A stretch of DNA of 64,000 nucleotides from Selenomonadaceae bacterium (GTDB lineage: Bacteria; Bacillota; Negativicutes; Selenomonadales; Selenomonadaceae). The position numbers and the translations under genes are program-made. This document shows, one piece after another, positions 1-64,000 of the stretch; within the stretch, counting starts at the first letter, position 1, and each line of letters begins with the position of its first letter. The stretch is taken from assembly GCA_017535925.1 (NCBI GenBank), contig JAFXTD010000055.1, forward strand, positions 62,001-126,000, read 5' to 3'. Below the pieces are notes generated by a model. The model saw only the letters and a program-made list of their open reading frames with translations, searched no databases and was not told where the DNA came from.

Positions 1-539
1 GCCCGAACGTCGGCAGCGGCATCTGCAACGGTCGTGAGCTTGGCATTAATTTCGGGATTAATCTCGGCGATAATTGTTTCGAAGTCAAGCAGCAAAACAA
101 TTCGGTTGGGCATTTTGACGATACCTACGACGCGGCTTTGGTCGCCCACTTCCGGCGAAGGCTCCATGTCCTTCCAAGAAATGCGGTGAATGCGCGAAAC
201 ATTTTCCACCAAAAATCCGATATCGTAGTTGTTGATTTCCGTGACGATAATATTTTTCGCCTCGTCGCCGTTTGTCACGTTCAAGCAACGCGGAAGATTT
301 ACAAGCGGAATTGCTTTGCCGCGCAGAGTGAACAAGCCGTCAATGTAGGGATGAGCTTGCGGCATTGCGGTGACGGGCGTGCGCTGAATGACCTCGCGAA
401 CCTTTGCAACGTTTATCCCGTAATTCACGCCTCCTATACTGAACTCAACTATCTCAAATTCGTTTGTGCCTGTCTCAAGCAAAATTCCTTTTTTGTCGCC
501 GAGAGTTTCGGCTCCCTTGCGCACTTTATCTTTCGCCAT
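1..539 (-). CDS. cheV: Chemotaxis coupling protein CheV (C-terminus beyond window)
   Basis: The visible 179 residues form a CheW-like domain, which docks chemoreceptors to the CheA kinase at the inner face of the membrane. The N-terminus has a GVNYGINVAKVREV segment typical of CheV/CheW, followed by the PYIDGLFTLRGKAIPLVNL core and an NRIVLLLDFE strand. CheV carries a receiver domain after this part, which would lie left of base 1, so the CheV rather than CheW assignment rests on the N-terminal extension and sequence flavour. The ATG at 537-539 is preceded by GGAGGCGG. It follows the guanylate-kinase-like gene after 84 bases and may be its own unit. No other che operon genes are adjacent. Confidence 0.85.
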   Translation of the reverse strand, partial: MAKDKVRKGAETLGDKKGILLETGTNEFEIVEFSIGGVNYGINVAKVREVIQRTPVTAMPQAHPYIDGLFTLRGKAIPLVNLPRCLNVTNGDEAKNIIVTEINNYDIGFLVENVSRIHRISWKDMEPSPEVGDQSRVVGIVKMPNRIVLLLDFETIIAEINPEINAKLTTVADAAADVR

Positions 540-623
540 TAAATCCGCCTCCATTATCTTTGAGCCTTACAGCGCGATAAAATTTCGCCGTGAAAAATTT
601 TTATCCTTCAAACGCGGCTAAAT

Positions 624-1208
624 TCATTTGACAAGATTGTCGAAGTCGGCTTGCGGAACGAGCGTGACCAATCCCATTATCGCCAAAATTTGTTCAAGGG
701 CAATTCTCGCCGTCGAAGTATTTTTAACAACAAAGTCAACGTCGCGCCAATGATCGAATTCGCCCGTCTCGTCGGCGGTTTCCACGTAGTAGCGAATTTC
801 GTCGTTCGTGCAGCCGGCGCGGAGCATTCTGTCGACGAAGACTTCATCGTCAATCATGAGGAAAATCGTCACGAGGTCTTGATTGATAAATTTCTGCAAC
901 TGCTTAATGCCGGCAACGTCATGCATAAGCGCGATACTGACTTTGTGTCTTTGCCAAGCGTCGAGCACTTCCGATTTTCTCAAGCCGTAAGAGTTCGCCT
1001 GATAAACATTGTTGACGATAAATTTTTCCTGCTCGTATTTGTCGGCTTTGACGGTCTGATAAATTTTGCGCTTGTAGGCGTAGCGGTCGTCGAATACGCG
1101 GGTCGTGACTGTCGGGATATAGTGAACGCCCATTGACATGAGCTGCGTGACCATTGTCGACTTGCCGGAGGTGTGCGGACCGAGAAAAGCATAAATCTTA
1201 TTCGCCAT
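624..1208 (-). CDS. Guanylate-kinase-like P-loop protein
   Basis: A 194-residue cytoplasmic protein with a clear Walker A loop, GPHTSGKST, at residues 10-18, which is the position it has in guanylate kinase. The layout (P-loop, TRVFDDR segment, long helical middle, short C-terminal strand) is like the guanylate kinase fold, but residues that bind GMP in true Gmk are not obvious and the P-loop deviates from the usual GPSGVGKST. It is therefore more likely a relative of unknown substrate than the housekeeping enzyme. It starts with ATG after AAGGAGGT and lies 12 bases after the zinc-ribbon gene, in the same minus-strand series as the efflux genes. Confidence 0.6.
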   Translation of the reverse strand: MANKIYAFLGPHTSGKSTMVTQLMSMGVHYIPTVTTRVFDDRYAYKRKIYQTVKADKYEQEKFIVNNVYQANSYGLRKSEVLDAWQRHKVSIALMHDVAGIKQLQKFINQDLVTIFLMIDDEVFVDRMLRAGCTNDEIRYYVETADETGEFDHWRDVDFVVKNTSTARIALEQILAIMGLVTLVPQADFDNLVK

Positions 1209-1220
1209 ATCAATACCTCC

Positions 1221-1430
1221 TTAGCGTTTTTCTTTGGCGATAACGCGGACGGTGTCTTCGTCTTCATCGATTTCCGCGCCGCAACGAGGACAGCATTCAT
1301 ATTGCGTGCCGTCGGGCAGAGAGCGTTTGCCTTTGCATTTTTGGCAAAAAATCAGAGAGCAACGTTTGCACTCAAGAATTTCGCCAAAATCCTTGCGCCC
1401 GCATTTCGGACAGCTGTTGTAAGTCGCCAT
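1221..1430 (-). CDS. Small zinc-ribbon protein
   Basis: A 69-residue protein with four Cys-x-x-Cys pairs: C7/C10, C21/C24, C29/C32 and C47/C50 (with an extra C46). This pattern implies two zinc ribbons or treble-clef knuckles. The tail after residue 53 is acidic and then basic. Nothing else identifies its role. Such proteins usually bind nucleic acid or act as adaptors, but that is inference. It has a strong ribosome binding site (AAAGGAG) and lies 13 bases after the hypothetical gene upstream and 12 before the guanylate-kinase-like gene, so it is probably co-transcribed with both. Confidence 0.6.
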   Translation of the reverse strand: MATYNSCPKCGRKDFGEILECKRCSLIFCQKCKGKRSLPDGTQYECCPRCGAEIDEDEDTVRVIAKEKR

Positions 1431-1443
1431 AAAATTTCTCCTT

Positions 1444-1764
1444 TCAATAATGAGGATGTGCTTTGACGTATTCGACGGGGCGGCTCCAATCGACGTGAAC
1501 GCCCGTAGCTTCCCAGAGGCGTGTCAACGTCAGCTTTAAATTTTCCGCGCTCAAGTTCGGGTCGATTTGTTCCGTCGTGAAGTCCAAAAGAGTTTCGTGA
1601 GGAATTTTTATTTCGTGCGGCGTCGTCAAAAATTTTTCGGCAAGGGCTTTGCCTTCGTCGTCATCCAAAGTCACGATAACTTTCTTTGCAGCCTCGTCAT
1701 ATTCAACCCAGCCGAGCGAACCTTTGAAACTTATCGCGACGCTGAAATTTTCCAAGCCAATCAT
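1444..1764 (-). CDS. Conserved-looking hypothetical protein
   Basis: A 106-residue soluble, acidic protein that I do not recognise. It has no signal peptide, membrane segment or cysteine cluster. The N-terminal half looks like a short beta meander (VAISFKGSLGWVEYD, then KKVIVTLDDDEG), and the C-terminal half is helical, ending in a histidine- and tyrosine-rich tail. Its ATG overlaps the stop of the MATE gene by four bases (ATGA), with AGAGGAG in front, so it is translationally coupled to the exporter. That coupling is the only hint to its role. Confidence 0.6.
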   Translation of the reverse strand: MIGLENFSVAISFKGSLGWVEYDEAAKKVIVTLDDDEGKALAEKFLTTPHEIKIPHETLLDFTTEQIDPNLSAENLKLTLTRLWEATGVHVDWSRPVEYVKAHPHY

Positions 1765-3116
1765 CTCCTCTCAAAAAAAATTTTATTAAAAGACAAGTTC
1801 TTTGAGCGCAAGAACGAATGAATCAGCAGGAAGGCGACCGCTGCCTCCGCCAAGTCATTTGCGGAATAATTCAGCCCGACAAATTCTATCGGCAAATATT
1901 TCGGCAAGAACCAAATCAACGGAACCTGCACGACCAGCGGCAACAAGCTGATAACCACGTTGCGCCACTCGTCCTCCAAAGCCGCCATGATTCCGCTAAG
2001 CCACATGTGCAATCCGACAAACGGTTGCAAGAGGAACATCGTCCGCAAGAAGATTATCATTTCTTCGGTTATCGGCTCGTTTTCGACGATAAAGAAGCGC
2101 ATCATTTCCTCCGTGAAAATCATCAACACGACGTATATCACGAAGGACAAAACCATCGTCAGGAAAAATCCGTAACGCATGACGCGCAAATAATGGTGCT
2201 CCTTCTTCGCCGCGAAGAGTCGACTTATCAAAGGTTGAATGCCCGTATCCAAGCCGGTGAGCGGAAGGTAGACGAGCGTTAAAACTATGTTCGCGATTGT
2301 CGCCGCCGCCAACAAATGCGCCGCGTCGTAGCGCAAAAGCGTTGCGTTCAAAAAATATTCGATAAAGCACATCATCAACGTACTTATCGCGAAGCCGCCG
2401 CCGATTTTGACTTCCTGCCAAATGTAATCGAGACTGCTCAAGCTCCAAGAGGTTGAAAATTTTTGTCGCGAATATTTGAAATACCAAAAAGAAGTTGTCG
2501 TGCCTAAAAATTGTGCAAGCACGGTTGCAAACGCTGCGCCTTGCATGCCCCAACCGAAGACGATTATAAACAGCGCGTCCAAAATTATGTTCGCAAGTGA
2601 AGTCGAGCCGACCAGATAAAAGACATGCGAGGGCTTATCGATGCAGCGCATGAAAGCTCCCGTCAAGTAAACCGTCAGCAGGAAGGGCAAGCCGCAAAAA
2701 GAAATTCGCAGGAAAGAAATTGCCAAGTCGATTATGTGTTGTTCATCCGGATTGTCAGACAGAAACATAAGCAGCTGCTCGATAAAAATATTTCCGACGA
2801 CCGCAACGATTATTCCTATAACGAACGCGCAAACGTAATTGCTCCGCATGATTTTTTCGGCAAGAGGCTTTTTATTTTCACCGATAACTTGAGCGACAAC
2901 CGCCGAACCGCCGGTTTCAAAGAGGGTGCCCAATGCCATGAAAATCATCGTGACGGGATAAACCAAAGCCATTGCCTCCAAGCCTTCGGTGCCGACCCAG
3001 TTGCCGATAAAAAAGCCGTCAGTCGTCGTGTAGATACTCATTGCAACCAGCGCGGCGAAAGTCGACCCGCCGTACTTGATAATTTCGACAATGGTTGAAA
3101 AAAAATCCTCGCGCAT
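1761..3116 (-). CDS. MATE family multidrug exporter
   Basis: A 451-residue inner-membrane protein with about twelve hydrophobic segments in two similar halves, the MatE layout. Diagnostic stretches are the start (GGSTFAALVAMSIYTTTDGFFIGNWVG), the LFETGGSAVVAQVIGE segment after TM2, and the second-half LTGLDTGIQPLISRLFAAK. MATE proteins export cationic drugs or metabolites by Na+ or H+ antiport. The start follows the stop of the DUF2156-STAS gene by two bases, and its stop overlaps the next gene, so it sits inside an operon that also carries an RND pump. Its substrate cannot be read from sequence. Confidence 0.88.
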   Translation of the reverse strand: MREDFFSTIVEIIKYGGSTFAALVAMSIYTTTDGFFIGNWVGTEGLEAMALVYPVTMIFMALGTLFETGGSAVVAQVIGENKKPLAEKIMRSNYVCAFVIGIIVAVVGNIFIEQLLMFLSDNPDEQHIIDLAISFLRISFCGLPFLLTVYLTGAFMRCIDKPSHVFYLVGSTSLANIILDALFIIVFGWGMQGAAFATVLAQFLGTTTSFWYFKYSRQKFSTSWSLSSLDYIWQEVKIGGGFAISTLMMCFIEYFLNATLLRYDAAHLLAAATIANIVLTLVYLPLTGLDTGIQPLISRLFAAKKEHHYLRVMRYGFFLTMVLSFVIYVVLMIFTEEMMRFFIVENEPITEEMIIFLRTMFLLQPFVGLHMWLSGIMAALEDEWRNVVISLLPLVVQVPLIWFLPKYLPIEFVGLNYSANDLAEAAVAFLLIHSFLRSKNLSFNKIFFERR

Positions 3117-3118
3117 AA

Positions 3119-4342
3119 TTAAATGTTAGGCCTCCAAGTCAAGTTGAAAATTTGCGCAAAGCCCGTCATTTCCAAAACCTCGCGGACTTGTTCGCCTACA
3201 TTTTTAACCGTCATATCGCCGCCTTGCGCACGAATTTTTTTCATCGCGGCAATCAAAATTCTCAACCCCGACGACGAAATATATTCCAGACCGTTCAAGT
3301 CGAACGTAAGATTTTTCACGCCGTCCAAAGCCGATAAAATTTCGTTCTTGGCGAAGTTGGCAGAGTCGGTGTTGAGCTTGCCGGAAAGTTTCAGCGTCAA
3401 TTTTTCTCCGTCGCGCACGGAAGAAATTTTCACGTCATGAACGTTTTCGACGGGATTATAAACGACCATGAATTTTTTCAGCATGACAAGCGGATAGAGG
3501 TGTTCCTTGAAGAAGCGCAAATTTTCCTCGCCCACGTCGTCCATAATGTTTTCCGTCAAAATGCCGCGCTCCAAAGCTATCTTGGCTTCATACCAATAGG
3601 CAAATTGATTCGCGCCGGTAAAATTGTAATCGGTCTTCGCAAAGGGCGCGATTGAGTGCGTCTCGTCAATTTGTTCGTCCAAAAAATAGGCGACAATCTT
3701 TCCGTCCACGCGAATCACAGCGCCGAATAAATTTTTCAGCTCGTCCCAATGCTCAAGCGCGAACAAAAAATCTGAATTATCATTTTGAGCAAATTCGGTG
3801 TTTTCGACGCGGTCTTGAAGGTCTTTTTCCGCACCGATTTGAAAAGCCCTAAGCTCGTCAAAAATTTTCGGCGTTATCTCTTCAACCTCGTAGTTGTATT
3901 TTTTCTCAAAAGAGTTTTTGGCGTTGCGAATGCTTTTAAACTTTTTGCCGCTAAGATTTTCCATGTGGTCGAGGTACAAAATATAATCCCAGTAGTCGCG
4001 GTCGTCCTTAATCTCAATCGCCGAGCCGAGTTCGCGTTGCCAAAGCTTGACAAGATATTCCGGCACCAAATCAAAGACGGTACCCGCCGGCACATTTTTG
4101 GCGAAAACTTTCTGCCAATTAATTTCGTCCCAATCGCCGACCGGAGCTCCCCAAAATTCAGCATCGCCGACAGAAAATTTTTGCCAGCAAAGATTATCGA
4201 CGTAAGCACGCCGGACAACATACTTTTTCTTGGCAGCGAGAACCATCATCGGCGAGGCATTGGCAGGAATTTGAATGCACCGCTTGAGATATTCCGAATA
4301 GCGTTCGTTGTCCTCAAAGCCGAAATCCTGAAAATCAATCAT
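3119..4342 (-). CDS. DUF2156 (GNAT-like) and STAS domain fusion protein
   Basis: A 407-residue soluble protein with two parts. Residues 1 to about 300 match the DUF2156 family, the acyltransferase-like domain also found at the C-terminus of lysyl-phosphatidylglycerol synthases: note LSGKKFKSIRNAKNSFEKKY, then IRVDGKIVAYFLDEQ, and the late IMDDVGEENLRFFKEHLYP. Residues about 310-407 form a STAS domain of the anti-sigma-factor-antagonist type, with the phosphorylatable-serine motif LEYISSSGLRIL. The start overlaps the RND pump stop by eight bases, so it is coupled to efflux. The STAS part could make the enzyme respond to a partner switch; that is inference. I see no membrane segment. Confidence 0.75.
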   Translation of the reverse strand: MIDFQDFGFEDNERYSEYLKRCIQIPANASPMMVLAAKKKYVVRRAYVDNLCWQKFSVGDAEFWGAPVGDWDEINWQKVFAKNVPAGTVFDLVPEYLVKLWQRELGSAIEIKDDRDYWDYILYLDHMENLSGKKFKSIRNAKNSFEKKYNYEVEEITPKIFDELRAFQIGAEKDLQDRVENTEFAQNDNSDFLFALEHWDELKNLFGAVIRVDGKIVAYFLDEQIDETHSIAPFAKTDYNFTGANQFAYWYEAKIALERGILTENIMDDVGEENLRFFKEHLYPLVMLKKFMVVYNPVENVHDVKISSVRDGEKLTLKLSGKLNTDSANFAKNEILSALDGVKNLTFDLNGLEYISSSGLRILIAAMKKIRAQGGDMTVKNVGEQVREVLEMTGFAQIFNLTWRPNI

Positions 4343-7300
4343 TGTTTAAACTCCTTCCGAAATAAACTGCCGCGTACATGACGGGCAAAACCAACAAAGT
4401 TAAAACCGTTGCTATCAAAAGTCCGCCGGCGATTGCAACTGCCATAGGACCCCAAAAGACGCTCAACATCAACGGCAACATTCCGAGTATCGCCGCCGCC
4501 GCCGTCAACATTATCGGGCGGAAACGCAAGACAGCCGAATCGATTATCGCCGCGTGAGGATTTTCGCCCGCCGCCAAATGCTGTTGTATCTGGTCGATTA
4601 GGATAACCGAGTTGCGAATTATCATGCCCGACAACGCGATAACTCCCAGTTGCGCCACGAATCCCAACGGCTTTGCCAAAATTATCAGCGCGAAAATTAC
4701 TCCGATTAATCCGAGCGGCGCGGTCAACAGCGTCAAGAACATTGCTTTAATATCTTTGAGCTGAAACATCAACAGCGTCATGATTATGAAAACGACGAGC
4801 GGCAACATCGCCAATAAATGCCCCGTTGATTCGTCTGATTCTTCCAAATCGCCGCCCGGTTTGATTGAGTAGCCGAGCGGTAAATTTTTTTGCAAGTCTT
4901 CAGTCGCCTCCAATGCTTTTATCGCCGCGTCATTTGCAGTGCCCGATAAAATATTTGCCTGCACCGTGATTGTCGGTTTCAAGTCGCGCCGTTTAATCAA
5001 GCCGTATTCCGCGTCGTAAGAAATTTTTGCGATCTGCTCAAGAGGAACGTAACCTGCCTCGCCAAGATATATCGGCAAATTTTTCAGCGCGGCAAGATTA
5101 TTTCTGTCAGCCGCCGCCAATCTCAACTCAATGTCAATCGTCCTGTCGCCCGTGTAAAATTCCGCAACCTTCGCGCCCGTGATTTCGGTGTAAAGCATGG
5201 ACTTAACCGCTTGACTTGTCAAACCCAACGAACGCAATTTATCTTGGTCGAGGTCAATCTTCACGACTTTTGATTTTTCATTCCAATCAAGATTTATATC
5301 AACGGCGTTTTTATCTTGCGCGACGCGGGCGGCAACTTCTTCGGCGAGCGCGTGAACTTTTTCAACGTCGGTGCCGGAGACGCGAAGCATTATCGGATAA
5401 TCGGCGGGCGGCCCCGTCTGAATCAGTTGGATATTCGGGCGGACGAGCGGAAAATTTTCTTCCAGCTCACGACGAATTTTTTCTATCAAGATGTCGCGAT
5501 TGTCTTCCTTAGCCGTGATGACAAACTTTGCCATATTGTCTGCGTTGTTCTTCGGCGAAACGGTCAGCACGAAACGCGGCGTATCCTGCCCGACGTAGTA
5601 AGCATAATTTTCCAAGTTGTCGCGTTCGGTATCCAAAAATTTTGCAAAGCGTTCGGCTTCTGCTTGAGTCGCCGCCATTGAGGAACCTTCGGGCAACGTG
5701 AATTTTATCAAAACTTCGGGGCGAATCGACGGCGGGAAAAATTCTTGCTGAACAAAATCCGCCGCGAAGATTGTACCCGCGAACGTCACGATTGTCCCGC
5801 TCAACACCAAAATTTTATTCCGCAAAAAAATTTCCAGCACACGACGAAAAATTTTATAGAAGCGGCTTTGATAAAGTTCGCCTTCAGATTTTTTTTCGAC
5901 TTTGATAATGTAAGTTCCGAAAAGCGGCGCGACCATGACGGAAACTATCCAAGACAAAATCAGCGCGATTGATACGACCCAAAACATATCGCGGCAAAAT
6001 TCGCTGGCAATGCCTCTGGCGAACGCAACCGGGATAAAGCCCGCGCAGGTTATCAGCGTGCCGGTGAGCATCGGTTTTGCCGTGACGTTGAAAGCGTGAC
6101 AAGCCGCCTCGAATTTCGACAAGCCGCGTTCAAGTTGGACGCTCATCATTTCAACGGCGATAATCGCGTCGTCGACTAAAAGTCCCAGCGCGATTATCAA
6201 ACTTCCCAAAGAAACTTTGTGCAAGTCGATTCCGAGCGCGTACATGAAACAAAAAGTTCCCGTCAAAACCAGCGGTATGCAGCCCGCGACGACCATGCCC
6301 GTCCGCAAACCCAAACTTGCAAAGCTTACGCCCAAGACGATTACGATTGCCAAGATTAGAGTTTCGACGAATTCGCCGATTGATTCTTCGACGACTTGCG
6401 GTTGGTCGGAAACTTGCTGAAGTTCCAAGCCCAGCGGCAGTTCCGATTGAATTTGTTCAGCCATGCGGTCGAGGTCTTTGCCGAGCTTCAAAATATTTCC
6501 GCCGTCCTCCATTGCGATTGCGATTCCGATTGCGGGCTTGCCGTTAAAAAACATCTTCGGTTCGGGCGGCTCTGAAAATTTGCGCTCAACTTTTGCAATG
6601 TCCGCGAGCCGAAAAATTTTCCCGCCGGCGTTTATCGGCAGATTTTTAATTTCGTCAACGGCGTTAAAAATTCCCGTCACGCGCAAATAAACATTGTCGC
6701 TTGAGGTGTCAATCATGCCGGCGGGCGTCATTGCGTTCTGCGCGGCGAGCGTGTTTGAAATGACTTGCGGGCTTATGCCGAGTTCGGAAAGCTTCGCCTG
6801 CTCAATTTCAACGTAAACGATTTCGCTCTGTTCGCCGACAAGTTCAATCTTTTTAACGTCGTCAACACCGAGCATGAGGCGGCGAATATTTTCAGCGTGT
6901 TGGCGAAGTTCTTCGTAGGAAAAGCCGTCGCCCGTCAAAGCGTAAATCGAGCCGAAAACTTCATCATAAGTGTCATTGAAATAAATTCCCGTGACGCCTT
7001 CGGGCAAGTCGTCTTTAATATCCGCGCAGAAATTCCTCACGTCGCGCCACGTCGGACGAATTTCTTTGGTTAAAGGAATTTCGTTAAGCTCAATATAAAT
7101 TATCGTTTTGCCGGGACGAGTTTCGCTGCGAAGGTTGTCGAGGTTGGGAATGTCCTGCAATTTTTTTTCGAGCTTGTCGGTAACTTGCTCCTGCATTTCG
7201 TAAGCCGTCGCGCCCGGCCAATACGCGGCGATAATCATTTCACGAATCACAAATTTCGGATCTTCCATGCGCCCCAAGTTGAAGTAAGAAAAAATTCCTC

Positions 7301-7373
7301 CGACGAACGCAACAATGATAAAGTACCAGACGAGCGAGCGATTGTTCAAAGAAAGTTCCGTTAAATTTCTCAT
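4335..7373 (-). CDS. RND efflux pump permease (AcrB/MexB-like)
   Basis: A 1012-residue inner-membrane pump of the hydrophobe/amphiphile efflux family. It has one N-terminal membrane helix, two large periplasmic loops and two blocks of membrane helices. The proton-relay segment in TM4, LGLLVDDAIIAVEMM, retains the paired aspartates. The N-terminal WPGATAYEMQEQVTDKLEKK segment and the C-terminal GLIGVIFALI/IIRNSVILIDQIQ region are typical. It overlaps the adaptor gene upstream by four bases (ATGA). No TolC-like outer-membrane channel is found in this window, so the channel must be encoded elsewhere. The presence of this pump argues for a diderm cell. Confidence 0.93.
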   Translation of the reverse strand: MRNLTELSLNNRSLVWYFIIVAFVGGIFSYFNLGRMEDPKFVIREMIIAAYWPGATAYEMQEQVTDKLEKKLQDIPNLDNLRSETRPGKTIIYIELNEIPLTKEIRPTWRDVRNFCADIKDDLPEGVTGIYFNDTYDEVFGSIYALTGDGFSYEELRQHAENIRRLMLGVDDVKKIELVGEQSEIVYVEIEQAKLSELGISPQVISNTLAAQNAMTPAGMIDTSSDNVYLRVTGIFNAVDEIKNLPINAGGKIFRLADIAKVERKFSEPPEPKMFFNGKPAIGIAIAMEDGGNILKLGKDLDRMAEQIQSELPLGLELQQVSDQPQVVEESIGEFVETLILAIVIVLGVSFASLGLRTGMVVAGCIPLVLTGTFCFMYALGIDLHKVSLGSLIIALGLLVDDAIIAVEMMSVQLERGLSKFEAACHAFNVTAKPMLTGTLITCAGFIPVAFARGIASEFCRDMFWVVSIALILSWIVSVMVAPLFGTYIIKVEKKSEGELYQSRFYKIFRRVLEIFLRNKILVLSGTIVTFAGTIFAADFVQQEFFPPSIRPEVLIKFTLPEGSSMAATQAEAERFAKFLDTERDNLENYAYYVGQDTPRFVLTVSPKNNADNMAKFVITAKEDNRDILIEKIRRELEENFPLVRPNIQLIQTGPPADYPIMLRVSGTDVEKVHALAEEVAARVAQDKNAVDINLDWNEKSKVVKIDLDQDKLRSLGLTSQAVKSMLYTEITGAKVAEFYTGDRTIDIELRLAAADRNNLAALKNLPIYLGEAGYVPLEQIAKISYDAEYGLIKRRDLKPTITVQANILSGTANDAAIKALEATEDLQKNLPLGYSIKPGGDLEESDESTGHLLAMLPLVVFIIMTLLMFQLKDIKAMFLTLLTAPLGLIGVIFALIILAKPLGFVAQLGVIALSGMIIRNSVILIDQIQQHLAAGENPHAAIIDSAVLRFRPIMLTAAAAILGMLPLMLSVFWGPMAVAIAGGLLIATVLTLLVLPVMYAAVYFGRSLNND

Positions 7374-8422
7374 TGCTCACCCGTCCTGACTTCCTGCCCG
7401 TCGTGCAACTTTTGAACGCCGGCAACAACGACCGTATCGCCCGCCTTGAGCCCGCGAACTTGAACGTTATTATCGTCAAAGGCAGTGACTTCGATTTTTT
7501 TCAAGGAGACTTTGCCGCCTTCGACGAGCCAAACTTGCGCGGCGTCGCCCGTCTGATAAATCGCACTCAACGGAAGAATAATCGCGCCCGAAGAAACTTC
7601 CCGCATTGAAACGTTGGCGGTCATGCCGAGCCGAACGTTTGAACCTTCGGGCAGAGAAATTTTAACCGTGAACGTCCGCGAGGCAGAATCAGCCATCGGA
7701 GAAATTTCGCGGACGGTGCCGATAACGTTTTCATTGTTCGCCCAAAAATTTATCGAGACGCGTTGCCCGATTTGCACGGAGGAAATTTTGTTTTCGGGAA
7801 TGTTCACGACGACTTCAAATTCATTTGTCTGCACGAGCGTCAAGACACTTTGCCCCGCCGAAACGACTTGCCCGACTTCCGCTTGAACTTCCGAGATAAC
7901 ACCTTCGGCATTTGCGGTGAGCGTCGTGTAGTCGAGGGCGTTTTGACTTTGGCGGGCTTGAGCGACTGCGGCGTCGTAGGCTGCCTGCGCGGCTTCGAGT
8001 TGAGTTTTATATTGGTCAAGAACGACGGCGGCGATTGCGTCCTCTTTGAAAAGTTCGCTGTAGCGATTGAAATTGTTTTTGGCAAGTTGAAGTTGAGCGA
8101 GCGTCGAGGCAACTTGAGCCTCCGAGCCTCTTGATTGTTCGACAATATCTTTCGGGTCAAGCGTCATGAGAACTTCGCCCGAACGAACGAGCGAGCCGGC
8201 TTGAACGTCACGAGAAATAATTTTGCCGCCGACTTGAAAAGATAAATTTGTTTCGTAGCGACCTTTGACGACGCCCGAATAATTTTCTTCTTGCGCAACG
8301 TTTGAAAGATTGATTTGCCTGACTTTGACGAGCGGCGGCTTTGGCGATTGAATTTGTTCATCGCCGCAACCCGCAATAAAAAAACTTGCGACGAGCACTC
8401 CCGACAAAATTTTTTTCTTCAA
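7370..8422 (-). CDS. RND efflux periplasmic adaptor (lipoprotein)
   Basis: A 350-residue membrane fusion protein joining the pump to an outer-membrane channel. The N-terminus is a lipoprotein signal with lipobox IAGC (Cys19). Then come the barrel-sandwich half (LSFQVGGKIISRDVQAGSLV), a coiled-coil hairpin with many Gln/Ala residues, the second half (NAEGVISEVQAEVGQVV) and a beta-barrel domain (NVRLGMTANVSM). I place the start at the TTG at 8420-8422, because GGAGGG lies seven bases before it and the signal peptide begins there. An extended -10 promoter lies just upstream. It overlaps the pump gene by four bases. Confidence 0.9.
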   Translation of the reverse strand: MKKKILSGVLVASFFIAGCGDEQIQSPKPPLVKVRQINLSNVAQEENYSGVVKGRYETNLSFQVGGKIISRDVQAGSLVRSGEVLMTLDPKDIVEQSRGSEAQVASTLAQLQLAKNNFNRYSELFKEDAIAAVVLDQYKTQLEAAQAAYDAAVAQARQSQNALDYTTLTANAEGVISEVQAEVGQVVSAGQSVLTLVQTNEFEVVVNIPENKISSVQIGQRVSINFWANNENVIGTVREISPMADSASRTFTVKISLPEGSNVRLGMTANVSMREVSSGAIILPLSAIYQTGDAAQVWLVEGGKVSLKKIEVTAFDDNNVQVRGLKAGDTVVVAGVQKLHDGQEVRTGEQ

Positions 8423-8448
8423 TGAAGTACCCTCCAAAATTTTCTGTC

Positions 8449-8457
8449 ATTATAACA
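8449..8457 (-). promoter_or_regulatory. Extended -10 promoter of the efflux operon
   Basis: On the minus strand the sequence reads TGTTATAAT, an extended -10 (TGnTATAAT), about 27 bases before the TTG start of the adaptor gene. No good -35 is seen at the right distance, as expected for extended -10 promoters. It lies in the 40-base gap between pduX and the adaptor gene, so the efflux genes need not depend on the cobalamin genes upstream. Confidence 0.5.
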
Positions 8458-8462
8458 TTTGC

Positions 8463-9269
8463 TTAACGCATTTGTACAAAAAAATTTTCAGCGGCGAGGC
8501 GAGTCAACGTCATGAATTCCGGGAAGTCAAATTTTTTTCTGACGGCGGAAATTTTTTCTTCGACGAACGAATCCTCTTCACGAAAAAAAATTCCCGCGAC
8601 CGTTCCCGAATGCGCAACGTTGACGGCGAGGGCTCCCAAGTCTTTCGCAAAGTTCATGAGGTCTTCGAGGTTTTGCTTGAATAAAATTTTTTGATTGGCA
8701 AGCGCGGAATTTTTTATAAGCTCAAAATTAATTTCGTCGTCGAGCGCGAGAAATTCAAAATCACTGCGGCGATTGAGTTTGAGCGTATCGACTTCGCCGC
8801 CGTAATCGAAGACCGCAATTTGAAATTTTTCTTGCGCCCGAATTTTTTTCACGAGGCGACCTGTCAAAGGATTCATTGCGACGACGCCCGAATAAAAAAT
8901 TCCGTCGGTCGGTTCAATCTCCGCGCAGAGTTTGCCGAGTTCGACGGACGAAAAATTTTTTCCGAGAGACAACGCGACTGCTTGAGCGACTGCCGCCGTG
9001 TCCGCCGAAGAGGACGCCATGCCTTTGCCGCGAGGAAGTTGGGAAGTCAAACGCACGCCGAATTTAAAATCTTCTGCGCCGAAAATTTTCAAAACTTTGT
9101 CGAGCATTGCCAGCGATTTTGAGCCGAGACCAAAGACGCCCGCAAATTCATTCGAGACAACGACCGTCGAAAATTTTTCAATCGGGCAAGTTATCAGAAT
9201 CGGTTCGCCTCGAAAAAAACCTTGAGCCAATTCGCCGCAAGTCCCGCGCATTTTAACCGTAACTTTCAT
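8463..9269 (-). CDS. pduX: L-threonine kinase, GHMP family (PduX-like)
   Basis: A 268-residue GHMP kinase. The family phosphorylates L-threonine to O-phospho-L-threonine, the precursor of the aminopropanol linker of cobalamin. The N-terminus MRGTCGELAQGF and the ITCPIEKFSTV segment are typical of PduX, and the ATP-binding GHMP motif is QLPRGKGMASSSADT near residue 80. Its neighbour cobS belongs to the same pathway, which supports the call over other GHMP kinases. I start it at the ATG 9267-9269; the GGAGG lies 16 bases upstream, a long spacing. An out-of-register copy of the first codons lies upstream (9280-9393), so the start region has been rearranged. Confidence 0.8.
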   Translation of the reverse strand: MKVTVKMRGTCGELAQGFFRGEPILITCPIEKFSTVVVSNEFAGVFGLGSKSLAMLDKVLKIFGAEDFKFGVRLTSQLPRGKGMASSSADTAAVAQAVALSLGKNFSSVELGKLCAEIEPTDGIFYSGVVAMNPLTGRLVKKIRAQEKFQIAVFDYGGEVDTLKLNRRSDFEFLALDDEINFELIKNSALANQKILFKQNLEDLMNFAKDLGALAVNVAHSGTVAGIFFREEDSFVEEKISAVRKKFDFPEFMTLTRLAAENFFVQMR

Positions 9270-9378
9270 TGAAAAATTTTTACAACCTCCAAGCGCGGCG
9301 ATTGACCGAAAAATTTTTTGAAGTTGAATCGCGACAATCGGATGCAACGTCACGTTGCCCGCAAGTCCCGCGCATTTT
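9236..9378 (-). repeat. Duplicated start segment of pduX (two 19-base copies)
   Basis: The 19 bases at 9236-9254 recur identically at 9360-9378. Both copies encode KMRGTCG and lie exactly 15 bases after an ATG (9267-9269 and 9391-9393). The offset of 124 bases is not a multiple of three, so the upstream copy cannot read through into pduX. Confidence 0.75.
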
Positions 9379-9393
9379 TATTTTGATTGTCAT
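9280..9393 (-). pseudogene. Vestigial pduX start / 37-codon leader ORF
   Basis: A short ORF whose ATG overlaps the cobS stop (ATGA). Its first twelve codons, MTIKIKMRGTCG, repeat the start of pduX (MKVTVKMRGTCG), then the sequence leaves the family and stops at 9280, ten bases before the pduX ATG. The simplest reading is that this is the original, cobS-coupled pduX start and that a partial tandem duplication put a second start downstream. It might now act as a leader ORF that couples translation of pduX to cobS; this is inference. Confidence 0.5.
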
Positions 9394-10163
9394 CGCAAAA
9401 AATTTCCAATCAGCAAAAAAGTTATCGGCACAAACATTTCGACAAGCGTCGTCACTGCTCCGTAAACGTCGCCCGTCACGCCTCCGATTTTTTCCGTCGA
9501 GAAGCTTGCAAACTTCCATGTCACGATTAAGGCAACCAAACTTGCCGCCGCCGCGCAGAGGAAAAATATCGGGTCGATAAAATTGAGCGGAAGCAAAAAT
9601 AAAATCGTTTCACAAGTCGCAAAAATTATCGTCCGCCGCGTCGTGAATTGTGCAAACGCCTTGCCCATGCCCGTCTCTCTTGCGTAGGGGAATGCTCCGA
9701 TTGTCACGACCATCATCAGCCGCCCGATTATCGGCGCGGAATAAATCGCCGTGCATAAAAACCACGTCGACAGCAACACCAATTCAATCAGCGTCGAAAT
9801 TTCAATCGCCGCAACCAAAATCATGCTCACCACGCCGAACGAACCTGCCCGACTGTCTTTCATTATCTCCAAAATTTTTTCGCGCTCGCGTCCCGAAAAC
9901 AATCCGTCAGCCGAATCCATCAGCCCGTCGCAATGAATGCCGCCCGTCAAAATTATCAACGAGGCAAAGCCGACCGCTCCCGTGAACAGCGGCAAGTTCA
10001 AAAGATTTATCGCGCCGACTAAGACCGCACAAATTATTCCGAGCACCGCACCGACTGCCGGAAAATATTTTACCGACTCGCCGAAACTTTTTTCAGTCCA
10101 AACGCTCTGCTTGACGACAAATATTCTCGTCAAAAATTGAAGCCCGATTAAAAATTCGTTCAT
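9390..10163 (-). CDS. cobS: Adenosylcobinamide-GDP ribazoletransferase (cobalamin synthase)
   Basis: A 257-residue inner-membrane enzyme that joins alpha-ribazole to adenosylcobinamide-GDP, the last step of the nucleotide loop assembly of B12. The start EFLIGLQFLTRI and the metal-binding block GGIHCDGLMDSADGLFSG with EIMKDSRAGSFG are characteristic. About seven hydrophobic segments follow. An open frame extends upstream, but family alignment and GGTGA nine bases before the ATG favour the start at 10161-10163. An upstream in-frame ATG at 10179-10181 is less likely. Its stop overlaps the leader ORF before pduX. Confidence 0.9.
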   Translation of the reverse strand: MNEFLIGLQFLTRIFVVKQSVWTEKSFGESVKYFPAVGAVLGIICAVLVGAINLLNLPLFTGAVGFASLIILTGGIHCDGLMDSADGLFSGREREKILEIMKDSRAGSFGVVSMILVAAIEISTLIELVLLSTWFLCTAIYSAPIIGRLMMVVTIGAFPYARETGMGKAFAQFTTRRTIIFATCETILFLLPLNFIDPIFFLCAAAASLVALIVTWKFASFSTEKIGGVTGDVYGAVTTLVEMFVPITFLLIGNFLR

Positions 10164-10227
10164 AAAAATTTTCACCGCCATATATGATATAAAATCGCGG
10201 GCGGCTTGTACAGCCGTTAAAATTTTT

Positions 10228-10256
10228 TTGTGCTTTTCGATAATAACTGTTATAAT
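10228..10256 (+). promoter_or_regulatory. Sigma-A promoter of the NhaC gene
   Basis: TTGTGC (10228-10233) and a perfect TATAAT (10251-10256) are separated by 17 bases, 41 bases before the ATG of the antiporter gene. The region between cobS and this gene is divergent. Confidence 0.65.
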
Positions 10257-10296
10257 CTGCGCGGCATAATAAAATCTTAAGGAGGAACTTTTTCTG

Positions 10297-11814
10297 ATGG
10301 AGAATTCTGCGTTGTCAATGTTGCCGCCGATTATCACGATAATCCTCGCGCTCTGGACGAAGGAAGTTTACACGTCGTTGATAATCGGTATTTTCGCGGG
10401 CGCAATGCTCTTCACGGGCGGCAACTTTTTGGAATCAATCGTGACGTTCTTTGAAATTATGGAGAGCAAAGTCGGCGGCAACGTGAACATTTTGGTGTTC
10501 TTGGTTATCTTGGGAATTTTGGTTGCGATAATCAGCAAGTCCGGCGCAACCCGTGCTTACGGCGAATGGGCTCGCTCGGTCATAAGCGGCAAACGTTCCG
10601 CGCTCGGCTTGACGGCTTTCTTGGGCATGTTGATTTTTATCGACGACTACTTCAACTGCTTGACGGTCGGAACGATTATGCGCCCCGTCACCGATAAATT
10701 TAAAATCTGTCGTGCAAAGCTCGCTTACGTCATTGACTCGACGGCGGCTCCCGTTTGCATTATCGCTCCCGTTTCAAGTTGGGCGGCGGCGGTCGGCTCG
10801 TCACTTCCCGAAGGCTCGCTCGTCGACGGCTTCTTGCTTTTCTTGCAGACAATCCCATTTAACCTCTACGCTATCTTGACTATGATTTTTATGGTGTTTA
10901 TTATCGTGACGGGCAGAGACTTCGCAACAATGGGCGCGGTCGTTCGCAAGAACAACGAACACTTTGAAATTCCCGCCGAATACAAAGACAACGTCGCCGA
11001 AGAACAATCTACGGGCGGGCAAGGAAAGATTGTCGACCTCGTCTTGCCGCTTATCGTTTTGATTTCCGTCTGCATTTACGGAATGCTTTACACCGGCGGA
11101 ATCAATGAGGGCAAATCGATTTCCGATGCCTTCGCCGATTGTGACGCTTCAAAATCTTTGGCATTGGGCTCGTTTATCGCACTGATTTTTATTTCGCTGC
11201 TCTACTTGCCCAGAAAAGTCGTGAACTTCACCGAATACTGCGAATGCTACTCGACAGGTTTCAAAGCTATGGTTCCCGCGATTTTTATCCTTTGCCTCGC
11301 TTGGACTCTTTCGGGCATTTGCTCTGACAGCTATTTGAACTTGGGCGGCTACGTCGGTACAATCGTTCAAGAGAATGCCTCGCTTGCAATGTTCCTGCCG
11401 GTAATTTTCTTCCTCGTGTCAATCGGTCTTGCGTTTGCTACGGGCACGAGCTGGGGAACGTTCGGCATTTTGATTCCGATTGCAATTTCCGTTTTGGTTA
11501 ATCTTCCCCCGGCAGAGTCGGCTAATCTTTTGGTCATTTGCATAGCGGCGATATTGGCGGGCTCTGTCGGCGGAGACCATGCCTCGCCCATTTCCGATAC
11601 AACCATTCTTGCTTCGGCGGGCGCGCAATGTCATCATATCGACCACGTTTCAACGCAGGTGCCTTACGTCTTGACGGTTTCAAGTTGTTGCGTCGCAGGC
11701 TATATTGCGGGCGGCATTGCTCAAAGCGGTTGGGTCGGCTTGGGTGTCGCGCTTGCCTGTCTTGCAATCGTGATGGTTGTCATTCGCGCAAAGGTTCCCC
11801 CTGTCGAAGTCTAA
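10297..11814 (+). CDS. nhaC: Na+/H+ antiporter, NhaC family
   Basis: A 505-residue inner-membrane protein with about eleven hydrophobic segments. The conserved NhaC signatures are present: FLGMLIFIDDYFNCLTVG, FATGTSWGTFGILIPIA and GDHASPISDTTILASAG followed by CHHIDHVSTQVPY. The family exchanges Na+ (some members other cations or organic acids) for protons. It starts with ATG after AAGGAGGA and has its own promoter. The signal protein downstream begins 15 bases after its stop, so the two are probably co-transcribed. The exact ion preference cannot be read from the sequence. Confidence 0.88.
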   Translation: MENSALSMLPPIITIILALWTKEVYTSLIIGIFAGAMLFTGGNFLESIVTFFEIMESKVGGNVNILVFLVILGILVAIISKSGATRAYGEWARSVISGKRSALGLTAFLGMLIFIDDYFNCLTVGTIMRPVTDKFKICRAKLAYVIDSTAAPVCIIAPVSSWAAAVGSSLPEGSLVDGFLLFLQTIPFNLYAILTMIFMVFIIVTGRDFATMGAVVRKNNEHFEIPAEYKDNVAEEQSTGGQGKIVDLVLPLIVLISVCIYGMLYTGGINEGKSISDAFADCDASKSLALGSFIALIFISLLYLPRKVVNFTEYCECYSTGFKAMVPAIFILCLAWTLSGICSDSYLNLGGYVGTIVQENASLAMFLPVIFFLVSIGLAFATGTSWGTFGILIPIAISVLVNLPPAESANLLVICIAAILAGSVGGDHASPISDTTILASAGAQCHHIDHVSTQVPYVLTVSSCCVAGYIAGGIAQSGWVGLGVALACLAIVMVVIRAKVPPVEV

Positions 11815-11829
11815 CGGAGTTGAACTCTC

Positions 11830-13485
11830 ATGACAAAAACTTTTGAACACAAAAAAATTCTCGACGATTTGTATAACGCCTTCGGGATACTCGGTCGCGG
11901 CAGTTACGTTGCCGTTTACGACGTGGAAAACAACATAACGCGTTTCTCGCCAAGCCTCGTTGAGTTGTTCGATTTGCCGGGCGAATATGTTCCTTCGGGT
12001 CACGAGGTTTGGGAAAAGCACATTCACCCCGAAGACGTTGTAGACTACAGGCGGACAATTAAAGCTCTGTTCAGCGGCGAGAGCAAAAACTATGATTTAT
12101 CTTATCGCACGCAACTCAAGGACGGCTCCTACGCGATTTTGCGCTATCTCGGCTCAACGATTTTCGACGCGGAAGGCAAGCCCGAAATTATCGGCGGAAT
12201 TATAATTAATCAGGGCGTGACTGCCGTGACCGACCCCGTGACTCTTCTGCGCAATCAGTACGGCTTTTTCCGCGATTTAACCGCTGCCATTGAACTCAAA
12301 AGAAATTGCGTTATCGTGTTGTGCGGCATTAACCAGATGAGCACCATAAATTCCGAGCACGGGTATGCTTTCGGCAACAGCGTTTTGCAACAGGCGGCGT
12401 GGCTCCTTCAAGAGGCAATCGGTCAAGACGGCACGGTCTATCGCATGGAAGGCGCGAAGTTTGCATTCCTCACCGAAACTCTTTCGCCCGAAGAAGTCGC
12501 CGTCAAGTATGAAAAACTTCGTCGAGCTGCTCAAGCGGGACTGCCTGTCGAAAACGTCCGCCAAGTTTTGTCGATTAACGGCGGCATGATTCACTTCGAC
12601 GGCGGCAATTACGATGAGCGAACCGTTCACGCGAGTTTGAATTTTGCTTACAGCGAGTCGAAATTTTATCACAACGGCAAGCTTGTAAATTACAACGGAG
12701 CAATCGGCATGAGCAATCGCGATTCGCTGGAGCTGCTTGCCGAAGTCCGCAACGACATTTTAAACGACTGCAAAAATTTTTCTCTGCGCTATCAACCCGT
12801 CTTCGACGCCGCGACCGAAAAAATCACGGCGATAGAGGCTCTCTTGTGTTGGCACAGCGAACGTTTCGGAGATGTTCCGCCTTCGGCTTATGTTCCCGTC
12901 TTGGAAAGAGATTTTCTTTTCGAGGAGTTGGGCTATTGGATTTTCCGCCGCGCAATGCAAGACGGTCTCAAAGCTTTGGCGAAGAAACCCGACTTGACTT
13001 TGAACGTGAACATTTCGCCCGCGCAGATTGTCGACGACTTCCTCTTTGAAGAGATTGATAAAATTTCAAAGTCCGTGAACTTCCCGATGGAAAATCTTTG
13101 CTTCGAATTGACGCAAAGTTGCCGCTTGATTGAGCCGGATATTTTGCGGCGAATCGTCCGCGCCCTCAAACGCAAAGGCATCCTCTGCCTGATTGACGAC
13201 TTTGGTTCGGGCGTCGCCTCGATTGATTTTCTGCGTGACCTCGCGCCCAACTTTATCAAGCTTGAAAGAGATTATATCTTGAACATAAAAGACAGACCGG
13301 GCAATTTGCAAATCGTGAGGCATTTGTCCGAGCTGGCAGTCGACTTGGAAACAAAGGTTTGCTTGAAAGGCGTGGAATATGCCGAGATTCGTGACGCGAT
13401 AAAAGATTTGCCGATAACGAACGTGCAAGGCAACTTCTATTCCGAATCGATTGAGCTTGACGAGATAATTGAAAAGTTCCTGTAA
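11830..13485 (+). CDS. PAS - degenerate GGDEF - EAL signalling protein
   Basis: A 551-residue cytoplasmic protein. Residues about 25-135 form a PAS domain (HPEDVVDYRR, LKDGSYAILRYLGSTIFDAEGKPEIIGG). Residues about 140-295 resemble GGDEF, but the active-site loop reads MEGAKF in place of GGDEF, so cyclase activity is unlikely. Residues about 305-551 form an EAL domain in which several catalytic motifs are altered: EALLCW for EALxRW, ELTQS for ELTES, KLER for KxDR and LKGVE for AEGVE, while IDDFGSG and NISPAQ are kept. It is probably a c-di-GMP or light/redox sensor or effector, not an efficient phosphodiesterase. A terminator follows. Confidence 0.8.
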   Translation: MTKTFEHKKILDDLYNAFGILGRGSYVAVYDVENNITRFSPSLVELFDLPGEYVPSGHEVWEKHIHPEDVVDYRRTIKALFSGESKNYDLSYRTQLKDGSYAILRYLGSTIFDAEGKPEIIGGIIINQGVTAVTDPVTLLRNQYGFFRDLTAAIELKRNCVIVLCGINQMSTINSEHGYAFGNSVLQQAAWLLQEAIGQDGTVYRMEGAKFAFLTETLSPEEVAVKYEKLRRAAQAGLPVENVRQVLSINGGMIHFDGGNYDERTVHASLNFAYSESKFYHNGKLVNYNGAIGMSNRDSLELLAEVRNDILNDCKNFSLRYQPVFDAATEKITAIEALLCWHSERFGDVPPSAYVPVLERDFLFEELGYWIFRRAMQDGLKALAKKPDLTLNVNISPAQIVDDFLFEEIDKISKSVNFPMENLCFELTQSCRLIEPDILRRIVRALKRKGILCLIDDFGSGVASIDFLRDLAPNFIKLERDYILNIKDRPGNLQIVRHLSELAVDLETKVCLKGVEYAEIRDAIKDLPITNVQGNFYSESIELDEIIEKFL

Positions 13486-13492
13486 AAAAATT

Positions 13493-13527
13493 GGCGATGA
13501 GCTTCAAAAAGTTCACCGCTTTTTTTT
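13493..13527 (+). terminator. Rho-independent terminator after the EAL gene
   Basis: GGCGATGAGCTT and AAGTTCACCGC pair with a CAAA loop, followed by eight T. Nearly the same sequence ends the RTX gene at 16659. Confidence 0.8.
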
Positions 13528-13549
13528 GAAAAAAAATTTTCAAGACTAA

Positions 13550-13580
13550 TTGACAAAAAAATAAAAACAATTATTATAAT
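13550..13580 (+). promoter_or_regulatory. Probable promoter of the RTX metallopeptidase gene
   Basis: A perfect TTGACA (13550-13555) and TATAAT (13575-13580) lie 19 bases apart, longer than the optimal 17, in a very A-rich spacer. The ribosome binding site AAAGGAGATGA follows at once. Confidence 0.5.
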
Positions 13581-13602
13581 GCACAAGAAAGGAGATGATT
13601 TT

Positions 13603-16600
13603 ATGGCGACGCAACAAGAAGTTATCAAAAAGTTTATGGCAGCTTTGGACACGCACACATTGACGAAGAGATCTAACGAAACTGACGCAGCACTCGCAAC
13701 AAGAATTATCGACACGGCAATTCGTGCCAGTTCCAATTTTAAAAGCACGCAGGAAGTCATCGACAAAATAGTCGAGGACTGTGAAAGTTACCTCGCCGCC
13801 GATTCCAAAAACGGGTATAAAAAATTTCTGCTTGAAAAATGCGGAATCAATCTCGACAATGACGACACGGGCGCAATCACAGGCTCCGACGCGGGCGGTT
13901 CCACGACGAAGACTGCAGAGAGTATCGTTTCCGAAAGCGGATCACTGAAAACAAATTTTGAAGAGAATTTTTTCAAGGTAGGGGAACTTACTGTCAAATT
14001 GGCAACTGGAGGCGGAAAAAACGCTGATCCGAAGGAAATAACTTTCAACGATCTTAACAATGAAAATGAACGCTTCATCTGGCAAAGTCTCAGGTCTTAT
14101 TGGATAGAAAGCGGTCTTAATCTTATTGCTGAATCTTACGGAAATAATTTCACCTTCAGTGAAGGAAATTCTTCAGTTAAAACACTCTATGTAATTTTCG
14201 ACTATAACATGGATTATTCAACACGTGCTAAAACCTTAAGCGGTCCAATCAAAAATCAAAAATGTACGATACCTCTTGAACTGCACATAAATATGAATCG
14301 TTTCTCAAATCTTTCCGGCATTAACGGCGGCAACTCTGACGGAAGTGCATGGTATTTAGACAGGACAATAGCTCACGAATTAACACATGCAGTAATGATA
14401 GCAAATGTTGATTATTTCTTTTATTTGCCGCAATTTATTGCAGAAGGCATGGCTGACCTTACAAACGGCATCGACGATAAGAGAAAGTCTTACATCACAG
14501 ATTTAGCAAAAAATCCTGATCTGTTGAAAGAATGGCTGGATGTAAACGATACGAGCTCAACCAGCAACTATGTTTATTCGGCAGGTTACATGTTCCTGCG
14601 CTATCTGGCTAAACAAACTTCGTTGCAAGGCATTAACATAAGCAATACAAAGACCAAAGCAAAAGTAACAGGAACTGACAATGCCGACACCATAGAAAAT
14701 TACGGAGCGAATTCTACCATAACCGCGCTTGGCGGAAATGATTTTATCGGCAGTTATGTAGCAAAATCCTCGATAAACGCAGGAGGCGGCAACGATACCA
14801 TCGATAATACAAGCTACGGCACGAACACAACGCTTTTTGGCGGCGCAGGTAACGATTCAATTCTTAACAGCGCGAACGCCAAAATAGACGCCGGAACGGG
14901 CGCGGATACAATAACAAACACAAATCTCGGCGGAAAAGCAACTCTCTTCGGCGGAACGGGTAACGATTACATAACGACTTACAATGCCGACAACGTTTCA
15001 ATCAGCGGTGGCGCAGACAATGACAAGATAGAACTGCGCGGCACGGGCAAAAATATCACGGTTTCAGGCGGCGGCGGCAATGATACAATTTCAATAAGCG
15101 GCGGCACCGCGCTGATTCAATATTCTGCGGGCGACGGCAACGATTCTGTCGTCGGCTTCAATGTAAACTCGACATTGCAAATCGGCGGCGGCACAGGCAC
15201 TTACTCCACAACCAAGAGCGGCTCAAATGTCGTAGTCACTGCCGGCACGGGTAAAGTTACACTCACGGGCGCAGCTAATCTATCGAAACTCAACATCGCA
15301 GGTAAAAAAGTTTCGCCGGACGGCGGAAAAAATATTACCAACACCAAATCTAAAACATTGGTAACAGGCAGTGCTTATGCCGATACTCTTTATAACAACG
15401 CAACTAAGGTTACAATAGACGCGCTTGGCGGTAATGATTCAATCAGCAACAGAAATTCCGGAGCGTCCATAAACGGCGGAGCAGGTAAAGACACGATTTA
15501 TAACGACTCAATTTACGGTGACGGTTCGCGAGTTACAATAATTGGCGGCTCAGGCAAGGATTCAATAAGTAATTATGCCGGTAACGTCATAATTTACGGA
15601 AATGCAGATTCAGATGAAATCTACAACGGCACCGGCGGCAATTCTGTCACAATCGATGGCGGAGACAGTTCCGACGAGATAGACAGCAGGGGGACTAATG
15701 TGTCAATCAAAGGCGGAGCAGGAAATGATTCAATCTACATAGACGGCTCAAAGGCAACAGTCAATGGCGGCACCGGTAAAGACTCAATACGAAATTTCGG
15801 CGAGAATACTCTTTTCCAATACAAGACAGGCGACGGCAACGATTCAATCTGGGGATTCAAGACTAACTCGACATTACAAATCGACGGCGGTTCCGTAGTT
15901 TCCTTGCAGACGAGCGGCTCAAATGTTATCGCAACTGTCGACAAAGGTAAAGTCACATTAGTAAGCGCGGCGAATTTGAACGTCGTAAACATTCAAGGCT
16001 CAGGAAGCAGTGACTATATCAAAAGCACAGTCAGCGGCGCAAAGATAGACGCACTCGGCGGTAACGACACAATCAGTAATACCGGTTCCAAATCCAAACT
16101 TTACGGCGGCAAAGGCAACGATAAATTTTATAACTATGCCACTGCTGTCGTGACAATCAGCGGCGGAAGCGGCGCAGATACAATAAACAACTGGGGCGGT
16201 GCGACTTCAATGGTCGGCGGTTCCGGCAACGACGTTATTTGGGGCAATGACAAGGCTGATACTCTTCGCGGCGGTGCCGATAACGATAAACTTCACGGCG
16301 ACGCAGGCAACGATAAAATCTACGGCGATTCGGGCAATGATTCTCTTTGGGGCGAGGCAGGAAACGATTCACTCTGGGGCGGCAAAGGTAATGATACTTT
16401 TATCTACACCGCGAATGAAGGAATCGATACAATTTTTGATTACGAAAAAGGCGACATGTTGAAAATCCTCAATACCGACGGCTCGCAAGGAAAGTTCAAA
16501 AGTTCCAAGTACAGCGGCGGCGACTTAACACTTACAATCACCGGCGGCGGCAAAGTTATCTTCGACGACGTAAGCGCAAGCACGCAGTTTAATATCAACG

Positions 16601-16644
16601 GCACGACTTATAAAATCAGCGGCTCCAAACTCAAAAAACAATAG
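13603..16644 (+). CDS. RTX-repeat protein with zinc metallopeptidase domain
   Basis: A 1013-residue protein without a Sec signal peptide. Residues 1-110 are a helical head ending in a DTGAITGSDAGG motif. Residues about 120-340 form a peptidase domain with H258-E-L-T-H262 and E281, the zinc ligands of a gluzincin-type HExxH...E site. From about 345 to 970 run glycine- and aspartate-rich repeats of the GGxGNDxI/L type that bind calcium and fold as parallel beta-rolls. The C-terminal tail (FNINGTTYKISGSKLKKQ) is shared with the second RTX protein here and may be a type I secretion signal. No secretion genes are nearby. I start it at ATG 13603, after AAAGGAGATGA. It is flanked by near-identical terminators. 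Confidence 0.8.
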   Translation: MATQQEVIKKFMAALDTHTLTKRSNETDAALATRIIDTAIRASSNFKSTQEVIDKIVEDCESYLAADSKNGYKKFLLEKCGINLDNDDTGAITGSDAGGSTTKTAESIVSESGSLKTNFEENFFKVGELTVKLATGGGKNADPKEITFNDLNNENERFIWQSLRSYWIESGLNLIAESYGNNFTFSEGNSSVKTLYVIFDYNMDYSTRAKTLSGPIKNQKCTIPLELHINMNRFSNLSGINGGNSDGSAWYLDRTIAHELTHAVMIANVDYFFYLPQFIAEGMADLTNGIDDKRKSYITDLAKNPDLLKEWLDVNDTSSTSNYVYSAGYMFLRYLAKQTSLQGINISNTKTKAKVTGTDNADTIENYGANSTITALGGNDFIGSYVAKSSINAGGGNDTIDNTSYGTNTTLFGGAGNDSILNSANAKIDAGTGADTITNTNLGGKATLFGGTGNDYITTYNADNVSISGGADNDKIELRGTGKNITVSGGGGNDTISISGGTALIQYSAGDGNDSVVGFNVNSTLQIGGGTGTYSTTKSGSNVVVTAGTGKVTLTGAANLSKLNIAGKKVSPDGGKNITNTKSKTLVTGSAYADTLYNNATKVTIDALGGNDSISNRNSGASINGGAGKDTIYNDSIYGDGSRVTIIGGSGKDSISNYAGNVIIYGNADSDEIYNGTGGNSVTIDGGDSSDEIDSRGTNVSIKGGAGNDSIYIDGSKATVNGGTGKDSIRNFGENTLFQYKTGDGNDSIWGFKTNSTLQIDGGSVVSLQTSGSNVIATVDKGKVTLVSAANLNVVNIQGSGSSDYIKSTVSGAKIDALGGNDTISNTGSKSKLYGGKGNDKFYNYATAVVTISGGSGADTINNWGGATSMVGGSGNDVIWGNDKADTLRGGADNDKLHGDAGNDKIYGDSGNDSLWGEAGNDSLWGGKGNDTFIYTANEGIDTIFDYEKGDMLKILNTDGSQGKFKSSKYSGGDLTLTITGGGKVIFDDVSASTQFNINGTTYKISGSKLKKQ

Positions 16645-16658
16645 CAGAAAAAAATTTT

Positions 16659-16695
16659 GGCGATGAACTTCAAAAAGTTCACCGCCTTTTTTTTT
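16659..16695 (+). terminator. Rho-independent terminator after the RTX gene
   Basis: GGCGATGAACTT and AAGTTCACCGCC pair (one A-C mismatch) around a CAAA loop and are followed by nine or more T. It is a near copy of the terminator at 13493. Confidence 0.85.
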
Positions 16696-16696
16696 G

Positions 16697-16714
16697 ATTA
16701 GGAATTAGGAATTA
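16697..16714. repeat. ATTAGGA heptanucleotide repeat (2.5 units)
   Basis: Two full ATTAGGA units and a partial third lie directly after the RTX terminator. The same unit recurs at 26585, 37810, 49719 and 52439. Confidence 0.75.
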
Positions 16715-16745
16715 ATTTTGTAATCATTACTCATTGCTAATTGAG

Positions 16746-18059
16746 TCAAGCGTCGAGTATCGCCCACTCGTGAGTGAAGAAAAAATTTTTGCTTTCAGGA
16801 AGTTTACCCCAATTTTCGACGACGCGACTCAATGCGCGGGTAACGTCGTGATGACCGTCGGTGTTCGTGAGCAGCACGAGAAATTGATTCGTGCCGTTTT
16901 GAGAAATAACATCGCCGCGCCGCAAAGTGGTATGCAGGCATTCGATAAACACTTCGCCCGCGTGCTTGAGAGAAGTTTTTTCGCCGTCACTTGTCCGCTT
17001 GAGCGCGAGGAGCACAATGCAAATCGTCTTGCCGTAGCCTGCGCGGGTTCGCTTGAGGAAACGATAAATATTTCTGAAACTTTCAAACGGCAAAATATAT
17101 GCGCCGGGCTCTTTGTTGCGTTCGGAAAGAATCATTTCAATTTGCGAAAGTGTAACGACCGTCTCAATATTTTCTTCGGGAGCGTCCTCGTTGAAAATGT
17201 TGTAGCCGTGCTTGCCGTTCTGCTTGACGATATAAAGAGCCTTATCAGCTTTTTTGTAGAGCTCGGTAAAATCGGTGCCGGCTTGCGGAACAAGTACGCA
17301 ACCGATTGACGCGCCGAGCGGAATGTTCATATCCTCGCCCATCAATTTTTTTGCGGCTTCGGTAATTTTTTCGTTAATGAATTGAGTTTTGGCGGCAATG
17401 GAGGATTCCTCGTGAACGCCGTGACAAAAGGCAACAAATTCATCGCCGCCCATGCGCCCGATTAAATCCGTCGAACGCATCGTTGCCCGCAAAATATCTG
17501 CAAACGCTACCAAAATTTTATCGCCCATTGCGTGCCCGTGAATGTCATTAACCAGCTTGAAACTGTCGAGGTCAATCATCATAAGCGAGCCGTGTGACTT
17601 CTTACAAATTTTCTTGAGTTCCTCTTCCGACGAACCTTTATTGAAAAGCCCCGTGAGTTTATCGGTCGAGGAAGTCTTCTTCAAGTCTTGAATTTCTCCG
17701 ACGGTTTGAAGGATATTCGCCACGCGCCGCAAGAGGACTTCGGGTTGAAAGGGCTTGCGAATAAAATCCATTGCTCCGTTGTCGAAGCCTCTGCTTTCAA
17801 CCTCGTCGCTTTTGTCAGCCGTCATGAACATGAACGGAATTTTTTTGTGAAATTCGTTTTGCAAGGCTATTTGGAAATCGTAGCCCGTCATGCCCGGCAT
17901 ACGAAAATCCGACAAAATCAAATCGGGTTTTTCTCTGCGATAAACTTCTGCCGCCTCTTTTGCTGAAGAGGCACAAACCGTTTCATATTTTTCCGCGAGC
18001 ATGAACGCCGTCATTTCGCGATTGACTTCCATGTCGTCCACAATCAAAATTTTTTTCAT
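16746..18059 (-). CDS. Response regulator with GGDEF domain and second GGDEF-like module
   Basis: A 437-residue cytoplasmic protein. Residues 1-120 form a CheY-like receiver (ILIVDDMEVNRE, phospho-acceptor Asp in LILSDFRMPGMTG, Lys in FIRKPFQ). Residues about 130-295 form a GGDEF diguanylate cyclase domain with an intact GGDEF in RMGGDEFVAF, so it likely makes c-di-GMP when phosphorylated. The C-terminal 130 residues look like a second, degraded copy (RRGDVISQNGTNQFLVLL, where NGTNQF replaces GGDEF). I use ATG 18057-18059 with GGTGAG six bases before it; a TTG two codons upstream is too close to that site. No kinase gene is adjacent. Confidence 0.85.
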   Translation of the reverse strand: MKKILIVDDMEVNREMTAFMLAEKYETVCASSAKEAAEVYRREKPDLILSDFRMPGMTGYDFQIALQNEFHKKIPFMFMTADKSDEVESRGFDNGAMDFIRKPFQPEVLLRRVANILQTVGEIQDLKKTSSTDKLTGLFNKGSSEEELKKICKKSHGSLMMIDLDSFKLVNDIHGHAMGDKILVAFADILRATMRSTDLIGRMGGDEFVAFCHGVHEESSIAAKTQFINEKITEAAKKLMGEDMNIPLGASIGCVLVPQAGTDFTELYKKADKALYIVKQNGKHGYNIFNEDAPEENIETVVTLSQIEMILSERNKEPGAYILPFESFRNIYRFLKRTRAGYGKTICIVLLALKRTSDGEKTSLKHAGEVFIECLHTTLRRGDVISQNGTNQFLVLLTNTDGHHDVTRALSRVVENWGKLPESKNFFFTHEWAILDA

Positions 18060-18155
18060 AATCAACTCACCGCCCTCAAAAAATAACAGGCAAAAATCTT
18101 CTGTTAATTATAAACGTTTACGTCGACAAAGGAAAGAAAAAATTTTTCGCAGGCA

Positions 18156-18185
18156 TTGACAACGGCTCAACAAAATCTGTATACT
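18156..18185 (+). promoter_or_regulatory. Promoter of the gntR-type regulator gene
   Basis: TTGACA (18156-18161), an 18-base spacer and TATACT (18180-18185), 18 bases before the ATG. The -10 overlaps the shared TGTATACTGCG element, so autoregulation is likely. Confidence 0.6.
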
Positions 18186-18188
18186 GCG
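18178..18188. promoter_or_regulatory. Candidate GntR operator, copy 1
   Basis: TGTATACTGCG, with the palindromic core GTATAC, covers the -10 of the regulator gene. The same 11 bases occur at 18918-18928 in front of the operon it probably controls. Confidence 0.45.
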
Positions 18189-18203
18189 CGCAGGTGATTC
18201 GAG

Positions 18204-18863
18204 ATGATTAAAAAAATTTCCTACAAAGACCAGATTTACGAACACTTGAAGCAAGCGATAATTATGGGCGACATGACGCCCGACGAAATTTATTCCGAGC
18301 AGATGATTGCCGACAAGCTCAAAGTTTCACGCACGCCCGTCCGCGAGGCGGTTTTGCAACTGCGCTTTGAAAATCTCGTCGACGTTTTCAGCGGAAGAGG
18401 TTTCAGTGTCAGACCGATTCATTTTTTCGACGTGCAACAAATTATTCAAGCTCGAACCGCCGTAGAAAGTGCAAGCCTCCGCGCTTTGATAATCGGGTTG
18501 GATACTGCCGAAGGTCAAGAAATTCTCAAGCAGATGGAAATTTGTGTAACGCAAGACATGCCCGCGACGCTTTCCGACAAAAATAATTACGACTTCATGC
18601 GGGCGGACATGGAATTTCATATGCTTAGCGTCTCGTTCACCGGCAACGAATTTTTTATTCAGATAATGAACATGATGCGCACGCGACTCGAACAGGCGAT
18701 GTTCAGTTCGTTGAAAAAAAATTTGCGCCCGATTGCCGCGATTGACGAACACGAAAAAATTTTTTCCTCTGTCAAGCTGCGCGACACCGACGGCGCGATA
18801 AGAGCTCTCGTCGAACACATGAACGCAACGGAAATTATTTTGTGTGAAATGATGACGGATTAA
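18204..18863 (+). CDS. GntR family transcriptional regulator (FCD/FadR subfamily)
   Basis: A 219-residue DNA-binding regulator. Residues about 8-75 are the winged helix-turn-helix (YEHLKQAIIMGDMTPDE, MIADKLKVSRTPVREAV). Residues about 80-215 form the all-helical FCD ligand domain, with the usual metal-binding histidines plausible in FHMLSVSFTGN, DEHEKIF and EHMNATE. FCD regulators usually repress sugar-acid genes until the acid or its product binds. The operon downstream (dehydrogenase, DUF1537 kinase, GntP permease) fits this. AGGTGA precedes the ATG. Confidence 0.88.
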   Translation: MIKKISYKDQIYEHLKQAIIMGDMTPDEIYSEQMIADKLKVSRTPVREAVLQLRFENLVDVFSGRGFSVRPIHFFDVQQIIQARTAVESASLRALIIGLDTAEGQEILKQMEICVTQDMPATLSDKNNYDFMRADMEFHMLSVSFTGNEFFIQIMNMMRTRLEQAMFSSLKKNLRPIAAIDEHEKIFSSVKLRDTDGAIRALVEHMNATEIILCEMMTD

Positions 18864-18917
18864 TTTTGATTTCAAGCGGCTGTGTTGAACGGCTGATTTT
18901 TTTTAAAACTTTTGAGT

Positions 18918-18928
18918 TGTATACTGCG
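18918..18928. promoter_or_regulatory. Candidate GntR operator, copy 2, over the operon -10
   Basis: TGTATACTGCG again, containing a TATACT -10 at 18920-18925 about 85 bases before the dehydrogenase ATG. No convincing -35 is seen, only a T-rich stretch. The identity with the element at 18178 suggests shared control by the GntR protein. Confidence 0.45.
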
Positions 18929-18943
18929 TGTTACACGCCATGA

Positions 18944-18985
18944 TAGCTGTTAGCTGTTAGCTGTTAGTGAAATTCTAACAGCTAA
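18944..18985. repeat. TAGCTGT heptanucleotide repeat with inverted repeat
   Basis: Three TAGCTGT units (18944-18964) run into an 11-base perfect inverted repeat, TTAGCTGTTAG and CTAACAGCTAA with a seven-base loop. It lies in the 5' leader of the sugar-acid operon, where a transcript could fold into a hairpin, but no T-run follows, so it is not a terminator. Confidence 0.7.
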
Positions 18986-19009
18986 AATATAAAAATGGAG
19001 GAATGCATT

Positions 19010-19906
19010 ATGAGTAAGGTTGGTTTTATCGGTTTGGGAATTATGGGCAAGCCTATGGTTCGCAATTTGCTCAAGGCGGGAATTGATGTCACGGTTTACG
19101 ACATTAACCCTGCCGCCGTCGAAGAAATGACTAAGGCGGGCGCGAAGTCTGCTGCGACACCCAAAGACACTGCCAAAGGTCAAGACGTTGTGATTACGAT
19201 GGTGCCGAACGGAAAAATTGTCGAATCGCTTTTGACGGGCGACAACGGAATTTTGGCGGGTGTCGAAGCCGGCACGATTATCGCCGACATGAGTTCGGTC
19301 ACTCCCACGCAATCCAAACACTTCGCAGAACTTGCCAAAGAAAAAAATTGTCCCTTCCTCGATTCTCCCGTGAGCGGCGGCGAACCCGGCGCGATTAATG
19401 CAACGTTGGCTTTCATGATCGGCGGCGACGAGGCTGTCGTTGAAAAGATGCGCGACGTATTCGACGCAATGGGCAAATCGGTCACGGTTATCGGCCCCAA
19501 CGGCAGCGGCTCCGTCACGAAACTTGCGAATCAAATCATGGTCAACTTGAATATCGCGGCGGTCTCGGAAGCTCTTGTCTTGGCTCAAAAGGCGGGCGCG
19601 GATCCCAAAAAAGTTTTCGAGGCGGTGCGCGGCGGTTTGGCGGCAAGTCAGGTTCTTGACGACAAGGCTCCCAAAATGTTCAATCGCGACTTCAAACCCG
19701 GCGGGACACTTGCAATTAACCTCAAGGACATTACCAACGTCATGGATACCGCCAAAGCCCTCGACGTGCCGCTTGTCATGACGAGCATCCTCCAACAAAT
19801 CATGTTGAGCTTGAAGGCTTCGGGGCATATCATGGATGACCACAGCGGCATTGTTCAATTCTACGAGCAAATTGCAGGCGTCGAAGTCAAAACAAAGGAG
19901 GCTTGA
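19010..19906 (+). CDS. NAD-dependent beta-hydroxyacid dehydrogenase (GarR / L-threonate dehydrogenase type)
   Basis: A 298-residue cytoplasmic dehydrogenase. The N-terminal Rossmann motif is FIGLGIMGKPM, the substrate-binding block is DSPVSGGEPGA, and the catalytic lysine sits in GSGSVTKLANQIM near residue 170. This family includes tartronate semialdehyde reductase (GarR) and L-threonate dehydrogenase (LtnD). Next to a DUF1537 kinase the threonate/erythronate role is as likely as the glycerate one, and sequence alone does not decide. The ATG at 19010 is chosen because ATGGAGGAATG precedes it. It begins the operon with the kinase and the GntP permease. Confidence 0.8.
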   Translation: MSKVGFIGLGIMGKPMVRNLLKAGIDVTVYDINPAAVEEMTKAGAKSAATPKDTAKGQDVVITMVPNGKIVESLLTGDNGILAGVEAGTIIADMSSVTPTQSKHFAELAKEKNCPFLDSPVSGGEPGAINATLAFMIGGDEAVVEKMRDVFDAMGKSVTVIGPNGSGSVTKLANQIMVNLNIAAVSEALVLAQKAGADPKKVFEAVRGGLAASQVLDDKAPKMFNRDFKPGGTLAINLKDITNVMDTAKALDVPLVMTSILQQIMLSLKASGHIMDDHSGIVQFYEQIAGVEVKTKEA

Positions 19907-19909
19907 ATT

Positions 19910-21298
19910 ATGGCTAAAGTTTTGAAAAGCGAGCTGTTCGATAAGATTCCGAGTGTCGACGAAAAAAAATTTGGCGACGAACTCAAAGCGGCTCTGAAAA
20001 CTTTTCCGAAAAAAATTGTCGTGCTTGACGACGACCCGACCGGCGTCCAGACTGTCAACGGCATTTCGGTTTACACGGATTGGACGGAGGAAAGTATCGC
20101 CGCGGGCTTCGCCGAAAAAAATTCCATGTTCTTTATCCTCACGAATTCCCGCGCCTTTTCCGAAGAGAAAACTCAAGCCGAACACAAAAAAATCGCCGAA
20201 CGTGTTTGCGCGGCGGCAGAAAAATTCGGCAAAGATTTTATGATTGTCAGTCGTTGCGATTCGACACTGCGCGGGCATTATCCTCTTGAAACACAAACCT
20301 TACGTGAAACTTTGGAGGCTCACGGCAAGAAAATCGACGGCGAAGTTTTAATGCCGTTCTTCAAAGAGGGCGGGCGTTTCACAATCGGCGACGTTCATTA
20401 CGTGCAGGAAGGCGATTACCTCGTGCCCGCCGGCGAAACCGAATTTGCCAAAGACAAAACTTTCGGCTACAAGAGCTCCAACCTTGCCGAATACATCGAA
20501 GAAAAAACTCACGGCGCGTTCAAAAAATCTTCCGTCACTTGCATAAGCCTCGACGAATTGCGCAGCGGCGATGTCGAAAAAATTTCTGCGCGGCTCGAAA
20601 AAGTTTCCGACTTCAACAAAGTTATCGTTAATGCCGTTGATTACGTCGACGTGGAAATTTTCGCATTGGCTCTGATAAAGTCCGGAAAAAATTTCATTTT
20701 CAGGACGGCGGCGGCATTCACGAAAATTATCGGCGGCGTCGAAAGCAAACCGCTCTTGAGCAAAGAAGAACTCGTCGAAGAAAAAAATTCAAACGGCGGC
20801 TTGATAATTATCGGCTCTCACGTCAAGAAGACCACCGCTCAACTCGAAGAACTCAAAAAAATTTCTTCGGTCGCGTTCATTGAGTTTGACGTTTCGGACT
20901 TGGGCGCGGTCGACAAAATCATTAAGCAGGCGGAAGAAAATATTTCTCGCGGACAAACGACGGCGATTTACACCAGCCGCAAAGTTTTGGATGTCGGTGA
21001 TGCCGAAAAAAATCTTGCCGCGTCAGTGAACATTTCGGACGCCTTAACAAGCATTGTCAATCGCCTCAACGTTCACCCGAAATTTTTAATCGCGAAGGGA
21101 GGCATAACCTCCAGCGATGTCGGAACCAAGGGCTTGAGCGTCAAGAAAGCTCTCGTGCTCGGTCAAGTGGCTGCAGGCGTTCCCGTTTGGAAAATCGGCT
21201 CGGAAAGCAAATTCCCCGGCATGAGCTACATAATTTTCCCCGGCAATGTCGGCGCGGTCGATACGCTCCGTAAAATTGTCGAAATGCTTGAAGGGTAA
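19910..21298 (+). CDS. Four-carbon acid sugar kinase family protein (DUF1537)
   Basis: A 462-residue cytoplasmic kinase of the OtnK/DtnK family, which phosphorylates four-carbon acids such as 3-oxo-tetronate or D-threonate. The N-terminal domain has VVLDDDPTGVQTVNGISV and RCDSTLRGHYPLE. The C-terminal domain has IAKGGITSSDVGTKGL and PGMSYIIFPGNVG, the nucleotide-binding end. It begins three bases after the dehydrogenase stop (AAAGGAGG inside the end of that gene). The oxo-tetronate route also needs an isomerase and a decarboxylase, and the D-threonate route needs PdxA2; none is in the window. Confidence 0.85.
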   Translation: MAKVLKSELFDKIPSVDEKKFGDELKAALKTFPKKIVVLDDDPTGVQTVNGISVYTDWTEESIAAGFAEKNSMFFILTNSRAFSEEKTQAEHKKIAERVCAAAEKFGKDFMIVSRCDSTLRGHYPLETQTLRETLEAHGKKIDGEVLMPFFKEGGRFTIGDVHYVQEGDYLVPAGETEFAKDKTFGYKSSNLAEYIEEKTHGAFKKSSVTCISLDELRSGDVEKISARLEKVSDFNKVIVNAVDYVDVEIFALALIKSGKNFIFRTAAAFTKIIGGVESKPLLSKEELVEEKNSNGGLIIIGSHVKKTTAQLEELKKISSVAFIEFDVSDLGAVDKIIKQAEENISRGQTTAIYTSRKVLDVGDAEKNLAASVNISDALTSIVNRLNVHPKFLIAKGGITSSDVGTKGLSVKKALVLGQVAAGVPVWKIGSESKFPGMSYIIFPGNVGAVDTLRKIVEMLEG

Positions 21299-21382
21299 AA
21301 AAAATCGGTCGGCTAAAGTGCGGCGATTTGTTTCGCAGTGTTGGTAACGGTCGCCGCAATATTTTTCGCAGGAGTGATTTAT

Positions 21383-22723
21383 ATGTTAATGGTCGTCTTT
21401 CTGCTCGGCATAGCACTTTTAATGTTGCTGATTATAAAGTTCAAAATAAATCCGTTCCTCGCGCTGATTTTCACGTCAATCATTATCGGGTTTGGCGCGG
21501 GACTTCCCGTTTCAAAAATGGTCGGGAGTATCTCGTTGGGCTTCGGCGGAACAATGGGCGGCATAGGAATTGTTATCGCGCTCGGAATTATCTTGGGTCA
21601 GCTGCTTTATGAGACGGGCGGCACCGAAGGCATTGCAAGCCTCGCGCTGAAAAAAATCGGCGTGAAAAATTCTCCGGTCGCCTTGTGTATCACGGGCGTT
21701 ATCGTCGCCATTCCAGTTTACTTCGATGCGGCATTCGTTATCCTCGTCAACTTGGCAAAGCAACTTTCCGAAAAGACAGGCATTCCGCTCGTGCGCTATG
21801 TCACGGCTTTGGGCGTCGGCTTGATTATCGGTCACTGCGTCATAATTCCTACGCCGGGACCTATGGCAGTCGCGGGTGCGGTTGCAGCTCCGATGGGTTC
21901 GTTCGTTTTGTATTCGCTGATTATCTGCGTACCTGCGGCTTTGGTCGGCGGCGTGCTTTATTCAAAACTCACGGCTCAAAGTTTTTTCCCCGAACAATGC
22001 GGGCACGAAAAAGATAACATTGATTTTGACGTTGAAGAATCTAAAGACCGTTGCCCCGGCACTTTGGCGATTGGTTTGATTCTCTTCCCGATAACTTTGA
22101 TTTTGATTGGAACGATTGCAGGCGCATTGCTCGACAAAGAATCGGCTATCGGTGCGGCGTGCGCTTTTATCGGCGATAAAAATGTTGCGTTGTTTATCGG
22201 CGTAGTTGCCGCGCTGTTCATGCTCCGTCCTTACTTCAAACGCCCGTCAGAAGAAATGATAACCGACGCCGGCTCGCAAGCAGGCATGGTTCTTTTGATA
22301 ACGGGTGCGGGCGGAAGTTTCGGCGCGATAATCAACGCAACGGGTATCGGCGATTATATCGTCAGCACAATGCAAGATTTCAATGTTCCGCTGATGTTGC
22401 TCGGCTTTATCCTCTGCCAAATTCTTCGTGCGGCTCAAGGTTCGGCAACGGTTGCTCTCGTGACGACTGCGGCCATCGTTGCTCCGTCAATCAGCGCGGT
22501 AGGTGCCTCGCCCGTGCTTGTCGGCTTGGCAATTTGTTGTGGCGCGGTCGGTTTGTCTCTTCCGAACGATTCGGGCTTCTGGGTCGTCAACAGATTTTCC
22601 GGCTTCACCTTCCCGCAAACAATGAAAGCTTGGACACTCGGAGGATTTGTCGCGGGCTTGACGGGCTTGGCTATCGTCTTGATTTTGAGCCTGTTCCAAA
22701 ATGTTCTTCCCGGTCTCTTCTGA
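21383..22723 (+). CDS. GntP family sugar-acid:H+ symporter
   Basis: A 446-residue inner-membrane permease with about twelve hydrophobic segments. Typical stretches are the LLIIKFKINPFLALIFTSI start, GGTMGGIGIVIALGIILGQLL, GHCVIIPTPGPMAVAG and PNDSGFWVVNRFSG. The family imports gluconate and related acids. In this operon the substrate is probably a four-carbon or three-carbon sugar acid. I use the ATG at 21383 because AGGAGTGA precedes it; an upstream in-frame start at 21338 lacks such a site. A terminator follows. Confidence 0.88.
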   Translation: MLMVVFLLGIALLMLLIIKFKINPFLALIFTSIIIGFGAGLPVSKMVGSISLGFGGTMGGIGIVIALGIILGQLLYETGGTEGIASLALKKIGVKNSPVALCITGVIVAIPVYFDAAFVILVNLAKQLSEKTGIPLVRYVTALGVGLIIGHCVIIPTPGPMAVAGAVAAPMGSFVLYSLIICVPAALVGGVLYSKLTAQSFFPEQCGHEKDNIDFDVEESKDRCPGTLAIGLILFPITLILIGTIAGALLDKESAIGAACAFIGDKNVALFIGVVAALFMLRPYFKRPSEEMITDAGSQAGMVLLITGAGGSFGAIINATGIGDYIVSTMQDFNVPLMLLGFILCQILRAAQGSATVALVTTAAIVAPSISAVGASPVLVGLAICCGAVGLSLPNDSGFWVVNRFSGFTFPQTMKAWTLGGFVAGLTGLAIVLILSLFQNVLPGLF

Positions 22724-22746
22724 CACTTAACCCACAAAAAAAAATT

Positions 22747-22770
22747 GCTCCCCATGCGGGAGCTTTTTTT
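22747..22770 (+). terminator. Rho-independent terminator after the GntP gene
   Basis: GCTCCC and GGGAGC pair around a five-base loop, followed by seven T. It may also serve cheX, which converges from the right. Confidence 0.85.
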
Positions 22771-22783
22771 ATGTTTGAAAAAA

Positions 22784-23251
22784 TTAATCGGCGCGTTCGA
22801 GGAAAAGAGCAACGTCTATCTTGTGCCCGCCCAAATCCATTTCGACAGTCAAATAATGCGTGTCGCTGATTTTTATTGTGTTGTCTTCTTCGATAACAAG
22901 TTCGGGCGTGGTTATGTCAACGTCGAGTCCGAGTTCGGAATATTTTATGGCGGCGCGCGCCGTCAACATGTTTGACATTTCGCGAAGGGCACTTTGAGCC
23001 AACTCGTTAAACTTTGTGACCGGCACTCCCAACATCATAGTCGAGGCAATGTAGCGCGCCGTGTCAGCCGTCATGTTGTAAATAACTTTGCCTTGCATTT
23101 GCTTTGTAAAGCCGAGTGTCAACGTTACTCCGTTGCTTATGACAATTCTTTCCTGCAAATAAATCCTTTGACGCTTGGGCATGGGGAAACCCATTTGCGG
23201 CATGACATCCATGAATGCATCTATTATCGGGTTGACCAACTTTGCATCCAC
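22784..23251 (-). CDS. cheX: CheX chemotaxis phosphatase
   Basis: A 155-residue cytoplasmic protein of the CheC/CheX/FliY phosphatase family, which removes phosphate from CheY-P. The key helix reads NELAQSALREMSNMLTARA; the family motif E-x-x-N is met by REMSNM. The start PMPKRQRI and the GKVIYNMTADTARYIASTMM block match CheX. The frame opens upstream, but I choose the GTG at 23249-23251 (MDAKLVNPIIDAF), with GGGAG ten bases before it. It stands alone; cheV and cheR are elsewhere in the window. Confidence 0.82.
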   Translation of the reverse strand: MDAKLVNPIIDAFMDVMPQMGFPMPKRQRIYLQERIVISNGVTLTLGFTKQMQGKVIYNMTADTARYIASTMMLGVPVTKFNELAQSALREMSNMLTARAAIKYSELGLDVDITTPELVIEEDNTIKISDTHYLTVEMDLGGHKIDVALFLERAD

Positions 23252-23405
23252 CTTATCAATCTCCCTTCGCTGTTTTATGCTTTTCAACTTGTAAGTGTTA
23301 TGAATTCTTGCTAAAATTCTATGCAACGTCGGATTTTACCTGCCGCGTTGCCAAAATTATTTTGCCGCGACGAACGACGCAAATTTTTTTGAAGGAGTGA
23401 TTTCA

Positions 23406-24965
23406 TTGTTCAGAAAATTTTTTTTGACGCTCGCCGCAATTTTTTTCTTCATGCCGAACGTTTACGCCGAAAAAATTTTGTTCATTCCTCACGACAACAG
23501 ACCCGTTTCCTCTCAACAGCCCGCCGAAGTCGTTTCACAACTCGGTTACGAAATTATTTCGCCGCCGACTGAATTTTTGACTCAACCCGATAAACTTTGG
23601 GCTTGGTTTTATGAAAATGCGCCTTTTTCCGACGCCGCAGTCGTTTCTTCCGACGCGCTGCTTTACGGAGGTTTAATTCCTTCACGCTCGCATGAAATTC
23701 CCGAAGAAATTTTGAATTCACGCGTCGAAAATTTTAAAACTCTGCGCGAAAAAAATCCGAACCTCAATTTGTATCTTTTCGGCTCGCTGATGCGCACGCC
23801 GATGTTCGGAACGCCCGGCGATATTGAAGAGCCGGATTATTACGGGCAATACGGCATGCAGGTTTTCCAACTCACCATGCTTTTGGACAAGCAAGAGATT
23901 TCCAAACTCAACAAGAATGAAAAAATGTATCTTGATTCACTCGAAAAAGAAATTCCCGACGAAATTTTGGATGATTACTTTGCCCGCCGCGTAAAAAATC
24001 TTTCTGCCACGAAAAAACTTTTGGACTTCACTCACGAAGACATTATCAACTTTTTTATAATCGGGCGTGACGATAACGCGCCTTTAAGTCAAACTCACCG
24101 CGAAAACCGTCAGCTCCTCGAATACATGAAAAATATTCCGAAGACCAAAGCGCAATCGCACGCCGGCATTGACGAATTCGCCATGCTTTTATTGACGCGC
24201 GCCGTAAATGATTTATCGGGAACAATTCCTTTCGTCAACGTTCAATTTAATCGCGGCGTCGGCGAAAAAATCGTTCCTAAGTACTCTGACGAACAAATCG
24301 GCGATTCGATTCGCTCGGAAATTTTAATCGCGGGCGCAATGTTCGTTCCCAATCCCGAACGCGCCGATTTTGTCCTCTTCGTCAACACAGACCCCAAAGG
24401 CGAAACTTTTGAATTGCATAATTCTCTCCCGCCGATACCTTTGACGGAGAAACAGGAAAAATATTTCGCTCGCAACGCCGAAAAATTTTCCGCAATGATT
24501 GAAGACGCCGTTAATAAAAATCTTCCCGTCGGTGTCGCCGATATTATTTCCGCGAACGGATCCGATAACTTTTTGATGAATGAACTTTACGAAAAAAATT
24601 TGCTTTTCAAGTTGCAAGCTTACGGCGGCTGGAACACGGCAACAAATACTTCCGGCTTCGCGCTCGGCACGGGAATTCTCGCAAAAAAAATGAGCCGCCA
24701 ATCGATTGACAGGCTCCTTGCCCGCCGCTACCTCGACGACTGGGCTTATCAGGCGAACGTCCGCACGCAAATCGCCGATTACCTCACAAAGTATCCGAAC
24801 GCCCTGCAAATTTATCTGAATCTCGGCGAACATGAAGAAGAAATTGTCAAGCGCGAAAATATTCTTATGCATGAGTTTGCCGTCGAACATTTTCCGCAGT
24901 GGAATGGTTTTGTCATGTCGAATCCTTGGCACAGGATGTTTGAATGCCGCATTGACTTTGACTGA
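23406..24965 (+). CDS. DUF4127 family exported protein
   Basis: A 519-residue protein with an N-terminal signal peptide (FFLTLAAIFFFMPNVYA, cleavage near residue 20), so it acts outside the cytoplasm. The body matches DUF4127: FIPHDNRPVSSQQP, SSDALLYGGLIPSR and the late GWNTATNTSGFALGTG. The function of the family is not known to me. The TTG at 23406 is chosen over the GTG at 23397 because AAGGAG is eight bases before it. The last 53 bases overlap the 3' end of hypF on the other strand. Confidence 0.8.
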   Translation: MFRKFFLTLAAIFFFMPNVYAEKILFIPHDNRPVSSQQPAEVVSQLGYEIISPPTEFLTQPDKLWAWFYENAPFSDAAVVSSDALLYGGLIPSRSHEIPEEILNSRVENFKTLREKNPNLNLYLFGSLMRTPMFGTPGDIEEPDYYGQYGMQVFQLTMLLDKQEISKLNKNEKMYLDSLEKEIPDEILDDYFARRVKNLSATKKLLDFTHEDIINFFIIGRDDNAPLSQTHRENRQLLEYMKNIPKTKAQSHAGIDEFAMLLLTRAVNDLSGTIPFVNVQFNRGVGEKIVPKYSDEQIGDSIRSEILIAGAMFVPNPERADFVLFVNTDPKGETFELHNSLPPIPLTEKQEKYFARNAEKFSAMIEDAVNKNLPVGVADIISANGSDNFLMNELYEKNLLFKLQAYGGWNTATNTSGFALGTGILAKKMSRQSIDRLLARRYLDDWAYQANVRTQIADYLTKYPNALQIYLNLGEHEEEIVKRENILMHEFAVEHFPQWNGFVMSNPWHRMFECRIDFD

Positions 24966-27174
24966 CATGAAGAGCTTGCCCGATACAAATTCCGCCGTCG
25001 TTGGGAGGAATAAGTTCATGACGCAAAACTTTCAAGCCGCGCAGATTTAATTTCTCGTTCGTCAACGAACTCAACAAAGAATTTTGAAAAACGCCGCCGC
25101 TCAATGCGACGGTTTTTATTTTTGATTTGCGGCTGAGGTCTTCAACAATTGCGGCAGTCATTTCGGCGAGGCTCTCGTGAAAAAACCTTGCGAGGTCAAA
25201 AATATTTTCTCCGTCAAGTCGGCGCGTCAAAACCTCGTTGAAAATTTCTTCGGTCGTCAAAAATTCTGCGCGAAAATTTTTATCGGAACGTTCGGCGGCG
25301 GCTTGAAGTTTCATTGCGGCTTCGCCCTCGTAAGTCGAAACTTTGCAAACTCCTAAAATTGCGGCGATTGCGTCAAAAATTCTTCCGACGCTCGTCGAGG
25401 TCACGCAGTTAATATTTTTATCAAGCAAAAATTTCACTCCGCGCAAATTTTTTTCGTCTGCAAGGTTTAATTCGCGTGCAACGTCAAGATTTATGAAGTT
25501 TAAAGCAATGCGCCAGCCTTCCCGCGAGGATTTATCGCCGCCGGCTTGAGTAAACGGTTTAATCGACGCGACGCGCTCAAAATTTTTCGTATCGCAAATA
25601 AAAAATTCGCCGCCCCAAATCGTGCCGTCGAGTCCGTAGCCGGTTCCGTCGAACGCCACGCCGATAACTTCATCGTGAAAATTATTTTCCGAGAGGCAAC
25701 TCAAAATGTGAGCATAGTGATGTTGAATTTTTATCAAAGGCACGTCAAGAGCGGAAGAAATTTTTTCGGCAAGCTTAGTTGTCTGATAGCGCGGGTGCAA
25801 ATCGCAGGCAACGACTTCGGGATTAATTTCAAGCAAATTTTTCATGCGTTCGATAGATTTTTCCAAAACCTCGACCGTCCGCAAATCGCTCACGTCTCCG
25901 ATATACGGCGAAGCGTAAAATAAATCGTTTTTCGCGAGGCAAAAAGTATTCTTGAGTTCGCCGCCGATAGCGAGGACAGATTTTTTATTTGAATCGTAAA
26001 AAATCGGGAGCGGAGCGAATCCTCGACTGCGCCGAATCATCGAGGGCTTGTCGTCGATAAAATCCATGACGGAATCATCAGCTCGAAGCAAAATTTTTCT
26101 GTTATGACTTAAAATCGCGTCGCAGCAGTCAAAATTTTTAATTGCGTCGTCGTCATCAATCGTAATCGGCACGCCGGAAGGATTGCCGCTTGTCATAATC
26201 AAAGCGTCGGGAAAATTTTTAATATCGTCAGGGAAATCGAAGATAAGCAAATGCAACGGCGTGTAAGGAAGCATAACACCGAGTTTATTGATATTCGGCG
26301 CGACGTTTTGAGCGATTGAGCCGAATTTTTTTCGCAAGAGGACAATCGGCTTTTGAGGACTGTCCAAAAAAATTTTTTCGGCTTCGGATAAAAAACATTC
26401 GCGCTTGACGGCGGCAATATCTTTGAACATGACGGCAAAAGGTTTTGTCGGACGAGTCTTGGAATCGCGGAGGCGTTGAACGGCAGAAAATTTCCTCGCA
26501 TCGCAAGCCAAATGAAATCCTCCGATACCTTTTATCGCAACAATTCCTCCGTTCGCCAAAATTTTTCTGACGTGTCGAATTGCATCCCAATTCCTAATTC
26601 CTAATTCCTCATTCCTAATTAAATAAACTTCACAGCCGCAATCGTTGCAACAAATCGGTTGGGCGTCGAATCTTCGGGAGGCGGGATTAAAATATTCTTC
26701 GGCGCAGGCGTCGCACATGGGGAAATCGCTCATTGAAGTTCGTTCGCGGTCGTAAGGCATATTTTTTAAAATCGTGAGGCGCGGACCGCAAGCCGTGCAA
26801 TTTATAAACGGGTGCAAGTATCGGCGGTCGTTCGGATTGAAAAGTTCTTCCTTGCAAGCGTCGCAAACGGCAATATCGGGCGAAACGAAAATATCGCCCG
26901 CCTCGTGCACGCTGTCGATAATTTTGAAGTCGGAAAAATTTTTATCGGGCAAGTCGTTCACGTCGACTTTCAAAATCGCGGAGCGCGGAGGATTTTTAGT
27001 TTGGAGCGCGTCCAAAAAGTTTTTCAAAGCCTCTTCAGAGCCTTGAGCAAAAATTTCGACGTAAGAGCCTCGATTGGCAACCGTTCCGAAAATTTTTTGA
27101 GCGTCGGCAAGATTTTTCACGAACGGACGAAATCCTACGCCTTGAACAATCCCGAAAATTTTTATGTTGAGCAA
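24913..27174 (-). CDS. hypF: Carbamoyltransferase HypF ([NiFe]-hydrogenase maturation)
   Basis: A 753-residue cytoplasmic enzyme that makes the thiocarbamate on HypE from carbamoyl phosphate, the source of hydrogenase cyanide ligands. It has an acylphosphatase domain (IFGIVQGVGFRPFV), four-cysteine zinc fingers (CDACKEEL, CTACGPR, CDACAEEY, CCNDCG), a YrdC-like domain (GIVAIKGIGGFHLACDA) and a Kae1-like domain (HHYAHILSCL, GVAFDGTGYGLDGTIWGGE). A heptanucleotide repeat lies in frame between the zinc fingers and the YrdC domain. The TTG start has AGGTGA before it. The protein runs some 17 residues past the usual PPNDGGICIGQAL end. No other hyp gene is adjacent. Confidence 0.92.
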   Translation of the reverse strand: MLNIKIFGIVQGVGFRPFVKNLADAQKIFGTVANRGSYVEIFAQGSEEALKNFLDALQTKNPPRSAILKVDVNDLPDKNFSDFKIIDSVHEAGDIFVSPDIAVCDACKEELFNPNDRRYLHPFINCTACGPRLTILKNMPYDRERTSMSDFPMCDACAEEYFNPASRRFDAQPICCNDCGCEVYLIRNEELGIRNWDAIRHVRKILANGGIVAIKGIGGFHLACDARKFSAVQRLRDSKTRPTKPFAVMFKDIAAVKRECFLSEAEKIFLDSPQKPIVLLRKKFGSIAQNVAPNINKLGVMLPYTPLHLLIFDFPDDIKNFPDALIMTSGNPSGVPITIDDDDAIKNFDCCDAILSHNRKILLRADDSVMDFIDDKPSMIRRSRGFAPLPIFYDSNKKSVLAIGGELKNTFCLAKNDLFYASPYIGDVSDLRTVEVLEKSIERMKNLLEINPEVVACDLHPRYQTTKLAEKISSALDVPLIKIQHHYAHILSCLSENNFHDEVIGVAFDGTGYGLDGTIWGGEFFICDTKNFERVASIKPFTQAGGDKSSREGWRIALNFINLDVARELNLADEKNLRGVKFLLDKNINCVTSTSVGRIFDAIAAILGVCKVSTYEGEAAMKLQAAAERSDKNFRAEFLTTEEIFNEVLTRRLDGENIFDLARFFHESLAEMTAAIVEDLSRKSKIKTVALSGGVFQNSLLSSLTNEKLNLRGLKVLRHELIPPNDGGICIGQALHVSQSQCGIQTSCAKDST
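26585..26619 (-). repeat. Heptanucleotide repeat inside hypF (5 units)
   Basis: Five tandem units read ATTAGGA/ATGAGGA/ATTGGGA on the minus strand, in frame within hypF, and encode the peptide IRNEELGIRN. The segment lies in a linker between the zinc fingers and the YrdC-like domain, where an insertion is tolerable. Confidence 0.85.
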
Positions 27175-27203
27175 AACGATTCACCTCGCGCAAATTTTAC
27201 CAC

Positions 27204-27227
27204 AAAAAAACCCGCCGCCTTGACGGG
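27204..27227 (-). terminator. Terminator after the second RTX gene
   Basis: On the minus strand CCCGTC and GGCGGG pair around AAGGC and are followed by seven T. The same hairpin type (CCCGTCAANGCGGCGGG) recurs at 45768 and 47114. Confidence 0.8.
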
Positions 27228-27248
27228 AGAAAATTTTTTTCGTGCAGA

Positions 27249-29339
27249 TTATTTTTTGACGAGATTGGTGCCGCTGATTTTATATTTCGTGCCGTTGACG
27301 TTGAAAGTCGTCGCCGAAAAGTCTTTAAGCGTAATTGAGCCGTCGTCGATTGAAAAGGTCAAAGTTTTATCCGTCTTGCTGTAAGAAGCGGTGTAAGTGT
27401 CCATGATTTGCAAGAGGTCGTTATTGGCGAAGTCGAAAATAATATCTTTGCCGTCACCGTTGAGATAAATGAAAGTATCCGAGCCGTCGCCGCCCCAGAG
27501 GCTGTCATTACCCGCGCCGCCCGTCAAAGTATCGTCACCTTTGCCGCCGAGAAGTTTATCATTGCCCGCGTCGCCCGAAAGTCTGTCGTTGGCATCGCCG
27601 CCGTTCAATGAATCATGACCTGCGCCGCCGAAAAGTTTATCTGTGCCCGCACCGCCTGCCAAAGTGTCATTGCCTTTGCCGCCCGACAAGCTGTCGTTGC
27701 CGGCATTTCCGAGCAAATTATCATTGCCTGCGCCGCCGTCGAGGGTATCTGCTCCCGCGCCGCCGGTAATCGTGTTGTCGAGTTTGTTGCCGACAATTTT
27801 AATCGCCTTTGTTCTTTTTGAAGCGTCGGCCGTTTTAATTTCCTCTGCAAGTTTCGCGGTTGCTTTGTCCGAATCCGTCAAGGTCAAATTCGTTTCGCCG
27901 CTGACGACCGTCGTCGATGTTTTGCCTTTGGAATTTATCAGCGTCAAAGTTTTTCCCTTGCCGTCTTTAATTGTGAGAGTGCCGCTGCCGATTGTGAAGA
28001 CGACATCCGAGCCGCTTAAGGTCGTTTTGGAAATTGCCGCGCCGAGAGAAATTTTATCGCCCGCCGCGTAATCGGTGATTGTATCTTTGCCCGCCGAGTA
28101 AATGAAAACGTCGTTGCCTGCGCCGCCTTTTAAGGTGTCGGAGCCTTTGCCGCCGTTCAAGGTATCGTTGCCTTTGCCGCCAAGCAAATTGTCGTTGCCG
28201 CTGCCGCCGACGATTGAATTGTTGAGCGCGTTGCCCGTGATTTTTATTTTCTTTTTGAGAGCGGAGGCGTTGACGACAGCAATCTTGGTTGAGAAGTCTG
28301 TCACGTCCGCGAGGGCAAGCGAGGTGCCTTCAAATTCCGTCGTGACAGTCAAAGCGGTTTTTTTGGCATTGGAAGTGACGCCGTCGGGCAAGCCGTCCGA
28401 ATAATTTTTGGCGAGGTAGCGCATGAGAGTGTAGCCGCGCCCTGCCGAATATTCCTCAACAAAATCATAAACGGAATTCGAGACATCATCATAGCCGCCG
28501 ACAAGTTCGACAAGCCCCGTACGAATTTCTTCAGGCAATTTCTGAACGTAGGGAACGTTAGCTTTCAAAGCCACTTCCGCCATCGTCTGCAAAATCAATC
28601 GGTCAAGATAATTCGTGAAGGAATCGGAGGAGAGGCTGTCGTAAAGGTCGGAAAAAATCGAGCCCACATAATTTTTGCTTTTGCTGAACTGCCCGTTCTT
28701 GTCATTAACGGTTATGCCTTCGACAATTTCAGAGGAAATATTTATGTTGACGGAAGAGGCAAGCCCCATGTCATAACTGATTTTTGACGAGACGCAATAT
28801 TCCTCGTCCGCGTCGCCGATATTGATATTAATCGTTTTGATATTTGCTCTGCCGTCTGTGAAGTTGACGCCGAGTGATTGATTGATAAGTTCGAGGCTTT
28901 CGGGTATCCACCAATTAAAAAGCGCGGAGGCAATGTATTTTTGTTTCTTCTTGAAGGAGGCACCTTCCTCGTCTGTGTTGTAAGTTATGTTGACCTTAAG
29001 ACCGTTCGTCGTGAAAGATTTGTATTGGGCGGAAGTCGGCGTCTTGGCTTTGGCACTTTCCGGCACAATTGATTCGGCGGTTTTGGCAGTCTTGCCGCCC
29101 GCGTCCGAGCCGGTGATTGCTCCCGTGTCAGTGTTGGTGATTCTCACGCCGCAAGCCTTCTCCAGAAAATCTTTTTCCGAAGAATATTTTTCCAATGCCG
29201 ATTCAAATTTTGATTCGAGCGCGCTGAAACTTTTTGCGCCGACGGCTTTCATTGCCTCGTTGACGGCGTTGGTACCTGTCTTTTTTGTTGCAGCAAGTGT
29301 CTTGACAAACTTTTTGATAATTCCAACGGGTGTAGACAT
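27249..29339 (-). CDS. RTX-repeat protein with inactive peptidase-like domain
   Basis: A 696-residue paralogue of the RTX metallopeptidase at 13603. The head keeps the DTGAITGSDAGG motif, followed by KTAESIVPES. The peptidase-like region aligns over LDRxI and the DD segment after it, but the zinc site is lost: residues 251-255 read QTMAE where the other has HELTH, and the third ligand is Thr. Two blocks of GGxGNDxLxGG calcium-binding repeats follow (about residues 375-410 and 535-635). The tail FNVNGTKYKISGTNLVKK matches the paralogue. I start at ATG 29337-29339 after GAGGAGATGG. It is probably secreted; a decoy or structural role is inference. Confidence 0.8.
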   Translation of the reverse strand: MSTPVGIIKKFVKTLAATKKTGTNAVNEAMKAVGAKSFSALESKFESALEKYSSEKDFLEKACGVRITNTDTGAITGSDAGGKTAKTAESIVPESAKAKTPTSAQYKSFTTNGLKVNITYNTDEEGASFKKKQKYIASALFNWWIPESLELINQSLGVNFTDGRANIKTININIGDADEEYCVSSKISYDMGLASSVNINISSEIVEGITVNDKNGQFSKSKNYVGSIFSDLYDSLSSDSFTNYLDRLILQTMAEVALKANVPYVQKLPEEIRTGLVELVGGYDDVSNSVYDFVEEYSAGRGYTLMRYLAKNYSDGLPDGVTSNAKKTALTVTTEFEGTSLALADVTDFSTKIAVVNASALKKKIKITGNALNNSIVGGSGNDNLLGGKGNDTLNGGKGSDTLKGGAGNDVFIYSAGKDTITDYAAGDKISLGAAISKTTLSGSDVVFTIGSGTLTIKDGKGKTLTLINSKGKTSTTVVSGETNLTLTDSDKATAKLAEEIKTADASKRTKAIKIVGNKLDNTITGGAGADTLDGGAGNDNLLGNAGNDSLSGGKGNDTLAGGAGTDKLFGGAGHDSLNGGDANDRLSGDAGNDKLLGGKGDDTLTGGAGNDSLWGGDGSDTFIYLNGDGKDIIFDFANNDLLQIMDTYTASYSKTDKTLTFSIDDGSITLKDFSATTFNVNGTKYKISGTNLVKK

Positions 29340-29434
29340 AGAACCATCTCCTCTTTCAAAAAAATTTTCGATTGTCGTGCTGATTATTATTATAGTTGCA
29401 TTTTTTTTTTTCAATTCCCAGCAGCGATTTTTTC

Positions 29435-29466
29435 AAAAAAAATCCCGCCAAATTTTTTTCGACGGG
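29435..29466 (-). terminator. Terminator after plsC
   Basis: On the minus strand CCCGTC and GGCGGG pair across an A/T-rich loop and run into eight T after one A. The spacing to the plsC stop is 12 bases. Confidence 0.65.
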
Positions 29467-29478
29467 GTGAAAAATTTT

Positions 29479-30075
29479 TTATGAGACGCTTGCTTTGAGC
29501 TTGGCGATTTCGTTCATGAGTTCTTGCGCGAAATTTGCCATAGCCTCTTTGTCTTTGGTCGAGCCGGAAAATTTCATCGGCTTGCCGTAGACGACGGCGA
29601 GGCGCGGGAAAAATTTCTCTTTGGAAAAAATTTTTTCGGTGTCGACAATCGCGGCGGGGATAATAATTGCTTTCGTCATTGCCGCTATCAAACTGACACC
29701 CGATTCCGCCTTGCCGAGTTTGCCTGTCTTCGAGCGCGTGCCTTCCGGGAAGATGCCGAAACATTTTCCGTCCTTGAGAATTTTAATCGCGGTCTTGATT
29801 GCGGTTTTATCGGCGGCTCCTCGCTTGACGGGGAAGACATGAAGCCCTCGACAAATCGCAGCCATAATCGGATTTTTGAAAAGCTCCTCCTTGCCCATGT
29901 AGCAAACTTCCCTGTCAATGAAAGTTCCGAGAAAAGGCGGGTCCCAGTTGCTGACGTGATTCGCCGCCAAGATAAACGCTCCGTCTTTGGGGATATTCTC
30001 CGCGCCGATAACTTTTGTCCGAAGAATCAATCCGAACCAAATGCGGCAGATGATTTTAAAAATTTTGTAAAACAT
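29479..30075 (-). CDS. plsC: 1-acyl-sn-glycerol-3-phosphate acyltransferase
   Basis: A 198-residue membrane-associated acyltransferase making phosphatidic acid from lysophosphatidic acid. The catalytic motif NHVSNWDPP (NHx4D) near residue 39 and the glycerol-phosphate-binding motif FPEGTRSKTG near residue 115 are intact. One N-terminal hydrophobic stretch anchors it to the membrane. Length is normal for bacterial PlsC. It starts with ATG four bases downstream of the DUF401 gene stop, so the two are likely co-transcribed. In many Firmicutes plsC sits with cmk; here it does not. Confidence 0.9.
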   Translation of the reverse strand: MFYKIFKIICRIWFGLILRTKVIGAENIPKDGAFILAANHVSNWDPPFLGTFIDREVCYMGKEELFKNPIMAAICRGLHVFPVKRGAADKTAIKTAIKILKDGKCFGIFPEGTRSKTGKLGKAESGVSLIAAMTKAIIIPAAIVDTEKIFSKEKFFPRLAVVYGKPMKFSGSTKDKEAMANFAQELMNEIAKLKASVS

Positions 30076-30079
30076 AATT

Positions 30080-31297
30080 TCACCACGTCAAAAAAGTATA
30101 GAAACTGAAGATTGTGAGGATTAAAATTTCGCCGAGCAAAACGGGCTTGAGCGTGCCGAATAAATCCGCTTTGAAATAATCAATCGTGACGATTAAGCAG
30201 ACGTGAGTGGGAGTGAGCATTTGACCCGCGACGCCGAACGCCATTGCCACGCCCGCCAAATTTAAATCGCCCGTGCCCATTGCCGCGACTATCGGCATGA
30301 CGATTGCGACGTGACCTTGACTCATGCCCGTCAAGATTCCGATTATCAAAGACACGCAGGCGATTATCACGGGGATTGGCAACGGCGAGGCTTGGAACGC
30401 CGCGACGATTTCGCCGAGCACTTCCGTCACGGAGAGAATTTGAATGAAGTACAAAATGCAACAAATGTTGAGCGTCATTTTTAAATCGAACGCGCCGAGA
30501 AAAATTTCTTTCACGCCGACGCGACGACCGACCGCCGCCAATACGAAGACCCAAGCCGCAACGACCAAGCCTGTTGAAATTGAGGCGTTGAGCCCGCCAA
30601 AGACGACGACCATAAAAACCGAGGCGACCGGCATTAAAGCCAAAATCAAGCCGTTGCGTTCGTGATGAATTTCAGAAGCCGACTCCGAAATTTTTTTCGC
30701 GGCGGGAATTTTTATCGGGCGAATCAAAATCAACCAGCCGACCGCGAACGCCAAAACCGTCACCCAACAAAGATGGCTTATGAATTCGCCGAACGTCACG
30801 CCCGCGATTGAACACGCCATAATCATGCCGGGAATTATCGGGCTTGAAAATTCGAACAGATGACGGAACCAAAAATTTATCGCGGATTTTTTTTCGGGCG
30901 AAAGATTTATTTGCGTGCTAAGCTCCTCGACAATCGGCGCGGAAAATCTTGCACCGCCCACGCTCGGCAACAAACCCAAGAACGCGGGCATTGCCGCCAA
31001 TAAAATTTTCACGTCGGAACACATTCGCCGCAAAGCCTTGACCATGTCTTGAAGCGCGCCGCTCAAGCGCAACTCAATTTCCAAGCACATGACGAAATAC
31101 AGCGCGAAGATTATGTCGTAAGTTCGCGAAAGGGTGAACGTCTCGTAAAAAGCTTGTAACAAAGAAATTGGGCTTGCCGACCGCAGAGCCCAGATAAAAA
31201 GTCCGCTTGCCAACATGCAGACTCCGATTTGAATTTTGAATCGCAACAGCACGATGATTATCGCCAGCGCGATTGTCAAAAGCAAAAATATATTCAA
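30080..31297 (-). CDS. DUF401 family integral membrane protein
   Basis: A 405-residue protein with about ten hydrophobic segments. The stretch FLGLLPSVGGARFSAPIVEEL and the C-terminal GQMLTPTHVCLIVTIDYF segment match DUF401, a transporter-like family without known substrate. The start is a TTG at 31295-31297 with AAGGAAG nine bases before it; that site overlaps the end of the flagellin gene upstream, which stops only 12 bases away. No terminator lies between them, so flagellin transcripts may read into this gene. Confidence 0.75.
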   Translation of the reverse strand: MNIFLLLTIALAIIIVLLRFKIQIGVCMLASGLFIWALRSASPISLLQAFYETFTLSRTYDIIFALYFVMCLEIELRLSGALQDMVKALRRMCSDVKILLAAMPAFLGLLPSVGGARFSAPIVEELSTQINLSPEKKSAINFWFRHLFEFSSPIIPGMIMACSIAGVTFGEFISHLCWVTVLAFAVGWLILIRPIKIPAAKKISESASEIHHERNGLILALMPVASVFMVVVFGGLNASISTGLVVAAWVFVLAAVGRRVGVKEIFLGAFDLKMTLNICCILYFIQILSVTEVLGEIVAAFQASPLPIPVIIACVSLIIGILTGMSQGHVAIVMPIVAAMGTGDLNLAGVAMAFGVAGQMLTPTHVCLIVTIDYFKADLFGTLKPVLLGEILILTIFSFYTFLTW

Positions 31298-31309
31298 GAT
31301 AAAACTTCC

Positions 31310-32659
31310 TTATTCAGATTCGTTGCCGCCGCTGTTGAGCAGTGCCAAAACGTTCGTCGGATTTTGATTCGCCTGCGCGAGCATTGCCTGCGAGGATTGT
31401 GTCAAGACGCTGTACTTGACGTAGCCGGCAATTTCTTTAGCCATGTCAGCGTCACGAATCACCGATTCCGAAGCTTGGTCGTTCGTGAATGAAGTCGTTA
31501 AATTTGTTGAAGTGTGTTCGAGTCTGGAAAGGGCGGCACCGAGCATCGTCTGTTGGTCGAGGACTTTGTTAATGACGTTGTCGAGGACGTTAATCGTAGC
31601 GTTTGCTGCTGCCTTCGTCGAAACGCTGATTACGTTGTTGTTTTTGCCCTTCAAGCCCAAAGCATAAGCGCGCATGTCGCTTAGTGCGAATTTTGTCGCG
31701 AAGTTTGAATCGGCACCGGTTTGCAACGATAAAGCTTGGTCGCCCGTCTTGGTTTCGGCGCGCTGATATTGTTTGAATTGGTCGAGAGCCGCGTTGGCAG
31801 ATTTTTTGACGTTGCCGTCCGAATCGGTGATACTTATCGCCAAACCGACAATCTGGTCTTGAATCGCCGCCTCGCCCGCAACCTTCGACGAAATGACAAT
31901 GCCTTGAGACTTATCGGGCGTGTAAACGTCTCTGCCGAATTTGTCGGTTATGCCGGTAATTTGTCCGGCGGTCGTGGTTTGCAAATCGGCAGCATTAGCC
32001 TTAGCCGCGTCAGTCATCTCCGAAAAGAGTTCTTCCAAATTTTTTGTGCCGACTTGCCCGCTTGCCATAGAGAGGTTGCCGTTCATGACCCAAGAGAGTT
32101 GAAAGTAATCTGTCGATTGAATTCCGAGCGAATCACCCGCACGATTTTTGAGAGCCGTCAAAACTGTTGTCAATGTGGTGTCTTCGGATAAGCTGCGATT
32201 GAGGAAAATAGTTTTGGCGGGAACGAAAGCACTGTTGCGCGTGCCGTCAATCAAATACTTATTGTTGAAGGTTATCAACGCGTCATCGTCAATCGCGTCG
32301 ACGAGCTGATCAAATTCCTTTTGAATCATGCGGCGGTCTTCGTCGGTGTTGGAGTCGTTTGCGGCGTCGATTGCCTTTTCCTTGAGCGTCTTCAGCGTGT
32401 CGAGGATAGCTGATACGGCACCTTCGGCAGTCTTCATCATGTTGGAACCGTTTTGCGTGTTCGAGTGAGCCTGTTCGAGGGCACGAATTCTTACACGCAT
32501 TCTTTCCGAAATCGAATAAGCCGAAGCGTCGTCTTGAGCGTTGCGGATTTTCATGCCCGTCGCAATTTTTTGCAAATACTTGTTTGCCATTGTATGATTC
32601 GAGGTCATTTGATTTAATGTCCGTACCGAATCCATGTTTGTGTTTAATACCATTGACAT
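31310..32659 (-). CDS. fliC: Flagellin
   Basis: A 449-residue flagellin, the subunit of the flagellar filament, exported by the flagellar type III system. The conserved N-terminal D0/D1 region (SVRTLNQ, LQKIATGMKIRNAQDDASAYSI) and C-terminal D1/D0 region (SRLEHTSTNLT, SVIRDADMAKEIAGY, QAMLAQANQNPTNVLALL) are present. The middle, about residues 145-340, is variable and lacks lysine-rich or glycan-specific marks I can name. It has a strong GGAGG site. No clear sigma-28 promoter is visible. A second, frameshifted flagellin lies directly upstream in the same direction. Confidence 0.92.
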   Translation of the reverse strand: MSMVLNTNMDSVRTLNQMTSNHTMANKYLQKIATGMKIRNAQDDASAYSISERMRVRIRALEQAHSNTQNGSNMMKTAEGAVSAILDTLKTLKEKAIDAANDSNTDEDRRMIQKEFDQLVDAIDDDALITFNNKYLIDGTRNSAFVPAKTIFLNRSLSEDTTLTTVLTALKNRAGDSLGIQSTDYFQLSWVMNGNLSMASGQVGTKNLEELFSEMTDAAKANAADLQTTTAGQITGITDKFGRDVYTPDKSQGIVISSKVAGEAAIQDQIVGLAISITDSDGNVKKSANAALDQFKQYQRAETKTGDQALSLQTGADSNFATKFALSDMRAYALGLKGKNNNVISVSTKAAANATINVLDNVINKVLDQQTMLGAALSRLEHTSTNLTTSFTNDQASESVIRDADMAKEIAGYVKYSVLTQSSQAMLAQANQNPTNVLALLNSGGNESE

Positions 32660-32736
32660 TTCAAATTCCTCCTTGATAGGTCGTCCGTGACTCCGGATGC
32701 TTCTCTTTGAAAATCATTTTATCAAAAAATTTTTTT

Positions 32737-32756
32737 GCGTCAACAACAAAAGACGC
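32737..32756 (-). terminator. Hairpin after the frameshifted flagellin
   Basis: GCGTC and GACGC pair, flanked on both sides by A/T runs that can extend the stem. It may end transcription in either direction. The run after the stem is A before T on the minus strand, so it is a weak terminator candidate. Confidence 0.4.
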
Positions 32757-32766
32757 CGAAAAATTT

Positions 32767-34891
32767 TTACCTCAGCAAGCCGAGCACCGCGTTTGAATTT
32801 TGATTTGCCTGCACAAGCATAATTTGAGCTGTCTGTGTCAACAAGATGTATTTCGCGTAACGGGAAATTGTTTTTGGAATGTCAGCGTCACGGATTGTTG
32901 ATTCGGCGGCTTGAGTGTTTTCATTTTCGGTTGTGAGGTTGTCCGCCGTGTATCCGAGTCGAGTTTCCATTGCGCCGAGATTTGCCGCTTGATTGATTGC
33001 GTATTCAAGCGCGCCGTCGATTACGCGAATGGCAATGTTTGCATTTTTCTTTGTCGTGACGGAAATATCGTCGAGCGTTTTATTTTCTGCCGCCTTGAGA
33101 GTTTCAAGCCATTGCGTTTGCTTGGTGCTGTCATGGTTCAAGGCATTGTAGCGATTAATATCGTCTCCGTTGAGGAGGTTGCCGCTGTCGTCGAAAATTT
33201 TTCCTGCACCGAGAGCCTTTGTGCGCATGTCTTCAATAAAAATATTAATGAAGTCGTCCGAAGTCGTGCCGCTTTGAATTCTCAAAGGATTACCGGAAAT
33301 TTCTTTCGTTTGCGCCTTGTCGACTGTGATTGTGCTCGTCACTAAATCTCCTTGAGGTTCAATCTGCGCGACAATGCCCAAGTCAAGCGTAATGTCAAAA
33401 GTCGTCAGCCTGTTGCTTATCGTGCCAAAGTTCGCGTCCGCGTAGCCTGCCCCGATATCCGAAGCGTATTTGCTGTATGCATTGACTGTGGCTGAACTGC
33501 TTATGGTTATATCGCCAACTGAAGAATCAGAAAAGCTTAAAGAACCATTGAAGCTTCCGCAACCGATTCCCGCGCCGTAAAAACTTGTTGCCGTGACGAT
33601 TGCATTACCTCCGATTGAAATATTTCCTGCGCTTGAGTGATTTGGAGCACTGCCTATGCCGGCTCCCGCATTTCGGCTTTTTGCAATGACGGTTGCATTA
33701 CCTCCGATTGAAATATCTCCCACGCTTGAATGTTGACCGGAACCAATACCCGCAGCACTGCCGGTTGTCGCATTGACAATTGCATTGTCGACGATTGAAA
33801 TATTCCCAACAGTGCCGCCGTCCCCGCCGCCGATAGCCGCTGCAGTCGTACCGTCAGCATTCGTTGCCGTGACGTTTGCATTGCCGCCGATTTTTATATC
33901 TCCTATAGTTTTGCCGCCGATAACTGCACTTAGACTATACCTTCGAGTAGTTATCGCTGTAATTTTGACATTGTCGCCGATTGTTAAATCTCCTACAGTA
34001 TCATTCCAATTACCGCCAATTTCTGTTCCGTTTGAACCCTGCACCGATAAAGAACCGGTGCCGACAATTTTTAAGCCGTCGCATATATATTGTCGCATAA
34101 GCGTGAATAGTATCATTGCTTTCTAAATTGTTCGTGCCCTTGACCGTCAGATAATTGTCCGCGCCTTGAAACTTGATTATGTTTCTGTTTTCGGCGTTGG
34201 CAATGTTTAGGTTCTCAATCCAAAGATTTGCATTGCCTTCCGCACGAGTGACGATTGAAACGTTTTTAAGTTGAGTGGCGGGCGTCTGTTGAGTGAGCTT
34301 GACGTTTTGGGCGTTGACGATGACAGTGCCCGTGTAATTTTCTGCAAGCGAGTAAACGCCGTCCTCTGTGATTGTGTAATCGCCTGCAGAAATTAAAGTC
34401 GCGGCAACCGTTTCTATTGTTTCGGAAGCTTGCACAGTTTCTTCAACGGTAAAACTTTTTTGGGAGTAGGTGCCGTCCAAAAGAATTCTTCCGTTAAAAT
34501 TTGTCTTCGAGGCAATGTCGTTAATGTTCGCTATCCTCTGCAAAAATTCTGTTTGAATAATGCGGCGGTCGTCGTTTGTGTTGGAGTCGTTTGCGGCGTT
34601 GATTGCCAATTCTTTTAACGATTTAAGAGTTTCGACAATGTTGCTGATTCCGCCCCCGCCCGTCTTTAAGAGAGCGGAGCCGTTCTGAACATTTTGATGA
34701 GCTTGGTCGAGGGCGCGAATTTCCGCACGCATTTTTTCCGATATGGCATAATCCGAGGGATTGTCTGCGGCAGTATTGATTTTCATGCCGGTTGCCGCTC
34801 GCCGTAAATTTTTCTCGGCTTCCGTGCCGGTACGATTGAGTAAAACGAGAGTGTACATCGCCGCAAGATTATGATTAATCGCCATTGCCAT
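32767..34891 (-). pseudogene. Flagellin with repeat-rich insert, frameshifted
   Basis: Two overlapping frames together encode one long flagellin of about 708 residues. The first (34891 to about 34010) has the N-terminal D0/D1 region (RRAATGMKINTAADNPSDYAI) and the start of a beta-rich insert (NYLTVKGTNNLESNDTIHAYAT). The second (about 34116 to 32767) continues the insert from CDGLKIVGTGSLSVQG and ends in the D1/D0 region (TIRDADIPKTISRYAK, NSNAVLGLLR). The shift falls at an (AT)4 run near 34085-34092; two more bases would restore one frame. The insert has repeats of about 25 residues (SVGDISIGGNATV) like a beta-solenoid. Sequencing error, decay or slippage-based switching are all possible. 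Confidence 0.75.
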
Positions 34892-34963
34892 AAAAATTCC
34901 TCCTTGAAAAAATTCTTCGATACTTTTAGAAATTATTTTATACGGAAAATTTTTGGCGTCAAT

Positions 34964-34998
34964 AAAAAAAAAGACGCCGATTTTTTTTATCGACGTCT
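34964..34998 (-). terminator. Terminator after carbonic anhydrase
   Basis: On the minus strand AGACGTCGAT and ATCGGCGTCT pair across an A-loop and are followed by eight or more T. Confidence 0.8.
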
Positions 34999-35017
34999 GA
35001 AAATTTTTTGCCTTTGA

Positions 35018-35587
35018 TTAATCTTCTTTGTAGAGGAGTTCGAGCTTGCCGCTTCTGGGGTGGAACATCAGCCCGTGAATTTTAACATCTTTCGGGATAA
35101 GCGGGTTGTCGCGCAGTTGCTTGACGACTTTCATAACGTTTTCTTCGGGCTTTTGGAAGCTGTCCGTCCACTCAACCAATTCCTTTTCAACCATCTTAAT
35201 CGCGTCGGGGGCAATGCCGCGAGAAATCATTCCCTTTGTCAAACTTTCGGAAGTGGTCTTCGCCATGCCGCATTCGTGGTGACCGATAATCGCAACTTCC
35301 TGCACGCCGAGTTCATAAATGCAAACGAGCAGGCTGCGCACCGTCGTATCGAAGACGCCGTTCAAGCAGTTGCCGACGGTCTTGATAATTTTTGCGTCGC
35401 CGCGTTTGATTCCCAGACACGGCTCCAAAAAATTAACGAGGCGCGTATCCATGCAGGTGACGATTGCCAAATGTTTCTTCGGCAATTTGCTGTCGTGATG
35501 ATCCTCGTGCTCGTAAGCTTTGTACTCTTCGGGCAGGTTCGCGCAGAAGTTTTCATTTGTCTTAAGCATTTCATCGATAACGGACAT
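35018..35587 (-). CDS. Beta-class carbonic anhydrase
   Basis: A 189-residue cytoplasmic zinc enzyme that interconverts CO2 and bicarbonate. The zinc ligands are Cys45 in TCMDTR, and His103 and Cys106 in GHHECGM; Asp47 and Arg49 form the catalytic dyad of the family. It is a short form, as in the Gram-positive type. The ATG has GGGAGG in front and the gene ends in a strong terminator. The gap to the small acidic gene upstream is 48 bases, so both may be in one transcript from the promoter at 35876. Confidence 0.92.
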   Translation of the reverse strand: MSVIDEMLKTNENFCANLPEEYKAYEHEDHHDSKLPKKHLAIVTCMDTRLVNFLEPCLGIKRGDAKIIKTVGNCLNGVFDTTVRSLLVCIYELGVQEVAIIGHHECGMAKTTSESLTKGMISRGIAPDAIKMVEKELVEWTDSFQKPEENVMKVVKQLRDNPLIPKDVKIHGLMFHPRSGKLELLYKED

Positions 35588-35635
35588 TTAATTACCTCCC
35601 AAAAAATTTATCGGCTTCATTTTATACTTGCCGCT

Positions 35636-35851
35636 TTAATTAATCAAGAATAAATCGTCCATCTCTTTGATTTTTTCTTCGAGGTCAAAGTCAACGTCTT
35701 CCTCGTAATATTGATAGAAGTCCTCGTCCGTTCTCGTGTTGATATAAAGATAACGTTCGTCGTCCTCGTCGACCGCCAAGCCGTAGCTGACAATTTCCTC
35801 GACGTTGATGCGTTCGTCGCCAAGCTTTATGAAACGTGGCAATTCTTTCAT
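35636..35851 (-). CDS. Small acidic hypothetical protein
   Basis: A 71-residue soluble protein, very rich in Asp and Glu in its second half (EDFYQYYEEDVDFDLEEK). I do not recognise a family. The first half (FIKLGDERINVEEIVSYGL) looks like a small beta-sheet, as in single-domain PH-like or YopX-like folds, but this is not enough for a call. A good ribosome binding site (AAAGGAG) and a sigma-A promoter support that it is real. Confidence 0.6.
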   Translation of the reverse strand: MKELPRFIKLGDERINVEEIVSYGLAVDEDDERYLYINTRTDEDFYQYYEEDVDFDLEEKIKEMDDLFLIN

Positions 35852-35875
35852 GGCAACCGCTCCTTTCTTGTCGAA

Positions 35876-35904
35876 ATTTTATAATCTTTCCGCGCCGCTG
35901 TCAA
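35876..35904 (-). promoter_or_regulatory. Sigma-A promoter of the small acidic protein gene
   Basis: On the minus strand a perfect TTGACA (35899-35904), 17 bases, and TAAAAT (35876-35881), about 25 bases before the ATG. Confidence 0.65.
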
Positions 35905-35907
35905 CGC

Positions 35908-35936
35908 TTTACATTTCGAAACTAATTCGCTATCAT
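35908..35936 (+). promoter_or_regulatory. Sigma-A promoter of thrS
   Basis: TTTACA (35908-35913), 17 bases, and TATCAT (35931-35936). It is back to back with the minus-strand promoter at 35876. There is no room for a T-box leader before thrS. Confidence 0.55.
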
Positions 35937-35963
35937 ACGCAATAATCAAAGGAGGCAATACGA

Positions 35964-37748
35964 ATGGCAACAATCATAACGAAAGACGGCTCTTTGGCGG
36001 AAGTCGAAGGCGCGGAGGCTCTGCACGCTCTTAGACACACCGCCTCGCATATCATGGCGCAAGCGATAAAGCATCTCTACGGCGGCGCGGACGGCAAAGG
36101 CGTTCAACTTGCAATCGGCCCGGCGATTGACACCGGCTTTTATTACGACATTGACACCGAGAAAAAAATTACCGACGAAGACCTCGCCGATATCGAACGC
36201 GAAATGAAAAATATCGTCAAGCAAAATCTAAAGCTGGAACGGACGACGCTCAACCGAGCCGACGCGCTGAAAAAATTTTCCGACGAGGGCGAAATTTACA
36301 AAGTCGAATTGATTGAGGCTCTGCCCGAAGACGCAGAAATTTCTTTGTTCACGCAAGGCGACTTCACCGACCTGTGCGCCGGTCCTCACGTTCAATCGAC
36401 GGGCAAAGTCAAAGCCTTCAAGCTCATGTCGATTGCGGGAGCATATTGGCGCGGCGACGAACACAATAAAATGTTGCAGAGGATTTACGGCACGGCTTTT
36501 GAAAACAAAGACGAGCTCAAAGAATATTTGCACATGTTGGAAGAGGCGGCGCGTCGAGACCACAGAAAACTTGGCAAGGAATTGGATTTGTTCAGCTTGC
36601 ACGACGAAGGTCCCGGCTTCCCGTTCTTCCACCCCAACGGCATGATTATTCGCAACGAGCTGATAAATTATTGGCGCGAGGTTCATCGTCGTTACGGCTA
36701 TCAGGAAATTAAGACGCCGATAATTTTAAATCGCAAGCTCTGGGAAACTTCGGGGCACTGGGATCATTACAAAGAGAACATGTACTTCACGCAGATTGAC
36801 GAGGAAGATTATGCCGTCAAGCCCATGAATTGTCCCGGCGGCATGTTGGTTTACAATACGCACGTTCACAGCTACCGCGATTTGCCGTTGAGACTTGGTG
36901 AGTTGGGTTTGGTTCATCGTCACGAAAAAAGCGGCGTCCTTCACGGCTTGTTCAGAGTTCGCAACTTCACGCAAGACGACGCGCATATTTTCATGACACC
37001 CGCGCAAGTCGAGCCGGAAATTCAAAAGACGATTGACTTATTCGACGAGGTTTATAAAACTTTCGGGCTGACTTACAAAGCCGAACTTTCAACGCGACCC
37101 GAAAATTCAATGGGCGACGACGAAACTTGGGAACTTGCAACCGACGCCTTGAGAAAAGCTTTGGAACATCGCGGGCTTGAATACGTCATCAACGAGGGCG
37201 ACGGTGCTTTCTACGGTCCGAAGATTGACTTCCACTTGAAAGACTCAATCGGCAGAACTTGGCAATGCGGCACGATTCAACTTGACATGCTCCTCCCCGA
37301 AAAGTTCGACTTGAATTATATCGGCGAGGACGGCAACAAGCATCGCCCGATTATGGTGCACCGCGTCGTTTACGGCTCAATCGAACGCTTTATCGGAATT
37401 CTGATTGAGAATTATGCGGGCGCGTTCCCCGTGTGGCTTGCTCCCGTTCAGATAAAACTTTTGCCGATAACCGACAATCATCTTGCCTTCGCCAAAGACC
37501 TCGCCGAAAAATTTTTCAAGCTCAATCTTCGCGCAGAAATCGACGACCGCAACGAGAAAATCAACAAGAAAATTCGTGACGCGCAAGTCCGCAAAATTCC
37601 TTACACGATTGTTATCGGCGACAAGGAAATTGAGACGGGCGTCTTGCCGATTCGCAAATACAGCGACAAGGACAGCGTCAACATGAGCGTCGAAGACTTT
37701 ATCGATTACGTTCAAGAAAAAATTTCGACACGCGAACAAACTTTCTGA
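35964..37748 (+). CDS. thrS: Threonine-tRNA ligase lacking the TGS domain
   Basis: A 594-residue class II synthetase that charges tRNA-Thr. It begins directly in the editing domain (HALRHTASHIMAQAIKHL, with the HxxxH metal site), then SAD (DLCAGPHVQSTGKVKAF), the catalytic core with zinc ligands in MNCPGG, DDAHIF and VHRVVYGS, and the anticodon domain (PVWLAPVQIKLLPI). The usual N-terminal TGS domain of about 60 residues is absent, and the ATG after AAAGGAGG is clearly the start, so the gene is not mis-started. Editing and aminoacylation residues look intact. No T-box is seen upstream. Confidence 0.93.
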   Translation: MATIITKDGSLAEVEGAEALHALRHTASHIMAQAIKHLYGGADGKGVQLAIGPAIDTGFYYDIDTEKKITDEDLADIEREMKNIVKQNLKLERTTLNRADALKKFSDEGEIYKVELIEALPEDAEISLFTQGDFTDLCAGPHVQSTGKVKAFKLMSIAGAYWRGDEHNKMLQRIYGTAFENKDELKEYLHMLEEAARRDHRKLGKELDLFSLHDEGPGFPFFHPNGMIIRNELINYWREVHRRYGYQEIKTPIILNRKLWETSGHWDHYKENMYFTQIDEEDYAVKPMNCPGGMLVYNTHVHSYRDLPLRLGELGLVHRHEKSGVLHGLFRVRNFTQDDAHIFMTPAQVEPEIQKTIDLFDEVYKTFGLTYKAELSTRPENSMGDDETWELATDALRKALEHRGLEYVINEGDGAFYGPKIDFHLKDSIGRTWQCGTIQLDMLLPEKFDLNYIGEDGNKHRPIMVHRVVYGSIERFIGILIENYAGAFPVWLAPVQIKLLPITDNHLAFAKDLAEKFFKLNLRAEIDDRNEKINKKIRDAQVRKIPYTIVIGDKEIETGVLPIRKYSDKDSVNMSVEDFIDYVQEKISTREQTF

Positions 37749-37774
37749 CATAAAACTTTCCGACAAAAAAAAAA

Positions 37775-37806
37775 AGCGACGGGATAAAATTTCTCGCCGC
37801 TTTTTT
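37775..37806 (+). terminator. Rho-independent terminator after thrS
   Basis: AGCGACGGGA and TCTCGCCGCT pair (one A-C mismatch and one G-T) and are followed by six T. The A-run on the left could make it work from both sides. Confidence 0.8.
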
Positions 37807-37809
37807 AAT

Positions 37810-37837
37810 TCCCAATTCCCAATTCCTAATTCCTAAT
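37810..37837 (-). repeat. ATTAGGA/ATTGGGA heptanucleotide repeat (4 units) ending the rhodanese gene
   Basis: On the minus strand two ATTAGGA and two ATTGGGA units. The TAG stop of the rhodanese gene (37833-37835) is inside the first unit, after AAC AAT. The same arrangement occurs at the end of potC (52439). Confidence 0.85.
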
Positions 37838-38546
37838 TGTTATCAACCGCCGTGCCTTCGACGGGTCCCGTCCAATCGATAATGCCGCCCATAGTGTAGA
37901 CGTTCGTGTAGCCGTTTTCGATTAAAACTTTTGCAGTCAGCCGCCCGCGGTTGCCGTCGCCGCAGTAGGTGATAAGCGGTGCCTCTTTGTCGGGTATCTT
38001 CTCGAAATTTTCTGCCACGGCTGCTTCAAGCGGAAAGTGAATCGCATTTGGAATATGCCGCATCTCGTAATCTTTCGGGAAACGACAATCCAAAAGTTTT
38101 GCGTCAGGATTCTCCGCTAAAATTTTCATTGCCTCTTCTTGAGAAATTTGCTTGTAGGTTGCAACGTCCGAGCCTTCGACCTCTCCGCTCCAATCGACAA
38201 GCCCGCCCATCTCATAAACGTTTTTGTAGCCTTTGTCAGCCAAAATTTGTGCCGAATCTTCTGCGCGGCGACCCGTCCAGCAATAAATTATAATCGTCGA
38301 GTCCTTGTCGGGGATTTTGGCGAAGTCTCCTTTGCGCAAATCTTCAATCGGCAACAAGACGGCGTTGGGAATGTGTTTTTTGTCGTACTCGTCTTGAGTC
38401 CGAACATCAAGTAAAATTGCGTCGGGGTTGTCTGTCATCATTTTGGTTGCCTCGTCGTGTGTCAAGTATTTGAAAGTGTTTTTCTCGCCGCAACCCGCGC
38501 ACAATGCAAGCATGAAAATCATCAGCACGGACAAAAATTTTTTCAT
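37833..38546 (-). CDS. Double rhodanese-domain lipoprotein
   Basis: A 237-residue exported lipoprotein with lipobox CAGC (Cys19) after a signal sequence. Two rhodanese domains follow, residues about 27-125 and 130-230, each with an active-site cysteine: YCWTGRRA and YCGDGNRG. Rhodaneses carry sulfane sulfur on this cysteine, and exported ones are linked to sulfur transfer or oxidation at the cell surface. The two domains share EMGGLVDWSGEVEG and TMGGIIDWTGPVEG, so they arose by duplication. The stop codon lies in a heptanucleotide repeat. Confidence 0.85.
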   Translation of the reverse strand: MKKFLSVLMIFMLALCAGCGEKNTFKYLTHDEATKMMTDNPDAILLDVRTQDEYDKKHIPNAVLLPIEDLRKGDFAKIPDKDSTIIIYCWTGRRAEDSAQILADKGYKNVYEMGGLVDWSGEVEGSDVATYKQISQEEAMKILAENPDAKLLDCRFPKDYEMRHIPNAIHFPLEAAVAENFEKIPDKEAPLITYCGDGNRGRLTAKVLIENGYTNVYTMGGIIDWTGPVEGTAVDNN

Positions 38547-38571
38547 TTCAAAACCTCCGTTGATAAGCTTT

Positions 38572-38606
38572 CAGCTAACCACTAACAGCTAACAGCTAAC
38601 AGCTAA
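38572..38606 (-). repeat. TTAGCTG heptanucleotide repeat (5 units) ending the permease-kinase gene
   Basis: Read on the plus strand the units are CAGCTAA, CCACTAA and three more CAGCTAA. The TAG stop of the permease-kinase gene (38603-38605) is in the last unit. The unit is the same as at 18944. Confidence 0.85.
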
Positions 38607-41503
38607 TTTAAAACCTCCGTTAAAGTTTCAATCATTTTTTGAACGTCAAGAGGTTTGGCAATGTGGCTGTTCATGCCCGCCTCCTTTGCCGCCTGTATGT
38701 CTTCCGTGAAGGCGTTCGCCGTCATTGCGATTATCGGAATGTGCGCAAGTTTCAAATTCGGAAGTGAACGAATTGCTTTCGTTGCCTCGTAGCCGTTCAT
38801 GACCGGCATTTGAACATCCATTAAAATCGCGTCGAAGTCGCCGGGCTTGCTTGCCGAAATTTTTTCGACGGCAACCTGTCCGTTTTCTGCCGTGTCCAAA
38901 GAAAATCCGAACTCCGTCAAAATCAGCGAGGCTATTTCGCGATTGACCTCGTTGTCCTCGACAAGAAGAAGTTTTATCTTGCTGAAGTCAATTTCACGAT
39001 TGGAATCTGTCGTTTCGACTTCGACCTCTTCGGGCTCGTCGACAATCGGGAAGTCAACGCGAACGATAAATTCCGTGCCCTTGCCCAGTTCGCTCTCAAC
39101 GTCAATCGTGCCGCCCATAAGTTCGACGATACTCTTTGTGATTGACATGCCCAAGCCCGTGCCTTGAATGTTGCTGACGGAGCGGTCGCGTTCGTAGGCG
39201 GCGAAAACTTTTTTTGCAAATTCGGGCGTCATGCCCATGCCGGTATCCTTCACGCGCAATTCGTAAGAACCTCTTTCATCGTTGCCGCCGATTTGCCGCA
39301 AAGTCACGGTGACGGAGCCGCCTTCGGGCGTGAATTTGTAAGCGTTGCTGATTAAATTCAAGAGGACACGATTGAGGCGCGGCGTATCGCACAGAACGGT
39401 TTTGTTCATGACGTGGTCGAAATTGACTTCGAACTTCAAGCCCTTGTTTTCCATTTGCGTCGCGAATAAATCTTTGACCTCGTTCAAAGCTTTGACGAGA
39501 TTTGATTCTTGAGGGTCGAGTTCCATTTTGCCGGACTCAATGCGGCTCATGTCGAGGATGTCGTTTATCAAAGAGAGCAGGTGATTGTTCGAAGCCTCTA
39601 TCTTGTCGAGATAATCTTTTGTCCTCTGCGGAAGTCCCGGCTCCTTCTTGATAAGATTCGTGTAGCCGATAATCGCGTTCATTGGCGTGCGAATGTCGTG
39701 GCTCATGTTCGAGAGGAAAGTCGACTTCGCCTTGTTGCTCCGTTCCGCTTGAACTTTTTCACGCTCCATATTTTTTTCGCGATTCATCATCAAGTTGTAA
39801 ATGTTGAACATGATAAACAGCGCGATTGTTATCAAAATCATTTGCATGAGGTTGTGGCGCGTCAAAGAGTCGCTCACGATTTTCATTTGCCCTTGCAGAT
39901 AATATTGCGAATCTGCTTTTTCTCTGTCGGAAGGAGGGATGCCGTGTTCGTTGAGCTCTTCGGTGTAATATTCTCGCAAGTTGCCCAAGACCGTTTGAGC
40001 TGCGTCGCTTGTTGCCTCACGAACCCAAAGCATCGACGTGAAGAAAATTAAAAACAGCAAAGCTATCCAAGAGATTGTCGACTTGCCGAAACGTCGTTGC
40101 TCGTTGTCGCGCTGAAAGATATATCGGAAGAAGACGAAGCCGAGAATGCTCCAACAAATCAGAATCAAATAACTTTCGGTCGTCATTGCGCTGACTGTCC
40201 AGACGTTGGGCACCATGAAATACAGGAAGAAAATCAACGAGACGACGCAGCCGATTGTTCCGGTGATTTGCGGAAGGCTCTTGCCGACCGTCCGCGCAGT
40301 GATAATCGTGACGAGCGATGTGTAAGTGTAATCAATCGTTGCGCCGATTGTGTTCACGTCGACAATCCAAGCAATCGCCGTTCGTCCGAGAAAAGGTATC
40401 GGCAAGCTTAACAACATGATAAACAGGACGGCGTTCGTGGGCGTATGATTTTCATTGAGCTTGCCGAACCAAGCGGGAAGCAAATCGTCACGAGTCAAAG
40501 CGTAAATCAAACGGCTTGCGGCGATATAATTTCCGACAAGACCGGTTATGACACCGCACACGCAAGTTACCGCCAAAATTATCAAGCCCGTATCGCCCAA
40601 AAAGAAATGCACCGCGTGAAACGTAGGCAGCCCTTCAAGTCCCTCGTAACTGTCCAAGTTGTTAATGTATTCAGCCCAATTCGCGCAACCTTGAGGCAAA
40701 GTCGAAACGGCAAGAAGCGTGAGGAACGTATAAGCCAAAGCCGCCGCGACTACTGCGCAGAATAAAATTGCAAAAGTTTTTTTCACGGAGAACTTGAAAC
40801 CTTCCGCCGATTGCGAAACGGATTCGAAGCCGACAAAAGCCCACGGCGCAAGCACGACAATTCCGAAAATCGCCGCGAACGAATCATTGGTATCGGGAGG
40901 CAAGGCGGGCTCAATGTCAAAAATATTCACGCCGCTTGACACGACCGAGACGATACCGATTAAGACGCCGCCGAATAAAATTATCGCCGCGACGGTCTGA
41001 ACCCAAGCCGCCAATTTGCCTCCGTACATGCAGACGACTCCGAAAATCCACAGCGCGCCCAAGCTCAACAGAACTTCGCCGAACCAAATATCAAAGCCGG
41101 CGATTGTATAATGAAAGCCGAATTGAAAAGTATCGCCCAAAAATTTTCTGAAGATAATCGGCAGGGCGGTTGCGTTCGCCCAAGTGATTGCGATATAAAC
41201 CAAAATCAAAAACCACGAACTCAAGAAGCCGTGGTCATAGCCGAGAGTTTTTTTTGCGTAGGAATAAGTGCCGCCGGCGTCAGGATATTTATTCATCATG
41301 AAGTGGTAGTTGTAGCCGATAATCAACATGATGATTCCGCCGACCGCCATGCCCAGTGCCGTGCCGAGCGGTCCGCCTATCGGCAAGAAAGTTGTGCCCG
41401 GCATGACGAATGCGCCCCAGCCGACCGCGCAACCGAATGACAATGCCCAAACGTTCAGCGGCGATAAATAAGGTTTAAGTTTTGTGTTTTCTGCAGTATC
41501 CAT
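38603..41503 (-). CDS. Amino-acid permease - histidine kinase - receiver fusion
   Basis: A 966-residue inner-membrane protein. Residues about 10-480 are a full amino acid/polyamine (APC) permease (FGCAVGWGAFVMPGTT, YPDAGGTYSYAKKTLG, FVGFESVSQSAEGF). Two more membrane helices frame a periplasmic loop (about 485-570), then come a HisKA domain with H in NMSHDIRTPMNAI near residue 600, an HATPase domain (LISNAYKFTPEGG, GTGLGMSITKSI) and a receiver with the phospho-Asp in AILMDVQMPVMNG. This suggests a sensor whose input is transport or binding of an amino acid, as in CbrA with its SLC5 part. GGTG precedes the ATG by eight bases. No response regulator gene is adjacent. Confidence 0.88.
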   Translation of the reverse strand: MDTAENTKLKPYLSPLNVWALSFGCAVGWGAFVMPGTTFLPIGGPLGTALGMAVGGIIMLIIGYNYHFMMNKYPDAGGTYSYAKKTLGYDHGFLSSWFLILVYIAITWANATALPIIFRKFLGDTFQFGFHYTIAGFDIWFGEVLLSLGALWIFGVVCMYGGKLAAWVQTVAAIILFGGVLIGIVSVVSSGVNIFDIEPALPPDTNDSFAAIFGIVVLAPWAFVGFESVSQSAEGFKFSVKKTFAILFCAVVAAALAYTFLTLLAVSTLPQGCANWAEYINNLDSYEGLEGLPTFHAVHFFLGDTGLIILAVTCVCGVITGLVGNYIAASRLIYALTRDDLLPAWFGKLNENHTPTNAVLFIMLLSLPIPFLGRTAIAWIVDVNTIGATIDYTYTSLVTIITARTVGKSLPQITGTIGCVVSLIFFLYFMVPNVWTVSAMTTESYLILICWSILGFVFFRYIFQRDNEQRRFGKSTISWIALLFLIFFTSMLWVREATSDAAQTVLGNLREYYTEELNEHGIPPSDREKADSQYYLQGQMKIVSDSLTRHNLMQMILITIALFIMFNIYNLMMNREKNMEREKVQAERSNKAKSTFLSNMSHDIRTPMNAIIGYTNLIKKEPGLPQRTKDYLDKIEASNNHLLSLINDILDMSRIESGKMELDPQESNLVKALNEVKDLFATQMENKGLKFEVNFDHVMNKTVLCDTPRLNRVLLNLISNAYKFTPEGGSVTVTLRQIGGNDERGSYELRVKDTGMGMTPEFAKKVFAAYERDRSVSNIQGTGLGMSITKSIVELMGGTIDVESELGKGTEFIVRVDFPIVDEPEEVEVETTDSNREIDFSKIKLLLVEDNEVNREIASLILTEFGFSLDTAENGQVAVEKISASKPGDFDAILMDVQMPVMNGYEATKAIRSLPNLKLAHIPIIAMTANAFTEDIQAAKEAGMNSHIAKPLDVQKMIETLTEVLN

Positions 41504-41541
41504 AAAGAGGGCACCGCTCTCCTTTAAATTATTTTCAAACA

Positions 41542-41569
41542 ATTATACACGAAACACGGTTAAAGTAAA
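41542..41569 (-). promoter_or_regulatory. Promoter of the permease-kinase gene
   Basis: On the minus strand TTTACT (41564-41569), 16 bases and a perfect TATAAT (41542-41547), about 38 bases before the ATG. Confidence 0.55.
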
Positions 41570-41582
41570 GTTGCCGCTCAAG

Positions 41583-41611
41583 TTGACGCTTGGAAAATTT
41601 TTTTGTATTCT
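41583..41611 (+). promoter_or_regulatory. Promoter of the Uma2 gene
   Basis: TTGACG (41583-41588), 17 bases, TATTCT (41606-41611), 23 bases before the ATG, with AAAGGAGG between. Confidence 0.6.
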
Positions 41612-41633
41612 TTGATTAAAGGAGGCGATTTTT

Positions 41634-42215
41634 ATGTTGGCTTACGATACTCGCAACGACTATGAAATTATCGAGGGGGTAAAATTTATGTCACCAAGTC
41701 CGTTTAAGCGACACGGAAAAGTTGTCGGGCGGTTGATGTTTTCGATTGGCACTTATGCTTTCATTAATCGGCTCGGGTCGGCATTCGCAGATAATTTTGA
41801 CGTTAATCTTCCCGATGGAAATGTTCTTCGTCCTGATTTTATTTTTATAAGTGCTGCGAACGATAAAATTGTTTTCGACAACGAGGATGAAAACTTTCAC
41901 GGCGTGCCCGATATGGTTGCCGAAATTTTTTCCCGCTCGACAATGAAACGCGACATGACGATTAAAAAAGAAATCTACGAACGCAACGGCGTCAAAGAAT
42001 ATTGGATTATCAATCCTTGGAGCGAGAGCATCGAGGTTTATCTTCTGCGCGACGGAAAATATTTTTTGGACAACGTTTATCAAAATTACAGCAAAGAAGA
42101 ATTGGAAAAGCTCACCGACGAGGAGCGGGCGGAAGTTTCAACGGAAATCCCCGTGAAAGTTTTGGACGGCTTCACGATTAAGATAAAAAATATTTTCGGT
42201 TGGTACTTTGAATGA
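41634..42215 (+). CDS. Uma2 family (DUF820) putative endonuclease
   Basis: A 193-residue soluble protein of the Uma2 family, which has a PD-(D/E)xK nuclease fold. Visible core motifs are RPDFIFIS near residue 66, DMVAEIFSRST near residue 97, and KKEIYERNGVKEYWIIN, which together carry the Asp, Glu and Lys of the fold. Their role in cells is unclear; they are abundant in cyanobacteria and scattered in Firmicutes. It has its own promoter and lies 36 bases before trkH, so it may be co-transcribed with the potassium system by chance. Confidence 0.8.
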   Translation: MLAYDTRNDYEIIEGVKFMSPSPFKRHGKVVGRLMFSIGTYAFINRLGSAFADNFDVNLPDGNVLRPDFIFISAANDKIVFDNEDENFHGVPDMVAEIFSRSTMKRDMTIKKEIYERNGVKEYWIINPWSESIEVYLLRDGKYFLDNVYQNYSKEELEKLTDEERAEVSTEIPVKVLDGFTIKIKNIFGWYFE

Positions 42216-42251
42216 TTTAAGAGAAAAATTTTTTCAACAAAGGATAATCGC

Positions 42252-43592
42252 ATGAACAAACCGGAATATCTTTTTAAGCTCAAGCCCACTCAAATTATCT
42301 TGATGAGTTTTATGTTCATGATATTTTTGGGAACGCTTTTGTTAATGTTGCCGATAAGCACGACGAATAATCTCGGCTTGCACCCGATTGACGCGCTGTT
42401 CGTATCGACTTCCGCCTCCTGTGTGACGGGCTTAACGGTTGTCGACCTCCACAACGACTTGACTTTTTTCGGGACGGTCGTCATGCTTTTTCTGATTCAA
42501 ATCGGCGGGCTTGGGATAATGACGCTGGCAACTTTGGCAGTGCACACACTCGGCTATCGTTTTCGCCTCAAGGAAAACATTGTCTTGCAGGAGTCGCTCA
42601 ATCAAGGCGGCAGGGCGGGCTTGGTTGATTTAATTCGCAGCATGATTAAATACACTTTCGCCATTGAAATTTTTTTTGCCGTTGTGCTCACGATTCATTT
42701 TTATCCCGAATTCGGTGCAAATGCCGTCGGCTACGGAATTTTTCATTCGGTCTCGGCGTTTTGCAATGCCGGCTTCGATTTATTCGGCAACTACGACAGC
42801 CTCTGCAAACGCAACGACGATTACTTTCTCATGACGTGCATCGGGTTGCTGATAATTTTGGGCGGAATAGGTTTCACGGTTATCGCTGACGTTTTGCACG
42901 GAAAGAGTTGGCGGAAATATTCTCTGCACACAAAAATTGTTATCGCAATGAATCTTGCGCTGATTGTCGTCGGAACGATTTTGATTTTCGGAATGGAATA
43001 TCGTAATTCCGATACGGTCGGAAATTTGAGCGTGCCCGCGCAGCTTGCCAATGCATGTTTCACTTCGGTTTCGTGCAGGACGGCAGGATTCAACACTTTC
43101 GATTTGGCGAAATCCGAACAGATAACTCAACTGACGATGATAATTTTAATGTTTATCGGCGCGAGTCCTCTTTCAACCGGCGGCGGAATAAAGAGCACCA
43201 CGTTTTTTATAATCTTGCAGTCAATGTGGTCAGTCTTTCGCGGCAAGAGCGAGATAATTGTTTTCGGCAGGACGATAAGTCGGGAATTGCGCGACCAAGC
43301 TTTTGCGATTTTCACAATGGGAACGATTTGGGTCGTGACGGCGGGAATAATTTTATCGGTGATAGACGGCGAAGTTCACGAATTGGAAGAGGTAATTTTC
43401 GAAACGGTTTCCGGCTTCGGGACGGTCGGCATGGGCATAGGAATAACTTCGGAATGGAACATGTGGGGGAAATTGATTTTGACGTTGACAATGTTGGTCG
43501 GCAGGGTCGGGATAATGACTTTCATGCTTTCATTGATAACGCAAAAAAATACGCGGATAAAATACCCTGCGGAAAACATAATGATAGGTTGA
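42252..43592 (+). CDS. trkH: Trk/Ktr potassium uptake membrane subunit
   Basis: A 446-residue inner-membrane protein with four MPM-type pore repeats. The selectivity segments are visible: SASCVTGLTVVD, SAFCNAGFDLFG, SVSCRTAGFNTFD and TVSGFGTVGMGIG, each with its central glycine. It carries K+ (KtrB type often with Na+) and pairs with the NAD-binding subunit encoded directly downstream. The ATG lies after AAAGGATAA. Its stop touches the start region of the next gene, so the pair forms one unit. Confidence 0.92.
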   Translation: MNKPEYLFKLKPTQIILMSFMFMIFLGTLLLMLPISTTNNLGLHPIDALFVSTSASCVTGLTVVDLHNDLTFFGTVVMLFLIQIGGLGIMTLATLAVHTLGYRFRLKENIVLQESLNQGGRAGLVDLIRSMIKYTFAIEIFFAVVLTIHFYPEFGANAVGYGIFHSVSAFCNAGFDLFGNYDSLCKRNDDYFLMTCIGLLIILGGIGFTVIADVLHGKSWRKYSLHTKIVIAMNLALIVVGTILIFGMEYRNSDTVGNLSVPAQLANACFTSVSCRTAGFNTFDLAKSEQITQLTMIILMFIGASPLSTGGGIKSTTFFIILQSMWSVFRGKSEIIVFGRTISRELRDQAFAIFTMGTIWVVTAGIILSVIDGEVHELEEVIFETVSGFGTVGMGIGITSEWNMWGKLILTLTMLVGRVGIMTFMLSLITQKNTRIKYPAENIMIG

Positions 43593-43601
43593 GTGGTAAA
43601 G

Positions 43602-44258
43602 ATGGAAAAGAAAAATTTTGCAGTGTTCGGTCTGGGCAGATTCGGGCGCAACGTGGCATTGACTTTGGCGGAATTGGGTTACGACGTGCTCGGCGTAGAT
43701 AAAGATGAAAACATTACGGCGGAAATTGCACAAAGCTTGACAAACGTCGTGAGCTTCGACATAAGAGACTCTCACGCACTGAAAGAAGCCGGCATTTCGG
43801 ATTTCGACGTGGTGATAATCGCCTCGAAAAATTTGGAAGCAAGTTTGATGGCGACAATGCTCTGCAAAGAATTCAAAGTCGGCAAAATAATCGTCAAGGC
43901 GATTGACGAACGACACGCGAAGATGGCAACGCGATTGGGCGCGACGGAAATGATTTTTTCTGAACGTGACACGGCTCGAAAGTTGGCAAGGCGATTGGTT
44001 TCCCAAAATTCCTCCGACCTCAAAGAAATTGATGACAACATCGGCGTGTTGAGCTTGAACGTGCCGAAGAAACTTATCGGAAAAAATTTAATCGAATCAA
44101 ATTTGCGTGAGAAATATAATTTGAATGCGGTAGCGATAAAAAGCGGCGAGGAAACTCTTGTACCGCCGCCGCCGAATCGTATCTTCAAGGCGGGCGATAA
44201 AATCTTTCTAATCGGGACAAAAGAAATGCTGACAAATTTTGAACGGGCAATGAATTGA
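43602..44258 (+). CDS. trkA: Trk/Ktr potassium uptake regulatory subunit
   Basis: A 218-residue cytoplasmic RCK protein that gates the TrkH/KtrB channel. Residues 1-135 are RCK_N with the nucleotide-binding motif FAVFGLGRFGRNVA and the acidic residue in VLGVDKD. Residues about 140-218 are RCK_C (IGKNLIESNLREKYNLNAVAI, KAGDKIFLIGTKE). The start may be the ATG at 43602 or the GTG at 43593 directly after the trkH stop; the ATG begins the Rossmann strand at the normal distance. Confidence 0.9.
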   Translation: MEKKNFAVFGLGRFGRNVALTLAELGYDVLGVDKDENITAEIAQSLTNVVSFDIRDSHALKEAGISDFDVVIIASKNLEASLMATMLCKEFKVGKIIVKAIDERHAKMATRLGATEMIFSERDTARKLARRLVSQNSSDLKEIDDNIGVLSLNVPKKLIGKNLIESNLREKYNLNAVAIKSGEETLVPPPPNRIFKAGDKIFLIGTKEMLTNFERAMN

Positions 44259-44272
44259 CGGAAAAATTATTT

Positions 44273-44300
44273 TGCCTGCGCGGCGGTTTATTGTATAATG
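44273..44300 (+). promoter_or_regulatory. Sigma-A promoter of pyk
   Basis: TTGCCT (44273-44278), 16 bases and a perfect TATAAT (44295-44300), 28 bases before the pyk ATG. Confidence 0.6.
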
Positions 44301-44328
44301 AAAAAAATTTTATATGGAGGTCAAACGT

Positions 44329-45741
44329 ATGCTCAAGAAAACAAAAATCATCTGCACGCAAGGACCCGCGACCGATGCCCCCGGCGTTATCGAAAGTCTT
44401 ATCGAAAACGGAATGAACGCGGCGCGATTCAATTTCTCTCACGGCGACCACGAAGGTCACAAGAAACGTATCGACGCGGTCAAGATTGCGGCTCTGAAGT
44501 CCGGCAAAATCATTTCGCTGATTCTTGACACCAAAGGTCCCGAAATGCGGCTCGGTCTTTTCAAAAATGATTCGGTTCAGCTCGTCGAAGGCAACAAGTT
44601 CGTGCTCGTCAATGACGACATTGAAGGCGACGAGGAAAAAGCTACCGTTACTCACAAGCTCCTCTACACCGAAGTTAAGGTCGGCGATAAACTCCTCCTC
44701 AATGACGGGCTTGTCGAATTGAGGATTGACGAAATTAAAGACAAAGATATTTACACGACGATTTTAAATTCGGGCAAGATGTCTTCGCGCAAAAGAGTCG
44801 CTGCGCCCGGCGTTGCACTTGGTCTGCCTGCCATTTCCGAACAGGACAGAAAAGATATTCTCTTCGGCATTGAAAACGATATGGACTTCGTCGCGGCAAG
44901 TTTCATTCAGCGCGCCGCAGATGTTGAGGCTCTTCGCCAACTTATCGTCGACAACGGCGGACATATGGAAATCATTTCCAAGATTGAAAACCTCGAAGGC
45001 GTCAAAAATATCGATGAGATTATCGCGGCAAGTGACGGCATCATGGTTGCTCGCGGCGATTTGGGCGTTGAAATTCCCGCCGAAGAAGTTCCGCTTATCC
45101 AAAAAGATATTATCAAGAAATGCAACGCTGCCGGAAAAATTGTCGTCGTCGCAACTCAAATGCTCGAAAGCATGACGGTTAATCCTCGCCCGACCCGCGC
45201 AGAAGTTTCAGACGTAGGCAACGCAATTCTCGACGGCGCGGATGTTATCATGTTGAGCGGCGAAACTGCCGGCGGCAAATATCCCGTCGAAGCAACCGCC
45301 ATGATGAAACAAATTGCCATGCGCATTGAAGAGAGCCTCGAATACAAAGAGATTTTCCTCAAAAAGGGTATGCACAGGAAATTTTCTCAAACGGACGCAA
45401 TCGCTCATGCAACGGTTCAGCTCGGCTACGAACTCAGTGCGGCGGCGATTATCACTCCCACTCGTTCCGGCTACACGACAAAAGTTGTTTCAAAGTATAA
45501 GCCAAAAGCACCCGTTATCGCCTTCACGCAGACCTCGCAAGTCGCCCGCCATTTGAATTTGCGTTGGGGCGTCTATCCCATTCCCGGCACGCCTTGGCTC
45601 GATATTGTTCAGATGATTGATTATTCTTCGGCAAGCGCGCTTGAAAAAGGTTACGTCAAGAAAGGCGACCTCGTCATTTTGACGGCAGGCATGAAATTCG
45701 GCGAGGGCGGCACCTCCTCAATCAGACTTCACACGATTTAA
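44329..45741 (+). CDS. pyk: Pyruvate kinase
   Basis: A 470-residue glycolytic enzyme, making pyruvate and ATP from phosphoenolpyruvate. Conserved blocks are KTKIICTQGPAT, NAARFNFSHGDHEGH, LDTKGPEMRLG, the catalytic-lysine strand EIISKIENLEGV, VARGDLGVEIP, and MLESMTVNPRPTRAEVSDV with LSGETAGGKYP. The C-terminal domain ends at RLHTI; the extra PEP-utiliser domain found in some Bacilli is absent. The ATG at 44329 has TGGAGGTC before it; an in-frame ATG five codons upstream lacks a site. It has its own promoter and terminator. Confidence 0.95.
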   Translation: MLKKTKIICTQGPATDAPGVIESLIENGMNAARFNFSHGDHEGHKKRIDAVKIAALKSGKIISLILDTKGPEMRLGLFKNDSVQLVEGNKFVLVNDDIEGDEEKATVTHKLLYTEVKVGDKLLLNDGLVELRIDEIKDKDIYTTILNSGKMSSRKRVAAPGVALGLPAISEQDRKDILFGIENDMDFVAASFIQRAADVEALRQLIVDNGGHMEIISKIENLEGVKNIDEIIAASDGIMVARGDLGVEIPAEEVPLIQKDIIKKCNAAGKIVVVATQMLESMTVNPRPTRAEVSDVGNAILDGADVIMLSGETAGGKYPVEATAMMKQIAMRIEESLEYKEIFLKKGMHRKFSQTDAIAHATVQLGYELSAAAIITPTRSGYTTKVVSKYKPKAPVIAFTQTSQVARHLNLRWGVYPIPGTPWLDIVQMIDYSSASALEKGYVKKGDLVILTAGMKFGEGGTSSIRLHTI

Positions 45742-45767
45742 AATCTCGGCGACATAAAAATTTTCTT

Positions 45768-45802
45768 CCCGTCAACGCGGCGGGATTTTTTTATGTTATA
45801 AT
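45768..45802 (+). terminator. pyk terminator fused to an extended -10 promoter
   Basis: CCCGTC and GGCGGG (45768-45784) pair and are followed by seven T. Three bases later comes TGTTATAAT (45794-45802), an extended -10 for the first condensation-domain gene, with no clear -35. The same module recurs at 47114. Confidence 0.7.
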
Positions 45803-45854
45803 TGCGGCAACAAGAATTGTTAAGAAGACTTAAAGCTGACAGGAGGGAACTTCG

Positions 45855-47093
45855 ATGAAATACTACCCGTTGCGACCGATTCAACGTTGGCTGGTCGATA
45901 CTCACTTCAACAAGGCAAAATCGACAATGATGAATATCGGCGGGCTGCTCAAACTTTCGGCGTCAATAGACATGAATCATTTGGCAAGCGCGATAAATTA
46001 TGTTCTGGAAAATCACGACATCTTCCGTTGCAGATTCGTCTTTCATCCCGAAACAAGCGACCTTTGCCAGACTTTCGACAGCGAACTTGAAAAAGTTTTT
46101 GTGGAAGAAATGAGCGAGGCTCAATTTAAAAAGCACATGGACAAAATGCGCGAGCCGTATTATTTAATCGACAAGCCGCTTTATCGAATTTATTTGATGC
46201 AGACGCCGCGAGCGAAGTACATTTACGCCGATTTTTATCATGCGATAATGGACGGCGTGTCGATAGTGTATTTGTTTTGGCGCGAAGTCGATGCGGCGTA
46301 TCGCGGACGGAAAAAGGCAAGAGCTTTGAGTTACGCCGAATACGTCGAAGAGGAAGCGGCAATCCCCGCCGAAAACCTCGCCGAAGGTCAAGCGTATTGG
46401 CAGAAAATTATTTCTTCCTTCGACAGAAAAAAACATTTGCCGCCGACGAAAATCGAAGGCGACACGAAATGGGCTAAAGGCGAATTCCATTACGAATTTA
46501 AAAACTTCATGGAAGAATTTTTCAGGGCGACGCACCTCGACGAGAACAATTACTTCATGGGCGCGGCAATGCTGACTTTGGCGAAAATCACCGGCTCCGG
46601 CGAATCGCTCATAAGTTGGACACACAACGGACGCATGACAATGCCCGAACGTCGCTTGATGGGTTTGATGTTGGAACAAATTCCTTGCGCTTGGGATTTT
46701 CGCGAAAACATTTCAATCGGCGAATTTTTAAATCGTCTCAATGGTCAAACGCGAATCGGCATGAAGTATCGCAAAAGTCTCGGCACGATTTACGATTCGG
46801 GTATCGAAGGCGATTTGGTGACTTTCATTTTCCAAAAGAATCTTTACGATAACATTGTTTTGGCGGACACGCTTGCCTTGCCGATTTACCTGCCGCCCAA
46901 TGAAATTTCTGCAGCGGAAAATGCGCTCGATACAGAAGTTTGCGCGACGGAGACCGGCAAATATAAATTGAATCTCAACTATGACGCAAGCCGTTATTCC
47001 GAAGCAGATATGAATCACTTCGCCGAGACGATGAATGAAATTTTACTTGAGATGCGAGACGCGAACAAAAAGTTTTCCGAAATTCTCCGTTGA
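45855..47093 (+). CDS. Stand-alone condensation-domain protein 1
   Basis: A 412-residue cytoplasmic protein made up of one condensation domain, the acyl- or peptidyl-transfer fold of non-ribosomal peptide synthetases. The catalytic motif is FYHAIMDGVS, with His129 and Asp133-Gly134; the first His of the usual HHxxxDG is Tyr. The early PLRPIQRWLVDTHF and the late floor-loop region with NGRMTMPERRLMGLML fit the fold. There is no carrier or adenylation domain in it or nearby. A closely related copy follows. Such enzymes may acylate a lipid, sugar or amine; the substrate is unknown. AGGAGGGAA precedes the ATG. Confidence 0.8.
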   Translation: MKYYPLRPIQRWLVDTHFNKAKSTMMNIGGLLKLSASIDMNHLASAINYVLENHDIFRCRFVFHPETSDLCQTFDSELEKVFVEEMSEAQFKKHMDKMREPYYLIDKPLYRIYLMQTPRAKYIYADFYHAIMDGVSIVYLFWREVDAAYRGRKKARALSYAEYVEEEAAIPAENLAEGQAYWQKIISSFDRKKHLPPTKIEGDTKWAKGEFHYEFKNFMEEFFRATHLDENNYFMGAAMLTLAKITGSGESLISWTHNGRMTMPERRLMGLMLEQIPCAWDFRENISIGEFLNRLNGQTRIGMKYRKSLGTIYDSGIEGDLVTFIFQKNLYDNIVLADTLALPIYLPPNEISAAENALDTEVCATETGKYKLNLNYDASRYSEADMNHFAETMNEILLEMRDANKKFSEILR

Positions 47094-47113
47094 AAAATTT
47101 AAAAATTTTTCGT

Positions 47114-47148
47114 CCCGTCAAAGCGGCGGGATTTTTTTATGCTATAAT
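47114..47148 (+). terminator. Terminator fused to extended -10 promoter between the two condensation genes
   Basis: CCCGTC and GGCGGG (47114-47130) pair and are followed by seven T. TGCTATAAT (47140-47148) follows at once as an extended -10. So the second copy has its own promoter, and the duplication copied the promoter module too. Confidence 0.7.
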
Positions 47149-47194
47149 GTTTGAGTCAAAGAAATTTGTCACAGAAGTACAAGGAGGAAAATTT

Positions 47195-48436
47195 ATGAAG
47201 TATTATCCGTTGCGCCCGATTCAGCGTTGGTTAATTGATACCCATTTCAACAAGGCAAAATCGACAATGATGAATATCGGCGGGCTGTTCGAACTTCCGC
47301 CGGAATTAGACCTTCAACGTTTGGCAGAGGCGATTAACGAAGTTTTAAACAGGCACGACATTTTCCGTTGCAGATTGGCTTTTCACCCCGAAACGAGCGA
47401 ACTTTGTCAAACTTTCGACGGTGAGATAATGCCCGTCGTAATCGAGGAATGGACAGACGAAGAATTTGAGACGATACAAAAATATTTAATCGAACCTTAC
47501 GACTTGATAGGCAAGCCGCTTTACCGAGCTTATATTTTCAAGACGCCCTCCGCGAATTATTTTCACGTCGATTTTTATCACGCGGTAATGGACGGCGTGG
47601 CAGCCTCGATTCTGTTTGGTCGTGAAATCGACAAAGAATATCGCGGGCTGAAAAATTCGCGCAAGGCGTTGAGTTATGCCGAATACGTCGAAGAAGAAGC
47701 AAATACTCCGCCCGAAGATCTTTCCGAAGGTCACGACTACTGGAAAAAAATGTTGTCGGCTTTCGACAAGAAAAAACATTTGCCGCCCATTGAAGTTGAA
47801 GGCGTGCCGGCATGGACGCAAGGCAAATTTGAATGCACGCTTAAAAATATTCCGAAAAATTTTTTCACGGACACCCGCACAGACGAAAACAATTACTTCA
47901 TGGGCGCGGCGATGTTGGCGTTGGCGAAGATCACCGGCTCGAAAGAATCTATCATGAGCTGGATACACAACGGGCGAATGAACATGCGCGAACGCCGCTT
48001 GATGGGTTTGATGTTGGAACAAATTCCCTGCGCTTGGGATTTTCACGAAGACATTTCGATTGGCGAATTCTTGAATAAATTATCCGAGCAAACGAAAACT
48101 TCCATGACTTACCGCAAAAGTTTGGATTGGGTTTACAACAGCGGGCTTGAAGATGATTGCGTGAGCTTTATCTTCCAGAAAGACCTTCATACCGGTGTGG
48201 CATTGAATGGTATGGTCGCTAAAGCCGTTTACCTGCCGCCCAATGAAATTTCCGCCGTTGAAAACGCGCTTGACATTGAGGTTGAAGCGAACGACGAGGA
48301 CTCTTATGACTTGTCCTTGGATTATGACGCAAGCCGCTACTCTGAAGACGAAATGCGCCGCTTCGCCGAAATGATGAATGAAATTTTAATTGCAATGAAA
48401 AATCCCGACACGAGAGTTTCCGCGCTTTTGACTTGA
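47195..48436 (+). CDS. Stand-alone condensation-domain protein 2
   Basis: A 413-residue close paralogue of the protein before it. Long identical blocks run throughout (YYPLRPIQRWL, HFNKAKSTMMNIGGL, HDIFRCR, RRLMGLMLEQIPCAWDF, VYLPPNEIS). The catalytic motif FYHAVMDGVA again has His129 with Tyr before it. The copies differ most in the lid region and near residues 170-240, which line the acceptor tunnels, so they may have different substrates or act as a pair. I use the ATG at 47195, since AAGGAGG precedes it; the frame is open 35 codons upstream. The exporter gene follows. Confidence 0.8.
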   Translation: MKYYPLRPIQRWLIDTHFNKAKSTMMNIGGLFELPPELDLQRLAEAINEVLNRHDIFRCRLAFHPETSELCQTFDGEIMPVVIEEWTDEEFETIQKYLIEPYDLIGKPLYRAYIFKTPSANYFHVDFYHAVMDGVAASILFGREIDKEYRGLKNSRKALSYAEYVEEEANTPPEDLSEGHDYWKKMLSAFDKKKHLPPIEVEGVPAWTQGKFECTLKNIPKNFFTDTRTDENNYFMGAAMLALAKITGSKESIMSWIHNGRMNMRERRLMGLMLEQIPCAWDFHEDISIGEFLNKLSEQTKTSMTYRKSLDWVYNSGLEDDCVSFIFQKDLHTGVALNGMVAKAVYLPPNEISAVENALDIEVEANDEDSYDLSLDYDASRYSEDEMRRFAEMMNEILIAMKNPDTRVSALLT

Positions 48437-48449
48437 ACCGGAAAAGAAG

Positions 48450-49616
48450 ATCCGCAAAGGCTCAAAAAAATTTTTCGTTGCAAACGCCGCACTGTTTTTG
48501 GGAGGTTTGGTCACGTTCGGAGCGGAGTACTGCGTTCAACCGATAATCCCGGTCTTCACGAAAACTTTCGGGCTTGAACCGGCAACGGCAAGTTTGGCGG
48601 TGTCGTTCGGGACGGCGGGCATGGCGTGTTCGATGATTTTAATCGCCTTGTTCGCAAAAATTTTACCGCGAAAAATAATCATGACGATTGCTTTGATCGC
48701 CGCCTCGTTGTCGGCGATTTTAATTTCGGTCAGCGAAAATTTCGGCTTGATACTCGCGTTGCGTTTCGTTCAAGGAATATTGTTGGCGGGCTTCCCGGCA
48801 ATGGCGGTCGCCTATATCAACGAGGAATTTGATTCAAAAATTATCGGAGCGGTCACGGGAATTTATATTGCGGGCACTTCGGTCGGCGGGCTTGTCGGAC
48901 GAATCCTCTTGAGCTTTTTGACGGACGTATTAAATTGGCGAATCGCTTTGGGAATTTTGGGCGCGATTTATTTTTTAATGGGCATTGCATTTTTATTCAC
49001 GTTGCCCAAGCCTCAACACCGCGTCGAAAAAATTTCTGAAGGTGCACGGCTCGGAGACTTCGCAAAACTTTTCCGCAACGCAAATTTGATGAGCCTTTAC
49101 GTCGTCGCGGCGGCAGTCATGGGCGTGTTCGTCTGCACTTACAATTTTATCAGCTACGTGTTGCTCGCGCCGCCTCACAACCTCTCGCAAACGCAAATCG
49201 GTTTGATATATTTTCTGTTCTTGCTCGGAACGGCAGCCTCGACGATAATGGGGCGTCTCGCAGACAAATTTGGCAACGGAAAAATTTTGCTCGCGTCAAT
49301 CGTCTCTATGTTCGCGGGCGTCGGCTTGACCTGCGCGGCTCCTCTCGTGATAAAACTTTCGGGCGTCGGGCTCGTGACTTACGGTTTTTTCGGAGCACAC
49401 AGCTCGGCGGCGTCTTGGGTCGGCAAGCTCGACGATTCCGATAAAGCTCGGCTCTCGGCGGGCTACATGTTCGTTTACTACGTCGGCGCAAGTGTTATCG
49501 GCTCGGCGGGCGGAAAATTTTTAACCGCGTTTGATTGGAGCGGCGTCGCGCTTTTCATGACGACAATACTTTTAATCGCGTTGAGCATGTGCCTTCGACT
49601 GTTGCATAAGGCTTAA
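48450..49616 (+). CDS. MFS transporter (exporter type), start codon unclear
   Basis: A 12-helix major facilitator of about 388 residues. The start FFVANAALFLGGLVTFGAEY resembles TM1 of the YnfM/AraJ-like exporters, and LGLEPATASLAVS-like spacing, RFVQGILLAGFPAMAVAY and the loop GRLADKFGN are typical. The family-like N-terminus extends upstream of the first TTG (48498) to an ATC at 48450 with no ATG or GTG between. TTG 48498 would cut TM1 short, and CTG 48492 is the only other candidate. It follows the second condensation gene by 13 bases and probably exports its product. Confidence 0.7.
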   Translation: MRKGSKKFFVANAALFLGGLVTFGAEYCVQPIIPVFTKTFGLEPATASLAVSFGTAGMACSMILIALFAKILPRKIIMTIALIAASLSAILISVSENFGLILALRFVQGILLAGFPAMAVAYINEEFDSKIIGAVTGIYIAGTSVGGLVGRILLSFLTDVLNWRIALGILGAIYFLMGIAFLFTLPKPQHRVEKISEGARLGDFAKLFRNANLMSLYVVAAAVMGVFVCTYNFISYVLLAPPHNLSQTQIGLIYFLFLLGTAASTIMGRLADKFGNGKILLASIVSMFAGVGLTCAAPLVIKLSGVGLVTYGFFGAHSSAASWVGKLDDSDKARLSAGYMFVYYVGASVIGSAGGKFLTAFDWSGVALFMTTILLIALSMCLRLLHKA

Positions 49617-49627
49617 AAATTTTTGAC

Positions 49628-49657
49628 GGCGTTTCTTGATTGAGACGCCTCTTTTTT
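49628..49657 (+). terminator. Terminator after the MFS gene
   Basis: GGCGTTTC and GAGACGCC pair with a short loop and are followed by six T. The loop contains the -35 of the next promoter. Confidence 0.75.
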
Positions 49658-49664
49658 GTATAAT
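49636..49664 (+). promoter_or_regulatory. Promoter of the potABCD operon, embedded in a terminator
   Basis: TTGATT (49636-49641) lies in the terminator loop, then 17 bases, then a perfect TATAAT (49659-49664). The transcript would have a leader of about 100 bases with a heptanucleotide repeat before potA. Confidence 0.6.
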
Positions 49665-49718
49665 AGCCGAAATTTTTTTTAGGGAACAGGAACCGTGAAT
49701 CAGGAAAAGCATTTTAAT

Positions 49719-49746
49719 TCCTAATTCCTCATTCCTAATTCCTAAT
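49719..49746 (-). repeat. ATTAGGA heptanucleotide repeat (4 units) before potA
   Basis: Four units on the minus strand (three ATTAGGA and one ATGAGGA), 21 bases before the potA start, in its leader. Confidence 0.85.
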
Positions 49747-49767
49747 TAACAGAAGGGTTGCTGGGAG

Positions 49768-50838
49768 ATGGAAAGGGAACTGATACGCTTGGAAAACGTT
49801 GCCAAGTCTTTTGGAAATTTGCTCGTGCTCGACGAAATAGATTTGTCGATACGCGAAAGCGAATTCATTACGCTGTTGGGTCCGTCGGGTTGCGGCAAGA
49901 CGACAATGCTGCGAATTATCGGCGGCTTCGAAACGCCGGACACGGGGCGCGTGATTTTCGACGGCAAAGACATTACAAACCTTCCGCCGAATCGAAGACC
50001 GATTAACACGGTTTTTCAAAAGTATTCTCTCTTTTCACACATGAACGTTGAGGAAAATATCGCCTTCGGTCCGAAAATCGCGGGCAAGTCCTCCGATTAC
50101 ATTCGCGACAAAATTAAATACGCCCTCAAGCTTGTCAACCTCGAAGGCTACGAAAAACACGACGTGACAAAATTGAGCGGCGGGCAACAACAGCGAATTG
50201 CAATCGCCCGCGCCGTCGTCAATGAACCGAAAGTTCTTTTGCTTGACGAGCCGTTGAGCGCTTTGGATTTAAAGTTGCGTCGGAACATGCGCCGCGAACT
50301 TGTCCGAATCAACAAGGAGACCGGCATAACTTTTATCTTCGTGACGCACGACCAAGAAGAGGCTCTGTCGATGAGCGACCGCGTCGTCGTCATGAATCAA
50401 GGTTACATTCAGCAAGTCGGCACGCCCGAAAATGTTTACAACGAGCCGGAAAATGCATTCGTTGCGGATTTTATCGGCGACAGCAACATAATCGACGGCG
50501 TTATGGTTCGTGATAAGGTCGTTCGGATTTTCGGAAGAGAATATCCTTGCGTCGACGAGGGCTTCCCCGCAGAGTGCCCCGTTGATGTTCAGATTCGCCC
50601 CGAAGACATTAAGCTTGCCGCGCCGAGTGAAGGTGCTTTCAACGGCGTGGTGACTCGCGTGGTTTTTTGGGGCATGTCGTATGATATAAACGTCGAGGCT
50701 GACGGCTTCGAGTGGCTTGTTCAATCGACGACGGGACGCACTGTCGGCGAGGAGGTAAGCTTGCACGTTGCGCCCGAAAATATTCAAATCATGAGCAAAC
50801 CTCAATCCGAAGATGAGGAGGTTGCTCATGATGTTTAA
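49768..50838 (+). CDS. potA: Spermidine/putrescine ABC transporter ATPase
   Basis: A 356-residue ATPase that powers polyamine import. Walker A is GPSGCGKTT (near residue 38), the signature is KLSGGQQQRIAIARA, Walker B is VLLLDEPLSALD and the switch His is in FVTHDQEEAL. The Q-loop FQKYSLFSHMNV is typical of PotA. The C-terminal 110 residues form the TOBE regulatory domain (VDVQIRPEDIKL). AGAAGGGTTGCTGGGAG precedes the ATG. It overlaps potB by 11 bases, so the genes form one operon potABCD. Confidence 0.93.
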   Translation: MERELIRLENVAKSFGNLLVLDEIDLSIRESEFITLLGPSGCGKTTMLRIIGGFETPDTGRVIFDGKDITNLPPNRRPINTVFQKYSLFSHMNVEENIAFGPKIAGKSSDYIRDKIKYALKLVNLEGYEKHDVTKLSGGQQQRIAIARAVVNEPKVLLLDEPLSALDLKLRRNMRRELVRINKETGITFIFVTHDQEEALSMSDRVVVMNQGYIQQVGTPENVYNEPENAFVADFIGDSNIIDGVMVRDKVVRIFGREYPCVDEGFPAECPVDVQIRPEDIKLAAPSEGAFNGVVTRVVFWGMSYDINVEADGFEWLVQSTTGRTVGEEVSLHVAPENIQIMSKPQSEDEEVAHDV

Positions 50839-51655
50839 TCTTAACACGAGAAATTTTTTGCTGACGCCTTTTTTAATTTGGGCGGGGCTTTTTATTTTTA
50901 TCCCGCTGGTTTTTATCGTCTGGTACGGCGTGACAGATTACGACGGAAATTTTTCATTGACGAACGTCGGCTTGATATTTGAGCGCGGCTACCTCGACGC
51001 ATTGGAACTTTCAATCGCTTTGGCATTAATCAGCACGGTAATTTGTTTGCTGCTTGCCTACCCGCTGTGCTTAATCTTGACGGAACGCCGGCGCGACAAC
51101 TCGACGATAATTTCATTGCTGTTTATCTTGCCGCTGTGGATGAATTCGCTCTTGTCGACGATGGCTTGGCAAACGATTTTGGAAGGCAACGGCATAATCA
51201 ATCAATTCATGCGGCTGTTGAGCTTGCCCGACCTGCACATGATAAACACGGAAGGCGCAATCGTCTTGGGCATGGTCTACAATTATTTGCCTTACATGGT
51301 TTTGCCGCTGTACATTTCCCTTACGAAAATCGACAAGAGAATTTTGGAGGCGGCGCGGGATTTGGGCGCGAACTCTTGGCAGACGTTCACGAAAATAATT
51401 TTGCCGCTGACAATCCCCGGAGCAATCAGCGGAATCACGATGGTTTTTATTCCCGCGCTCACGACCTTTGTAATCAGTGCATTGCTCGGCGGCGGCAAGT
51501 TGCTTTTAATCGGCAACATAATCGAACAGGAATTTACTTTCCAATACGATTGGCACGTGGGCTGCGCGTTGAGCGTGATTCTCATGGTTTTTATCGTGCT
51601 GAACATGTTGCTGACTGCGGCATTTGACACAAGTCACGAGGAGGAGGATTTTTGA
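50828..51655 (+). CDS. potB: Spermidine/putrescine ABC permease PotB
   Basis: A 275-residue inner-membrane permease with six helices. The cytoplasmic EAA loop reads LEAARDLGANSWQTFTKIILPLTIPG, the docking site for PotA. The N-terminus LTPFLIWAGLFIFIPLVFIV is typical. The ATG at 50828 has GGAGG six bases before it and lies inside the end of potA; a second ATG follows directly. Its stop shares one base with the potC start (TGATG). Confidence 0.92.
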   Translation: MMFNLNTRNFLLTPFLIWAGLFIFIPLVFIVWYGVTDYDGNFSLTNVGLIFERGYLDALELSIALALISTVICLLLAYPLCLILTERRRDNSTIISLLFILPLWMNSLLSTMAWQTILEGNGIINQFMRLLSLPDLHMINTEGAIVLGMVYNYLPYMVLPLYISLTKIDKRILEAARDLGANSWQTFTKIILPLTIPGAISGITMVFIPALTTFVISALLGGGKLLLIGNIIEQEFTFQYDWHVGCALSVILMVFIVLNMLLTAAFDTSHEEEDF

Positions 51656-52443
51656 TGAACTATCTCAAAAAAATTTACCTCGCGACGATATTTTTATTCC
51701 TCTACGCACCGATAGCCGTTTTAATCGCGCAGTCCTTCAACGCCAGCCGTTATCGCGGACATTGGACGGGCGTCACGCTCGATTGGTACACGAAACTTTT
51801 CAACGACACGAGGATAGCCGACGCACTTTCCAACACGCTGTCAATCGGATTATTATCGGCGGGCATTGCGACTCTTTTGGGCTTGATAACCTGCGTTGCA
51901 ATGAAAGAGCTTTCGCGCAAGTGGCGGGCAACCTTCTTAAGCATAACGAACATTCCGATTTTGAACGCTGACATCGTGACGGGAATATCGCTCATGCTTT
52001 TGTTCATGGGCATGGGTCTCAAGCTCGGCTACGTGTCGATTTTGTTGGCGCATATCGTCTTCAACGTGCCGTATGTTATCCTGTGCATAATGCCGCAGCT
52101 TATAGCTTTGGACAAAAGTTTTTACGAGGCGGCGTTGGATTTGGGAGCTACCCCTTTCAAGGCGTTTACGAGTGTCGTCTTGCCCGAATTGCGTCCGAGT
52201 ATCTTCGCGGGATTTCTTTTGGCGTTCACAATGTCTGCTGACGATTTCATAATCACGCACTTCACGAAGGGAGCGGGTGTCGACACTTTGACGACGGCGA
52301 TTTACGCGCAGTTGAAGTTGGGCATTCACCCCGAAATTTACGCGCTGTCGACTTTGGTATTTTTCTTTGTTTTGATATTTGTTTTACTGTTTGCGATAAA
52401 TCGTCGCAAGCTTAAGAAATATGAGGAGGTTTTAAACAATTAG
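51655..52443 (+). CDS. potC: Spermidine/putrescine ABC permease PotC
   Basis: A 262-residue inner-membrane permease, the partner of PotB, with six helices. The EAA loop is YEAALDLGATPFKAFTSVVLPELRPS. The N-terminal YAPIAVLIAQSFNAS and TMSADDFIITHF segments are typical of PotC. It starts one base inside the potB stop. Its last codons, AAC AAT TAG, come from a heptanucleotide repeat, so the natural end has been replaced or extended (VLNN). Confidence 0.92.
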   Translation: MNYLKKIYLATIFLFLYAPIAVLIAQSFNASRYRGHWTGVTLDWYTKLFNDTRIADALSNTLSIGLLSAGIATLLGLITCVAMKELSRKWRATFLSITNIPILNADIVTGISLMLLFMGMGLKLGYVSILLAHIVFNVPYVILCIMPQLIALDKSFYEAALDLGATPFKAFTSVVLPELRPSIFAGFLLAFTMSADDFIITHFTKGAGVDTLTTAIYAQLKLGIHPEIYALSTLVFFFVLIFVLLFAINRRKLKKYEEVLNN

Positions 52444-52466
52444 GAATTAGGAATTGGGAATTGGGA
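52439..52466 (+). repeat. ATTAGGA/ATTGGGA heptanucleotide repeat (4 units) ending potC
   Basis: Two ATTAGGA and two ATTGGGA units. The first supplies the potC stop TAG (52441-52443). The order of units is the same as at the end of the rhodanese gene. Confidence 0.85.
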
Positions 52467-52510
52467 ATGAAAAAACCGGTCCCTTGTCCCTTAATAAGGA
52501 GGTATTTTGA

Positions 52511-53572
52511 ATGAACAAATTTAAAATTCTTGCGCTCTTGCTGGTTAGTCTTTTGGCATTCGGAGTTGCGGGTTGCGGCGGCGGAGACAAAAAAGAAAAC
52601 GTCGTCTACGTCTACAGCTGGGGTGATTATCTTGACCCCGAAGTCTTGAAGATTTTCGAAAAGGAAACGGGCATTCACGTTATCCTCGACGAATTCGACA
52701 CGAACGAAAGCATGTATCCTCGCGTGGCGGAAGGTGCGGTTCATTACGACGTTATTTGCCCGTCCGATTACATGATTCAAAAACTTATCGACAACGATTT
52801 GATTCAGCCGCTTGACTTCACGAAGTTGCCTGATGCAAAAAAATATATCGGCGAGGAATTTTACAAGCAAGCCGAATCCTTCGACCCCGGCAACAAATAT
52901 TCCGTGCCCTATTGCTGGGGAACCGTCGGCATAATCTACGACAAGACGAAAGTCACCGAGCCCGTCGACAGCTGGAATATTCTTTGGAACGACAAATACA
53001 CGGGACAAATTTTAATGCAAGACTCCGCACGCGACGCAATGATGATTCCGCTCAAGCTCATGGGCAAAAGCATGAACGAGACCGACAAAGATGTTTTGGC
53101 TCAAGCTCAAGCAATGTTGAAGAAACAAAAGCCGCTTGTCCAAGCTTACGTTATCGACGAGGTCAAAGAGAAGCTTATCAATTCGGAAGCGGCAATGGGC
53201 GTTGTCTTCAGCGGCGAGGCTCTGATTATCTTGCAACAAAATCCGAACATGGCGTTTGCAATCCCGAAGGAAGGCACGAACTTTTGGATTGACGGTTGGG
53301 TTATCACGAAGGACGCGCAAAACGTCGACAACGCGCATAAATTTATCGACTTCATGTGCCGCCCCGATATCGCCGTCATGAATTTCGATTATCTGGGCTA
53401 CTCGACGCCGAACACCGCCGTTAAAGATTTGGAGGAGGACGAGGAAATTAAAAATTCGCCGATAGCTTTCCCCTCACCCGAAGTCTACAAAGGTCAAGAG
53501 ACTTACAAATATCTCGGCAACCAAATGGACGAGTACTATAACAATCTGTGGATGCAAGTTAAGGTTGATTGA
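52511..53572 (+). CDS. potD: Spermidine/putrescine-binding lipoprotein PotD
   Basis: A 353-residue surface-anchored binding protein with lipobox VAGC (Cys22). The family start VVYVYSWGDYLDPEVLKIFEKETG and YDVICPSDYMIQKL, and the ligand-lining YCWGTVGIIYDK and DARDAMMIPL-like segments (here DSARDAMMIPLKLMG) are present. It delivers polyamine to PotBC. A 67-base gap with a heptanucleotide repeat separates it from potC; AAGGAGG precedes the ATG. Its stop overlaps the glycosylase start by one base. Confidence 0.93.
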   Translation: MNKFKILALLLVSLLAFGVAGCGGGDKKENVVYVYSWGDYLDPEVLKIFEKETGIHVILDEFDTNESMYPRVAEGAVHYDVICPSDYMIQKLIDNDLIQPLDFTKLPDAKKYIGEEFYKQAESFDPGNKYSVPYCWGTVGIIYDKTKVTEPVDSWNILWNDKYTGQILMQDSARDAMMIPLKLMGKSMNETDKDVLAQAQAMLKKQKPLVQAYVIDEVKEKLINSEAAMGVVFSGEALIILQQNPNMAFAIPKEGTNFWIDGWVITKDAQNVDNAHKFIDFMCRPDIAVMNFDYLGYSTPNTAVKDLEEDEEIKNSPIAFPSPEVYKGQETYKYLGNQMDEYYNNLWMQVKVD

Positions 53573-54147
53573 TGAAACTGCCGCGAGAATTTTATTTGCG
53601 TGACGGCTTGACGGTTGCCCGCGAACTTATCGGAAAGAAACTTGTAACGAACTTGCCCGAAGGTTTGACAAGCGGTCTTATCGTCGAGACGGAGGCTTAC
53701 ATGGGCGCGATTGACGCGGCGGCTCATTCCTATCGCGGCAAAACCGAACGCACGAAAATTTTTTACGGCGCGGGCGGCTTCGTCTATGTCTATCTGATTT
53801 ACGGCAGGAACATTTGCACGAACGTCGTTGCCAATGTCGAAGACGTTCCCGAAGCGGTTTTGATTCGCGCCTTGCAACCTGTTGACGGCGTCGAGCTTAT
53901 GAAACGTCGTCGAAACAAAAATAATCTGCGCGAGCTGTGTTCGGGACCGGGCAAGCTCTCTCAAGCATTGGGCATAACGAAAAGTTTTTACGGTTCGGAT
54001 TTATGCGGCGAGGAAATTTTTATCGAGACGGCTGAAACTTTTCCAATCGCGGCGACGAAAAGAATCAACGTCGATTATGCGGGCGAGGCGGCGAATTATC
54101 TTTGGCGATTCGTTGCGGCGGGAAATAAATTTCTTTCGGCGAATTGA
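53572..54147 (+). CDS. 3-methyladenine DNA glycosylase (AAG/MPG family)
   Basis: A 191-residue DNA repair enzyme that cuts alkylated purines from DNA. The family core is intact: ELIGKKLV, the catalytic Glu in GLIVETEAYMGAIDAAAHS, RTKIFYGAGGFVYVYLIYG, and VLIRALQPVDG and LCSGPGKLSQALGI. The start shares one base with the potD stop (TGATG), so it is translationally coupled to the polyamine operon, an odd pairing that may be a lineage habit. It ends 12 bases before the YbjN gene. Confidence 0.9.
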   Translation: MKLPREFYLRDGLTVARELIGKKLVTNLPEGLTSGLIVETEAYMGAIDAAAHSYRGKTERTKIFYGAGGFVYVYLIYGRNICTNVVANVEDVPEAVLIRALQPVDGVELMKRRRNKNNLRELCSGPGKLSQALGITKSFYGSDLCGEEIFIETAETFPIAATKRINVDYAGEAANYLWRFVAAGNKFLSAN

Positions 54148-54159
54148 GGAGGATTTTTC

Positions 54160-54651
54160 ATGGAAGATTTACAACGCGACACGACGGCTCAAATTCGCGC
54201 GGCAGTCGAAAATTTTTTTGAGCGCAACAAAATTAAACACCGCCCCTTCGACGAACACGACGTTGCAAGTGCCGCTTATTCCGTCGAAACAAAATTCAAG
54301 CACACCGGAATTTTTTTTCACGCTCACAAAGATAAACTTCTTATCCGCATTGTGATTCCTCTTCATGCCGGCGAGGAGGAGCGTTTGAAAGTTGCAGAGT
54401 TTCTTCTTCGGGCGAATTACGGCTTGCAAATCGGCTGCTTCGATTTCGACTTCGACGACGGAGAAATTTCTTACAGGGTTTCGATGTTCTGCGGCGAGGA
54501 AGATTTCGCGCCTCCGACTTGCGAGCAAATTGATTACGCCGTGAATATCGGCTTGAACATGATTGAGCAATACGGCGACGCGCTTTTTAAAGTCTTGTTC
54601 GGTTTGGTCGAGCCCGAAGATGCGATTGACGACGCCGAGAAAGACGATTGA
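54160..54651 (+). CDS. YbjN domain-containing protein
   Basis: A 163-residue soluble protein that looks like the YbjN family, related in fold to type III secretion chaperones. The helix-sheet layout with FHAHKDKLLIRIVIPLHAG, then VAEFLLRANYGLQIGCFDFDFDDGEISYRVSM fits. The C-terminus is acidic. The function in this context is unknown. It starts with ATG after GAGGAGG and its stop overlaps the -35 of the tmRNA promoter. Confidence 0.7.
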   Translation: MEDLQRDTTAQIRAAVENFFERNKIKHRPFDEHDVASAAYSVETKFKHTGIFFHAHKDKLLIRIVIPLHAGEEERLKVAEFLLRANYGLQIGCFDFDFDDGEISYRVSMFCGEEDFAPPTCEQIDYAVNIGLNMIEQYGDALFKVLFGLVEPEDAIDDAEKDD

Positions 54652-54676
54652 CAAAAATTTTTCCGCGTGATAAAAT
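54648..54676 (+). promoter_or_regulatory. Sigma-A promoter of ssrA
   Basis: Perfect TTGACA (54648-54653), 17 bases, TAAAAT (54671-54676), 18 bases before the tmRNA 5' end. Confidence 0.75.
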
Positions 54677-54694
54677 TTTGCAACTTTCAACAAA

Positions 54695-55046
54695 GGGGAT
54701 GTAATGGTTTCGACAGGGATGGACGGGGTTCAATAAGCGAGCATCGGCTCCGCAACCGATTCGACAAGCGGAAACTTAAACAATAACTGCGGACACTGAA
54801 GAGTACGCATTGGCGGCTTAATCGCCACGTCGCCTGACTGATTCCCTTCCCGTCAGGTCAGAGTCGACGTCAATAACGGGAATACCGCGTTTGAGAGCAC
54901 TGCAGGGCGCGGGAAATTTCAAAGTGCTTGGCTTTGGCAAGTTTGTCGTCGAGTTTGCTGAAGCTGAAATTTTTCGGCGACTGCGCTCGGAGAAAGTTGA
55001 GCAACGACATTTTTGGACAGGAGTTCGATTCTCCTCATCTCCACCA
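54695..55046 (+). ncRNA. ssrA: tmRNA (transfer-messenger RNA)
   Basis: A one-piece tmRNA of 352 bases that rescues stalled ribosomes. The 5' end GGGGATG pairs with CATCTCC before the encoded CCA to form the acceptor stem, and GGTTTCGACAGGGATGG and the T-arm GGAGTTCGATTCTCC are diagnostic. The tag frame reads ADTEEYALAA then TAA (resume codon GCG at about 54792), ending in the ALAA signal that ClpXP-type proteases recognise. The 3' CCA is encoded at 55044-55046. A strong promoter and a terminator frame it. Confidence 0.95.
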
Positions 55047-55059
55047 ACAAAAAAACAAC

Positions 55060-55095
55060 AGCCCGAAGGTTCCGACCTCCGGGCTTTAAATTTTT
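55060..55095 (+). terminator. Terminator after ssrA
   Basis: AGCCCGAAGGT and ACCTCCGGGCT pair with a four-base loop (one A-C mismatch) and are followed by TTTAAATTTTT. Confidence 0.8.
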
Positions 55096-55117
55096 CAGTT
55101 GCAGAATCTGTAATGAT

Positions 55118-55906
55118 TTATTTCGGTAGCGGCTTCTGATAGAAGAAGGGCTTGTAAGTTTCGTAGCCGATTTGCCTCGAATTTAAAATTGATTCGGTGC
55201 CGCCGACGAAGAGAATTCCGCCGGGCTTGAGTGCCTTGAAGAAATTTTTATAGAGTTCCGCCTTAGCCTCTTCCGTGAAATAAATTACGACGTTGCGGCA
55301 GAGGATGAGGTCGAAATTTGTTTCGAAGCGGTCTTTCAAGAGGTTGTGGCGTTTGAAGTCGACAGCCATTTTGATTTCGGGCTTGATAGAAAATTTTCCT
55401 TCGGGCGTCTTCGTGAAATATTTTATCTTGCGGTCGGGGCGCATTGCCCGAATTTCATCGGCGGTGTAAATGCCTTTCTTTGCCTTGCCGATAATTTCAA
55501 TGTCGAGGTCGGTGGCGAGAATCCTGTGGCGTTTGCCGGGTGCCAGCTCTTTCATGATGATAGACAGAGTGTAGGGCTCCGCGCCGATTGAACAGCCCGC
55601 ACTCCAAATGTTGAGCGAATCGCTGCGTTTGAGAAGATAGGGAATGACATCGCCCTCAAGAATATCAAATTTGTCGGGGTTGCGAAAGAATTCCGAAACG
55701 TTGATTGTCAGATATTCGATGAAGTCCGCGAATTTTTGTTTGTCCCTTACCGCGTCGCTGAAAAAGCTCGTGTAAGACTTGAACGGCGTCTTTTGAATCA
55801 AGTTGTTGATACGCCGCCGCATTTGCTGTTCCTTGTAAAGTTGCAAATCGATTCCGGTTTTGCGATTCAGCTGTTGCTTAAAAAGTTCCCAATCCTTGTC
55901 GTCCAT
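55118..55906 (-). CDS. cheR: Chemotaxis protein methyltransferase CheR
   Basis: A 262-residue cytoplasmic S-adenosylmethionine enzyme that methylates glutamates on chemoreceptors. The N-terminal helical CheR_N domain (residues 1-75) is followed by the catalytic domain with LTINVSEFFRNPDKF, the SAM-binding WSAGCSIGAEPYTLSI, ATDLDIEIIGKAKKG, and DLILCRNVVIYF. The usual C-terminal pentapeptide tether is absent. It stands alone with its own promoter; cheV and cheX are far away in the window. Confidence 0.93.
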   Translation of the reverse strand: MDDKDWELFKQQLNRKTGIDLQLYKEQQMRRRINNLIQKTPFKSYTSFFSDAVRDKQKFADFIEYLTINVSEFFRNPDKFDILEGDVIPYLLKRSDSLNIWSAGCSIGAEPYTLSIIMKELAPGKRHRILATDLDIEIIGKAKKGIYTADEIRAMRPDRKIKYFTKTPEGKFSIKPEIKMAVDFKRHNLLKDRFETNFDLILCRNVVIYFTEEAKAELYKNFFKALKPGGILFVGGTESILNSRQIGYETYKPFFYQKPLPK

Positions 55907-55937
55907 AATTTTTCCCCCTTACCAAAATTTTGTTTGC

Positions 55938-55966
55938 ATTGTAGCAGAGGCAAAGGATAATTTCAA
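55938..55966 (-). promoter_or_regulatory. Sigma-A promoter of cheR
   Basis: On the minus strand TTGAAA (55961-55966), 17 bases, TACAAT (55938-55943), about 31 bases before the ATG. Confidence 0.6.
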
Positions 55967-56037
55967 CACAAAAGCCGCGCCCGAAGACACGACCTTTCCA
56001 AATATTTTAAACGATTAATTGTCAGGAAAATTTCTAA

Positions 56038-56065
56038 TCACTAACAGCTAACCACTAATCACTAA
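56038..56065. repeat. Heptanucleotide repeat 3' of tRNA-Pro (4 units)
   Basis: Units TCACTAA, CAGCTAA, CCACTAA, TCACTAA on the plus strand, two bases from the CCA end of the tRNA gene. Confidence 0.8.
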
Positions 56066-56067
56066 AT

Positions 56068-56144
56068 TGGTCGGGGTGACAGGATTCGAACCTGCGACCC
56101 CCTGCTCCCAAAGCAGATGCCCTACCAAGCTGGGCTACACCCCG
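56068..56144 (-). tRNA. tRNA-Pro (anticodon TGG)
   Basis: A 77-base tRNA gene with encoded CCA. The acceptor stem is CGGGGTG/CACCCCG, the anticodon loop TTTGGGA gives TGG, and the T-arm is GCAGGTTCGAATCCTGT-like. The first base pair C1-G72 is typical of bacterial proline tRNA. It is the only tRNA in the window, and heptanucleotide repeats lie on both sides. Confidence 0.95.
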
Positions 56145-56193
56145 TGCAAAAAATTTTACACAAACGCCGCCGCGCTGTCAAGGTGCAAAGTTG

Positions 56194-56228
56194 TTAGTGG
56201 TCAGTGGTCAGTGGTTAGTGGTCAGTGG
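56194..56228. repeat. Heptanucleotide repeat 5' of tRNA-Pro (5 units)
   Basis: Units TTAGTGG, TCAGTGG, TCAGTGG, TTAGTGG, TCAGTGG, then a broken sixth, 50 bases upstream of the tRNA. It is the reverse-complement form of the family at 56038 (CCACTAA). Confidence 0.85.
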
Positions 56229-56276
56229 TCAGGGTTGCGGTCGAGGGCTCTCTGCTTTTCAATTTATCAACACGCT

Positions 56277-56846
56277 TTAAAAATCTAAACTCATGAAGAC
56301 TTCGCTGCTGTCGAGGTCGAAGATTTGAATTTTGTCTTCGGTGATTAACGCGACGCTCGTGCGCTTGTCGGGTTGGTTCGTCAAATAAGGAGAGACGGTG
56401 CCGGGATTGAGGAAAACAGTTTCGCCGCGCTTTTCGAGGACGGGCTTGTGAATGTGTCCCGTGATAAAAATATCTGCGCGGAAAGTCTTTGCCGTTTTAT
56501 CTTTGTCGGCGTCGGTTGGCAAGAGATGCCCGTGATTAACGACAATCCTCTTGCCGTTTGCAAAGACATGCGCGTAAGGAATTATAACGGGCGTTTCAAG
56601 GACAAGCTGGTCGACTTCCGAATCGCCGTTGCCGCGAGCAATCACGAACGGAATTTTCGAGGCGTTGATAAAATTCGCGAGGGCTTTCGGATTGTAATCA
56701 TTGCCCTTGTAATTGGGATTGTTCGGCCCGTGATAGCAAACATCGCCGGCGTGCAGAATCAAATCCGCGTCGGCGAAAAATTTTTCTGCGGCAAGCTTAA
56801 CGCGCTCGTGGTAGCCGTGAGTATCCGACATAACTCCGATTTTCAT
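56277..56846 (-). CDS. YfcE/MJ0936-type phosphodiesterase
   Basis: A 189-residue calcineurin-like metallophosphoesterase. Metal-binding motifs are SDTHG (residues 7-11), HAGDVCYHGP, RGNGDSEVD, NHGHLLP and ITGHIHKP, all present. E. coli YfcE-like enzymes cleave simple phosphodiesters; the natural substrate is unclear. ATG 56846 is used, since AAGGAG lies eight bases before it, and a GTG three codons upstream is too close. It follows rpiB by 12 bases in one operon. Confidence 0.88.
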   Translation of the reverse strand: MKIGVMSDTHGYHERVKLAAEKFFADADLILHAGDVCYHGPNNPNYKGNDYNPKALANFINASKIPFVIARGNGDSEVDQLVLETPVIIPYAHVFANGKRIVVNHGHLLPTDADKDKTAKTFRADIFITGHIHKPVLEKRGETVFLNPGTVSPYLTNQPDKRTSVALITEDKIQIFDLDSSEVFMSLDF

Positions 56847-56858
56847 TTTGAACACTCC

Positions 56859-57302
56859 TTATTTATTTTCAAGAGCCATGATTTTGTTGACGCGCCGCTC
56901 GTGACGACCGCCCTCAAATTCCGCCGTCAACCAAGCGCGAACAATTTTGCCGGCAATTCCGAAGCCGATAACTCTTCCGCCCATTGCCAAGACGTTTGCA
57001 TTATTGTGTTGGCGGCTCATCGTTGCCGAATAAACATCATTGCACAGCGCGCAACGTATGCCGTGAATTTTGTTCGCCGCAATCGAAATGCCGATACCCG
57101 TGCCGCAGAGGACAATGCCTCTGTCAGCCTCGCCGCTTACAACGTCCGCGCAAACTTTTTCGGCGATGTCGGGATAGTCAACCGCATTTGTCCCGAACGT
57201 CCCGACATCCTTGAACTCAACGTCTCTAAACTCTTTCAAAACTCTTTTGACTGCCTCTTTGAGGTCAACTGCTCCGTGGTCGCTTCCGATTGTGATTTTC
57301 AT
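56859..57302 (-). CDS. rpiB: Ribose 5-phosphate isomerase B
   Basis: A 147-residue enzyme of the pentose phosphate pathway, interconverting ribose 5-phosphate and ribulose 5-phosphate. Start MKITIGSDHGAVDLKE, then the active-site Cys and phosphate loop in GIVLCGTGIGISIAANK, and HNNANVLAMGGRVIG are all RpiB. ATG 57302 is used because AAAGGAG precedes it. It heads a two-gene operon with the phosphodiesterase. Confidence 0.93.
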   Translation of the reverse strand: MKITIGSDHGAVDLKEAVKRVLKEFRDVEFKDVGTFGTNAVDYPDIAEKVCADVVSGEADRGIVLCGTGIGISIAANKIHGIRCALCNDVYSATMSRQHNNANVLAMGGRVIGFGIAGKIVRAWLTAEFEGGRHERRVNKIMALENK

Positions 57303-57334
57303 CTTGCCTGCTCCTTTCAAAAAAGTTTACGTCG

Positions 57335-57363
57335 ATTATATTTCCATGCAGAAAATTTTTCAA
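57335..57363 (-). promoter_or_regulatory. Sigma-A promoter of rpiB
   Basis: On the minus strand TTGAAA (57358-57363), 17 bases, perfect TATAAT (57335-57340). Its -35 overlaps the thyX stop. Confidence 0.7.
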
Positions 57364-57983
57364 GGTTGAATGTCGTCGAAGACCGCCGGCAATTTTTCGG
57401 CGAGGATTGAATAAATTTTCAACGCGACTTCCCGCATTTGAGGGTGCGCCGCCTTAGCCGTCCGCAACTTCAAAAAATGCCTCCACTCCCTCAAATTCAT
57501 TGTCACGAAAATTTCTGTTTTGAGTGAGTTCGGCAAGATTGAGCGGGCTTCTTCGGGGCGGGCTCCGTTTGCACGCAATGCCAAATAATTTTTTTCGACA
57601 AGTGCCATCGTCTCTTTCCACAGCTTAAAATTTTCGTCGTCGTCATTCCAAAAGCACGGCTTGATAAAAGTCAATTCGCCGCCGAATTTTCCCGCCGTGT
57701 AATCGCAAAACCGAGTTGACTCCTGCGAAAAACTTGCTATCCTGTGGCGAACGAGTTCATGAGTTACGCCTCTGTCGCAGATGATTTTAAAAGAAACGGT
57801 CGCGTGTTCGATAACGGATTCGTGCCCGCGTTTGATTATCCCGCGAATAAATTTTTCCGCGCTGTCGCAAGTGATGTTGCCTTCGGATTTGTAGCAGACG
57901 CGCCCCGCCCGCTCAATCTTTTTCATAATCGCCGCCGCGTCGAAGTCGTCAACAAGTTCGACGCCCGCCTCAATAATTTTCAT
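57360..57983 (-). CDS. thyX: Flavin-dependent thymidylate synthase
   Basis: A 207-residue FAD enzyme that makes dTMP from dUMP with methylene-tetrahydrofolate, without using folate as reductant. The ThyX motif RHRxxSxxxxSxR is intact: RHRIASFSQESTR near residue 79. GHESVIEHATVSF and the C-terminal MNLREWRHFLKLRTAKAAHPQ are typical. AAGGAGG precedes the ATG and it has its own promoter. No thyA is in this window. Confidence 0.95.
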   Translation of the reverse strand: MKIIEAGVELVDDFDAAAIMKKIERAGRVCYKSEGNITCDSAEKFIRGIIKRGHESVIEHATVSFKIICDRGVTHELVRHRIASFSQESTRFCDYTAGKFGGELTFIKPCFWNDDDENFKLWKETMALVEKNYLALRANGARPEEARSILPNSLKTEIFVTMNLREWRHFLKLRTAKAAHPQMREVALKIYSILAEKLPAVFDDIQP

Positions 57984-58008
57984 GACGTTGCCTCCTTTAT
58001 TTGAAATG

Positions 58009-58037
58009 ATTTTATCACGGCGGCAAGATTAACTCAA
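58009..58037 (-). promoter_or_regulatory. Sigma-A promoter of thyX
   Basis: On the minus strand TTGAGT (58032-58037), 17 bases, TAAAAT (58009-58014), 26 bases before the ATG. Confidence 0.6.
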
Positions 58038-58060
58038 CGCAGGATTTTAAAGACTTTGCC

Positions 58061-58084
58061 CGAAATATTTAATATCATATTTCG
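58061..58084. promoter_or_regulatory. Inverted repeat before pepD
   Basis: CGAAATAT and ATATTTCG form perfect eight-base arms with an eight-base spacer, 17 bases before the pepD start. It could be an operator. No T-run follows, so it is not a terminator. Confidence 0.4.
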
Positions 58085-58100
58085 ACAGGAAGGAATAGTG

Positions 58101-59555
58101 ATGATGAACGAAACAATTTTGAACGGCGTGCTCGAAGAGTTTGCAAAGTTGGCGGCAATCCCTCGCCCTTCCAAACACGAGGCGCAGGTCAGCAATTATT
58201 TAAAAAAATTTTTTGAAGAGCGCGGCTTGAAGGTTGTGCAGGATGATTTTAAAAATATTATCGCCGAAGTGCCCGCGACGAACGGCAAAGAAAATTCACC
58301 GTTGACGATTTTGCAAGCGCATATGGATATGGTTTGCGTGGCGGAGGCGGGTTATGCCTTTGAGCCGACGAAAGACCCGATAAAGTTGATTCGCGGCGAA
58401 AAATTTTTGGAGGCGGAAGGCACAAGTTTGGGCGCGGACGACGGAATAGGCGTTGCCGAAATTCTTTGGCTGGTAAAAAATTTGGATAGCTTTTCTCACG
58501 GGCGATTGAGGATAATTTTCACGACAGACGAAGAAGAAGGCATGGGCGGAGCGTTCGGGCTTGACAAAAAATTTTTTGACGACGCCGATTATCTTATCAA
58601 CTGCGATTCGGAAAAATTCGGAGAAATTGTTGCGGGCTCGGCGGGCTGTGTCCACATGACTTTTTGGCGCGAACTTCATTACGTCCGCCCCGATACCAAA
58701 CTCGGCACGAACATGAAAATTAAAATCGGCGGACTGCGCGGCGGTCATTCGGGCGAAGAAATTTCAAGCGGGCGAATCAACGCGATTAAAGTTGCCGTTC
58801 AAGTCATGCGGACGATAACTCGACGCGGGAAAATTCGTCTTGCCTCTTTCGGCGGCGGGCGAGCCTTCAACGTCATTCCTTCGGAAGCGGAAATGATTAT
58901 CGCCACAGACTTGAGCGCGGAGGAAGTTCACGGCATTTGCGAAGAGGTTGTTCGGCGATTCAAAAATGTCTTCGGCGCGACCGACCCAAATTTAAAAATC
59001 GAGGCGCAAGTCGTCAAACGCCCCGATAAAGTTTTGCACGCCAAAGATTACGAATTCCTTTCAAATGTCATTTCCTTGATTCACAGCGGCGTTTATCTCA
59101 TGTCGACCGAAGAGCCCGCGCAGGTTTTGGCATCGGCTAATTTGGGTGCGGTGCGCATGAACGATAAAATTGTCGAGTTGAAAATTTTTCCGCGAGGAAA
59201 TGCCGACGAGTTGCTTGAAGATTTAATTGAGGGCTTTGAACAGGCGGCGAGGCTTTGTTCGTTCGAAAGCAAATCTTCAGAGCCGGTTCCCGCTTGGATT
59301 TTTAATCCCGACAACAAACTTTTGAAACTTGCCGAAAAAATTTTCACGGAGCAAAATAATTTCGCGCCCGAAGTCAAGACACTTCATGTGGGGGTGGAAA
59401 CAAGCTTCTTCGCAAAGAAAAATCCCAAGCTTGACATAATTTCAATCGGCACGACGAACGAAAACATTCACAGCCCGAACGAACGCTTGCGCCTCGATAC
59501 GGTCGCGCCGCATGTGAAATTTATCATCGGCTTGCTTGAAAAAATCAGCGGTTAG
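58101..59555 (+). CDS. pepD: Aminoacyl-histidine dipeptidase (M20 family)
   Basis: A 484-residue cytoplasmic zinc peptidase that cleaves Xaa-His dipeptides such as carnosine. Zinc-site motifs are LQAHMDMVC (His and Asp), GTSLGADDGIG, TDEEEGMGGAFGLD and INCDSEK; the dimerisation domain has GGLRGGHSGEEIS, and the C-terminal HVGVETSFF carries the last ligand region. Length matches PepD. The ATG at 58101 has AGGAAGGAAT before it; the frame is open 15 codons upstream. Its end overlaps the methyltransferase gene on the other strand by 11 bases. Confidence 0.92.
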   Translation: MMNETILNGVLEEFAKLAAIPRPSKHEAQVSNYLKKFFEERGLKVVQDDFKNIIAEVPATNGKENSPLTILQAHMDMVCVAEAGYAFEPTKDPIKLIRGEKFLEAEGTSLGADDGIGVAEILWLVKNLDSFSHGRLRIIFTTDEEEGMGGAFGLDKKFFDDADYLINCDSEKFGEIVAGSAGCVHMTFWRELHYVRPDTKLGTNMKIKIGGLRGGHSGEEISSGRINAIKVAVQVMRTITRRGKIRLASFGGGRAFNVIPSEAEMIIATDLSAEEVHGICEEVVRRFKNVFGATDPNLKIEAQVVKRPDKVLHAKDYEFLSNVISLIHSGVYLMSTEEPAQVLASANLGAVRMNDKIVELKIFPRGNADELLEDLIEGFEQAARLCSFESKSSEPVPAWIFNPDNKLLKLAEKIFTEQNNFAPEVKTLHVGVETSFFAKKNPKLDIISIGTTNENIHSPNERLRLDTVAPHVKFIIGLLEKISG

Positions 59556-60309
59556 CCGGCAGAAACTGATTCCCAATTCCTTTTTGTCTGACGGCTTCCG
59601 ATAAAATTATCGCGGCGGAGGTTGCGACGTTCAAACTTTCGGCGTGTCCGTTCATCGGTATGAAAATTTTTTTTGCTGCGTCGAGAATTTTTTTTGAGAC
59701 GCCCGCCGCCTCCGAGCCGAAAACAATCGCAACTTTTTTTCTGAAGTCGTGACGCCAATAAATTTCTGCCGAAGTGTCAACTGCCGCCGCCAAAATTTCA
59801 ACGCCGCGAAGTTTTAAAAATTCCTCGTGACACATTTTTACAATCGGCAAATAAAAAATCGCGCCCATTGACGAGCGCACGACTTTCGGATTAAAAATTT
59901 CCGCCGAACCTTCCGACAAAATCACTCCGCAATCGAAAGCCGCTGCCGTTCGCAAAATCGTTCCGACGTTTCCGGGGTCTTGCACGCCGTCAAGTACGGC
60001 GATTATTTTTTTTGCGAGGACTTCTTCCGGCGTCGAAAACTTTTGGCGCACGACGAGTAAAATTCCCTGCGGCGTTTGCGTATCGGAAATTTTTTCCATT
60101 GTCGAAAGCGAAACCTCTTCCAAATTTTTCAAACGCTCAATTAAAATTCTTGCGCGTTCGTCAGATAAAAAATCCCGCGTGTAAAATCCGAATTCAATCA
60201 ACGCGGGCGGTACTTCCTCGCAAAGTCGCAAACCTTCTGCCACGAAAAGTTTCATTTCGTTACGGAATTTTTTTTGCGCCAATTTGCGGACGAGTTTTAT
60301 GTTTGACAT
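59545..60309 (-). CDS. SpoU/TrmH family RNA 2'-O-methyltransferase
   Basis: A 254-residue RNA methyltransferase with the SPOUT knot. The substrate-binding N-terminus (VRKLAQKKFRNEMKLFVAEGLRL) is followed by the knot motifs: VLDGVQDPGNVGTILRTAAAFD, VFGSEAAGVSKKILDAA and IPMNGHAESLNVATSAAIILSE. Members methylate 23S rRNA or tRNA. The ATG at 60309 is used, with GGGAG before it. It is the last gene of the glmM operon. Near its end (59569-59580) lies a short remnant of the ATTGGGA heptamer, encoding GIGN. Confidence 0.9.
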   Translation of the reverse strand: MSNIKLVRKLAQKKFRNEMKLFVAEGLRLCEEVPPALIEFGFYTRDFLSDERARILIERLKNLEEVSLSTMEKISDTQTPQGILLVVRQKFSTPEEVLAKKIIAVLDGVQDPGNVGTILRTAAAFDCGVILSEGSAEIFNPKVVRSSMGAIFYLPIVKMCHEEFLKLRGVEILAAAVDTSAEIYWRHDFRKKVAIVFGSEAAGVSKKILDAAKKIFIPMNGHAESLNVATSAAIILSEAVRQKGIGNQFLPANR

Positions 60310-60325
60310 AAAAATTTCTCCCGAA

Positions 60326-60670
60326 TCAAGGATTGCGATTAAATTTTTGCCCGACGACAAGATTTAATCGGTCAGCCTCGCCGCCGGGAAGTTCCAATGC
60401 GCCCCATGCTCCGAAACAAATGCTCAAGCCGAGCCAAGGAGTGAGGTCGCGCACAATTTTTTTTATGCAAAAATTTTTGTCGAGGTAAATCACATCGATT
60501 GCAAAACGCATGAAGAGCATATGCACGCCGTCGCAGGGCGCAAGCAACAAGCCGTGATTTTTTTCGAGGCGTCGACGAAACATCAGCCCGCAAAATCTTT
60601 TCCAAAAATTATCGGCAAGCTCAACCTCAAGCGTCGCCCCGTTGATAAAAAATTTTTCCAAACGAATCAC
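60326..60670 (-). CDS. DUF192 family protein
   Basis: A 114-residue soluble protein of DUF192. The motif ELADNFWKRFCGLMFRRRLEKNHGLLL, then GVHMLFMRFAIDVIYLD and the closing ALELPGGEADRLNLVVGQ match the family. The signal peptide seen in many members is absent. The function is unknown. The start is GTG overlapping the upstream stop (GTGA), so it is coupled to the membrane protein gene before it. Confidence 0.85.
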   Translation of the reverse strand: MIRLEKFFINGATLEVELADNFWKRFCGLMFRRRLEKNHGLLLAPCDGVHMLFMRFAIDVIYLDKNFCIKKIVRDLTPWLGLSICFGAWGALELPGGEADRLNLVVGQKFNRNP

Positions 60671-61032
60671 CTTGAAATTTTCGCCATAATCAAAAACGCA
60701 ATGCCCATCGCCAAAAGCACGAACAAAATCGGAAGCGCGATAAAAAACATCAGGGCGGCGAAGGCAATGCCGATTAGAAACGCGCCGATTTGTGCAAGAC
60801 GATTGCCGCCGAGCACAGCGCGAATAAATCCTCCGAGCAACCGCGTGAAAATATTTGAGCCGCCGTAACTTACGTAAGTCCTCCGCGTGCCGAAGTCGTA
60901 AGTTCTTCTTTGTTCGCGGAAATTTTCTTTGGAGGAATTGCCTTCGGTTGAGTTCGCGTCAATCGTCACGCCGTTGAAGAAATTTTTTTCGGTGCGAGTC
61001 ATTTCGCGGACGTTGCCCTCGTTGTCTTGCAT
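60667..61032 (-). CDS. Hypothetical membrane protein
   Basis: A 121-residue protein with a charged N-terminal half (RTYDFGTRRTYVSYGG) and two hydrophobic segments at about residues 76-93 and 97-118. I do not recognise a family. It begins directly after the cbiK stop and overlaps the DUF192 gene, so it is in the glmM operon. Confidence 0.6.
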   Translation of the reverse strand: MQDNEGNVREMTRTEKNFFNGVTIDANSTEGNSSKENFREQRRTYDFGTRRTYVSYGGSNIFTRLLGGFIRAVLGGNRLAQIGAFLIGIAFAALMFFIALPILFVLLAMGIAFLIMAKISR

Positions 61033-61770
61033 TTAAATCGCCTCCAATTTTTTTATGTAAAGTTCGCGAAATTTTTTAAAGGTGCCGAGCCCGTCACGAA
61101 TCACGCGAACTTGATAGCCGAGCGCGGAAAGTTTCGTCAGCCAAGAATTTTTTTCGCCGGCAATGTCTTGAGCCACGTGAACGCCGCCGTTAAAAAGCAA
61201 AGGTGCAAGCAAAAATTTTTTTGCGCGGGAAATTTTCAAACGCTTAACGACATCGGAAAAATTCGGCGTGTCGTTTTCCTCGATAACGCCAATGTGAATT
61301 TTTTCGCCCGCCAAACTTTGAAGATTTTCGTAAACGGGATTGTGTCTGTGAGGAGAGCCGTGACCGATTAAAATCAAATCCTCGTCGTCATTTTTTTTGA
61401 AGCAATTCAAAATCGTCACGAGAATTTTTTCGTCAAGCGGTTCACTCATCAGCGGCGGAATTATTTTCACGTCGGGTGCCTCGCAGATTTTTATTTTGTT
61501 GTCGAATTCTTCGCCCGGCGTCAAATGCGTCGGCAACAAAAAAATTTTCTTGAAACCTTCTGCGCGAAGTTGTGAAATTTTTTCGGCGGGCGTCGCGAAA
61601 AAAATTCCTCGCCGCGATAATTTTTTTATTAAAAAATTTGACGTGAAAGCCTGTGAAATCGCAAAATCGGTAAAAATTTTTCCAAGCTCCTCCGCCAGCT
61701 TGTCGAAAGTTTTTTCGCGTATCGAATCATCTGCCGAGCCGAAGCTTGCCAAGACTAAAGCTTTATCCAC
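61033..61770 (-). CDS. cbiK: Sirohydrochlorin cobaltochelatase (anaerobic)
   Basis: A 245-residue enzyme that inserts Co2+ into sirohydrochlorin in the anaerobic B12 route. CbiK marks are LASFGSADDSIREKTFDKL, FLLPTHLTPGEEFDN, the metal His in LIGHGSPHRHNPVYE and the second in NGGVHVAQDIAGE. It starts with a GTG inside the end of glmM (eight-base overlap), so it is translated with glmM. Two other B12 genes (pduX, cobS) are at the far left of the window. Confidence 0.9.
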   Translation of the reverse strand: MDKALVLASFGSADDSIREKTFDKLAEELGKIFTDFAISQAFTSNFLIKKLSRRGIFFATPAEKISQLRAEGFKKIFLLPTHLTPGEEFDNKIKICEAPDVKIIPPLMSEPLDEKILVTILNCFKKNDDEDLILIGHGSPHRHNPVYENLQSLAGEKIHIGVIEENDTPNFSDVVKRLKISRAKKFLLAPLLFNGGVHVAQDIAGEKNSWLTKLSALGYQVRVIRDGLGTFKKFRELYIKKLEAI

Positions 61771-63112
61771 TGATTTTTTCGACCTCCGCCGCGATTTTGT
61801 TGCAAATGCGGTTGAGCTGATTCTTATCGGGTCCTTCAGCCATGACGCGAATCAGAGGTTCCGTGCCCGACGCTCTGACCAAAATTCTGCCGCCGCTTCC
61901 GAGTTCCGCCTCGCCTTCGGCTATCGCAAGTTTAACTGCTTCGGAATTTTGACAAGCTTCTTTGTTTTGCACGCGAACATTCAACAGCACTTGAGGATAG
62001 GTCGTCATGAGCGCGTTGAGTTCGCTCGCCGTCGCGTTGAATTTTTTCATCGCCGTCAAGACTTGCAGAGCCGTTATCAAGCCGTCGCCCGTCGTCGAGT
62101 AATCGGAAAAAATTATGTGACCCGATTGTTCGCCGCCGAGCCTGTGATTGTTCGCAAGCATATTTTCCAAAACGTATCTGTCGCCGACCGCCGTGATTTT
62201 GCAACTCAAGCCCGCCTCTTTCAAAGCTTGACGAAAACCGATATTGCTCATGACGGTTGCAACGACGGTTTTATCGGGCAGCGCGCCGACTTCAAGCATC
62301 AACTTCGCGCAGATAATCATAATGTGGTCGCCGTCGATAATCTCGCCGCGTTCGTCAATGCAAAGGCATCTGTCAGCGTCGCCGTCGTGAGCAATGCCAA
62401 TCGCCGCATTATTCCTCAAAACTTGCAGGCGCAAATTTTCCATGTGAGTCGAGCCGCAGTAATCGTTGATGTTAATGCCGTTGGGTTTGTTGCCGATTAA
62501 AATCAAATCCGCTCCGAGCCGTTCCAAAACCGTAGGCATTGCCTTATAAGCCGCACCGTTCGCGCAATCGAGGACAATCTTCATGCCGTCGAAGCGTTCG
62601 CTGGTCGTGTTCATTATGAAGCTGATATAATCTTCCAAAAGATTTTGACGGTATTCAATGTGCCCGACGCCCTCGCCGACAGGTCGCGAAAAATTTTCTC
62701 CGCCTTCGAGGTCGCGAATAATTTTTTCAATTTCGTCTTCGACTTTATCGGGAAGTTTGTAGCCGTCGCCGCCGAAAAATTTTATTCCGTTGTCTTGAAA
62801 AGGATTGTGAGACGCGCTGATAACGATGCCCGCCGCCGCATGAAGTTTTCTTGCAAGGTAGGCAACCGCAGGCGTCGGAATTATTCCCGCGAGGATTGCA
62901 TTGCCGCCCGCCGAACAAATTCCCGCAACAAGTGCCGATTCCAACATTTCGCCCGAAATTCTTGTGTCGCGCCCGATTAAAATTTGCGGTGTGCCTTCCG
63001 AATGTTGACCGAAATAAATCGTCGCCGCTCGTCCCATGCGATAAGCCAACTCCGGCGGCAGTTTCGTATTCGCCTCGCCGCGCACACCGTCCGTCCCGAA
63101 TAATCTTGCCAT
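61763..63112 (-). CDS. glmM: Phosphoglucosamine mutase
   Basis: A 449-residue enzyme that makes glucosamine 1-phosphate for peptidoglycan and LPS. The phospho-serine loop is VISASHNPFQDNGIKFFG near residue 100. Mg-binding GIAHDGDADRCLCIDE and the sugar-binding GGEQSGHIIF are intact, and the C-terminal GGRILVRASGTEPLIRVM binds phosphate. Two ATGs lie in tandem; the second at 63112 has better spacing to GGAGG. It heads an operon with cbiK, a membrane protein, DUF192 and an RNA methyltransferase. Confidence 0.94.
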   Translation of the reverse strand: MARLFGTDGVRGEANTKLPPELAYRMGRAATIYFGQHSEGTPQILIGRDTRISGEMLESALVAGICSAGGNAILAGIIPTPAVAYLARKLHAAAGIVISASHNPFQDNGIKFFGGDGYKLPDKVEDEIEKIIRDLEGGENFSRPVGEGVGHIEYRQNLLEDYISFIMNTTSERFDGMKIVLDCANGAAYKAMPTVLERLGADLILIGNKPNGININDYCGSTHMENLRLQVLRNNAAIGIAHDGDADRCLCIDERGEIIDGDHIMIICAKLMLEVGALPDKTVVATVMSNIGFRQALKEAGLSCKITAVGDRYVLENMLANNHRLGGEQSGHIIFSDYSTTGDGLITALQVLTAMKKFNATASELNALMTTYPQVLLNVRVQNKEACQNSEAVKLAIAEGEAELGSGGRILVRASGTEPLIRVMAEGPDKNQLNRICNKIAAEVEKISG

Positions 63113-63147
63113 CATTTTTTCCTCCGCTCAAAAATTTTTTTGCCGTC

Positions 63148-63176
63148 ATTTTAGCCGCTATCATCATTTAACGCAA
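63148..63176 (-). promoter_or_regulatory. Sigma-A promoter of glmM
   Basis: On the minus strand TTGCGT (63171-63176), 17 bases, TAAAAT (63148-63153), about 36 bases before the start. Confidence 0.55.
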
Positions 63177-63177
63177 C

Positions 63178-63204
63178 AAAAAACGCCGCAAACTTTTTGC
63201 GACG
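63178..63204 (-). terminator. Terminator after the DUF169 gene
   Basis: On the minus strand CGTCGCAAA and TTTGCGGCG pair with a three-base loop and are followed by six T. It separates this gene from glmM. Confidence 0.8.
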
Positions 63205-63211
63205 ATGAATT

Positions 63212-63931
63212 TTAAATTCGTTTGAAAATTTTCTGCCAAGCGTCCGCAGTAAGGAAACTTTCTTCGGATATTTCCTCAAGCTGCAAAAATTTTTCGTAAG
63301 ACATGCCGAACGCCAAAAGATTCTTATCCAAAAATTTCCGTGCCGAAGGATCTGTCAGCCCGACGAAACAAAAATCTTTTTCGCTCATCGGATAGAGAAT
63401 CGTCTGCGCGCAACCCGCTCCGAATAAAATTTTTACGCCGTCATTTCGCGAAGAATCGTAATTCGCCAACGTGACCAGCCCCGAAAGTTGATCGGCATTG
63501 ACCAAAAAAATTATTGCTTCGGGTATTTCGTCCTCGACAAATTTCAGCGGCTTGAAGAGCAAAAATTTTTTTCGCGGCGGAAGTTTTTCAATCAGCGCAT
63601 TAGATATGCCGCAGATAAATTCTCGTGCAAGGTCGGGATTTTTTTTATAACGTTCGCAACGCTCAATGCCCGCGCCGCCGTTCGACAAAAAATATTCAAT
63701 CCAACCGAGCGGATATTTTTCAAAGCCAAGCCCTGCGCGTCCGCCGAGACAAGGCGTCGTTTCTTTGCTGAAAGCGGCAATTTTTCCGTTCGCGGCGGCG
63801 GCAAGCATCGCAATCACGCAACCCCAACGATTTTCTTTGAATTGCAAAACTTTTTCGGGACAGGTATCGGCTTGCACAACCGCGACGGGCGAATTGCTCA
63901 ACTTAACGAGTTTGGAAATTTTGCTTTCCAT
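63212..63931 (-). CDS. DUF169 family protein
   Basis: A 239-residue protein of DUF169. The family segments are SPVAVVQADTCPEKV, CVIAMLAAAANGKIAAFSKETTPCLGGRAGLGF, and the late IFGAGCAQTILYPMSEKDFCFVGLTDPSARK-like region (here LFGAGCAQTILYPM). Conserved cysteines may bind metal or cofactor; no function is established to my knowledge. The ATG at 63931 lies two bases after the stop of a preceding gene, so it is in an operon with it. Confidence 0.8.
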   Translation of the reverse strand: MESKISKLVKLSNSPVAVVQADTCPEKVLQFKENRWGCVIAMLAAAANGKIAAFSKETTPCLGGRAGLGFEKYPLGWIEYFLSNGGAGIERCERYKKNPDLAREFICGISNALIEKLPPRKKFLLFKPLKFVEDEIPEAIIFLVNADQLSGLVTLANYDSSRNDGVKILFGAGCAQTILYPMSEKDFCFVGLTDPSARKFLDKNLLAFGMSYEKFLQLEEISEESFLTADAWQKIFKRI

Positions 63932-63933
63932 AA

Positions 63934-64000
63934 TTACTTCTTTTGTTCGGCAAGAAACTGCGCCAAAGTTTTTCCTCCGACGCCCCAATTATCGAGGTCG
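63934..64000 (-). CDS. C-terminal end of an unidentified gene
   Basis: Only 21 codons are inside the window, reading DLDNWGVGGKTLAQFLAEQ and two lysines, then TAA. The reading frame is open to the window edge. The stop is two bases before the DUF169 ATG, which implies one operon. The part is too short to name a family. Confidence 0.5.
   Translation of the reverse strand, partial: DLDNWGVGGKTLAQFLAEQKK

Follow-up and report, generated by a model that had tools for sequence, protein, structure and literature searches.

The fusion gene and its neighbours

The window, that is the whole stretch of 64,000 nucleotides which was analysed, contains a gene joining an APC permease to a hybrid histidine kinase. 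This gene, its parts, and two further genes discussed below are located as follows, with the basis of each assignment in brackets.

38603–41503, minus strand: APC permease / hybrid histidine kinase fusion, 966 amino acids (Pfam, motif check, full-length model)
40094–41467, minus strand: APC (AA_permease_2) 12-TM module, residues 13–470 (Pfam, match to AdiC 5j4n_B)
39794–40093, minus strand: extra TM13, helical hairpin, and TM14, residues 471–570 (hydropathy, predicted helices)
39530–39793, minus strand: signalling helix and HisKA (DHp), residues 571–658, phospho-acceptor His602 (Pfam, model)
39047–39388, minus strand: HATPase_c (CA), residues 706–819 (Pfam; N, G1, and G2 boxes intact)
38621–38968, minus strand: receiver, residues 846–961, phospho-acceptor Asp896 (Pfam, catalytic residues)
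37833–38546, minus strand: tandem rhodanese with a hydrophobic, by eye lipoprotein-like N-terminus (Pfam)
16746–18065, minus strand: REC-GGDEF response regulator, proposed output partner (Pfam, homology, co-occurrence)

The fusion gene extends from an ATG at 41503 to a stop at 38603, with a TTG 13 codons upstream of the ATG as a possible alternative start, and the plus-strand frame over the same interval is riddled with stops. Pfam matches were obtained for AA_permease_2 (residues 13–436; 93.1 bits against a cut-off of 27) and, all well over their cut-offs, for HisKA (residues 592–658; 77.6 bits), HATPase_c (residues 706–819; 97.7 bits), and Response_reg (residues 846–961; 84.5 bits). Together with the intact H, N, G1, and G2 boxes of the kinase and the intact aspartate and lysine of the receiver, these domains identify the signalling part as a hybrid histidine kinase. 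The full-length model had a mean pLDDT of 86.6 and a pTM of 0.67. Among the best 25 of 150 NCBIfam families, the fusion stayed below the equivalog cut-offs of TorS (327 bits against 676.5), LuxQ (283.9 against 1200), BarA (273.5 against 890), and ArcB (267.6 against 838). A preliminary description of this DNA had placed a complete APC permease and HisKA, HATPase, and receiver domains in one frame at 38603–41503, with the catalytic motifs MSHDIRTP, GTGLGMS, and LMDVQMP. Pfam and the 12-TM model agree with this composition, the coordinates are correct for the minus strand, and the motifs are present. The TM13-hairpin-TM14 segment, the downstream rhodanese, and the replacement of the kinase by GGDEF in relatives had not been mentioned there.

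Full-length orthologues with at least 65% identity were found in 24 of 28 sampled genomes of the same genus, its own included, one of them ending at residue 947, and a further genome (G140) has the gene broken into two frames. The break between permease and kinase which the preliminary description had named as evidence against a fusion was not found; the 24 same-genus genomes just mentioned carry the protein at full length. Comparison of 11 orthologues yielded pN/pS ratios of 0.167 for the permease, 0.131 for the kinase, and 0.170 for the receiver, so that every domain of the fusion is under purifying selection. A fusion by chance or misassembly was rejected on account of the orthologues and this selection. 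Sequence and model thus show a single conserved protein, made up of a complete permease of the APC fold, a transmembrane helical hairpin, and a hybrid histidine kinase with intact motifs.

Gates, pocket, and candidate ligands of the permease module

The permease region was predicted as a 12-TM APC fold with a mean pLDDT of 92.6 and a pTM of 0.91. Its best structural match was AdiC (5j4n_B; Z 39.5, 19% identity), with 422 residues aligned to a chain of 436. Both the family profile and the complete LeuT-type fold with its 12 TM helices make the module an APC amino acid permease. The preliminary description had suggested comparing its substrate-site residues with those of known transporters, and the comparison with AdiC gave a divided answer: the gates are kept, and two pocket positions are changed. 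AdiC Tyr93, Trp202, Glu208, and Tyr365 correspond to Tyr103, Trp221, Glu227, and Tyr392 of the fusion, the last assignment having been read off the printed alignment, and gating of the AdiC kind is suggested by these matches. All four proximal and distal gate residues occur in 74 of 75 fused modules compared to none of 13 unfused relatives, when phenylalanine is tolerated at position 103. A match of AdiC Asn101 to Asn110 was dropped, as the alignments place Asn101 at Ala111, off by one residue.

In AdiC, Trp293 contacts the guanidinium group and Ser26-Gly27 the carboxylate of the substrate (PMC6199258). In the alignment Trp293 is replaced by Asn325 and Ser26 by Trp29, and only Gly27 is kept, as Gly30, so that the fusion lacks the marks of an AdiC-type arginine:agmatine antiporter. 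As Trp293 is replaced, the ligand is likely to differ from that of AdiC, and the changes at both positions speak against a sensor for arginine or agmatine on the AdiC model; the tryptophan at the Ser26 position alters the carboxylate contact normally made there. Regarding Trp29 as an adaptation peculiar to receptors was rejected, since 10 of the 13 unfused relatives have this tryptophan too. Another finding was Cys25 in TM1, at the position of AdiC Asn22; 72 of 75 fused modules have it, as does one of 13 unfused relatives.

This cysteine could be taken together with the tandem rhodanese, which lies downstream of the fusion and is its probable operon partner. Of 66 usable loci, that of the window among them, 30 have a same-strand rhodanese gene downstream, 29 times within 170 bp, and it is also found there in two Oscillibacter, one Victivallales, and one Lachnospiraceae MAG. 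The ligand might thus be a thiol compound or a sulphur-containing amino acid that the rhodanese handles. Both the recurrence of this neighbour across several lineages and Cys25 would fit, but in 36 of the 66 loci, including both Butyrivibrio isolates, no downstream rhodanese gene was found and the pairing may be a regulatory coincidence, which makes this ligand rather unlikely.

A serious possibility, if not the expected one, is that the permease still works as a transporter and that flux is reported instead of simple binding, as in a CbrA-like transceptor. The complete fold, the gate residues, and the purifying selection on the permease are in favour of this, and the source genome yielded just three AA_permease_2 matches, two of which are the fusions. 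There is also a precedent in the SLC5 domain of CbrA, which transports histidine (PMC7096432). Against it stand the changed positions of AdiC Ser26 and Trp293 and the example of Ks-Amt5, a transporter-kinase which has lost transport entirely (PMC5764959).

From the membrane to a candidate c-di-GMP output

The permease is followed by an extra transmembrane hairpin, with helices predicted at residues 477–520 and 526–589 in the model of the permease region, and in the full-length model a single helix (residues 526–619) connects TM14 to DHp. The part between TM13 and TM14 presumably sits outside the membrane. It is conceivable that this hairpin is the real sensor and the permease just a membrane anchor or dimer platform, since it resembles the short input of a prototypical kinase and its predicted helix continues into DHp. 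With a mean of 0.46 over 62 hybrid fusions, however, the hairpin was less conserved than every other region measured (permease 0.66, TM1 0.88) and several pocket and gate residues of the permease were nearly invariant; in the tandem HK proteins the hairpin is about 30 residues shorter. A sensing hairpin is therefore improbable.

In a tree of the permease part only, which covered the 75 fused modules of this family and unfused relatives, all fused modules fell to the same side of a branch with 100/100 support. Besides hybrid kinases, the same module also precedes receiver-less kinases or GGDEF cyclases and can therefore be considered an interchangeable receptor; three APC-GGDEF fusions occur in one sister genome (G040).

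No response regulator gene adjoins the fusion in the window, as had been stated in the preliminary description. The output, which had been left open there, can be narrowed towards c-di-GMP by these relatives and by the REC-GGDEF regulator of the window, short of proof. This regulator has 437 amino acids when counted from the ATG at 18059. Over about 415 of these it is 49–50% identical to regulators encoded next to the fusion in L086, L101, and L110, and its cyclase part is 46–51% identical to the three APC-GGDEF cyclases of the sister genome. A REC-GGDEF gene adjoins the fusion in four of 80 named loci (L086, L088, and L101 by Pfam, L110 by similarity), which belong to Butyrivibrio and Oscillibacter. 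In the Butyrivibrio isolates WCD3002 and MB2005 the REC-GGDEF gene, the fusion, and an HHK gene follow one another in a row. Among 151 genomes an orthologue of the regulator was found in 41 of 47 genomes with a hybrid fusion, and in the reverse direction in 41 of 44, numbers which are confounded by shared ancestry and by a cut-off picked after the hits were seen; eight genomes without any APC match still have weaker homologues. A tree of the cyclases put the APC-GGDEF cyclases and the window-type regulators, along with a regulator beside another hybrid kinase, into one cyclase family, which is all that this quick method with its open forks and long branches shows. The nesting of the former within the latter was discarded as support.

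On these grounds c-di-GMP is the likeliest output. The regulator of the window is proposed as partner with restraint, as it lies 20 kb away, as adjacency is confined to the four loci, and as a second regulator of this kind adjoins another hybrid kinase in the same genome. This genome further contains a small HPt-like gene below the Pfam threshold (22.6 bits against 24.6). Its nearest non-APC kinase is 60% identical and has an SBP_bac_3 input, a family which senses L-arginine in RmcA (PMC8846402).

An output to chemotaxis or gene expression was considered as well. Tandem APC-HK pairs have CheB-like genes immediately upstream in four of the five such loci read (L039 and L045, confirmed by Pfam; L042 and L046, by similar C-termini; not L038), and an MCP gene adjoins the pair in L039. 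As this layout belongs to the receiver-less group, outside the part of the tree which contains the window, whereas the GGDEF links concern hybrid fusions like the one studied here, such an output is unlikely. Very improbable is a kinase which regulates its own permease, with receiver or phosphorylation gating transport and output to other proteins being secondary: the receiver is within the same chain and the window has no adjacent response regulator gene, but relatives keep the module while the kinase is swapped for GGDEF or the receiver is lost.

The reading that we favour, with modest confidence, is a receptor kinase derived from a transporter. The APC pocket would bind a solute, for which an amino acid other than arginine is the best candidate, and the conserved gates, as they open and close, would move TM14 of the hairpin. 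This movement would pass along the predicted continuous helix into DHp and set autophosphorylation of His602 and transfer to Asp896, from where the signal may reach the REC-GGDEF regulator directly or via an HPt protein and change c-di-GMP. The permease-cyclase fusions of the sister genome appear to shorten the same wiring. Tentatively, the module could represent a general class of exchangeable bacterial receptors, which arose by one fusion event, kept the gates as a ligand-driven switch, acquired the hairpin for transmission, and came to be combined with hybrid kinases, receiver-less kinases, or diguanylate cyclases, the whole kinase-to-cyclase relay having collapsed in one lineage into a single permease-cyclase.

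Comparison with known transporter-linked receptors

Characterised kinases with a fused transporter are few, and even for CbrA it is unsettled how the kinase reads the conformational cycle of the transporter. As many structures of the APC fold have been solved, and as this family keeps the gates and has three natural outputs and close unfused relatives, it offers a comparative and experimental route to the parts of a permease which make a receptor. The fusion would also connect sensing of amino acid type with c-di-GMP signalling in Selenomonadaceae and Lachnospiraceae of the rumen.

Transporter-kinases are already known from CbrA and Ks-Amt5, and none with an APC family domain was found in the literature searched. 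This search covered mainly freely available papers, without the bulk of subscription journals or the public domain-architecture databases, and none of its hits described an APC permease joined to a kinase or GGDEF domain. The accessible text of a review on c-di-GMP sensing (PMC8846402) does not mention permeases, transporter domains, or amino acid transporters, and that of a signalling census (PMC1183210) has nothing relevant on such fusions.

AdiC, the arginine:agmatine antiporter of E. coli, shares the fold and the aligned gate residues with the fusion but has no signalling domain, and its Trp293 and Ser26 are not kept. Yeast transceptors of the Gap1 type are not known to have a kinase in the same chain. 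Gap1 and its like are signalling amino acid permeases as well (PMC11109136), though eukaryotic. The amino acid permease LysP of E. coli relays ligand information to the regulator CadC, but these are two separate proteins and CadC is no kinase (PMC6978683). In Ks-Amt5 a transporter fold has likewise been repurposed as a receptor and fused to a HisKA-type kinase; it differs in its trimeric Amt fold, in having DHp and CA only, in its known ligand, and in the reported loss of transport (PMC5764959). An ammonium transporter domain was absent from the five Pfam families listed for the fusion.

Closest in concept are the SLC5-STAC kinases (CbrA, CrbS/MxtR, PrlS, RpuS), where a transporter of the LeuT-fold superfamily is N-terminal to a histidine kinase (PMC7096432, PMC7918813). 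Described members of the CbrA type have a PAS domain in addition to SSF and STAC, and SLC5-STAC has been reported joined to a diguanylate cyclase too (PMC9100948). The earlier idea of a CbrA-like transporter as sensor is supported as a concept. Two distinctions drawn in the preliminary description had to be given up: the SSS and APC families are nowadays counted as members of a single APC superfamily, so that CbrA belongs to a different family of the same superfamily, and a receiver does not set the fusion apart, since MxtR/CrbS and PrlS carry one as well (PMC7918813). The transporter domain of CbrA was dispensable for signalling, and histidine left its kinase activity unchanged (PMC7096432), which calls for caution in assuming that a transporter is the sensor. 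In the Pfam scan (E up to 0.001, five families listed) SSF, STAC, and PAS were absent from the fusion, which differs from the SLC5-STAC kinases in its AA_permease_2 domain and in the extra TM13-hairpin-TM14 segment leading into DHp.

The fusion protein and its distribution

38603-41503, minus strand: permease-hybrid histidine kinase fusion, 966 residues

The claim of the preliminary description that permease, kinase and receiver share one frame was confirmed, with the ATG at 41503 and the stop at 38603, and neither kinase nor receiver has lost any of its catalytic boxes. The Pfam matches to AA_permease_2, HisKA, HATPase_c and Response_reg lie far over the cut-off in each case. A model of residues 1–590, based on an 88-sequence alignment, yielded a mean pLDDT of 92.6 and a pTM of 0.91, and its top match among solved structures was AdiC, the arginine:agmatine antiporter of E. 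coli (Z 39.5, 422 residues, 19% identity); y+LAT1, CAT4 and LAT1 came next, at Z 37–39. Past the permease two further hydrophobic segments, near 471–499 (TM13) and 547–575 (TM14), enclose a helical hairpin for which no Pfam family was found at E up to 0.001; the predicted topology turns the hairpin outward and leaves the kinase inside. The full-length model has a mean pLDDT of 86.6 and, with a pTM of 0.67, a less sure placement of domains; in it a single helix ranging from 526 to 619 runs through TM14 and past the phospho-acceptor His602.

The genome of the window (76 contigs, 91% complete) carries a second full-length fusion on another contig with 48% identity, and the two fusions are among only three AA_permease_2 matches in it at E up to 1e-5. 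In 68 of 151 genomes of the family the window protein had a match with an E-value of 1e-120 or lower, kinase-only matches and fusions to other outputs included. The full-length frame was present at 65% identity or more in 24 of 28 genomes of the same genus, its own included, with one frame cut at residue 947; in genome G140 the gene consists of two split frames. Median pN/pS over 11 close orthologues was 0.131 in the kinase, 0.167 in the permease, 0.170 in the receiver, 0.180 in the hairpin and 0.281 in the short kinase-receiver linker, and the permease part is therefore constrained like the rest of the protein.

At least 590 relatives, not all necessarily fused, were confirmed in named genomes, and the loci of the best 80 were read. 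By title these are mostly Selenomonadaceae or Selenomonadales (with Quinella MAGs at 84–87% identity), Lachnospiraceae (including Butyrivibrio WCD3002 and MB2005 and strain NK4A144) and Oscillospiraceae, together with two Lentisphaerota MAGs which may be misbinned or reflect transfer. Kinase, ATPase and receiver motifs were found in the same frame in 66 of the 80 by a motif script; of the others 11 run off the contig, one (L094) is split and two are without one motif pattern. At E up to 1e-60, 112 of 380 genomes matched in a sample of the class, 8 of 299 in a sample of the phylum and 22 of 295 in the order of genome G619; judged by frame length only three genomes hold a fusion in each of the latter two samples, and the remaining matches are permeases without a fusion partner, in open frames about 410–630 residues long. 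Architecture and conservation of the fusion are near certain; this grading and those for receptor role, output, ligand and transport are judgements, not computed values.

Exchange of signalling domains and the ligand pocket

The APC module precedes HisKA-HATPase-REC, receiver-less HisKA-HATPase in tandem gene pairs, or GGDEF. For a tree of permease parts, 143 collected modules were thinned to 91 and three that were partial or split were dropped, which left 88. All 75 fused modules are together on the same side of a branch with 100/100 support. The nine receiver-less kinases cluster together (100/100), and the four cyclase fusions fall with hybrid-kinase fusions (89/89); a single origin of the cyclase fusions appeared in 26% of bootstrap trees, and support is weak for the deepest fused branches. 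The most economical reading has a single fusion, at first to a hybrid kinase, after which the receiver was lost and GGDEF was exchanged in once or twice. The kinase part of the window protein shares 60% identity with a hybrid kinase with SBP_bac_3 input elsewhere in the genome, which fits a chassis shared by two solute-sensing inputs.

Several single loci deserve mention. The APC-GGDEF fusion L188:1297-3696, from another family (G943), ends soon past GGDEF and lacks the C-terminal extension of the fusions in genome G040, so that it is possibly a second, independent exchange. Since some kinase halves in the receiver-less tandem pairs (L038, L039, L042, L045, L046) look degenerate, as in L039:6810-9329 with changed N and G1 boxes, a pair may include one pseudokinase. 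CheB methylesterase genes (L039:3108-4223, L045:3821-4921) lie directly upstream of such pairs; their receiver part was below the Pfam cut-off in L045 and not found in L039, and the usual Asp seems missing by eye. Fusion contigs L093 and L097 are titled Victivallales or Lentisphaeria and L096 only uncultured bacterium; all three sit among Bacillota sequences in the permease tree, by transfer or MAG misbinning.

The AdiC sequence used for alignment is that of E. coli K-12. The AdiC gate residues Tyr93, Trp202, Glu208 and Tyr365, as named in PMC6199258, correspond to Tyr103, Trp221, Glu227 and Tyr392 of the window protein. The complete set, Phe being accepted at 103, was found in 74 of 75 fused modules versus none of 13 unfused relatives, 11 of which have Asp at the position of Glu227. 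The position of Trp293, which according to the same paper binds the guanidinium group in AdiC, is Asn325 in the window protein; here 55 of 62 hybrid-kinase fusions have Asn, 9/9 receiver-less kinases Leu or Phe, 4/4 cyclase fusions Asn or Gly and 13/13 unfused relatives Phe. AdiC Ser26 is replaced by Trp29, common to 10 of the 13 unfused relatives, and fused modules are also marked by Trp108-Ala109 and Cys25. The alignment reads as gating kept and ligand changed, and the ligand may differ between subclades. The permease part is probably a receptor, which may still transport; for its ligand, an amino acid is modestly favoured.

Candidate output and neighbouring genes

16746-18065, minus strand: REC-GGDEF regulator (Pfam)
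41634-42215, divergent, upstream of the fusion: Uma2-family gene (putative nuclease)
32767-34891, minus strand: flagellin gene, seemingly split (N-terminal half 34010-34891, repeat-rich C-terminal half 32767-34116)
13579-16644: 1021-residue reading frame

A REC-GGDEF gene adjoins the fusion in 4 of the best 80 loci. In Butyrivibrio it is codirectional and, counted from behind its stop codon, lies ahead of the fusion by about 24 bases in L101 and about 8 in L110; its orientation is divergent in the two Oscillibacter MAGs L086 and L088. L110 was called by similarity and the others by Pfam. The homologue in the window shares 49–50% identity with the ones in L086, L101 and L110 across about 415 residues. 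Its cyclase and C-terminal extension are 46–51% identical to the matching part of the three direct APC-GGDEF fusions of G040, a genome of the same genus listed as 100% complete, in which a full-length APC hybrid kinase was not found in the 151-genome search, nor a close orthologue of the regulator, only one at 50%. Among the 151 genomes a regulator match (E up to about 1e-130) occurred in 41 of 47 with a hybrid-kinase fusion and the fusion in 41 of 44 with the regulator (by genus 8 both, 1 fusion only, 0 regulator only, 21 neither), in hand-copied lists which take in partial or split genes (e.g., G001, G018, G140) and paralogue-type fusions (G058, G079), with a cut-off set after seeing the hits and a statistic inflated by shared ancestry. 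Against the link count weaker regulator homologues (E 1e-53 to 1e-86) in further genera, among their carriers eight genomes with no APC match in the 151-genome search (G043, G080, G099, G104, G105, G118, G122, G123), the 12 GGDEF matches in the genome of the window, and a second regulator of the same type there which adjoins another hybrid kinase, one with its own HPt domain. A phosphorelay could run through a small HPt-like protein, which is encoded on another contig, has the motif HALKG and scores under the Pfam cut-off. The chances that c-di-GMP is the output of the fusion appear about even.

In the window 56 bases separate the fusion from a downstream tandem rhodanese. A same-strand downstream rhodanese was found in 30 of 66 loci, these being the loci among the window and the best 80 of at least 590 relatives with a complete fusion (split in L094) and enough downstream sequence, 14 being cut off and L085 not resolved. 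By script a hydrophobic N-terminal stretch was found in 29, a strict lipobox in 11 and the active-site Cys pattern in all 30; the window rhodanese did not match the strict lipobox, and by eye its stretch ends in Ala-Gly-Cys. Gene order supports a putative operon of fusion and rhodanese in one part of the clade, and the rhodanese hints at sulphur chemistry outside the cell. Genes similar to the Uma2-family gene lie near the fusion in several relatives. The flagellin halves stand, by eye, in overlapping frames and may reflect a frameshift or an error of assembly, and the 1021-residue frame, which has numerous GGxGND-type repeats and, in HELTH, a metal-binding-like motif, resembles by eye a secreted RTX-repeat protein.

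Comparison with known transporter fusions

An unfused precedent is the permease LysP, which informs CadC according to PMC6978683. Among fused systems, PMC7096432 and PMC7918813 describe the SLC5-STAC kinases CbrA and CrbS, some such kinases having a receiver, and PMC9100948 reports SLC5-STAC joined to a diguanylate cyclase; the window protein differs from this type in having no SSF, STAC or PAS match in Pfam. Ks-Amt5 has lost transport and signals ammonium, as stated in PMC5764959; the window protein gave no Amt match in Pfam. Transporter-kinases are thus a known kind, and in the literature searched none was found described in which an APC permease is joined to a kinase or to a cyclase.

Follow-up and report, generated by a model that had tools for sequence, protein, structure and literature searches.

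The window, that is the complete 64,000-nt stretch of DNA analysed here from the Selenomonadaceae genome G000, harbours two genes, C1 and C2, whose products comprise a condensation domain only, followed by the gene of an MFS transporter and a potABCD cluster. The features of this locus are the following:

45756..45802, + strand: pyk terminator with a TATAAT behind it, ahead of C1; first copy of a 47-nt direct repeat
45855..47093, + strand: C1, putative stand-alone condensation-fold acyltransferase, 412 aa (PF00668, E 1.5e-39; 62% identity to C2)
46236..46256, + strand: C1 active-site motif Y128-H129-A-I-M-D133-G134 (sequence; family alignment)
47102..47148, + strand: C1 terminator with a TATAAT behind it, ahead of C2; second copy of the 47-nt repeat
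47195..48436, + strand: C2, putative stand-alone condensation-fold acyltransferase, 413 aa (PF00668, E 5.9e-42; AlphaFold2 model and fold match)
47576..47596, + strand: C2 active-site motif Y128-H129-A-V-M-D133-G134 (sequence; family alignment)
48498..49616, + strand: MFS transporter (MFS_1, Bcr/CflA/CraA-like efflux; Pfam E 8.9e-44, NCBIfam efflux models below cut-off)
49628..49649, + strand: terminator-like hairpin 3' of the MFS gene, between it and potABCD
49768..53572, + strand: potA, potB, potC and potD, ABC importer of the spermidine/putrescine type (ORFs; potA and potD by Pfam)

The first-pass annotation had described C1 and C2 as paralogues that consist of a condensation domain alone and carry a YHxxxDG motif, and the open reading frames, the Pfam assignment and the identity of both proteins, which extends over their full length, agree with this description. 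PF00668 (Condensation) is the sole significant Pfam domain in either protein, and the scores of 136 and 144 bits for C1 and C2, respectively, exceed its curated cut-off of 30.6 bits. The start of C2 is ATG 47195, which features a good Shine-Dalgarno sequence (AAGGAGG), while the ORF as listed begins further upstream with a TTG. Structure prediction, suggested at the time as a check, yielded for C2 an AlphaFold2 model (pLDDT 88.7, pTM 0.87) with the C-domain fold, reaching Z 30-34 to C domains (VIA structure comparison). The top match is the RzmA starter domain (Z 34.0, rmsd 3.3, 389 aligned; 11-12% identity), a rank that is tied with other C domains, with elongation C domains lying within about 2 Z. 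By profile and fold, C1 and C2 are members of the PF00668 superfamily. An identity as alcohol acetyltransferase, choline acyltransferase, wax synthase or PapA was rejected, since neither Pfam nor NCBIfam gave a match up to E 1; membership in a choline or alcohol acetyltransferase family, named by the annotation as the case that would speak against it, was accordingly not seen in these searches.

Compared with the canonical HHxxxDG, both proteins (DFYHAIMDG in C1, DFYHAVMDG in C2) retain the second, catalytic His as well as Asp and Gly, while Tyr replaces the first His. A multiple alignment of the family revealed the catalytic His in 77 of 79 members and Asp and Gly in all 79, with Tyr at the first position in 78 and Phe in one; hence, YHxxxDG rather than DHxxxDS is the rule across the family. 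In addition, dN/dS amounts to about 0.08-0.23 for C1 versus C2 and against relatives, and both genes are under purifying selection. The family was seen here only in Selenomonadaceae (rumen, Quinella-like): full-length matches are confined to them among 398 genomes of the phylum, and in a close-relative scan of about 85,000 species all records obtained came from Selenomonadaceae/Selenomonadales. That C1 and C2 arose by a recent tandem duplication was dismissed, as the genes belong to different subclades of the family tree, which has no fixed root; the 47-nt upstream element is duplicated nevertheless.

C1 and C2 look like separate transcription units because a terminator and a TATAAT precede each gene, the two copies of the direct repeat being 91% identical. 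The MFS exporter reported to follow the pair is confirmed by the MFS_1 match. Its open frame extends upstream to about 48432 without a standard start, the listed frame begins at a TTG that lies within the initial membrane segment, and L004, a closely related locus, encodes a longer, intact N-terminus; judging from these frames, the 5' end of the window's gene appears damaged or misassembled, a point against the acyltransferase-and-export reading favoured below.

The context of relatives, encompassing STAS, SpoIIE, MATE-HATPase and A-T-C NRPS, is not visible from the window. Outside the window's genus, nearly every family member bears an N-terminal STAS domain with a phospho-acceptor Ser, which is kept in all 24 of these STAS-C proteins, and this domain matches the anti-sigma factor antagonist TIGR00377 over cut-off. 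A MATE exporter bearing a fused HATPase follows STAS-C in 22 of the 24 loci, either directly or behind an A-T-C NRPS gene, while the remaining two loci run into contig edges. Moreover, a dCache-HAMP-SpoIIE phosphatase is encoded nearby in 16/24 loci; the Pfam domains found are STAS on the C protein, HATPase_c_2 on the MATE, and dCache-HAMP-SpoIIE. Foldseek matches to MATE structures including ClbM support the MATE fold. The HATPase tails of three MATE groups are homologous to one another and are shortened in the window's genus; their DxG box is mostly kept, but kinase activity appears doubtful because the usual N-box Asn is replaced in most members. In the window itself, the Pfam search detected no STAS domain in C1 or C2, and an MFS protein stands in place of the MATE. 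By these comparisons the pair represents the pared-down form of a family in which STAS is present elsewhere, be it through gain of STAS in the relatives or through its loss here.

All three domain types that constitute SpoIIE/RsbU-STAS-HATPase modules (SpoIIAA/SpoIIAB, RsbV/RsbW) hence occur side by side in the relatives. Such partner-switching modules control a sigma factor, however, whereas the relatives fuse STAS to a condensation enzyme and HATPase to MATE, and the window's own proteins are devoid of partner-switching domains. Similarly, the MATE exporters of NRPS products ClbM and SolL share the MATE fold and adjoin NRPS or C genes as in the relatives, whose MATE differs by its C-terminal HATPase-like domain. 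A full-text search of the open-access literature found no description of STAS or SpoIIE joined with condensation or NRPS proteins, and the STAS-C/MATE-HATPase system is without description in the open literature searched.

Fusion to STAS suggests a regulatory context, and the catalytic His is lost in two of the 79 members, as would be expected of a non-catalytic binding or regulatory protein built on the C fold; given the near-complete retention of His, the invariant Asp-Gly and purifying selection, such a role is highly improbable. A modification of surface or lipids, in which the enzyme would acylate a lipid-linked sugar or envelope component that is flipped by a MATE/MOP-type protein, is suggested by genes near some family loci: DUF6056 membrane proteins lie near 9/24 STAS-C loci and adjoin C genes in L031/L032, DPM1-like GT2 genes occur in L031, L056, L067 and L068, and L060 has an LPG_synthase_C aminoacyl-transferase inserted between C and MATE. 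Beside C1/C2, though, the window has none of these genes, MFS proteins are atypical lipid flippases, and the C2 model gives no hint of membrane attachment, which renders this function very unlikely for the pair.

Exporters recur beside C genes also where STAS is missing: among 50 STAS-less loci, whose contexts were classified only against the reference sequences used, a MATE precedes the C gene in 18 and a window-type MFS follows in 4. In a context search of related genomes, as had been proposed, the C-MFS order was recovered in L004, L011 and L013. The potABCD genes, which form a transcription unit of their own set off from C2/MFS by the hairpin at 49628..49649, lie at most two genes downstream in 24/50 STAS-less loci, among them loci of diverged species in which the upstream flanks are rearranged. 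This proximity would fit N-acylation of putrescine, cadaverine or spermidine imported by PotABCD, comparable to VibH, which acts on norspermidine. On the other hand, a terminator stands between the MFS gene and potA, potABCD was not found beside STAS-C in other genera, and shared ancestry inside one genus can explain the pattern, so that polyamines are rather improbable acceptors. A tie to the cadaverine-peptidoglycan diamine transferase of Selenomonas, prompted by potABCD, was dropped in view of the known distribution of that trait, the C gene being absent from the sampled Negativicutes families other than Selenomonadaceae.

That the window contains no A domain, carrier or PPTase, as initially noted, holds across G000 as well, a genome that is 91% complete and in which a carrier may thus have been missed. 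In whole-genome profile searches, PP-binding was over cut-off only for AcpP, including the search for free-standing carriers that had been recommended, the ACPS profile detected AcpS but no Sfp-type PPTase, and AMP-binding matched five stand-alone acyl-CoA/phenylacetate-type ligases but no NRPS adenylation domain. Hence, G000 lacks the hallmarks of an assembly-line NRPS, and the genome search revealed no hidden one. An orthologous MATE elsewhere in G000 was likewise dismissed, the MATEs present being only 18-23% identical. All AMP-binding and carrier matches of G000 lie away from C1/C2, beside which the window contains neither acyl ligase nor ACP; that no acyl-activating gene adjoins the pair speaks against the acyltransferase function favoured below.

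In other members of the family, the C enzyme may serve an NRPS where one exists. An A-T-C NRPS gene directly follows STAS-C in 11/24 loci, and hhalign weakly matches its N-terminal about 215 aa to the C-terminal lobe of the C family (E 2e-4, probability 46%), as though the NRPS had been stripped of a C domain of its own. Moreover, the C gene is present in each of the 22 genomes of the genus that have assembly-line A domains (Fisher p 6e-4, a value that ignores ancestry and completeness). C1/C2 could accordingly be condensation domains acting in trans on carrier-bound aminoacyl substrates of an A-T-C NRPS encoded elsewhere, which in G000 would have been missed by the assembly or recently lost. 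However, none of the 50 STAS-less loci has an NRPS gene adjoining the C gene, and the catalytic site is conserved in several genomes of at least 94% completeness that feature a C gene but no NRPS A domain over cut-off: G499, G504, G506, G510, G022 and G516 of the same genus (94-98% complete) and, with STAS-C, G419 (99%), G554 (100%) and G567 (99%). A role in trans is therefore unlikely, albeit worth considering.

Single-domain proteins of the C fold that use a free small-molecule acceptor are exemplified by VibH (vibriobactin), SgcC5 (C-1027) and CmnI (capreomycin), whose donors are bound to NRPS carriers of their own. The C2 model closely matches the structures of SgcC5 and CmnI; identity amounts to 15-16%, and carriers of this type are not known in G000. 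The RzmA Cs domain, an NRPS starter condensation domain, uses an acyl-CoA donor (PMC7804268); its acceptor is the aminoacyl-carrier protein of the same synthetase, unlike the free acceptor proposed for C1/C2. The nearest analogue is OaaC from Coprococcus eutactus (PDB 12KH), the free-standing C enzyme of gut fatty-acid-amide (FAA) clusters OaaA-OaaACP-OaaC, which couples an acyl thioester to a free amine, yielding an amide (PMC13142362). Like C1/C2, it is a condensation protein of about 410-465 aa outside an assembly line, from a gut bacterium, with an altered first motif position. On the other hand, OaaC exhibits DHxxxDS instead of YHxxxDG and comes with a dedicated ligase and ACP in its cluster, both missing next to C1/C2; the sequences resemble each other weakly and in the N-lobe only (38-44 bits), and the passages of PMC13142362 consulted mention no STAS form. 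On best reading, C1/C2 would work like OaaC but, by motif and gene context, stand outside the FAA group. The initial interpretation needs amending in that precedents exist for free-standing C domains that use free amines, namely VibH, SgcC5, CmnI and, foremost, OaaC of the gut FAA clusters (PMC13142362).

The reading of C1/C2 as free-standing, carrier-independent N/O-acyltransferases that depend on acyl-CoA or acyl-ACP and generate an exported amide or ester has about an even chance of being correct. The minimal acyl- or aminoacyl-transfer pathway with exported product envisaged earlier remains the best reading in light of the C fold, the catalytic His, selection, the lack of NRPS carriers and the recurrent exporters; it is thus supported in part, and requires amendment also insofar as the pair represents no more than the pared-down form of the STAS-C family. 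His129 would act as catalytic residue, and the acyl group would come from a thioester that is either small or bound to a carrier, with acyl-CoA or acyl-AcpP most likely because G000 offers no NRPS carrier. Transfer to a freely diffusing acceptor, at its amine or hydroxyl, would then give an amide or ester, which in G000 would leave the cell through the MFS protein made with C2. In STAS-C genera, STAS-HATPase docking may bring the enzyme to the exporter, a contact possibly switched by phosphorylation and SpoIIE, while the window's lineage would lack this switch and its enzyme would presumably be constitutive. More tentatively, the relatives may thus possess a partner switch built into a biosynthesis-export machine, in which STAS on the enzyme and HATPase on the MATE interact in a state set by dCache-SpoIIE, so that product formation and its transfer to the exporter would be governed by an extracellular signal at the protein level, the window representing the switchless, carrier-free form.

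If true, signalling domains whose other known role is mainly in sigma-factor control would couple a condensation enzyme to its exporter, constituting a new phosphorylation switch for natural-product synthesis. The window's genus would then provide a natural experiment, i.e. a switchless enzyme working without NRPS carrier proteins, which would be useful for enzyme engineering. Free-standing C enzymes of the human gut produce lipids that act on host receptors (PMC13142362), and Quinella abundance is raised in some low-methane sheep (PMC9585023); the product of C1/C2 would be one secreted by rumen bacteria related to Quinella.

The first-pass annotation had described C1 and C2, the two stand-alone condensation (C) proteins of the window, as close paralogues consisting of a C domain only and followed by an MFS exporter, and this description holds:

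C1, 45855-47093: single PF00668 condensation domain, no other significant domain, motif YHxxxDG
C2, 47195-48436: single PF00668 condensation domain, no other significant domain, motif YHxxxDG

Both proteins share 62% identity, and an MFS_1 gene lies directly 3' of C2, followed by potABCD behind a terminator-like hairpin. Since a terminator and a TATAAT element precede each of C1 and C2 within a 47-nt direct repeat, the two look like separate transcription units, while no + strand terminator was found in the C2-MFS interval. The MFS frame is devoid of a good start codon (48432-48500), and its first codons, near a homopolymer run, are out of frame relative to the copy of a close relative (L004). 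Because the N-terminus of the latter is intact and longer, the window copy is either damaged at its 5' end or misassembled. Elsewhere, 38603-41542 (-) encodes a protein of 979 aa that resembles amino-acid permeases and seems to be fused to a histidine kinase and a receiver; a comparable protein of 1019 aa is located two genes from the C gene of locus L060.

C1 and C2 constitute a real, selected gene pair, with dN/dS values (NG86) of about 0.23 between them, 0.08 between C2 and a 98% relative, and 0.16-0.20 in comparisons with other relatives. Of the 79 non-redundant members of the family, 77 retain the catalytic His, and every one retains Asp and Gly. Gln and Arg replace this His in L058:6563-7828 and L065:7257-8513, respectively, the latter locus being situated behind an HlyD/peptidase-ABC exporter set. 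The confident AlphaFold2 model of C2 (pLDDT 88.7, pTM 0.87) represents a complete C domain, whose top structural match is the starter C domain of RzmA (Z 34.0, rmsd 3.3, 389 residues), leading many elongation C domains by about 2 Z units or less.

The reported lack of A domain, NRPS carrier and PPTase extends from the window to its whole genome (2.59 Mb, 91% complete), where a genome-wide search yielded AcpP, within the fatty-acid operon, as the single carrier over its cut-off, one AcpS, and five AMP-binding enzymes, all stand-alone CoA-ligase types, but no NRPS A domain over its cut-off. A third PF00668 protein of this genome (G000:C39:22824-24014, L003; about 606-630 aa) features a degraded active-site motif and a weakly cyclic-nucleotide-binding-like C-terminus; no related neighbour genes were seen at its locus. 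Within the genus, the C family occurs in 50 of 66 genomes; of those 50, 28 lack assembly-line A domains (several at least 94% complete), and all 22 genomes with such domains possess the family (Fisher p 6e-4, which takes no account of ancestry or genome completeness). In the same genus, L052 and L053 each have a MATE gene behind an NRPS gene (2.2-2.7 kaa); the L052 NRPS resembles AusA, the aureusimine synthetase, with a match that stays below the equivalog cut-off, and an Sfp-type PPTase-like gene follows at this locus.

All close relatives of C2 stem from uncultured Selenomonadaceae, Selenomonadales or Quinella, mostly of ruminant source. In a profile search of 398 genomes of the phylum, full-length members were confined to Selenomonadaceae, and among 189 Selenomonadaceae genomes 78 yielded members. 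Nearly all members from the window's genus comprise 410-460 aa, while frames in other genera reach about 530-575 aa, the additional N-terminus being a STAS domain (PF01740, 8.5e-13; also above the cut-off of TIGR00377). The SpoIIAA-type phospho-Ser is present in 24 of 24 sequences examined. Gene order was mapped at 24 loci of these STAS-bearing members (STAS-C) and 50 STAS-less loci. A MATE gene follows STAS-C, directly or behind an NRPS gene, at 22 of the 24, the remaining two being contig ends; a SpoIIE-type phosphatase gene lies near 16 (dCache-HAMP-SpoIIE where scanned). The one MATE protein scanned, from L084, carries a C-terminal HATPase_c_2 domain, and such tails are homologous across three MATE groups including that of the window's genus (profile comparison, 92-99.6% probability); one model combines a MATE fold with an alpha/beta tail. 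Most tails have the N-box Asn replaced, those of the window's genus are shortened, and it is doubtful that the HATPase is still a kinase. At 11 STAS-C loci an NRPS gene occurs, with the domain order AMP-binding, PP-binding, Condensation. The A-T-C NRPS of L084 and its orthologues opens with about 215 aa without Pfam match (L084:9963-10613). These residues bear a weak resemblance to the C-terminal lobe of C domains, as though a C domain had been removed there, with STAS-C putatively substituting in trans. DUF6056 membrane proteins, paired or single, recur beside STAS-C/MATE or C genes (L081-L083, L122, L123, L125, L131; L031, L032).

The 50 STAS-less loci feature an upstream MATE gene in 18 cases, potABCD at most two genes downstream in 24 and tandem C genes in six; the window-type MFS gene is found at four (L004, L011, L013 and the window). 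In the family tree, which forms one clade with an unresolved root, STAS-C constitutes one well-supported subclade outside of which the STAS-less proteins lie, mostly in two groups, and C1 and C2 fall into different subclades. G007 (L064), of the window's own genus, retains STAS, SpoIIE and NRPS. At L060:4544-8181, a gene of the phosphatidylglycerol-lysyltransferase type (LPG_synthase_C) and a MATE gene come after the C gene, a set for which a tRNA-dependent aminoacyl route is possible.

In C domains, the second His of the motif helps an amine or alcohol to attack a thioester, and starter C domains are able to use acyl-CoA. C1 and C2 would most probably employ acyl-CoA or acyl-AcpP as donor together with a free acceptor, the product being exported by the MFS protein. 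Where STAS-C is present, docking of the enzyme to the exporter would be mediated by the STAS-HATPase pair, under the control of SpoIIE. The closest system by function is OaaC, the stand-alone condensation enzyme of gut fatty-acid-amide clusters, described in PMC13142362 as joining acyl-ACP and a free amine; since motif, gene neighbours and sequence all differ, the C1/C2 family is not counted as an OaaC-type member. Precedent for free-standing C enzymes with free acceptors is provided by VibH, SgcC5 and CmnI. No description of STAS, SpoIIE or partner switching combined with condensation domains or NRPS was found in the open papers searched, and the terms nonribosomal and condensation were not found in the Quinella genome paper. 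The initial proposal of a minimal acyl- or aminoacyl-transfer pathway with an exported product is supported in part and is extended to a family connected with STAS, HATPase and SpoIIE in most genera: this condensation family is specific to Selenomonadaceae among the genomes searched, most genera possessing it with a fused partner-switching module and the window representing the bare form.
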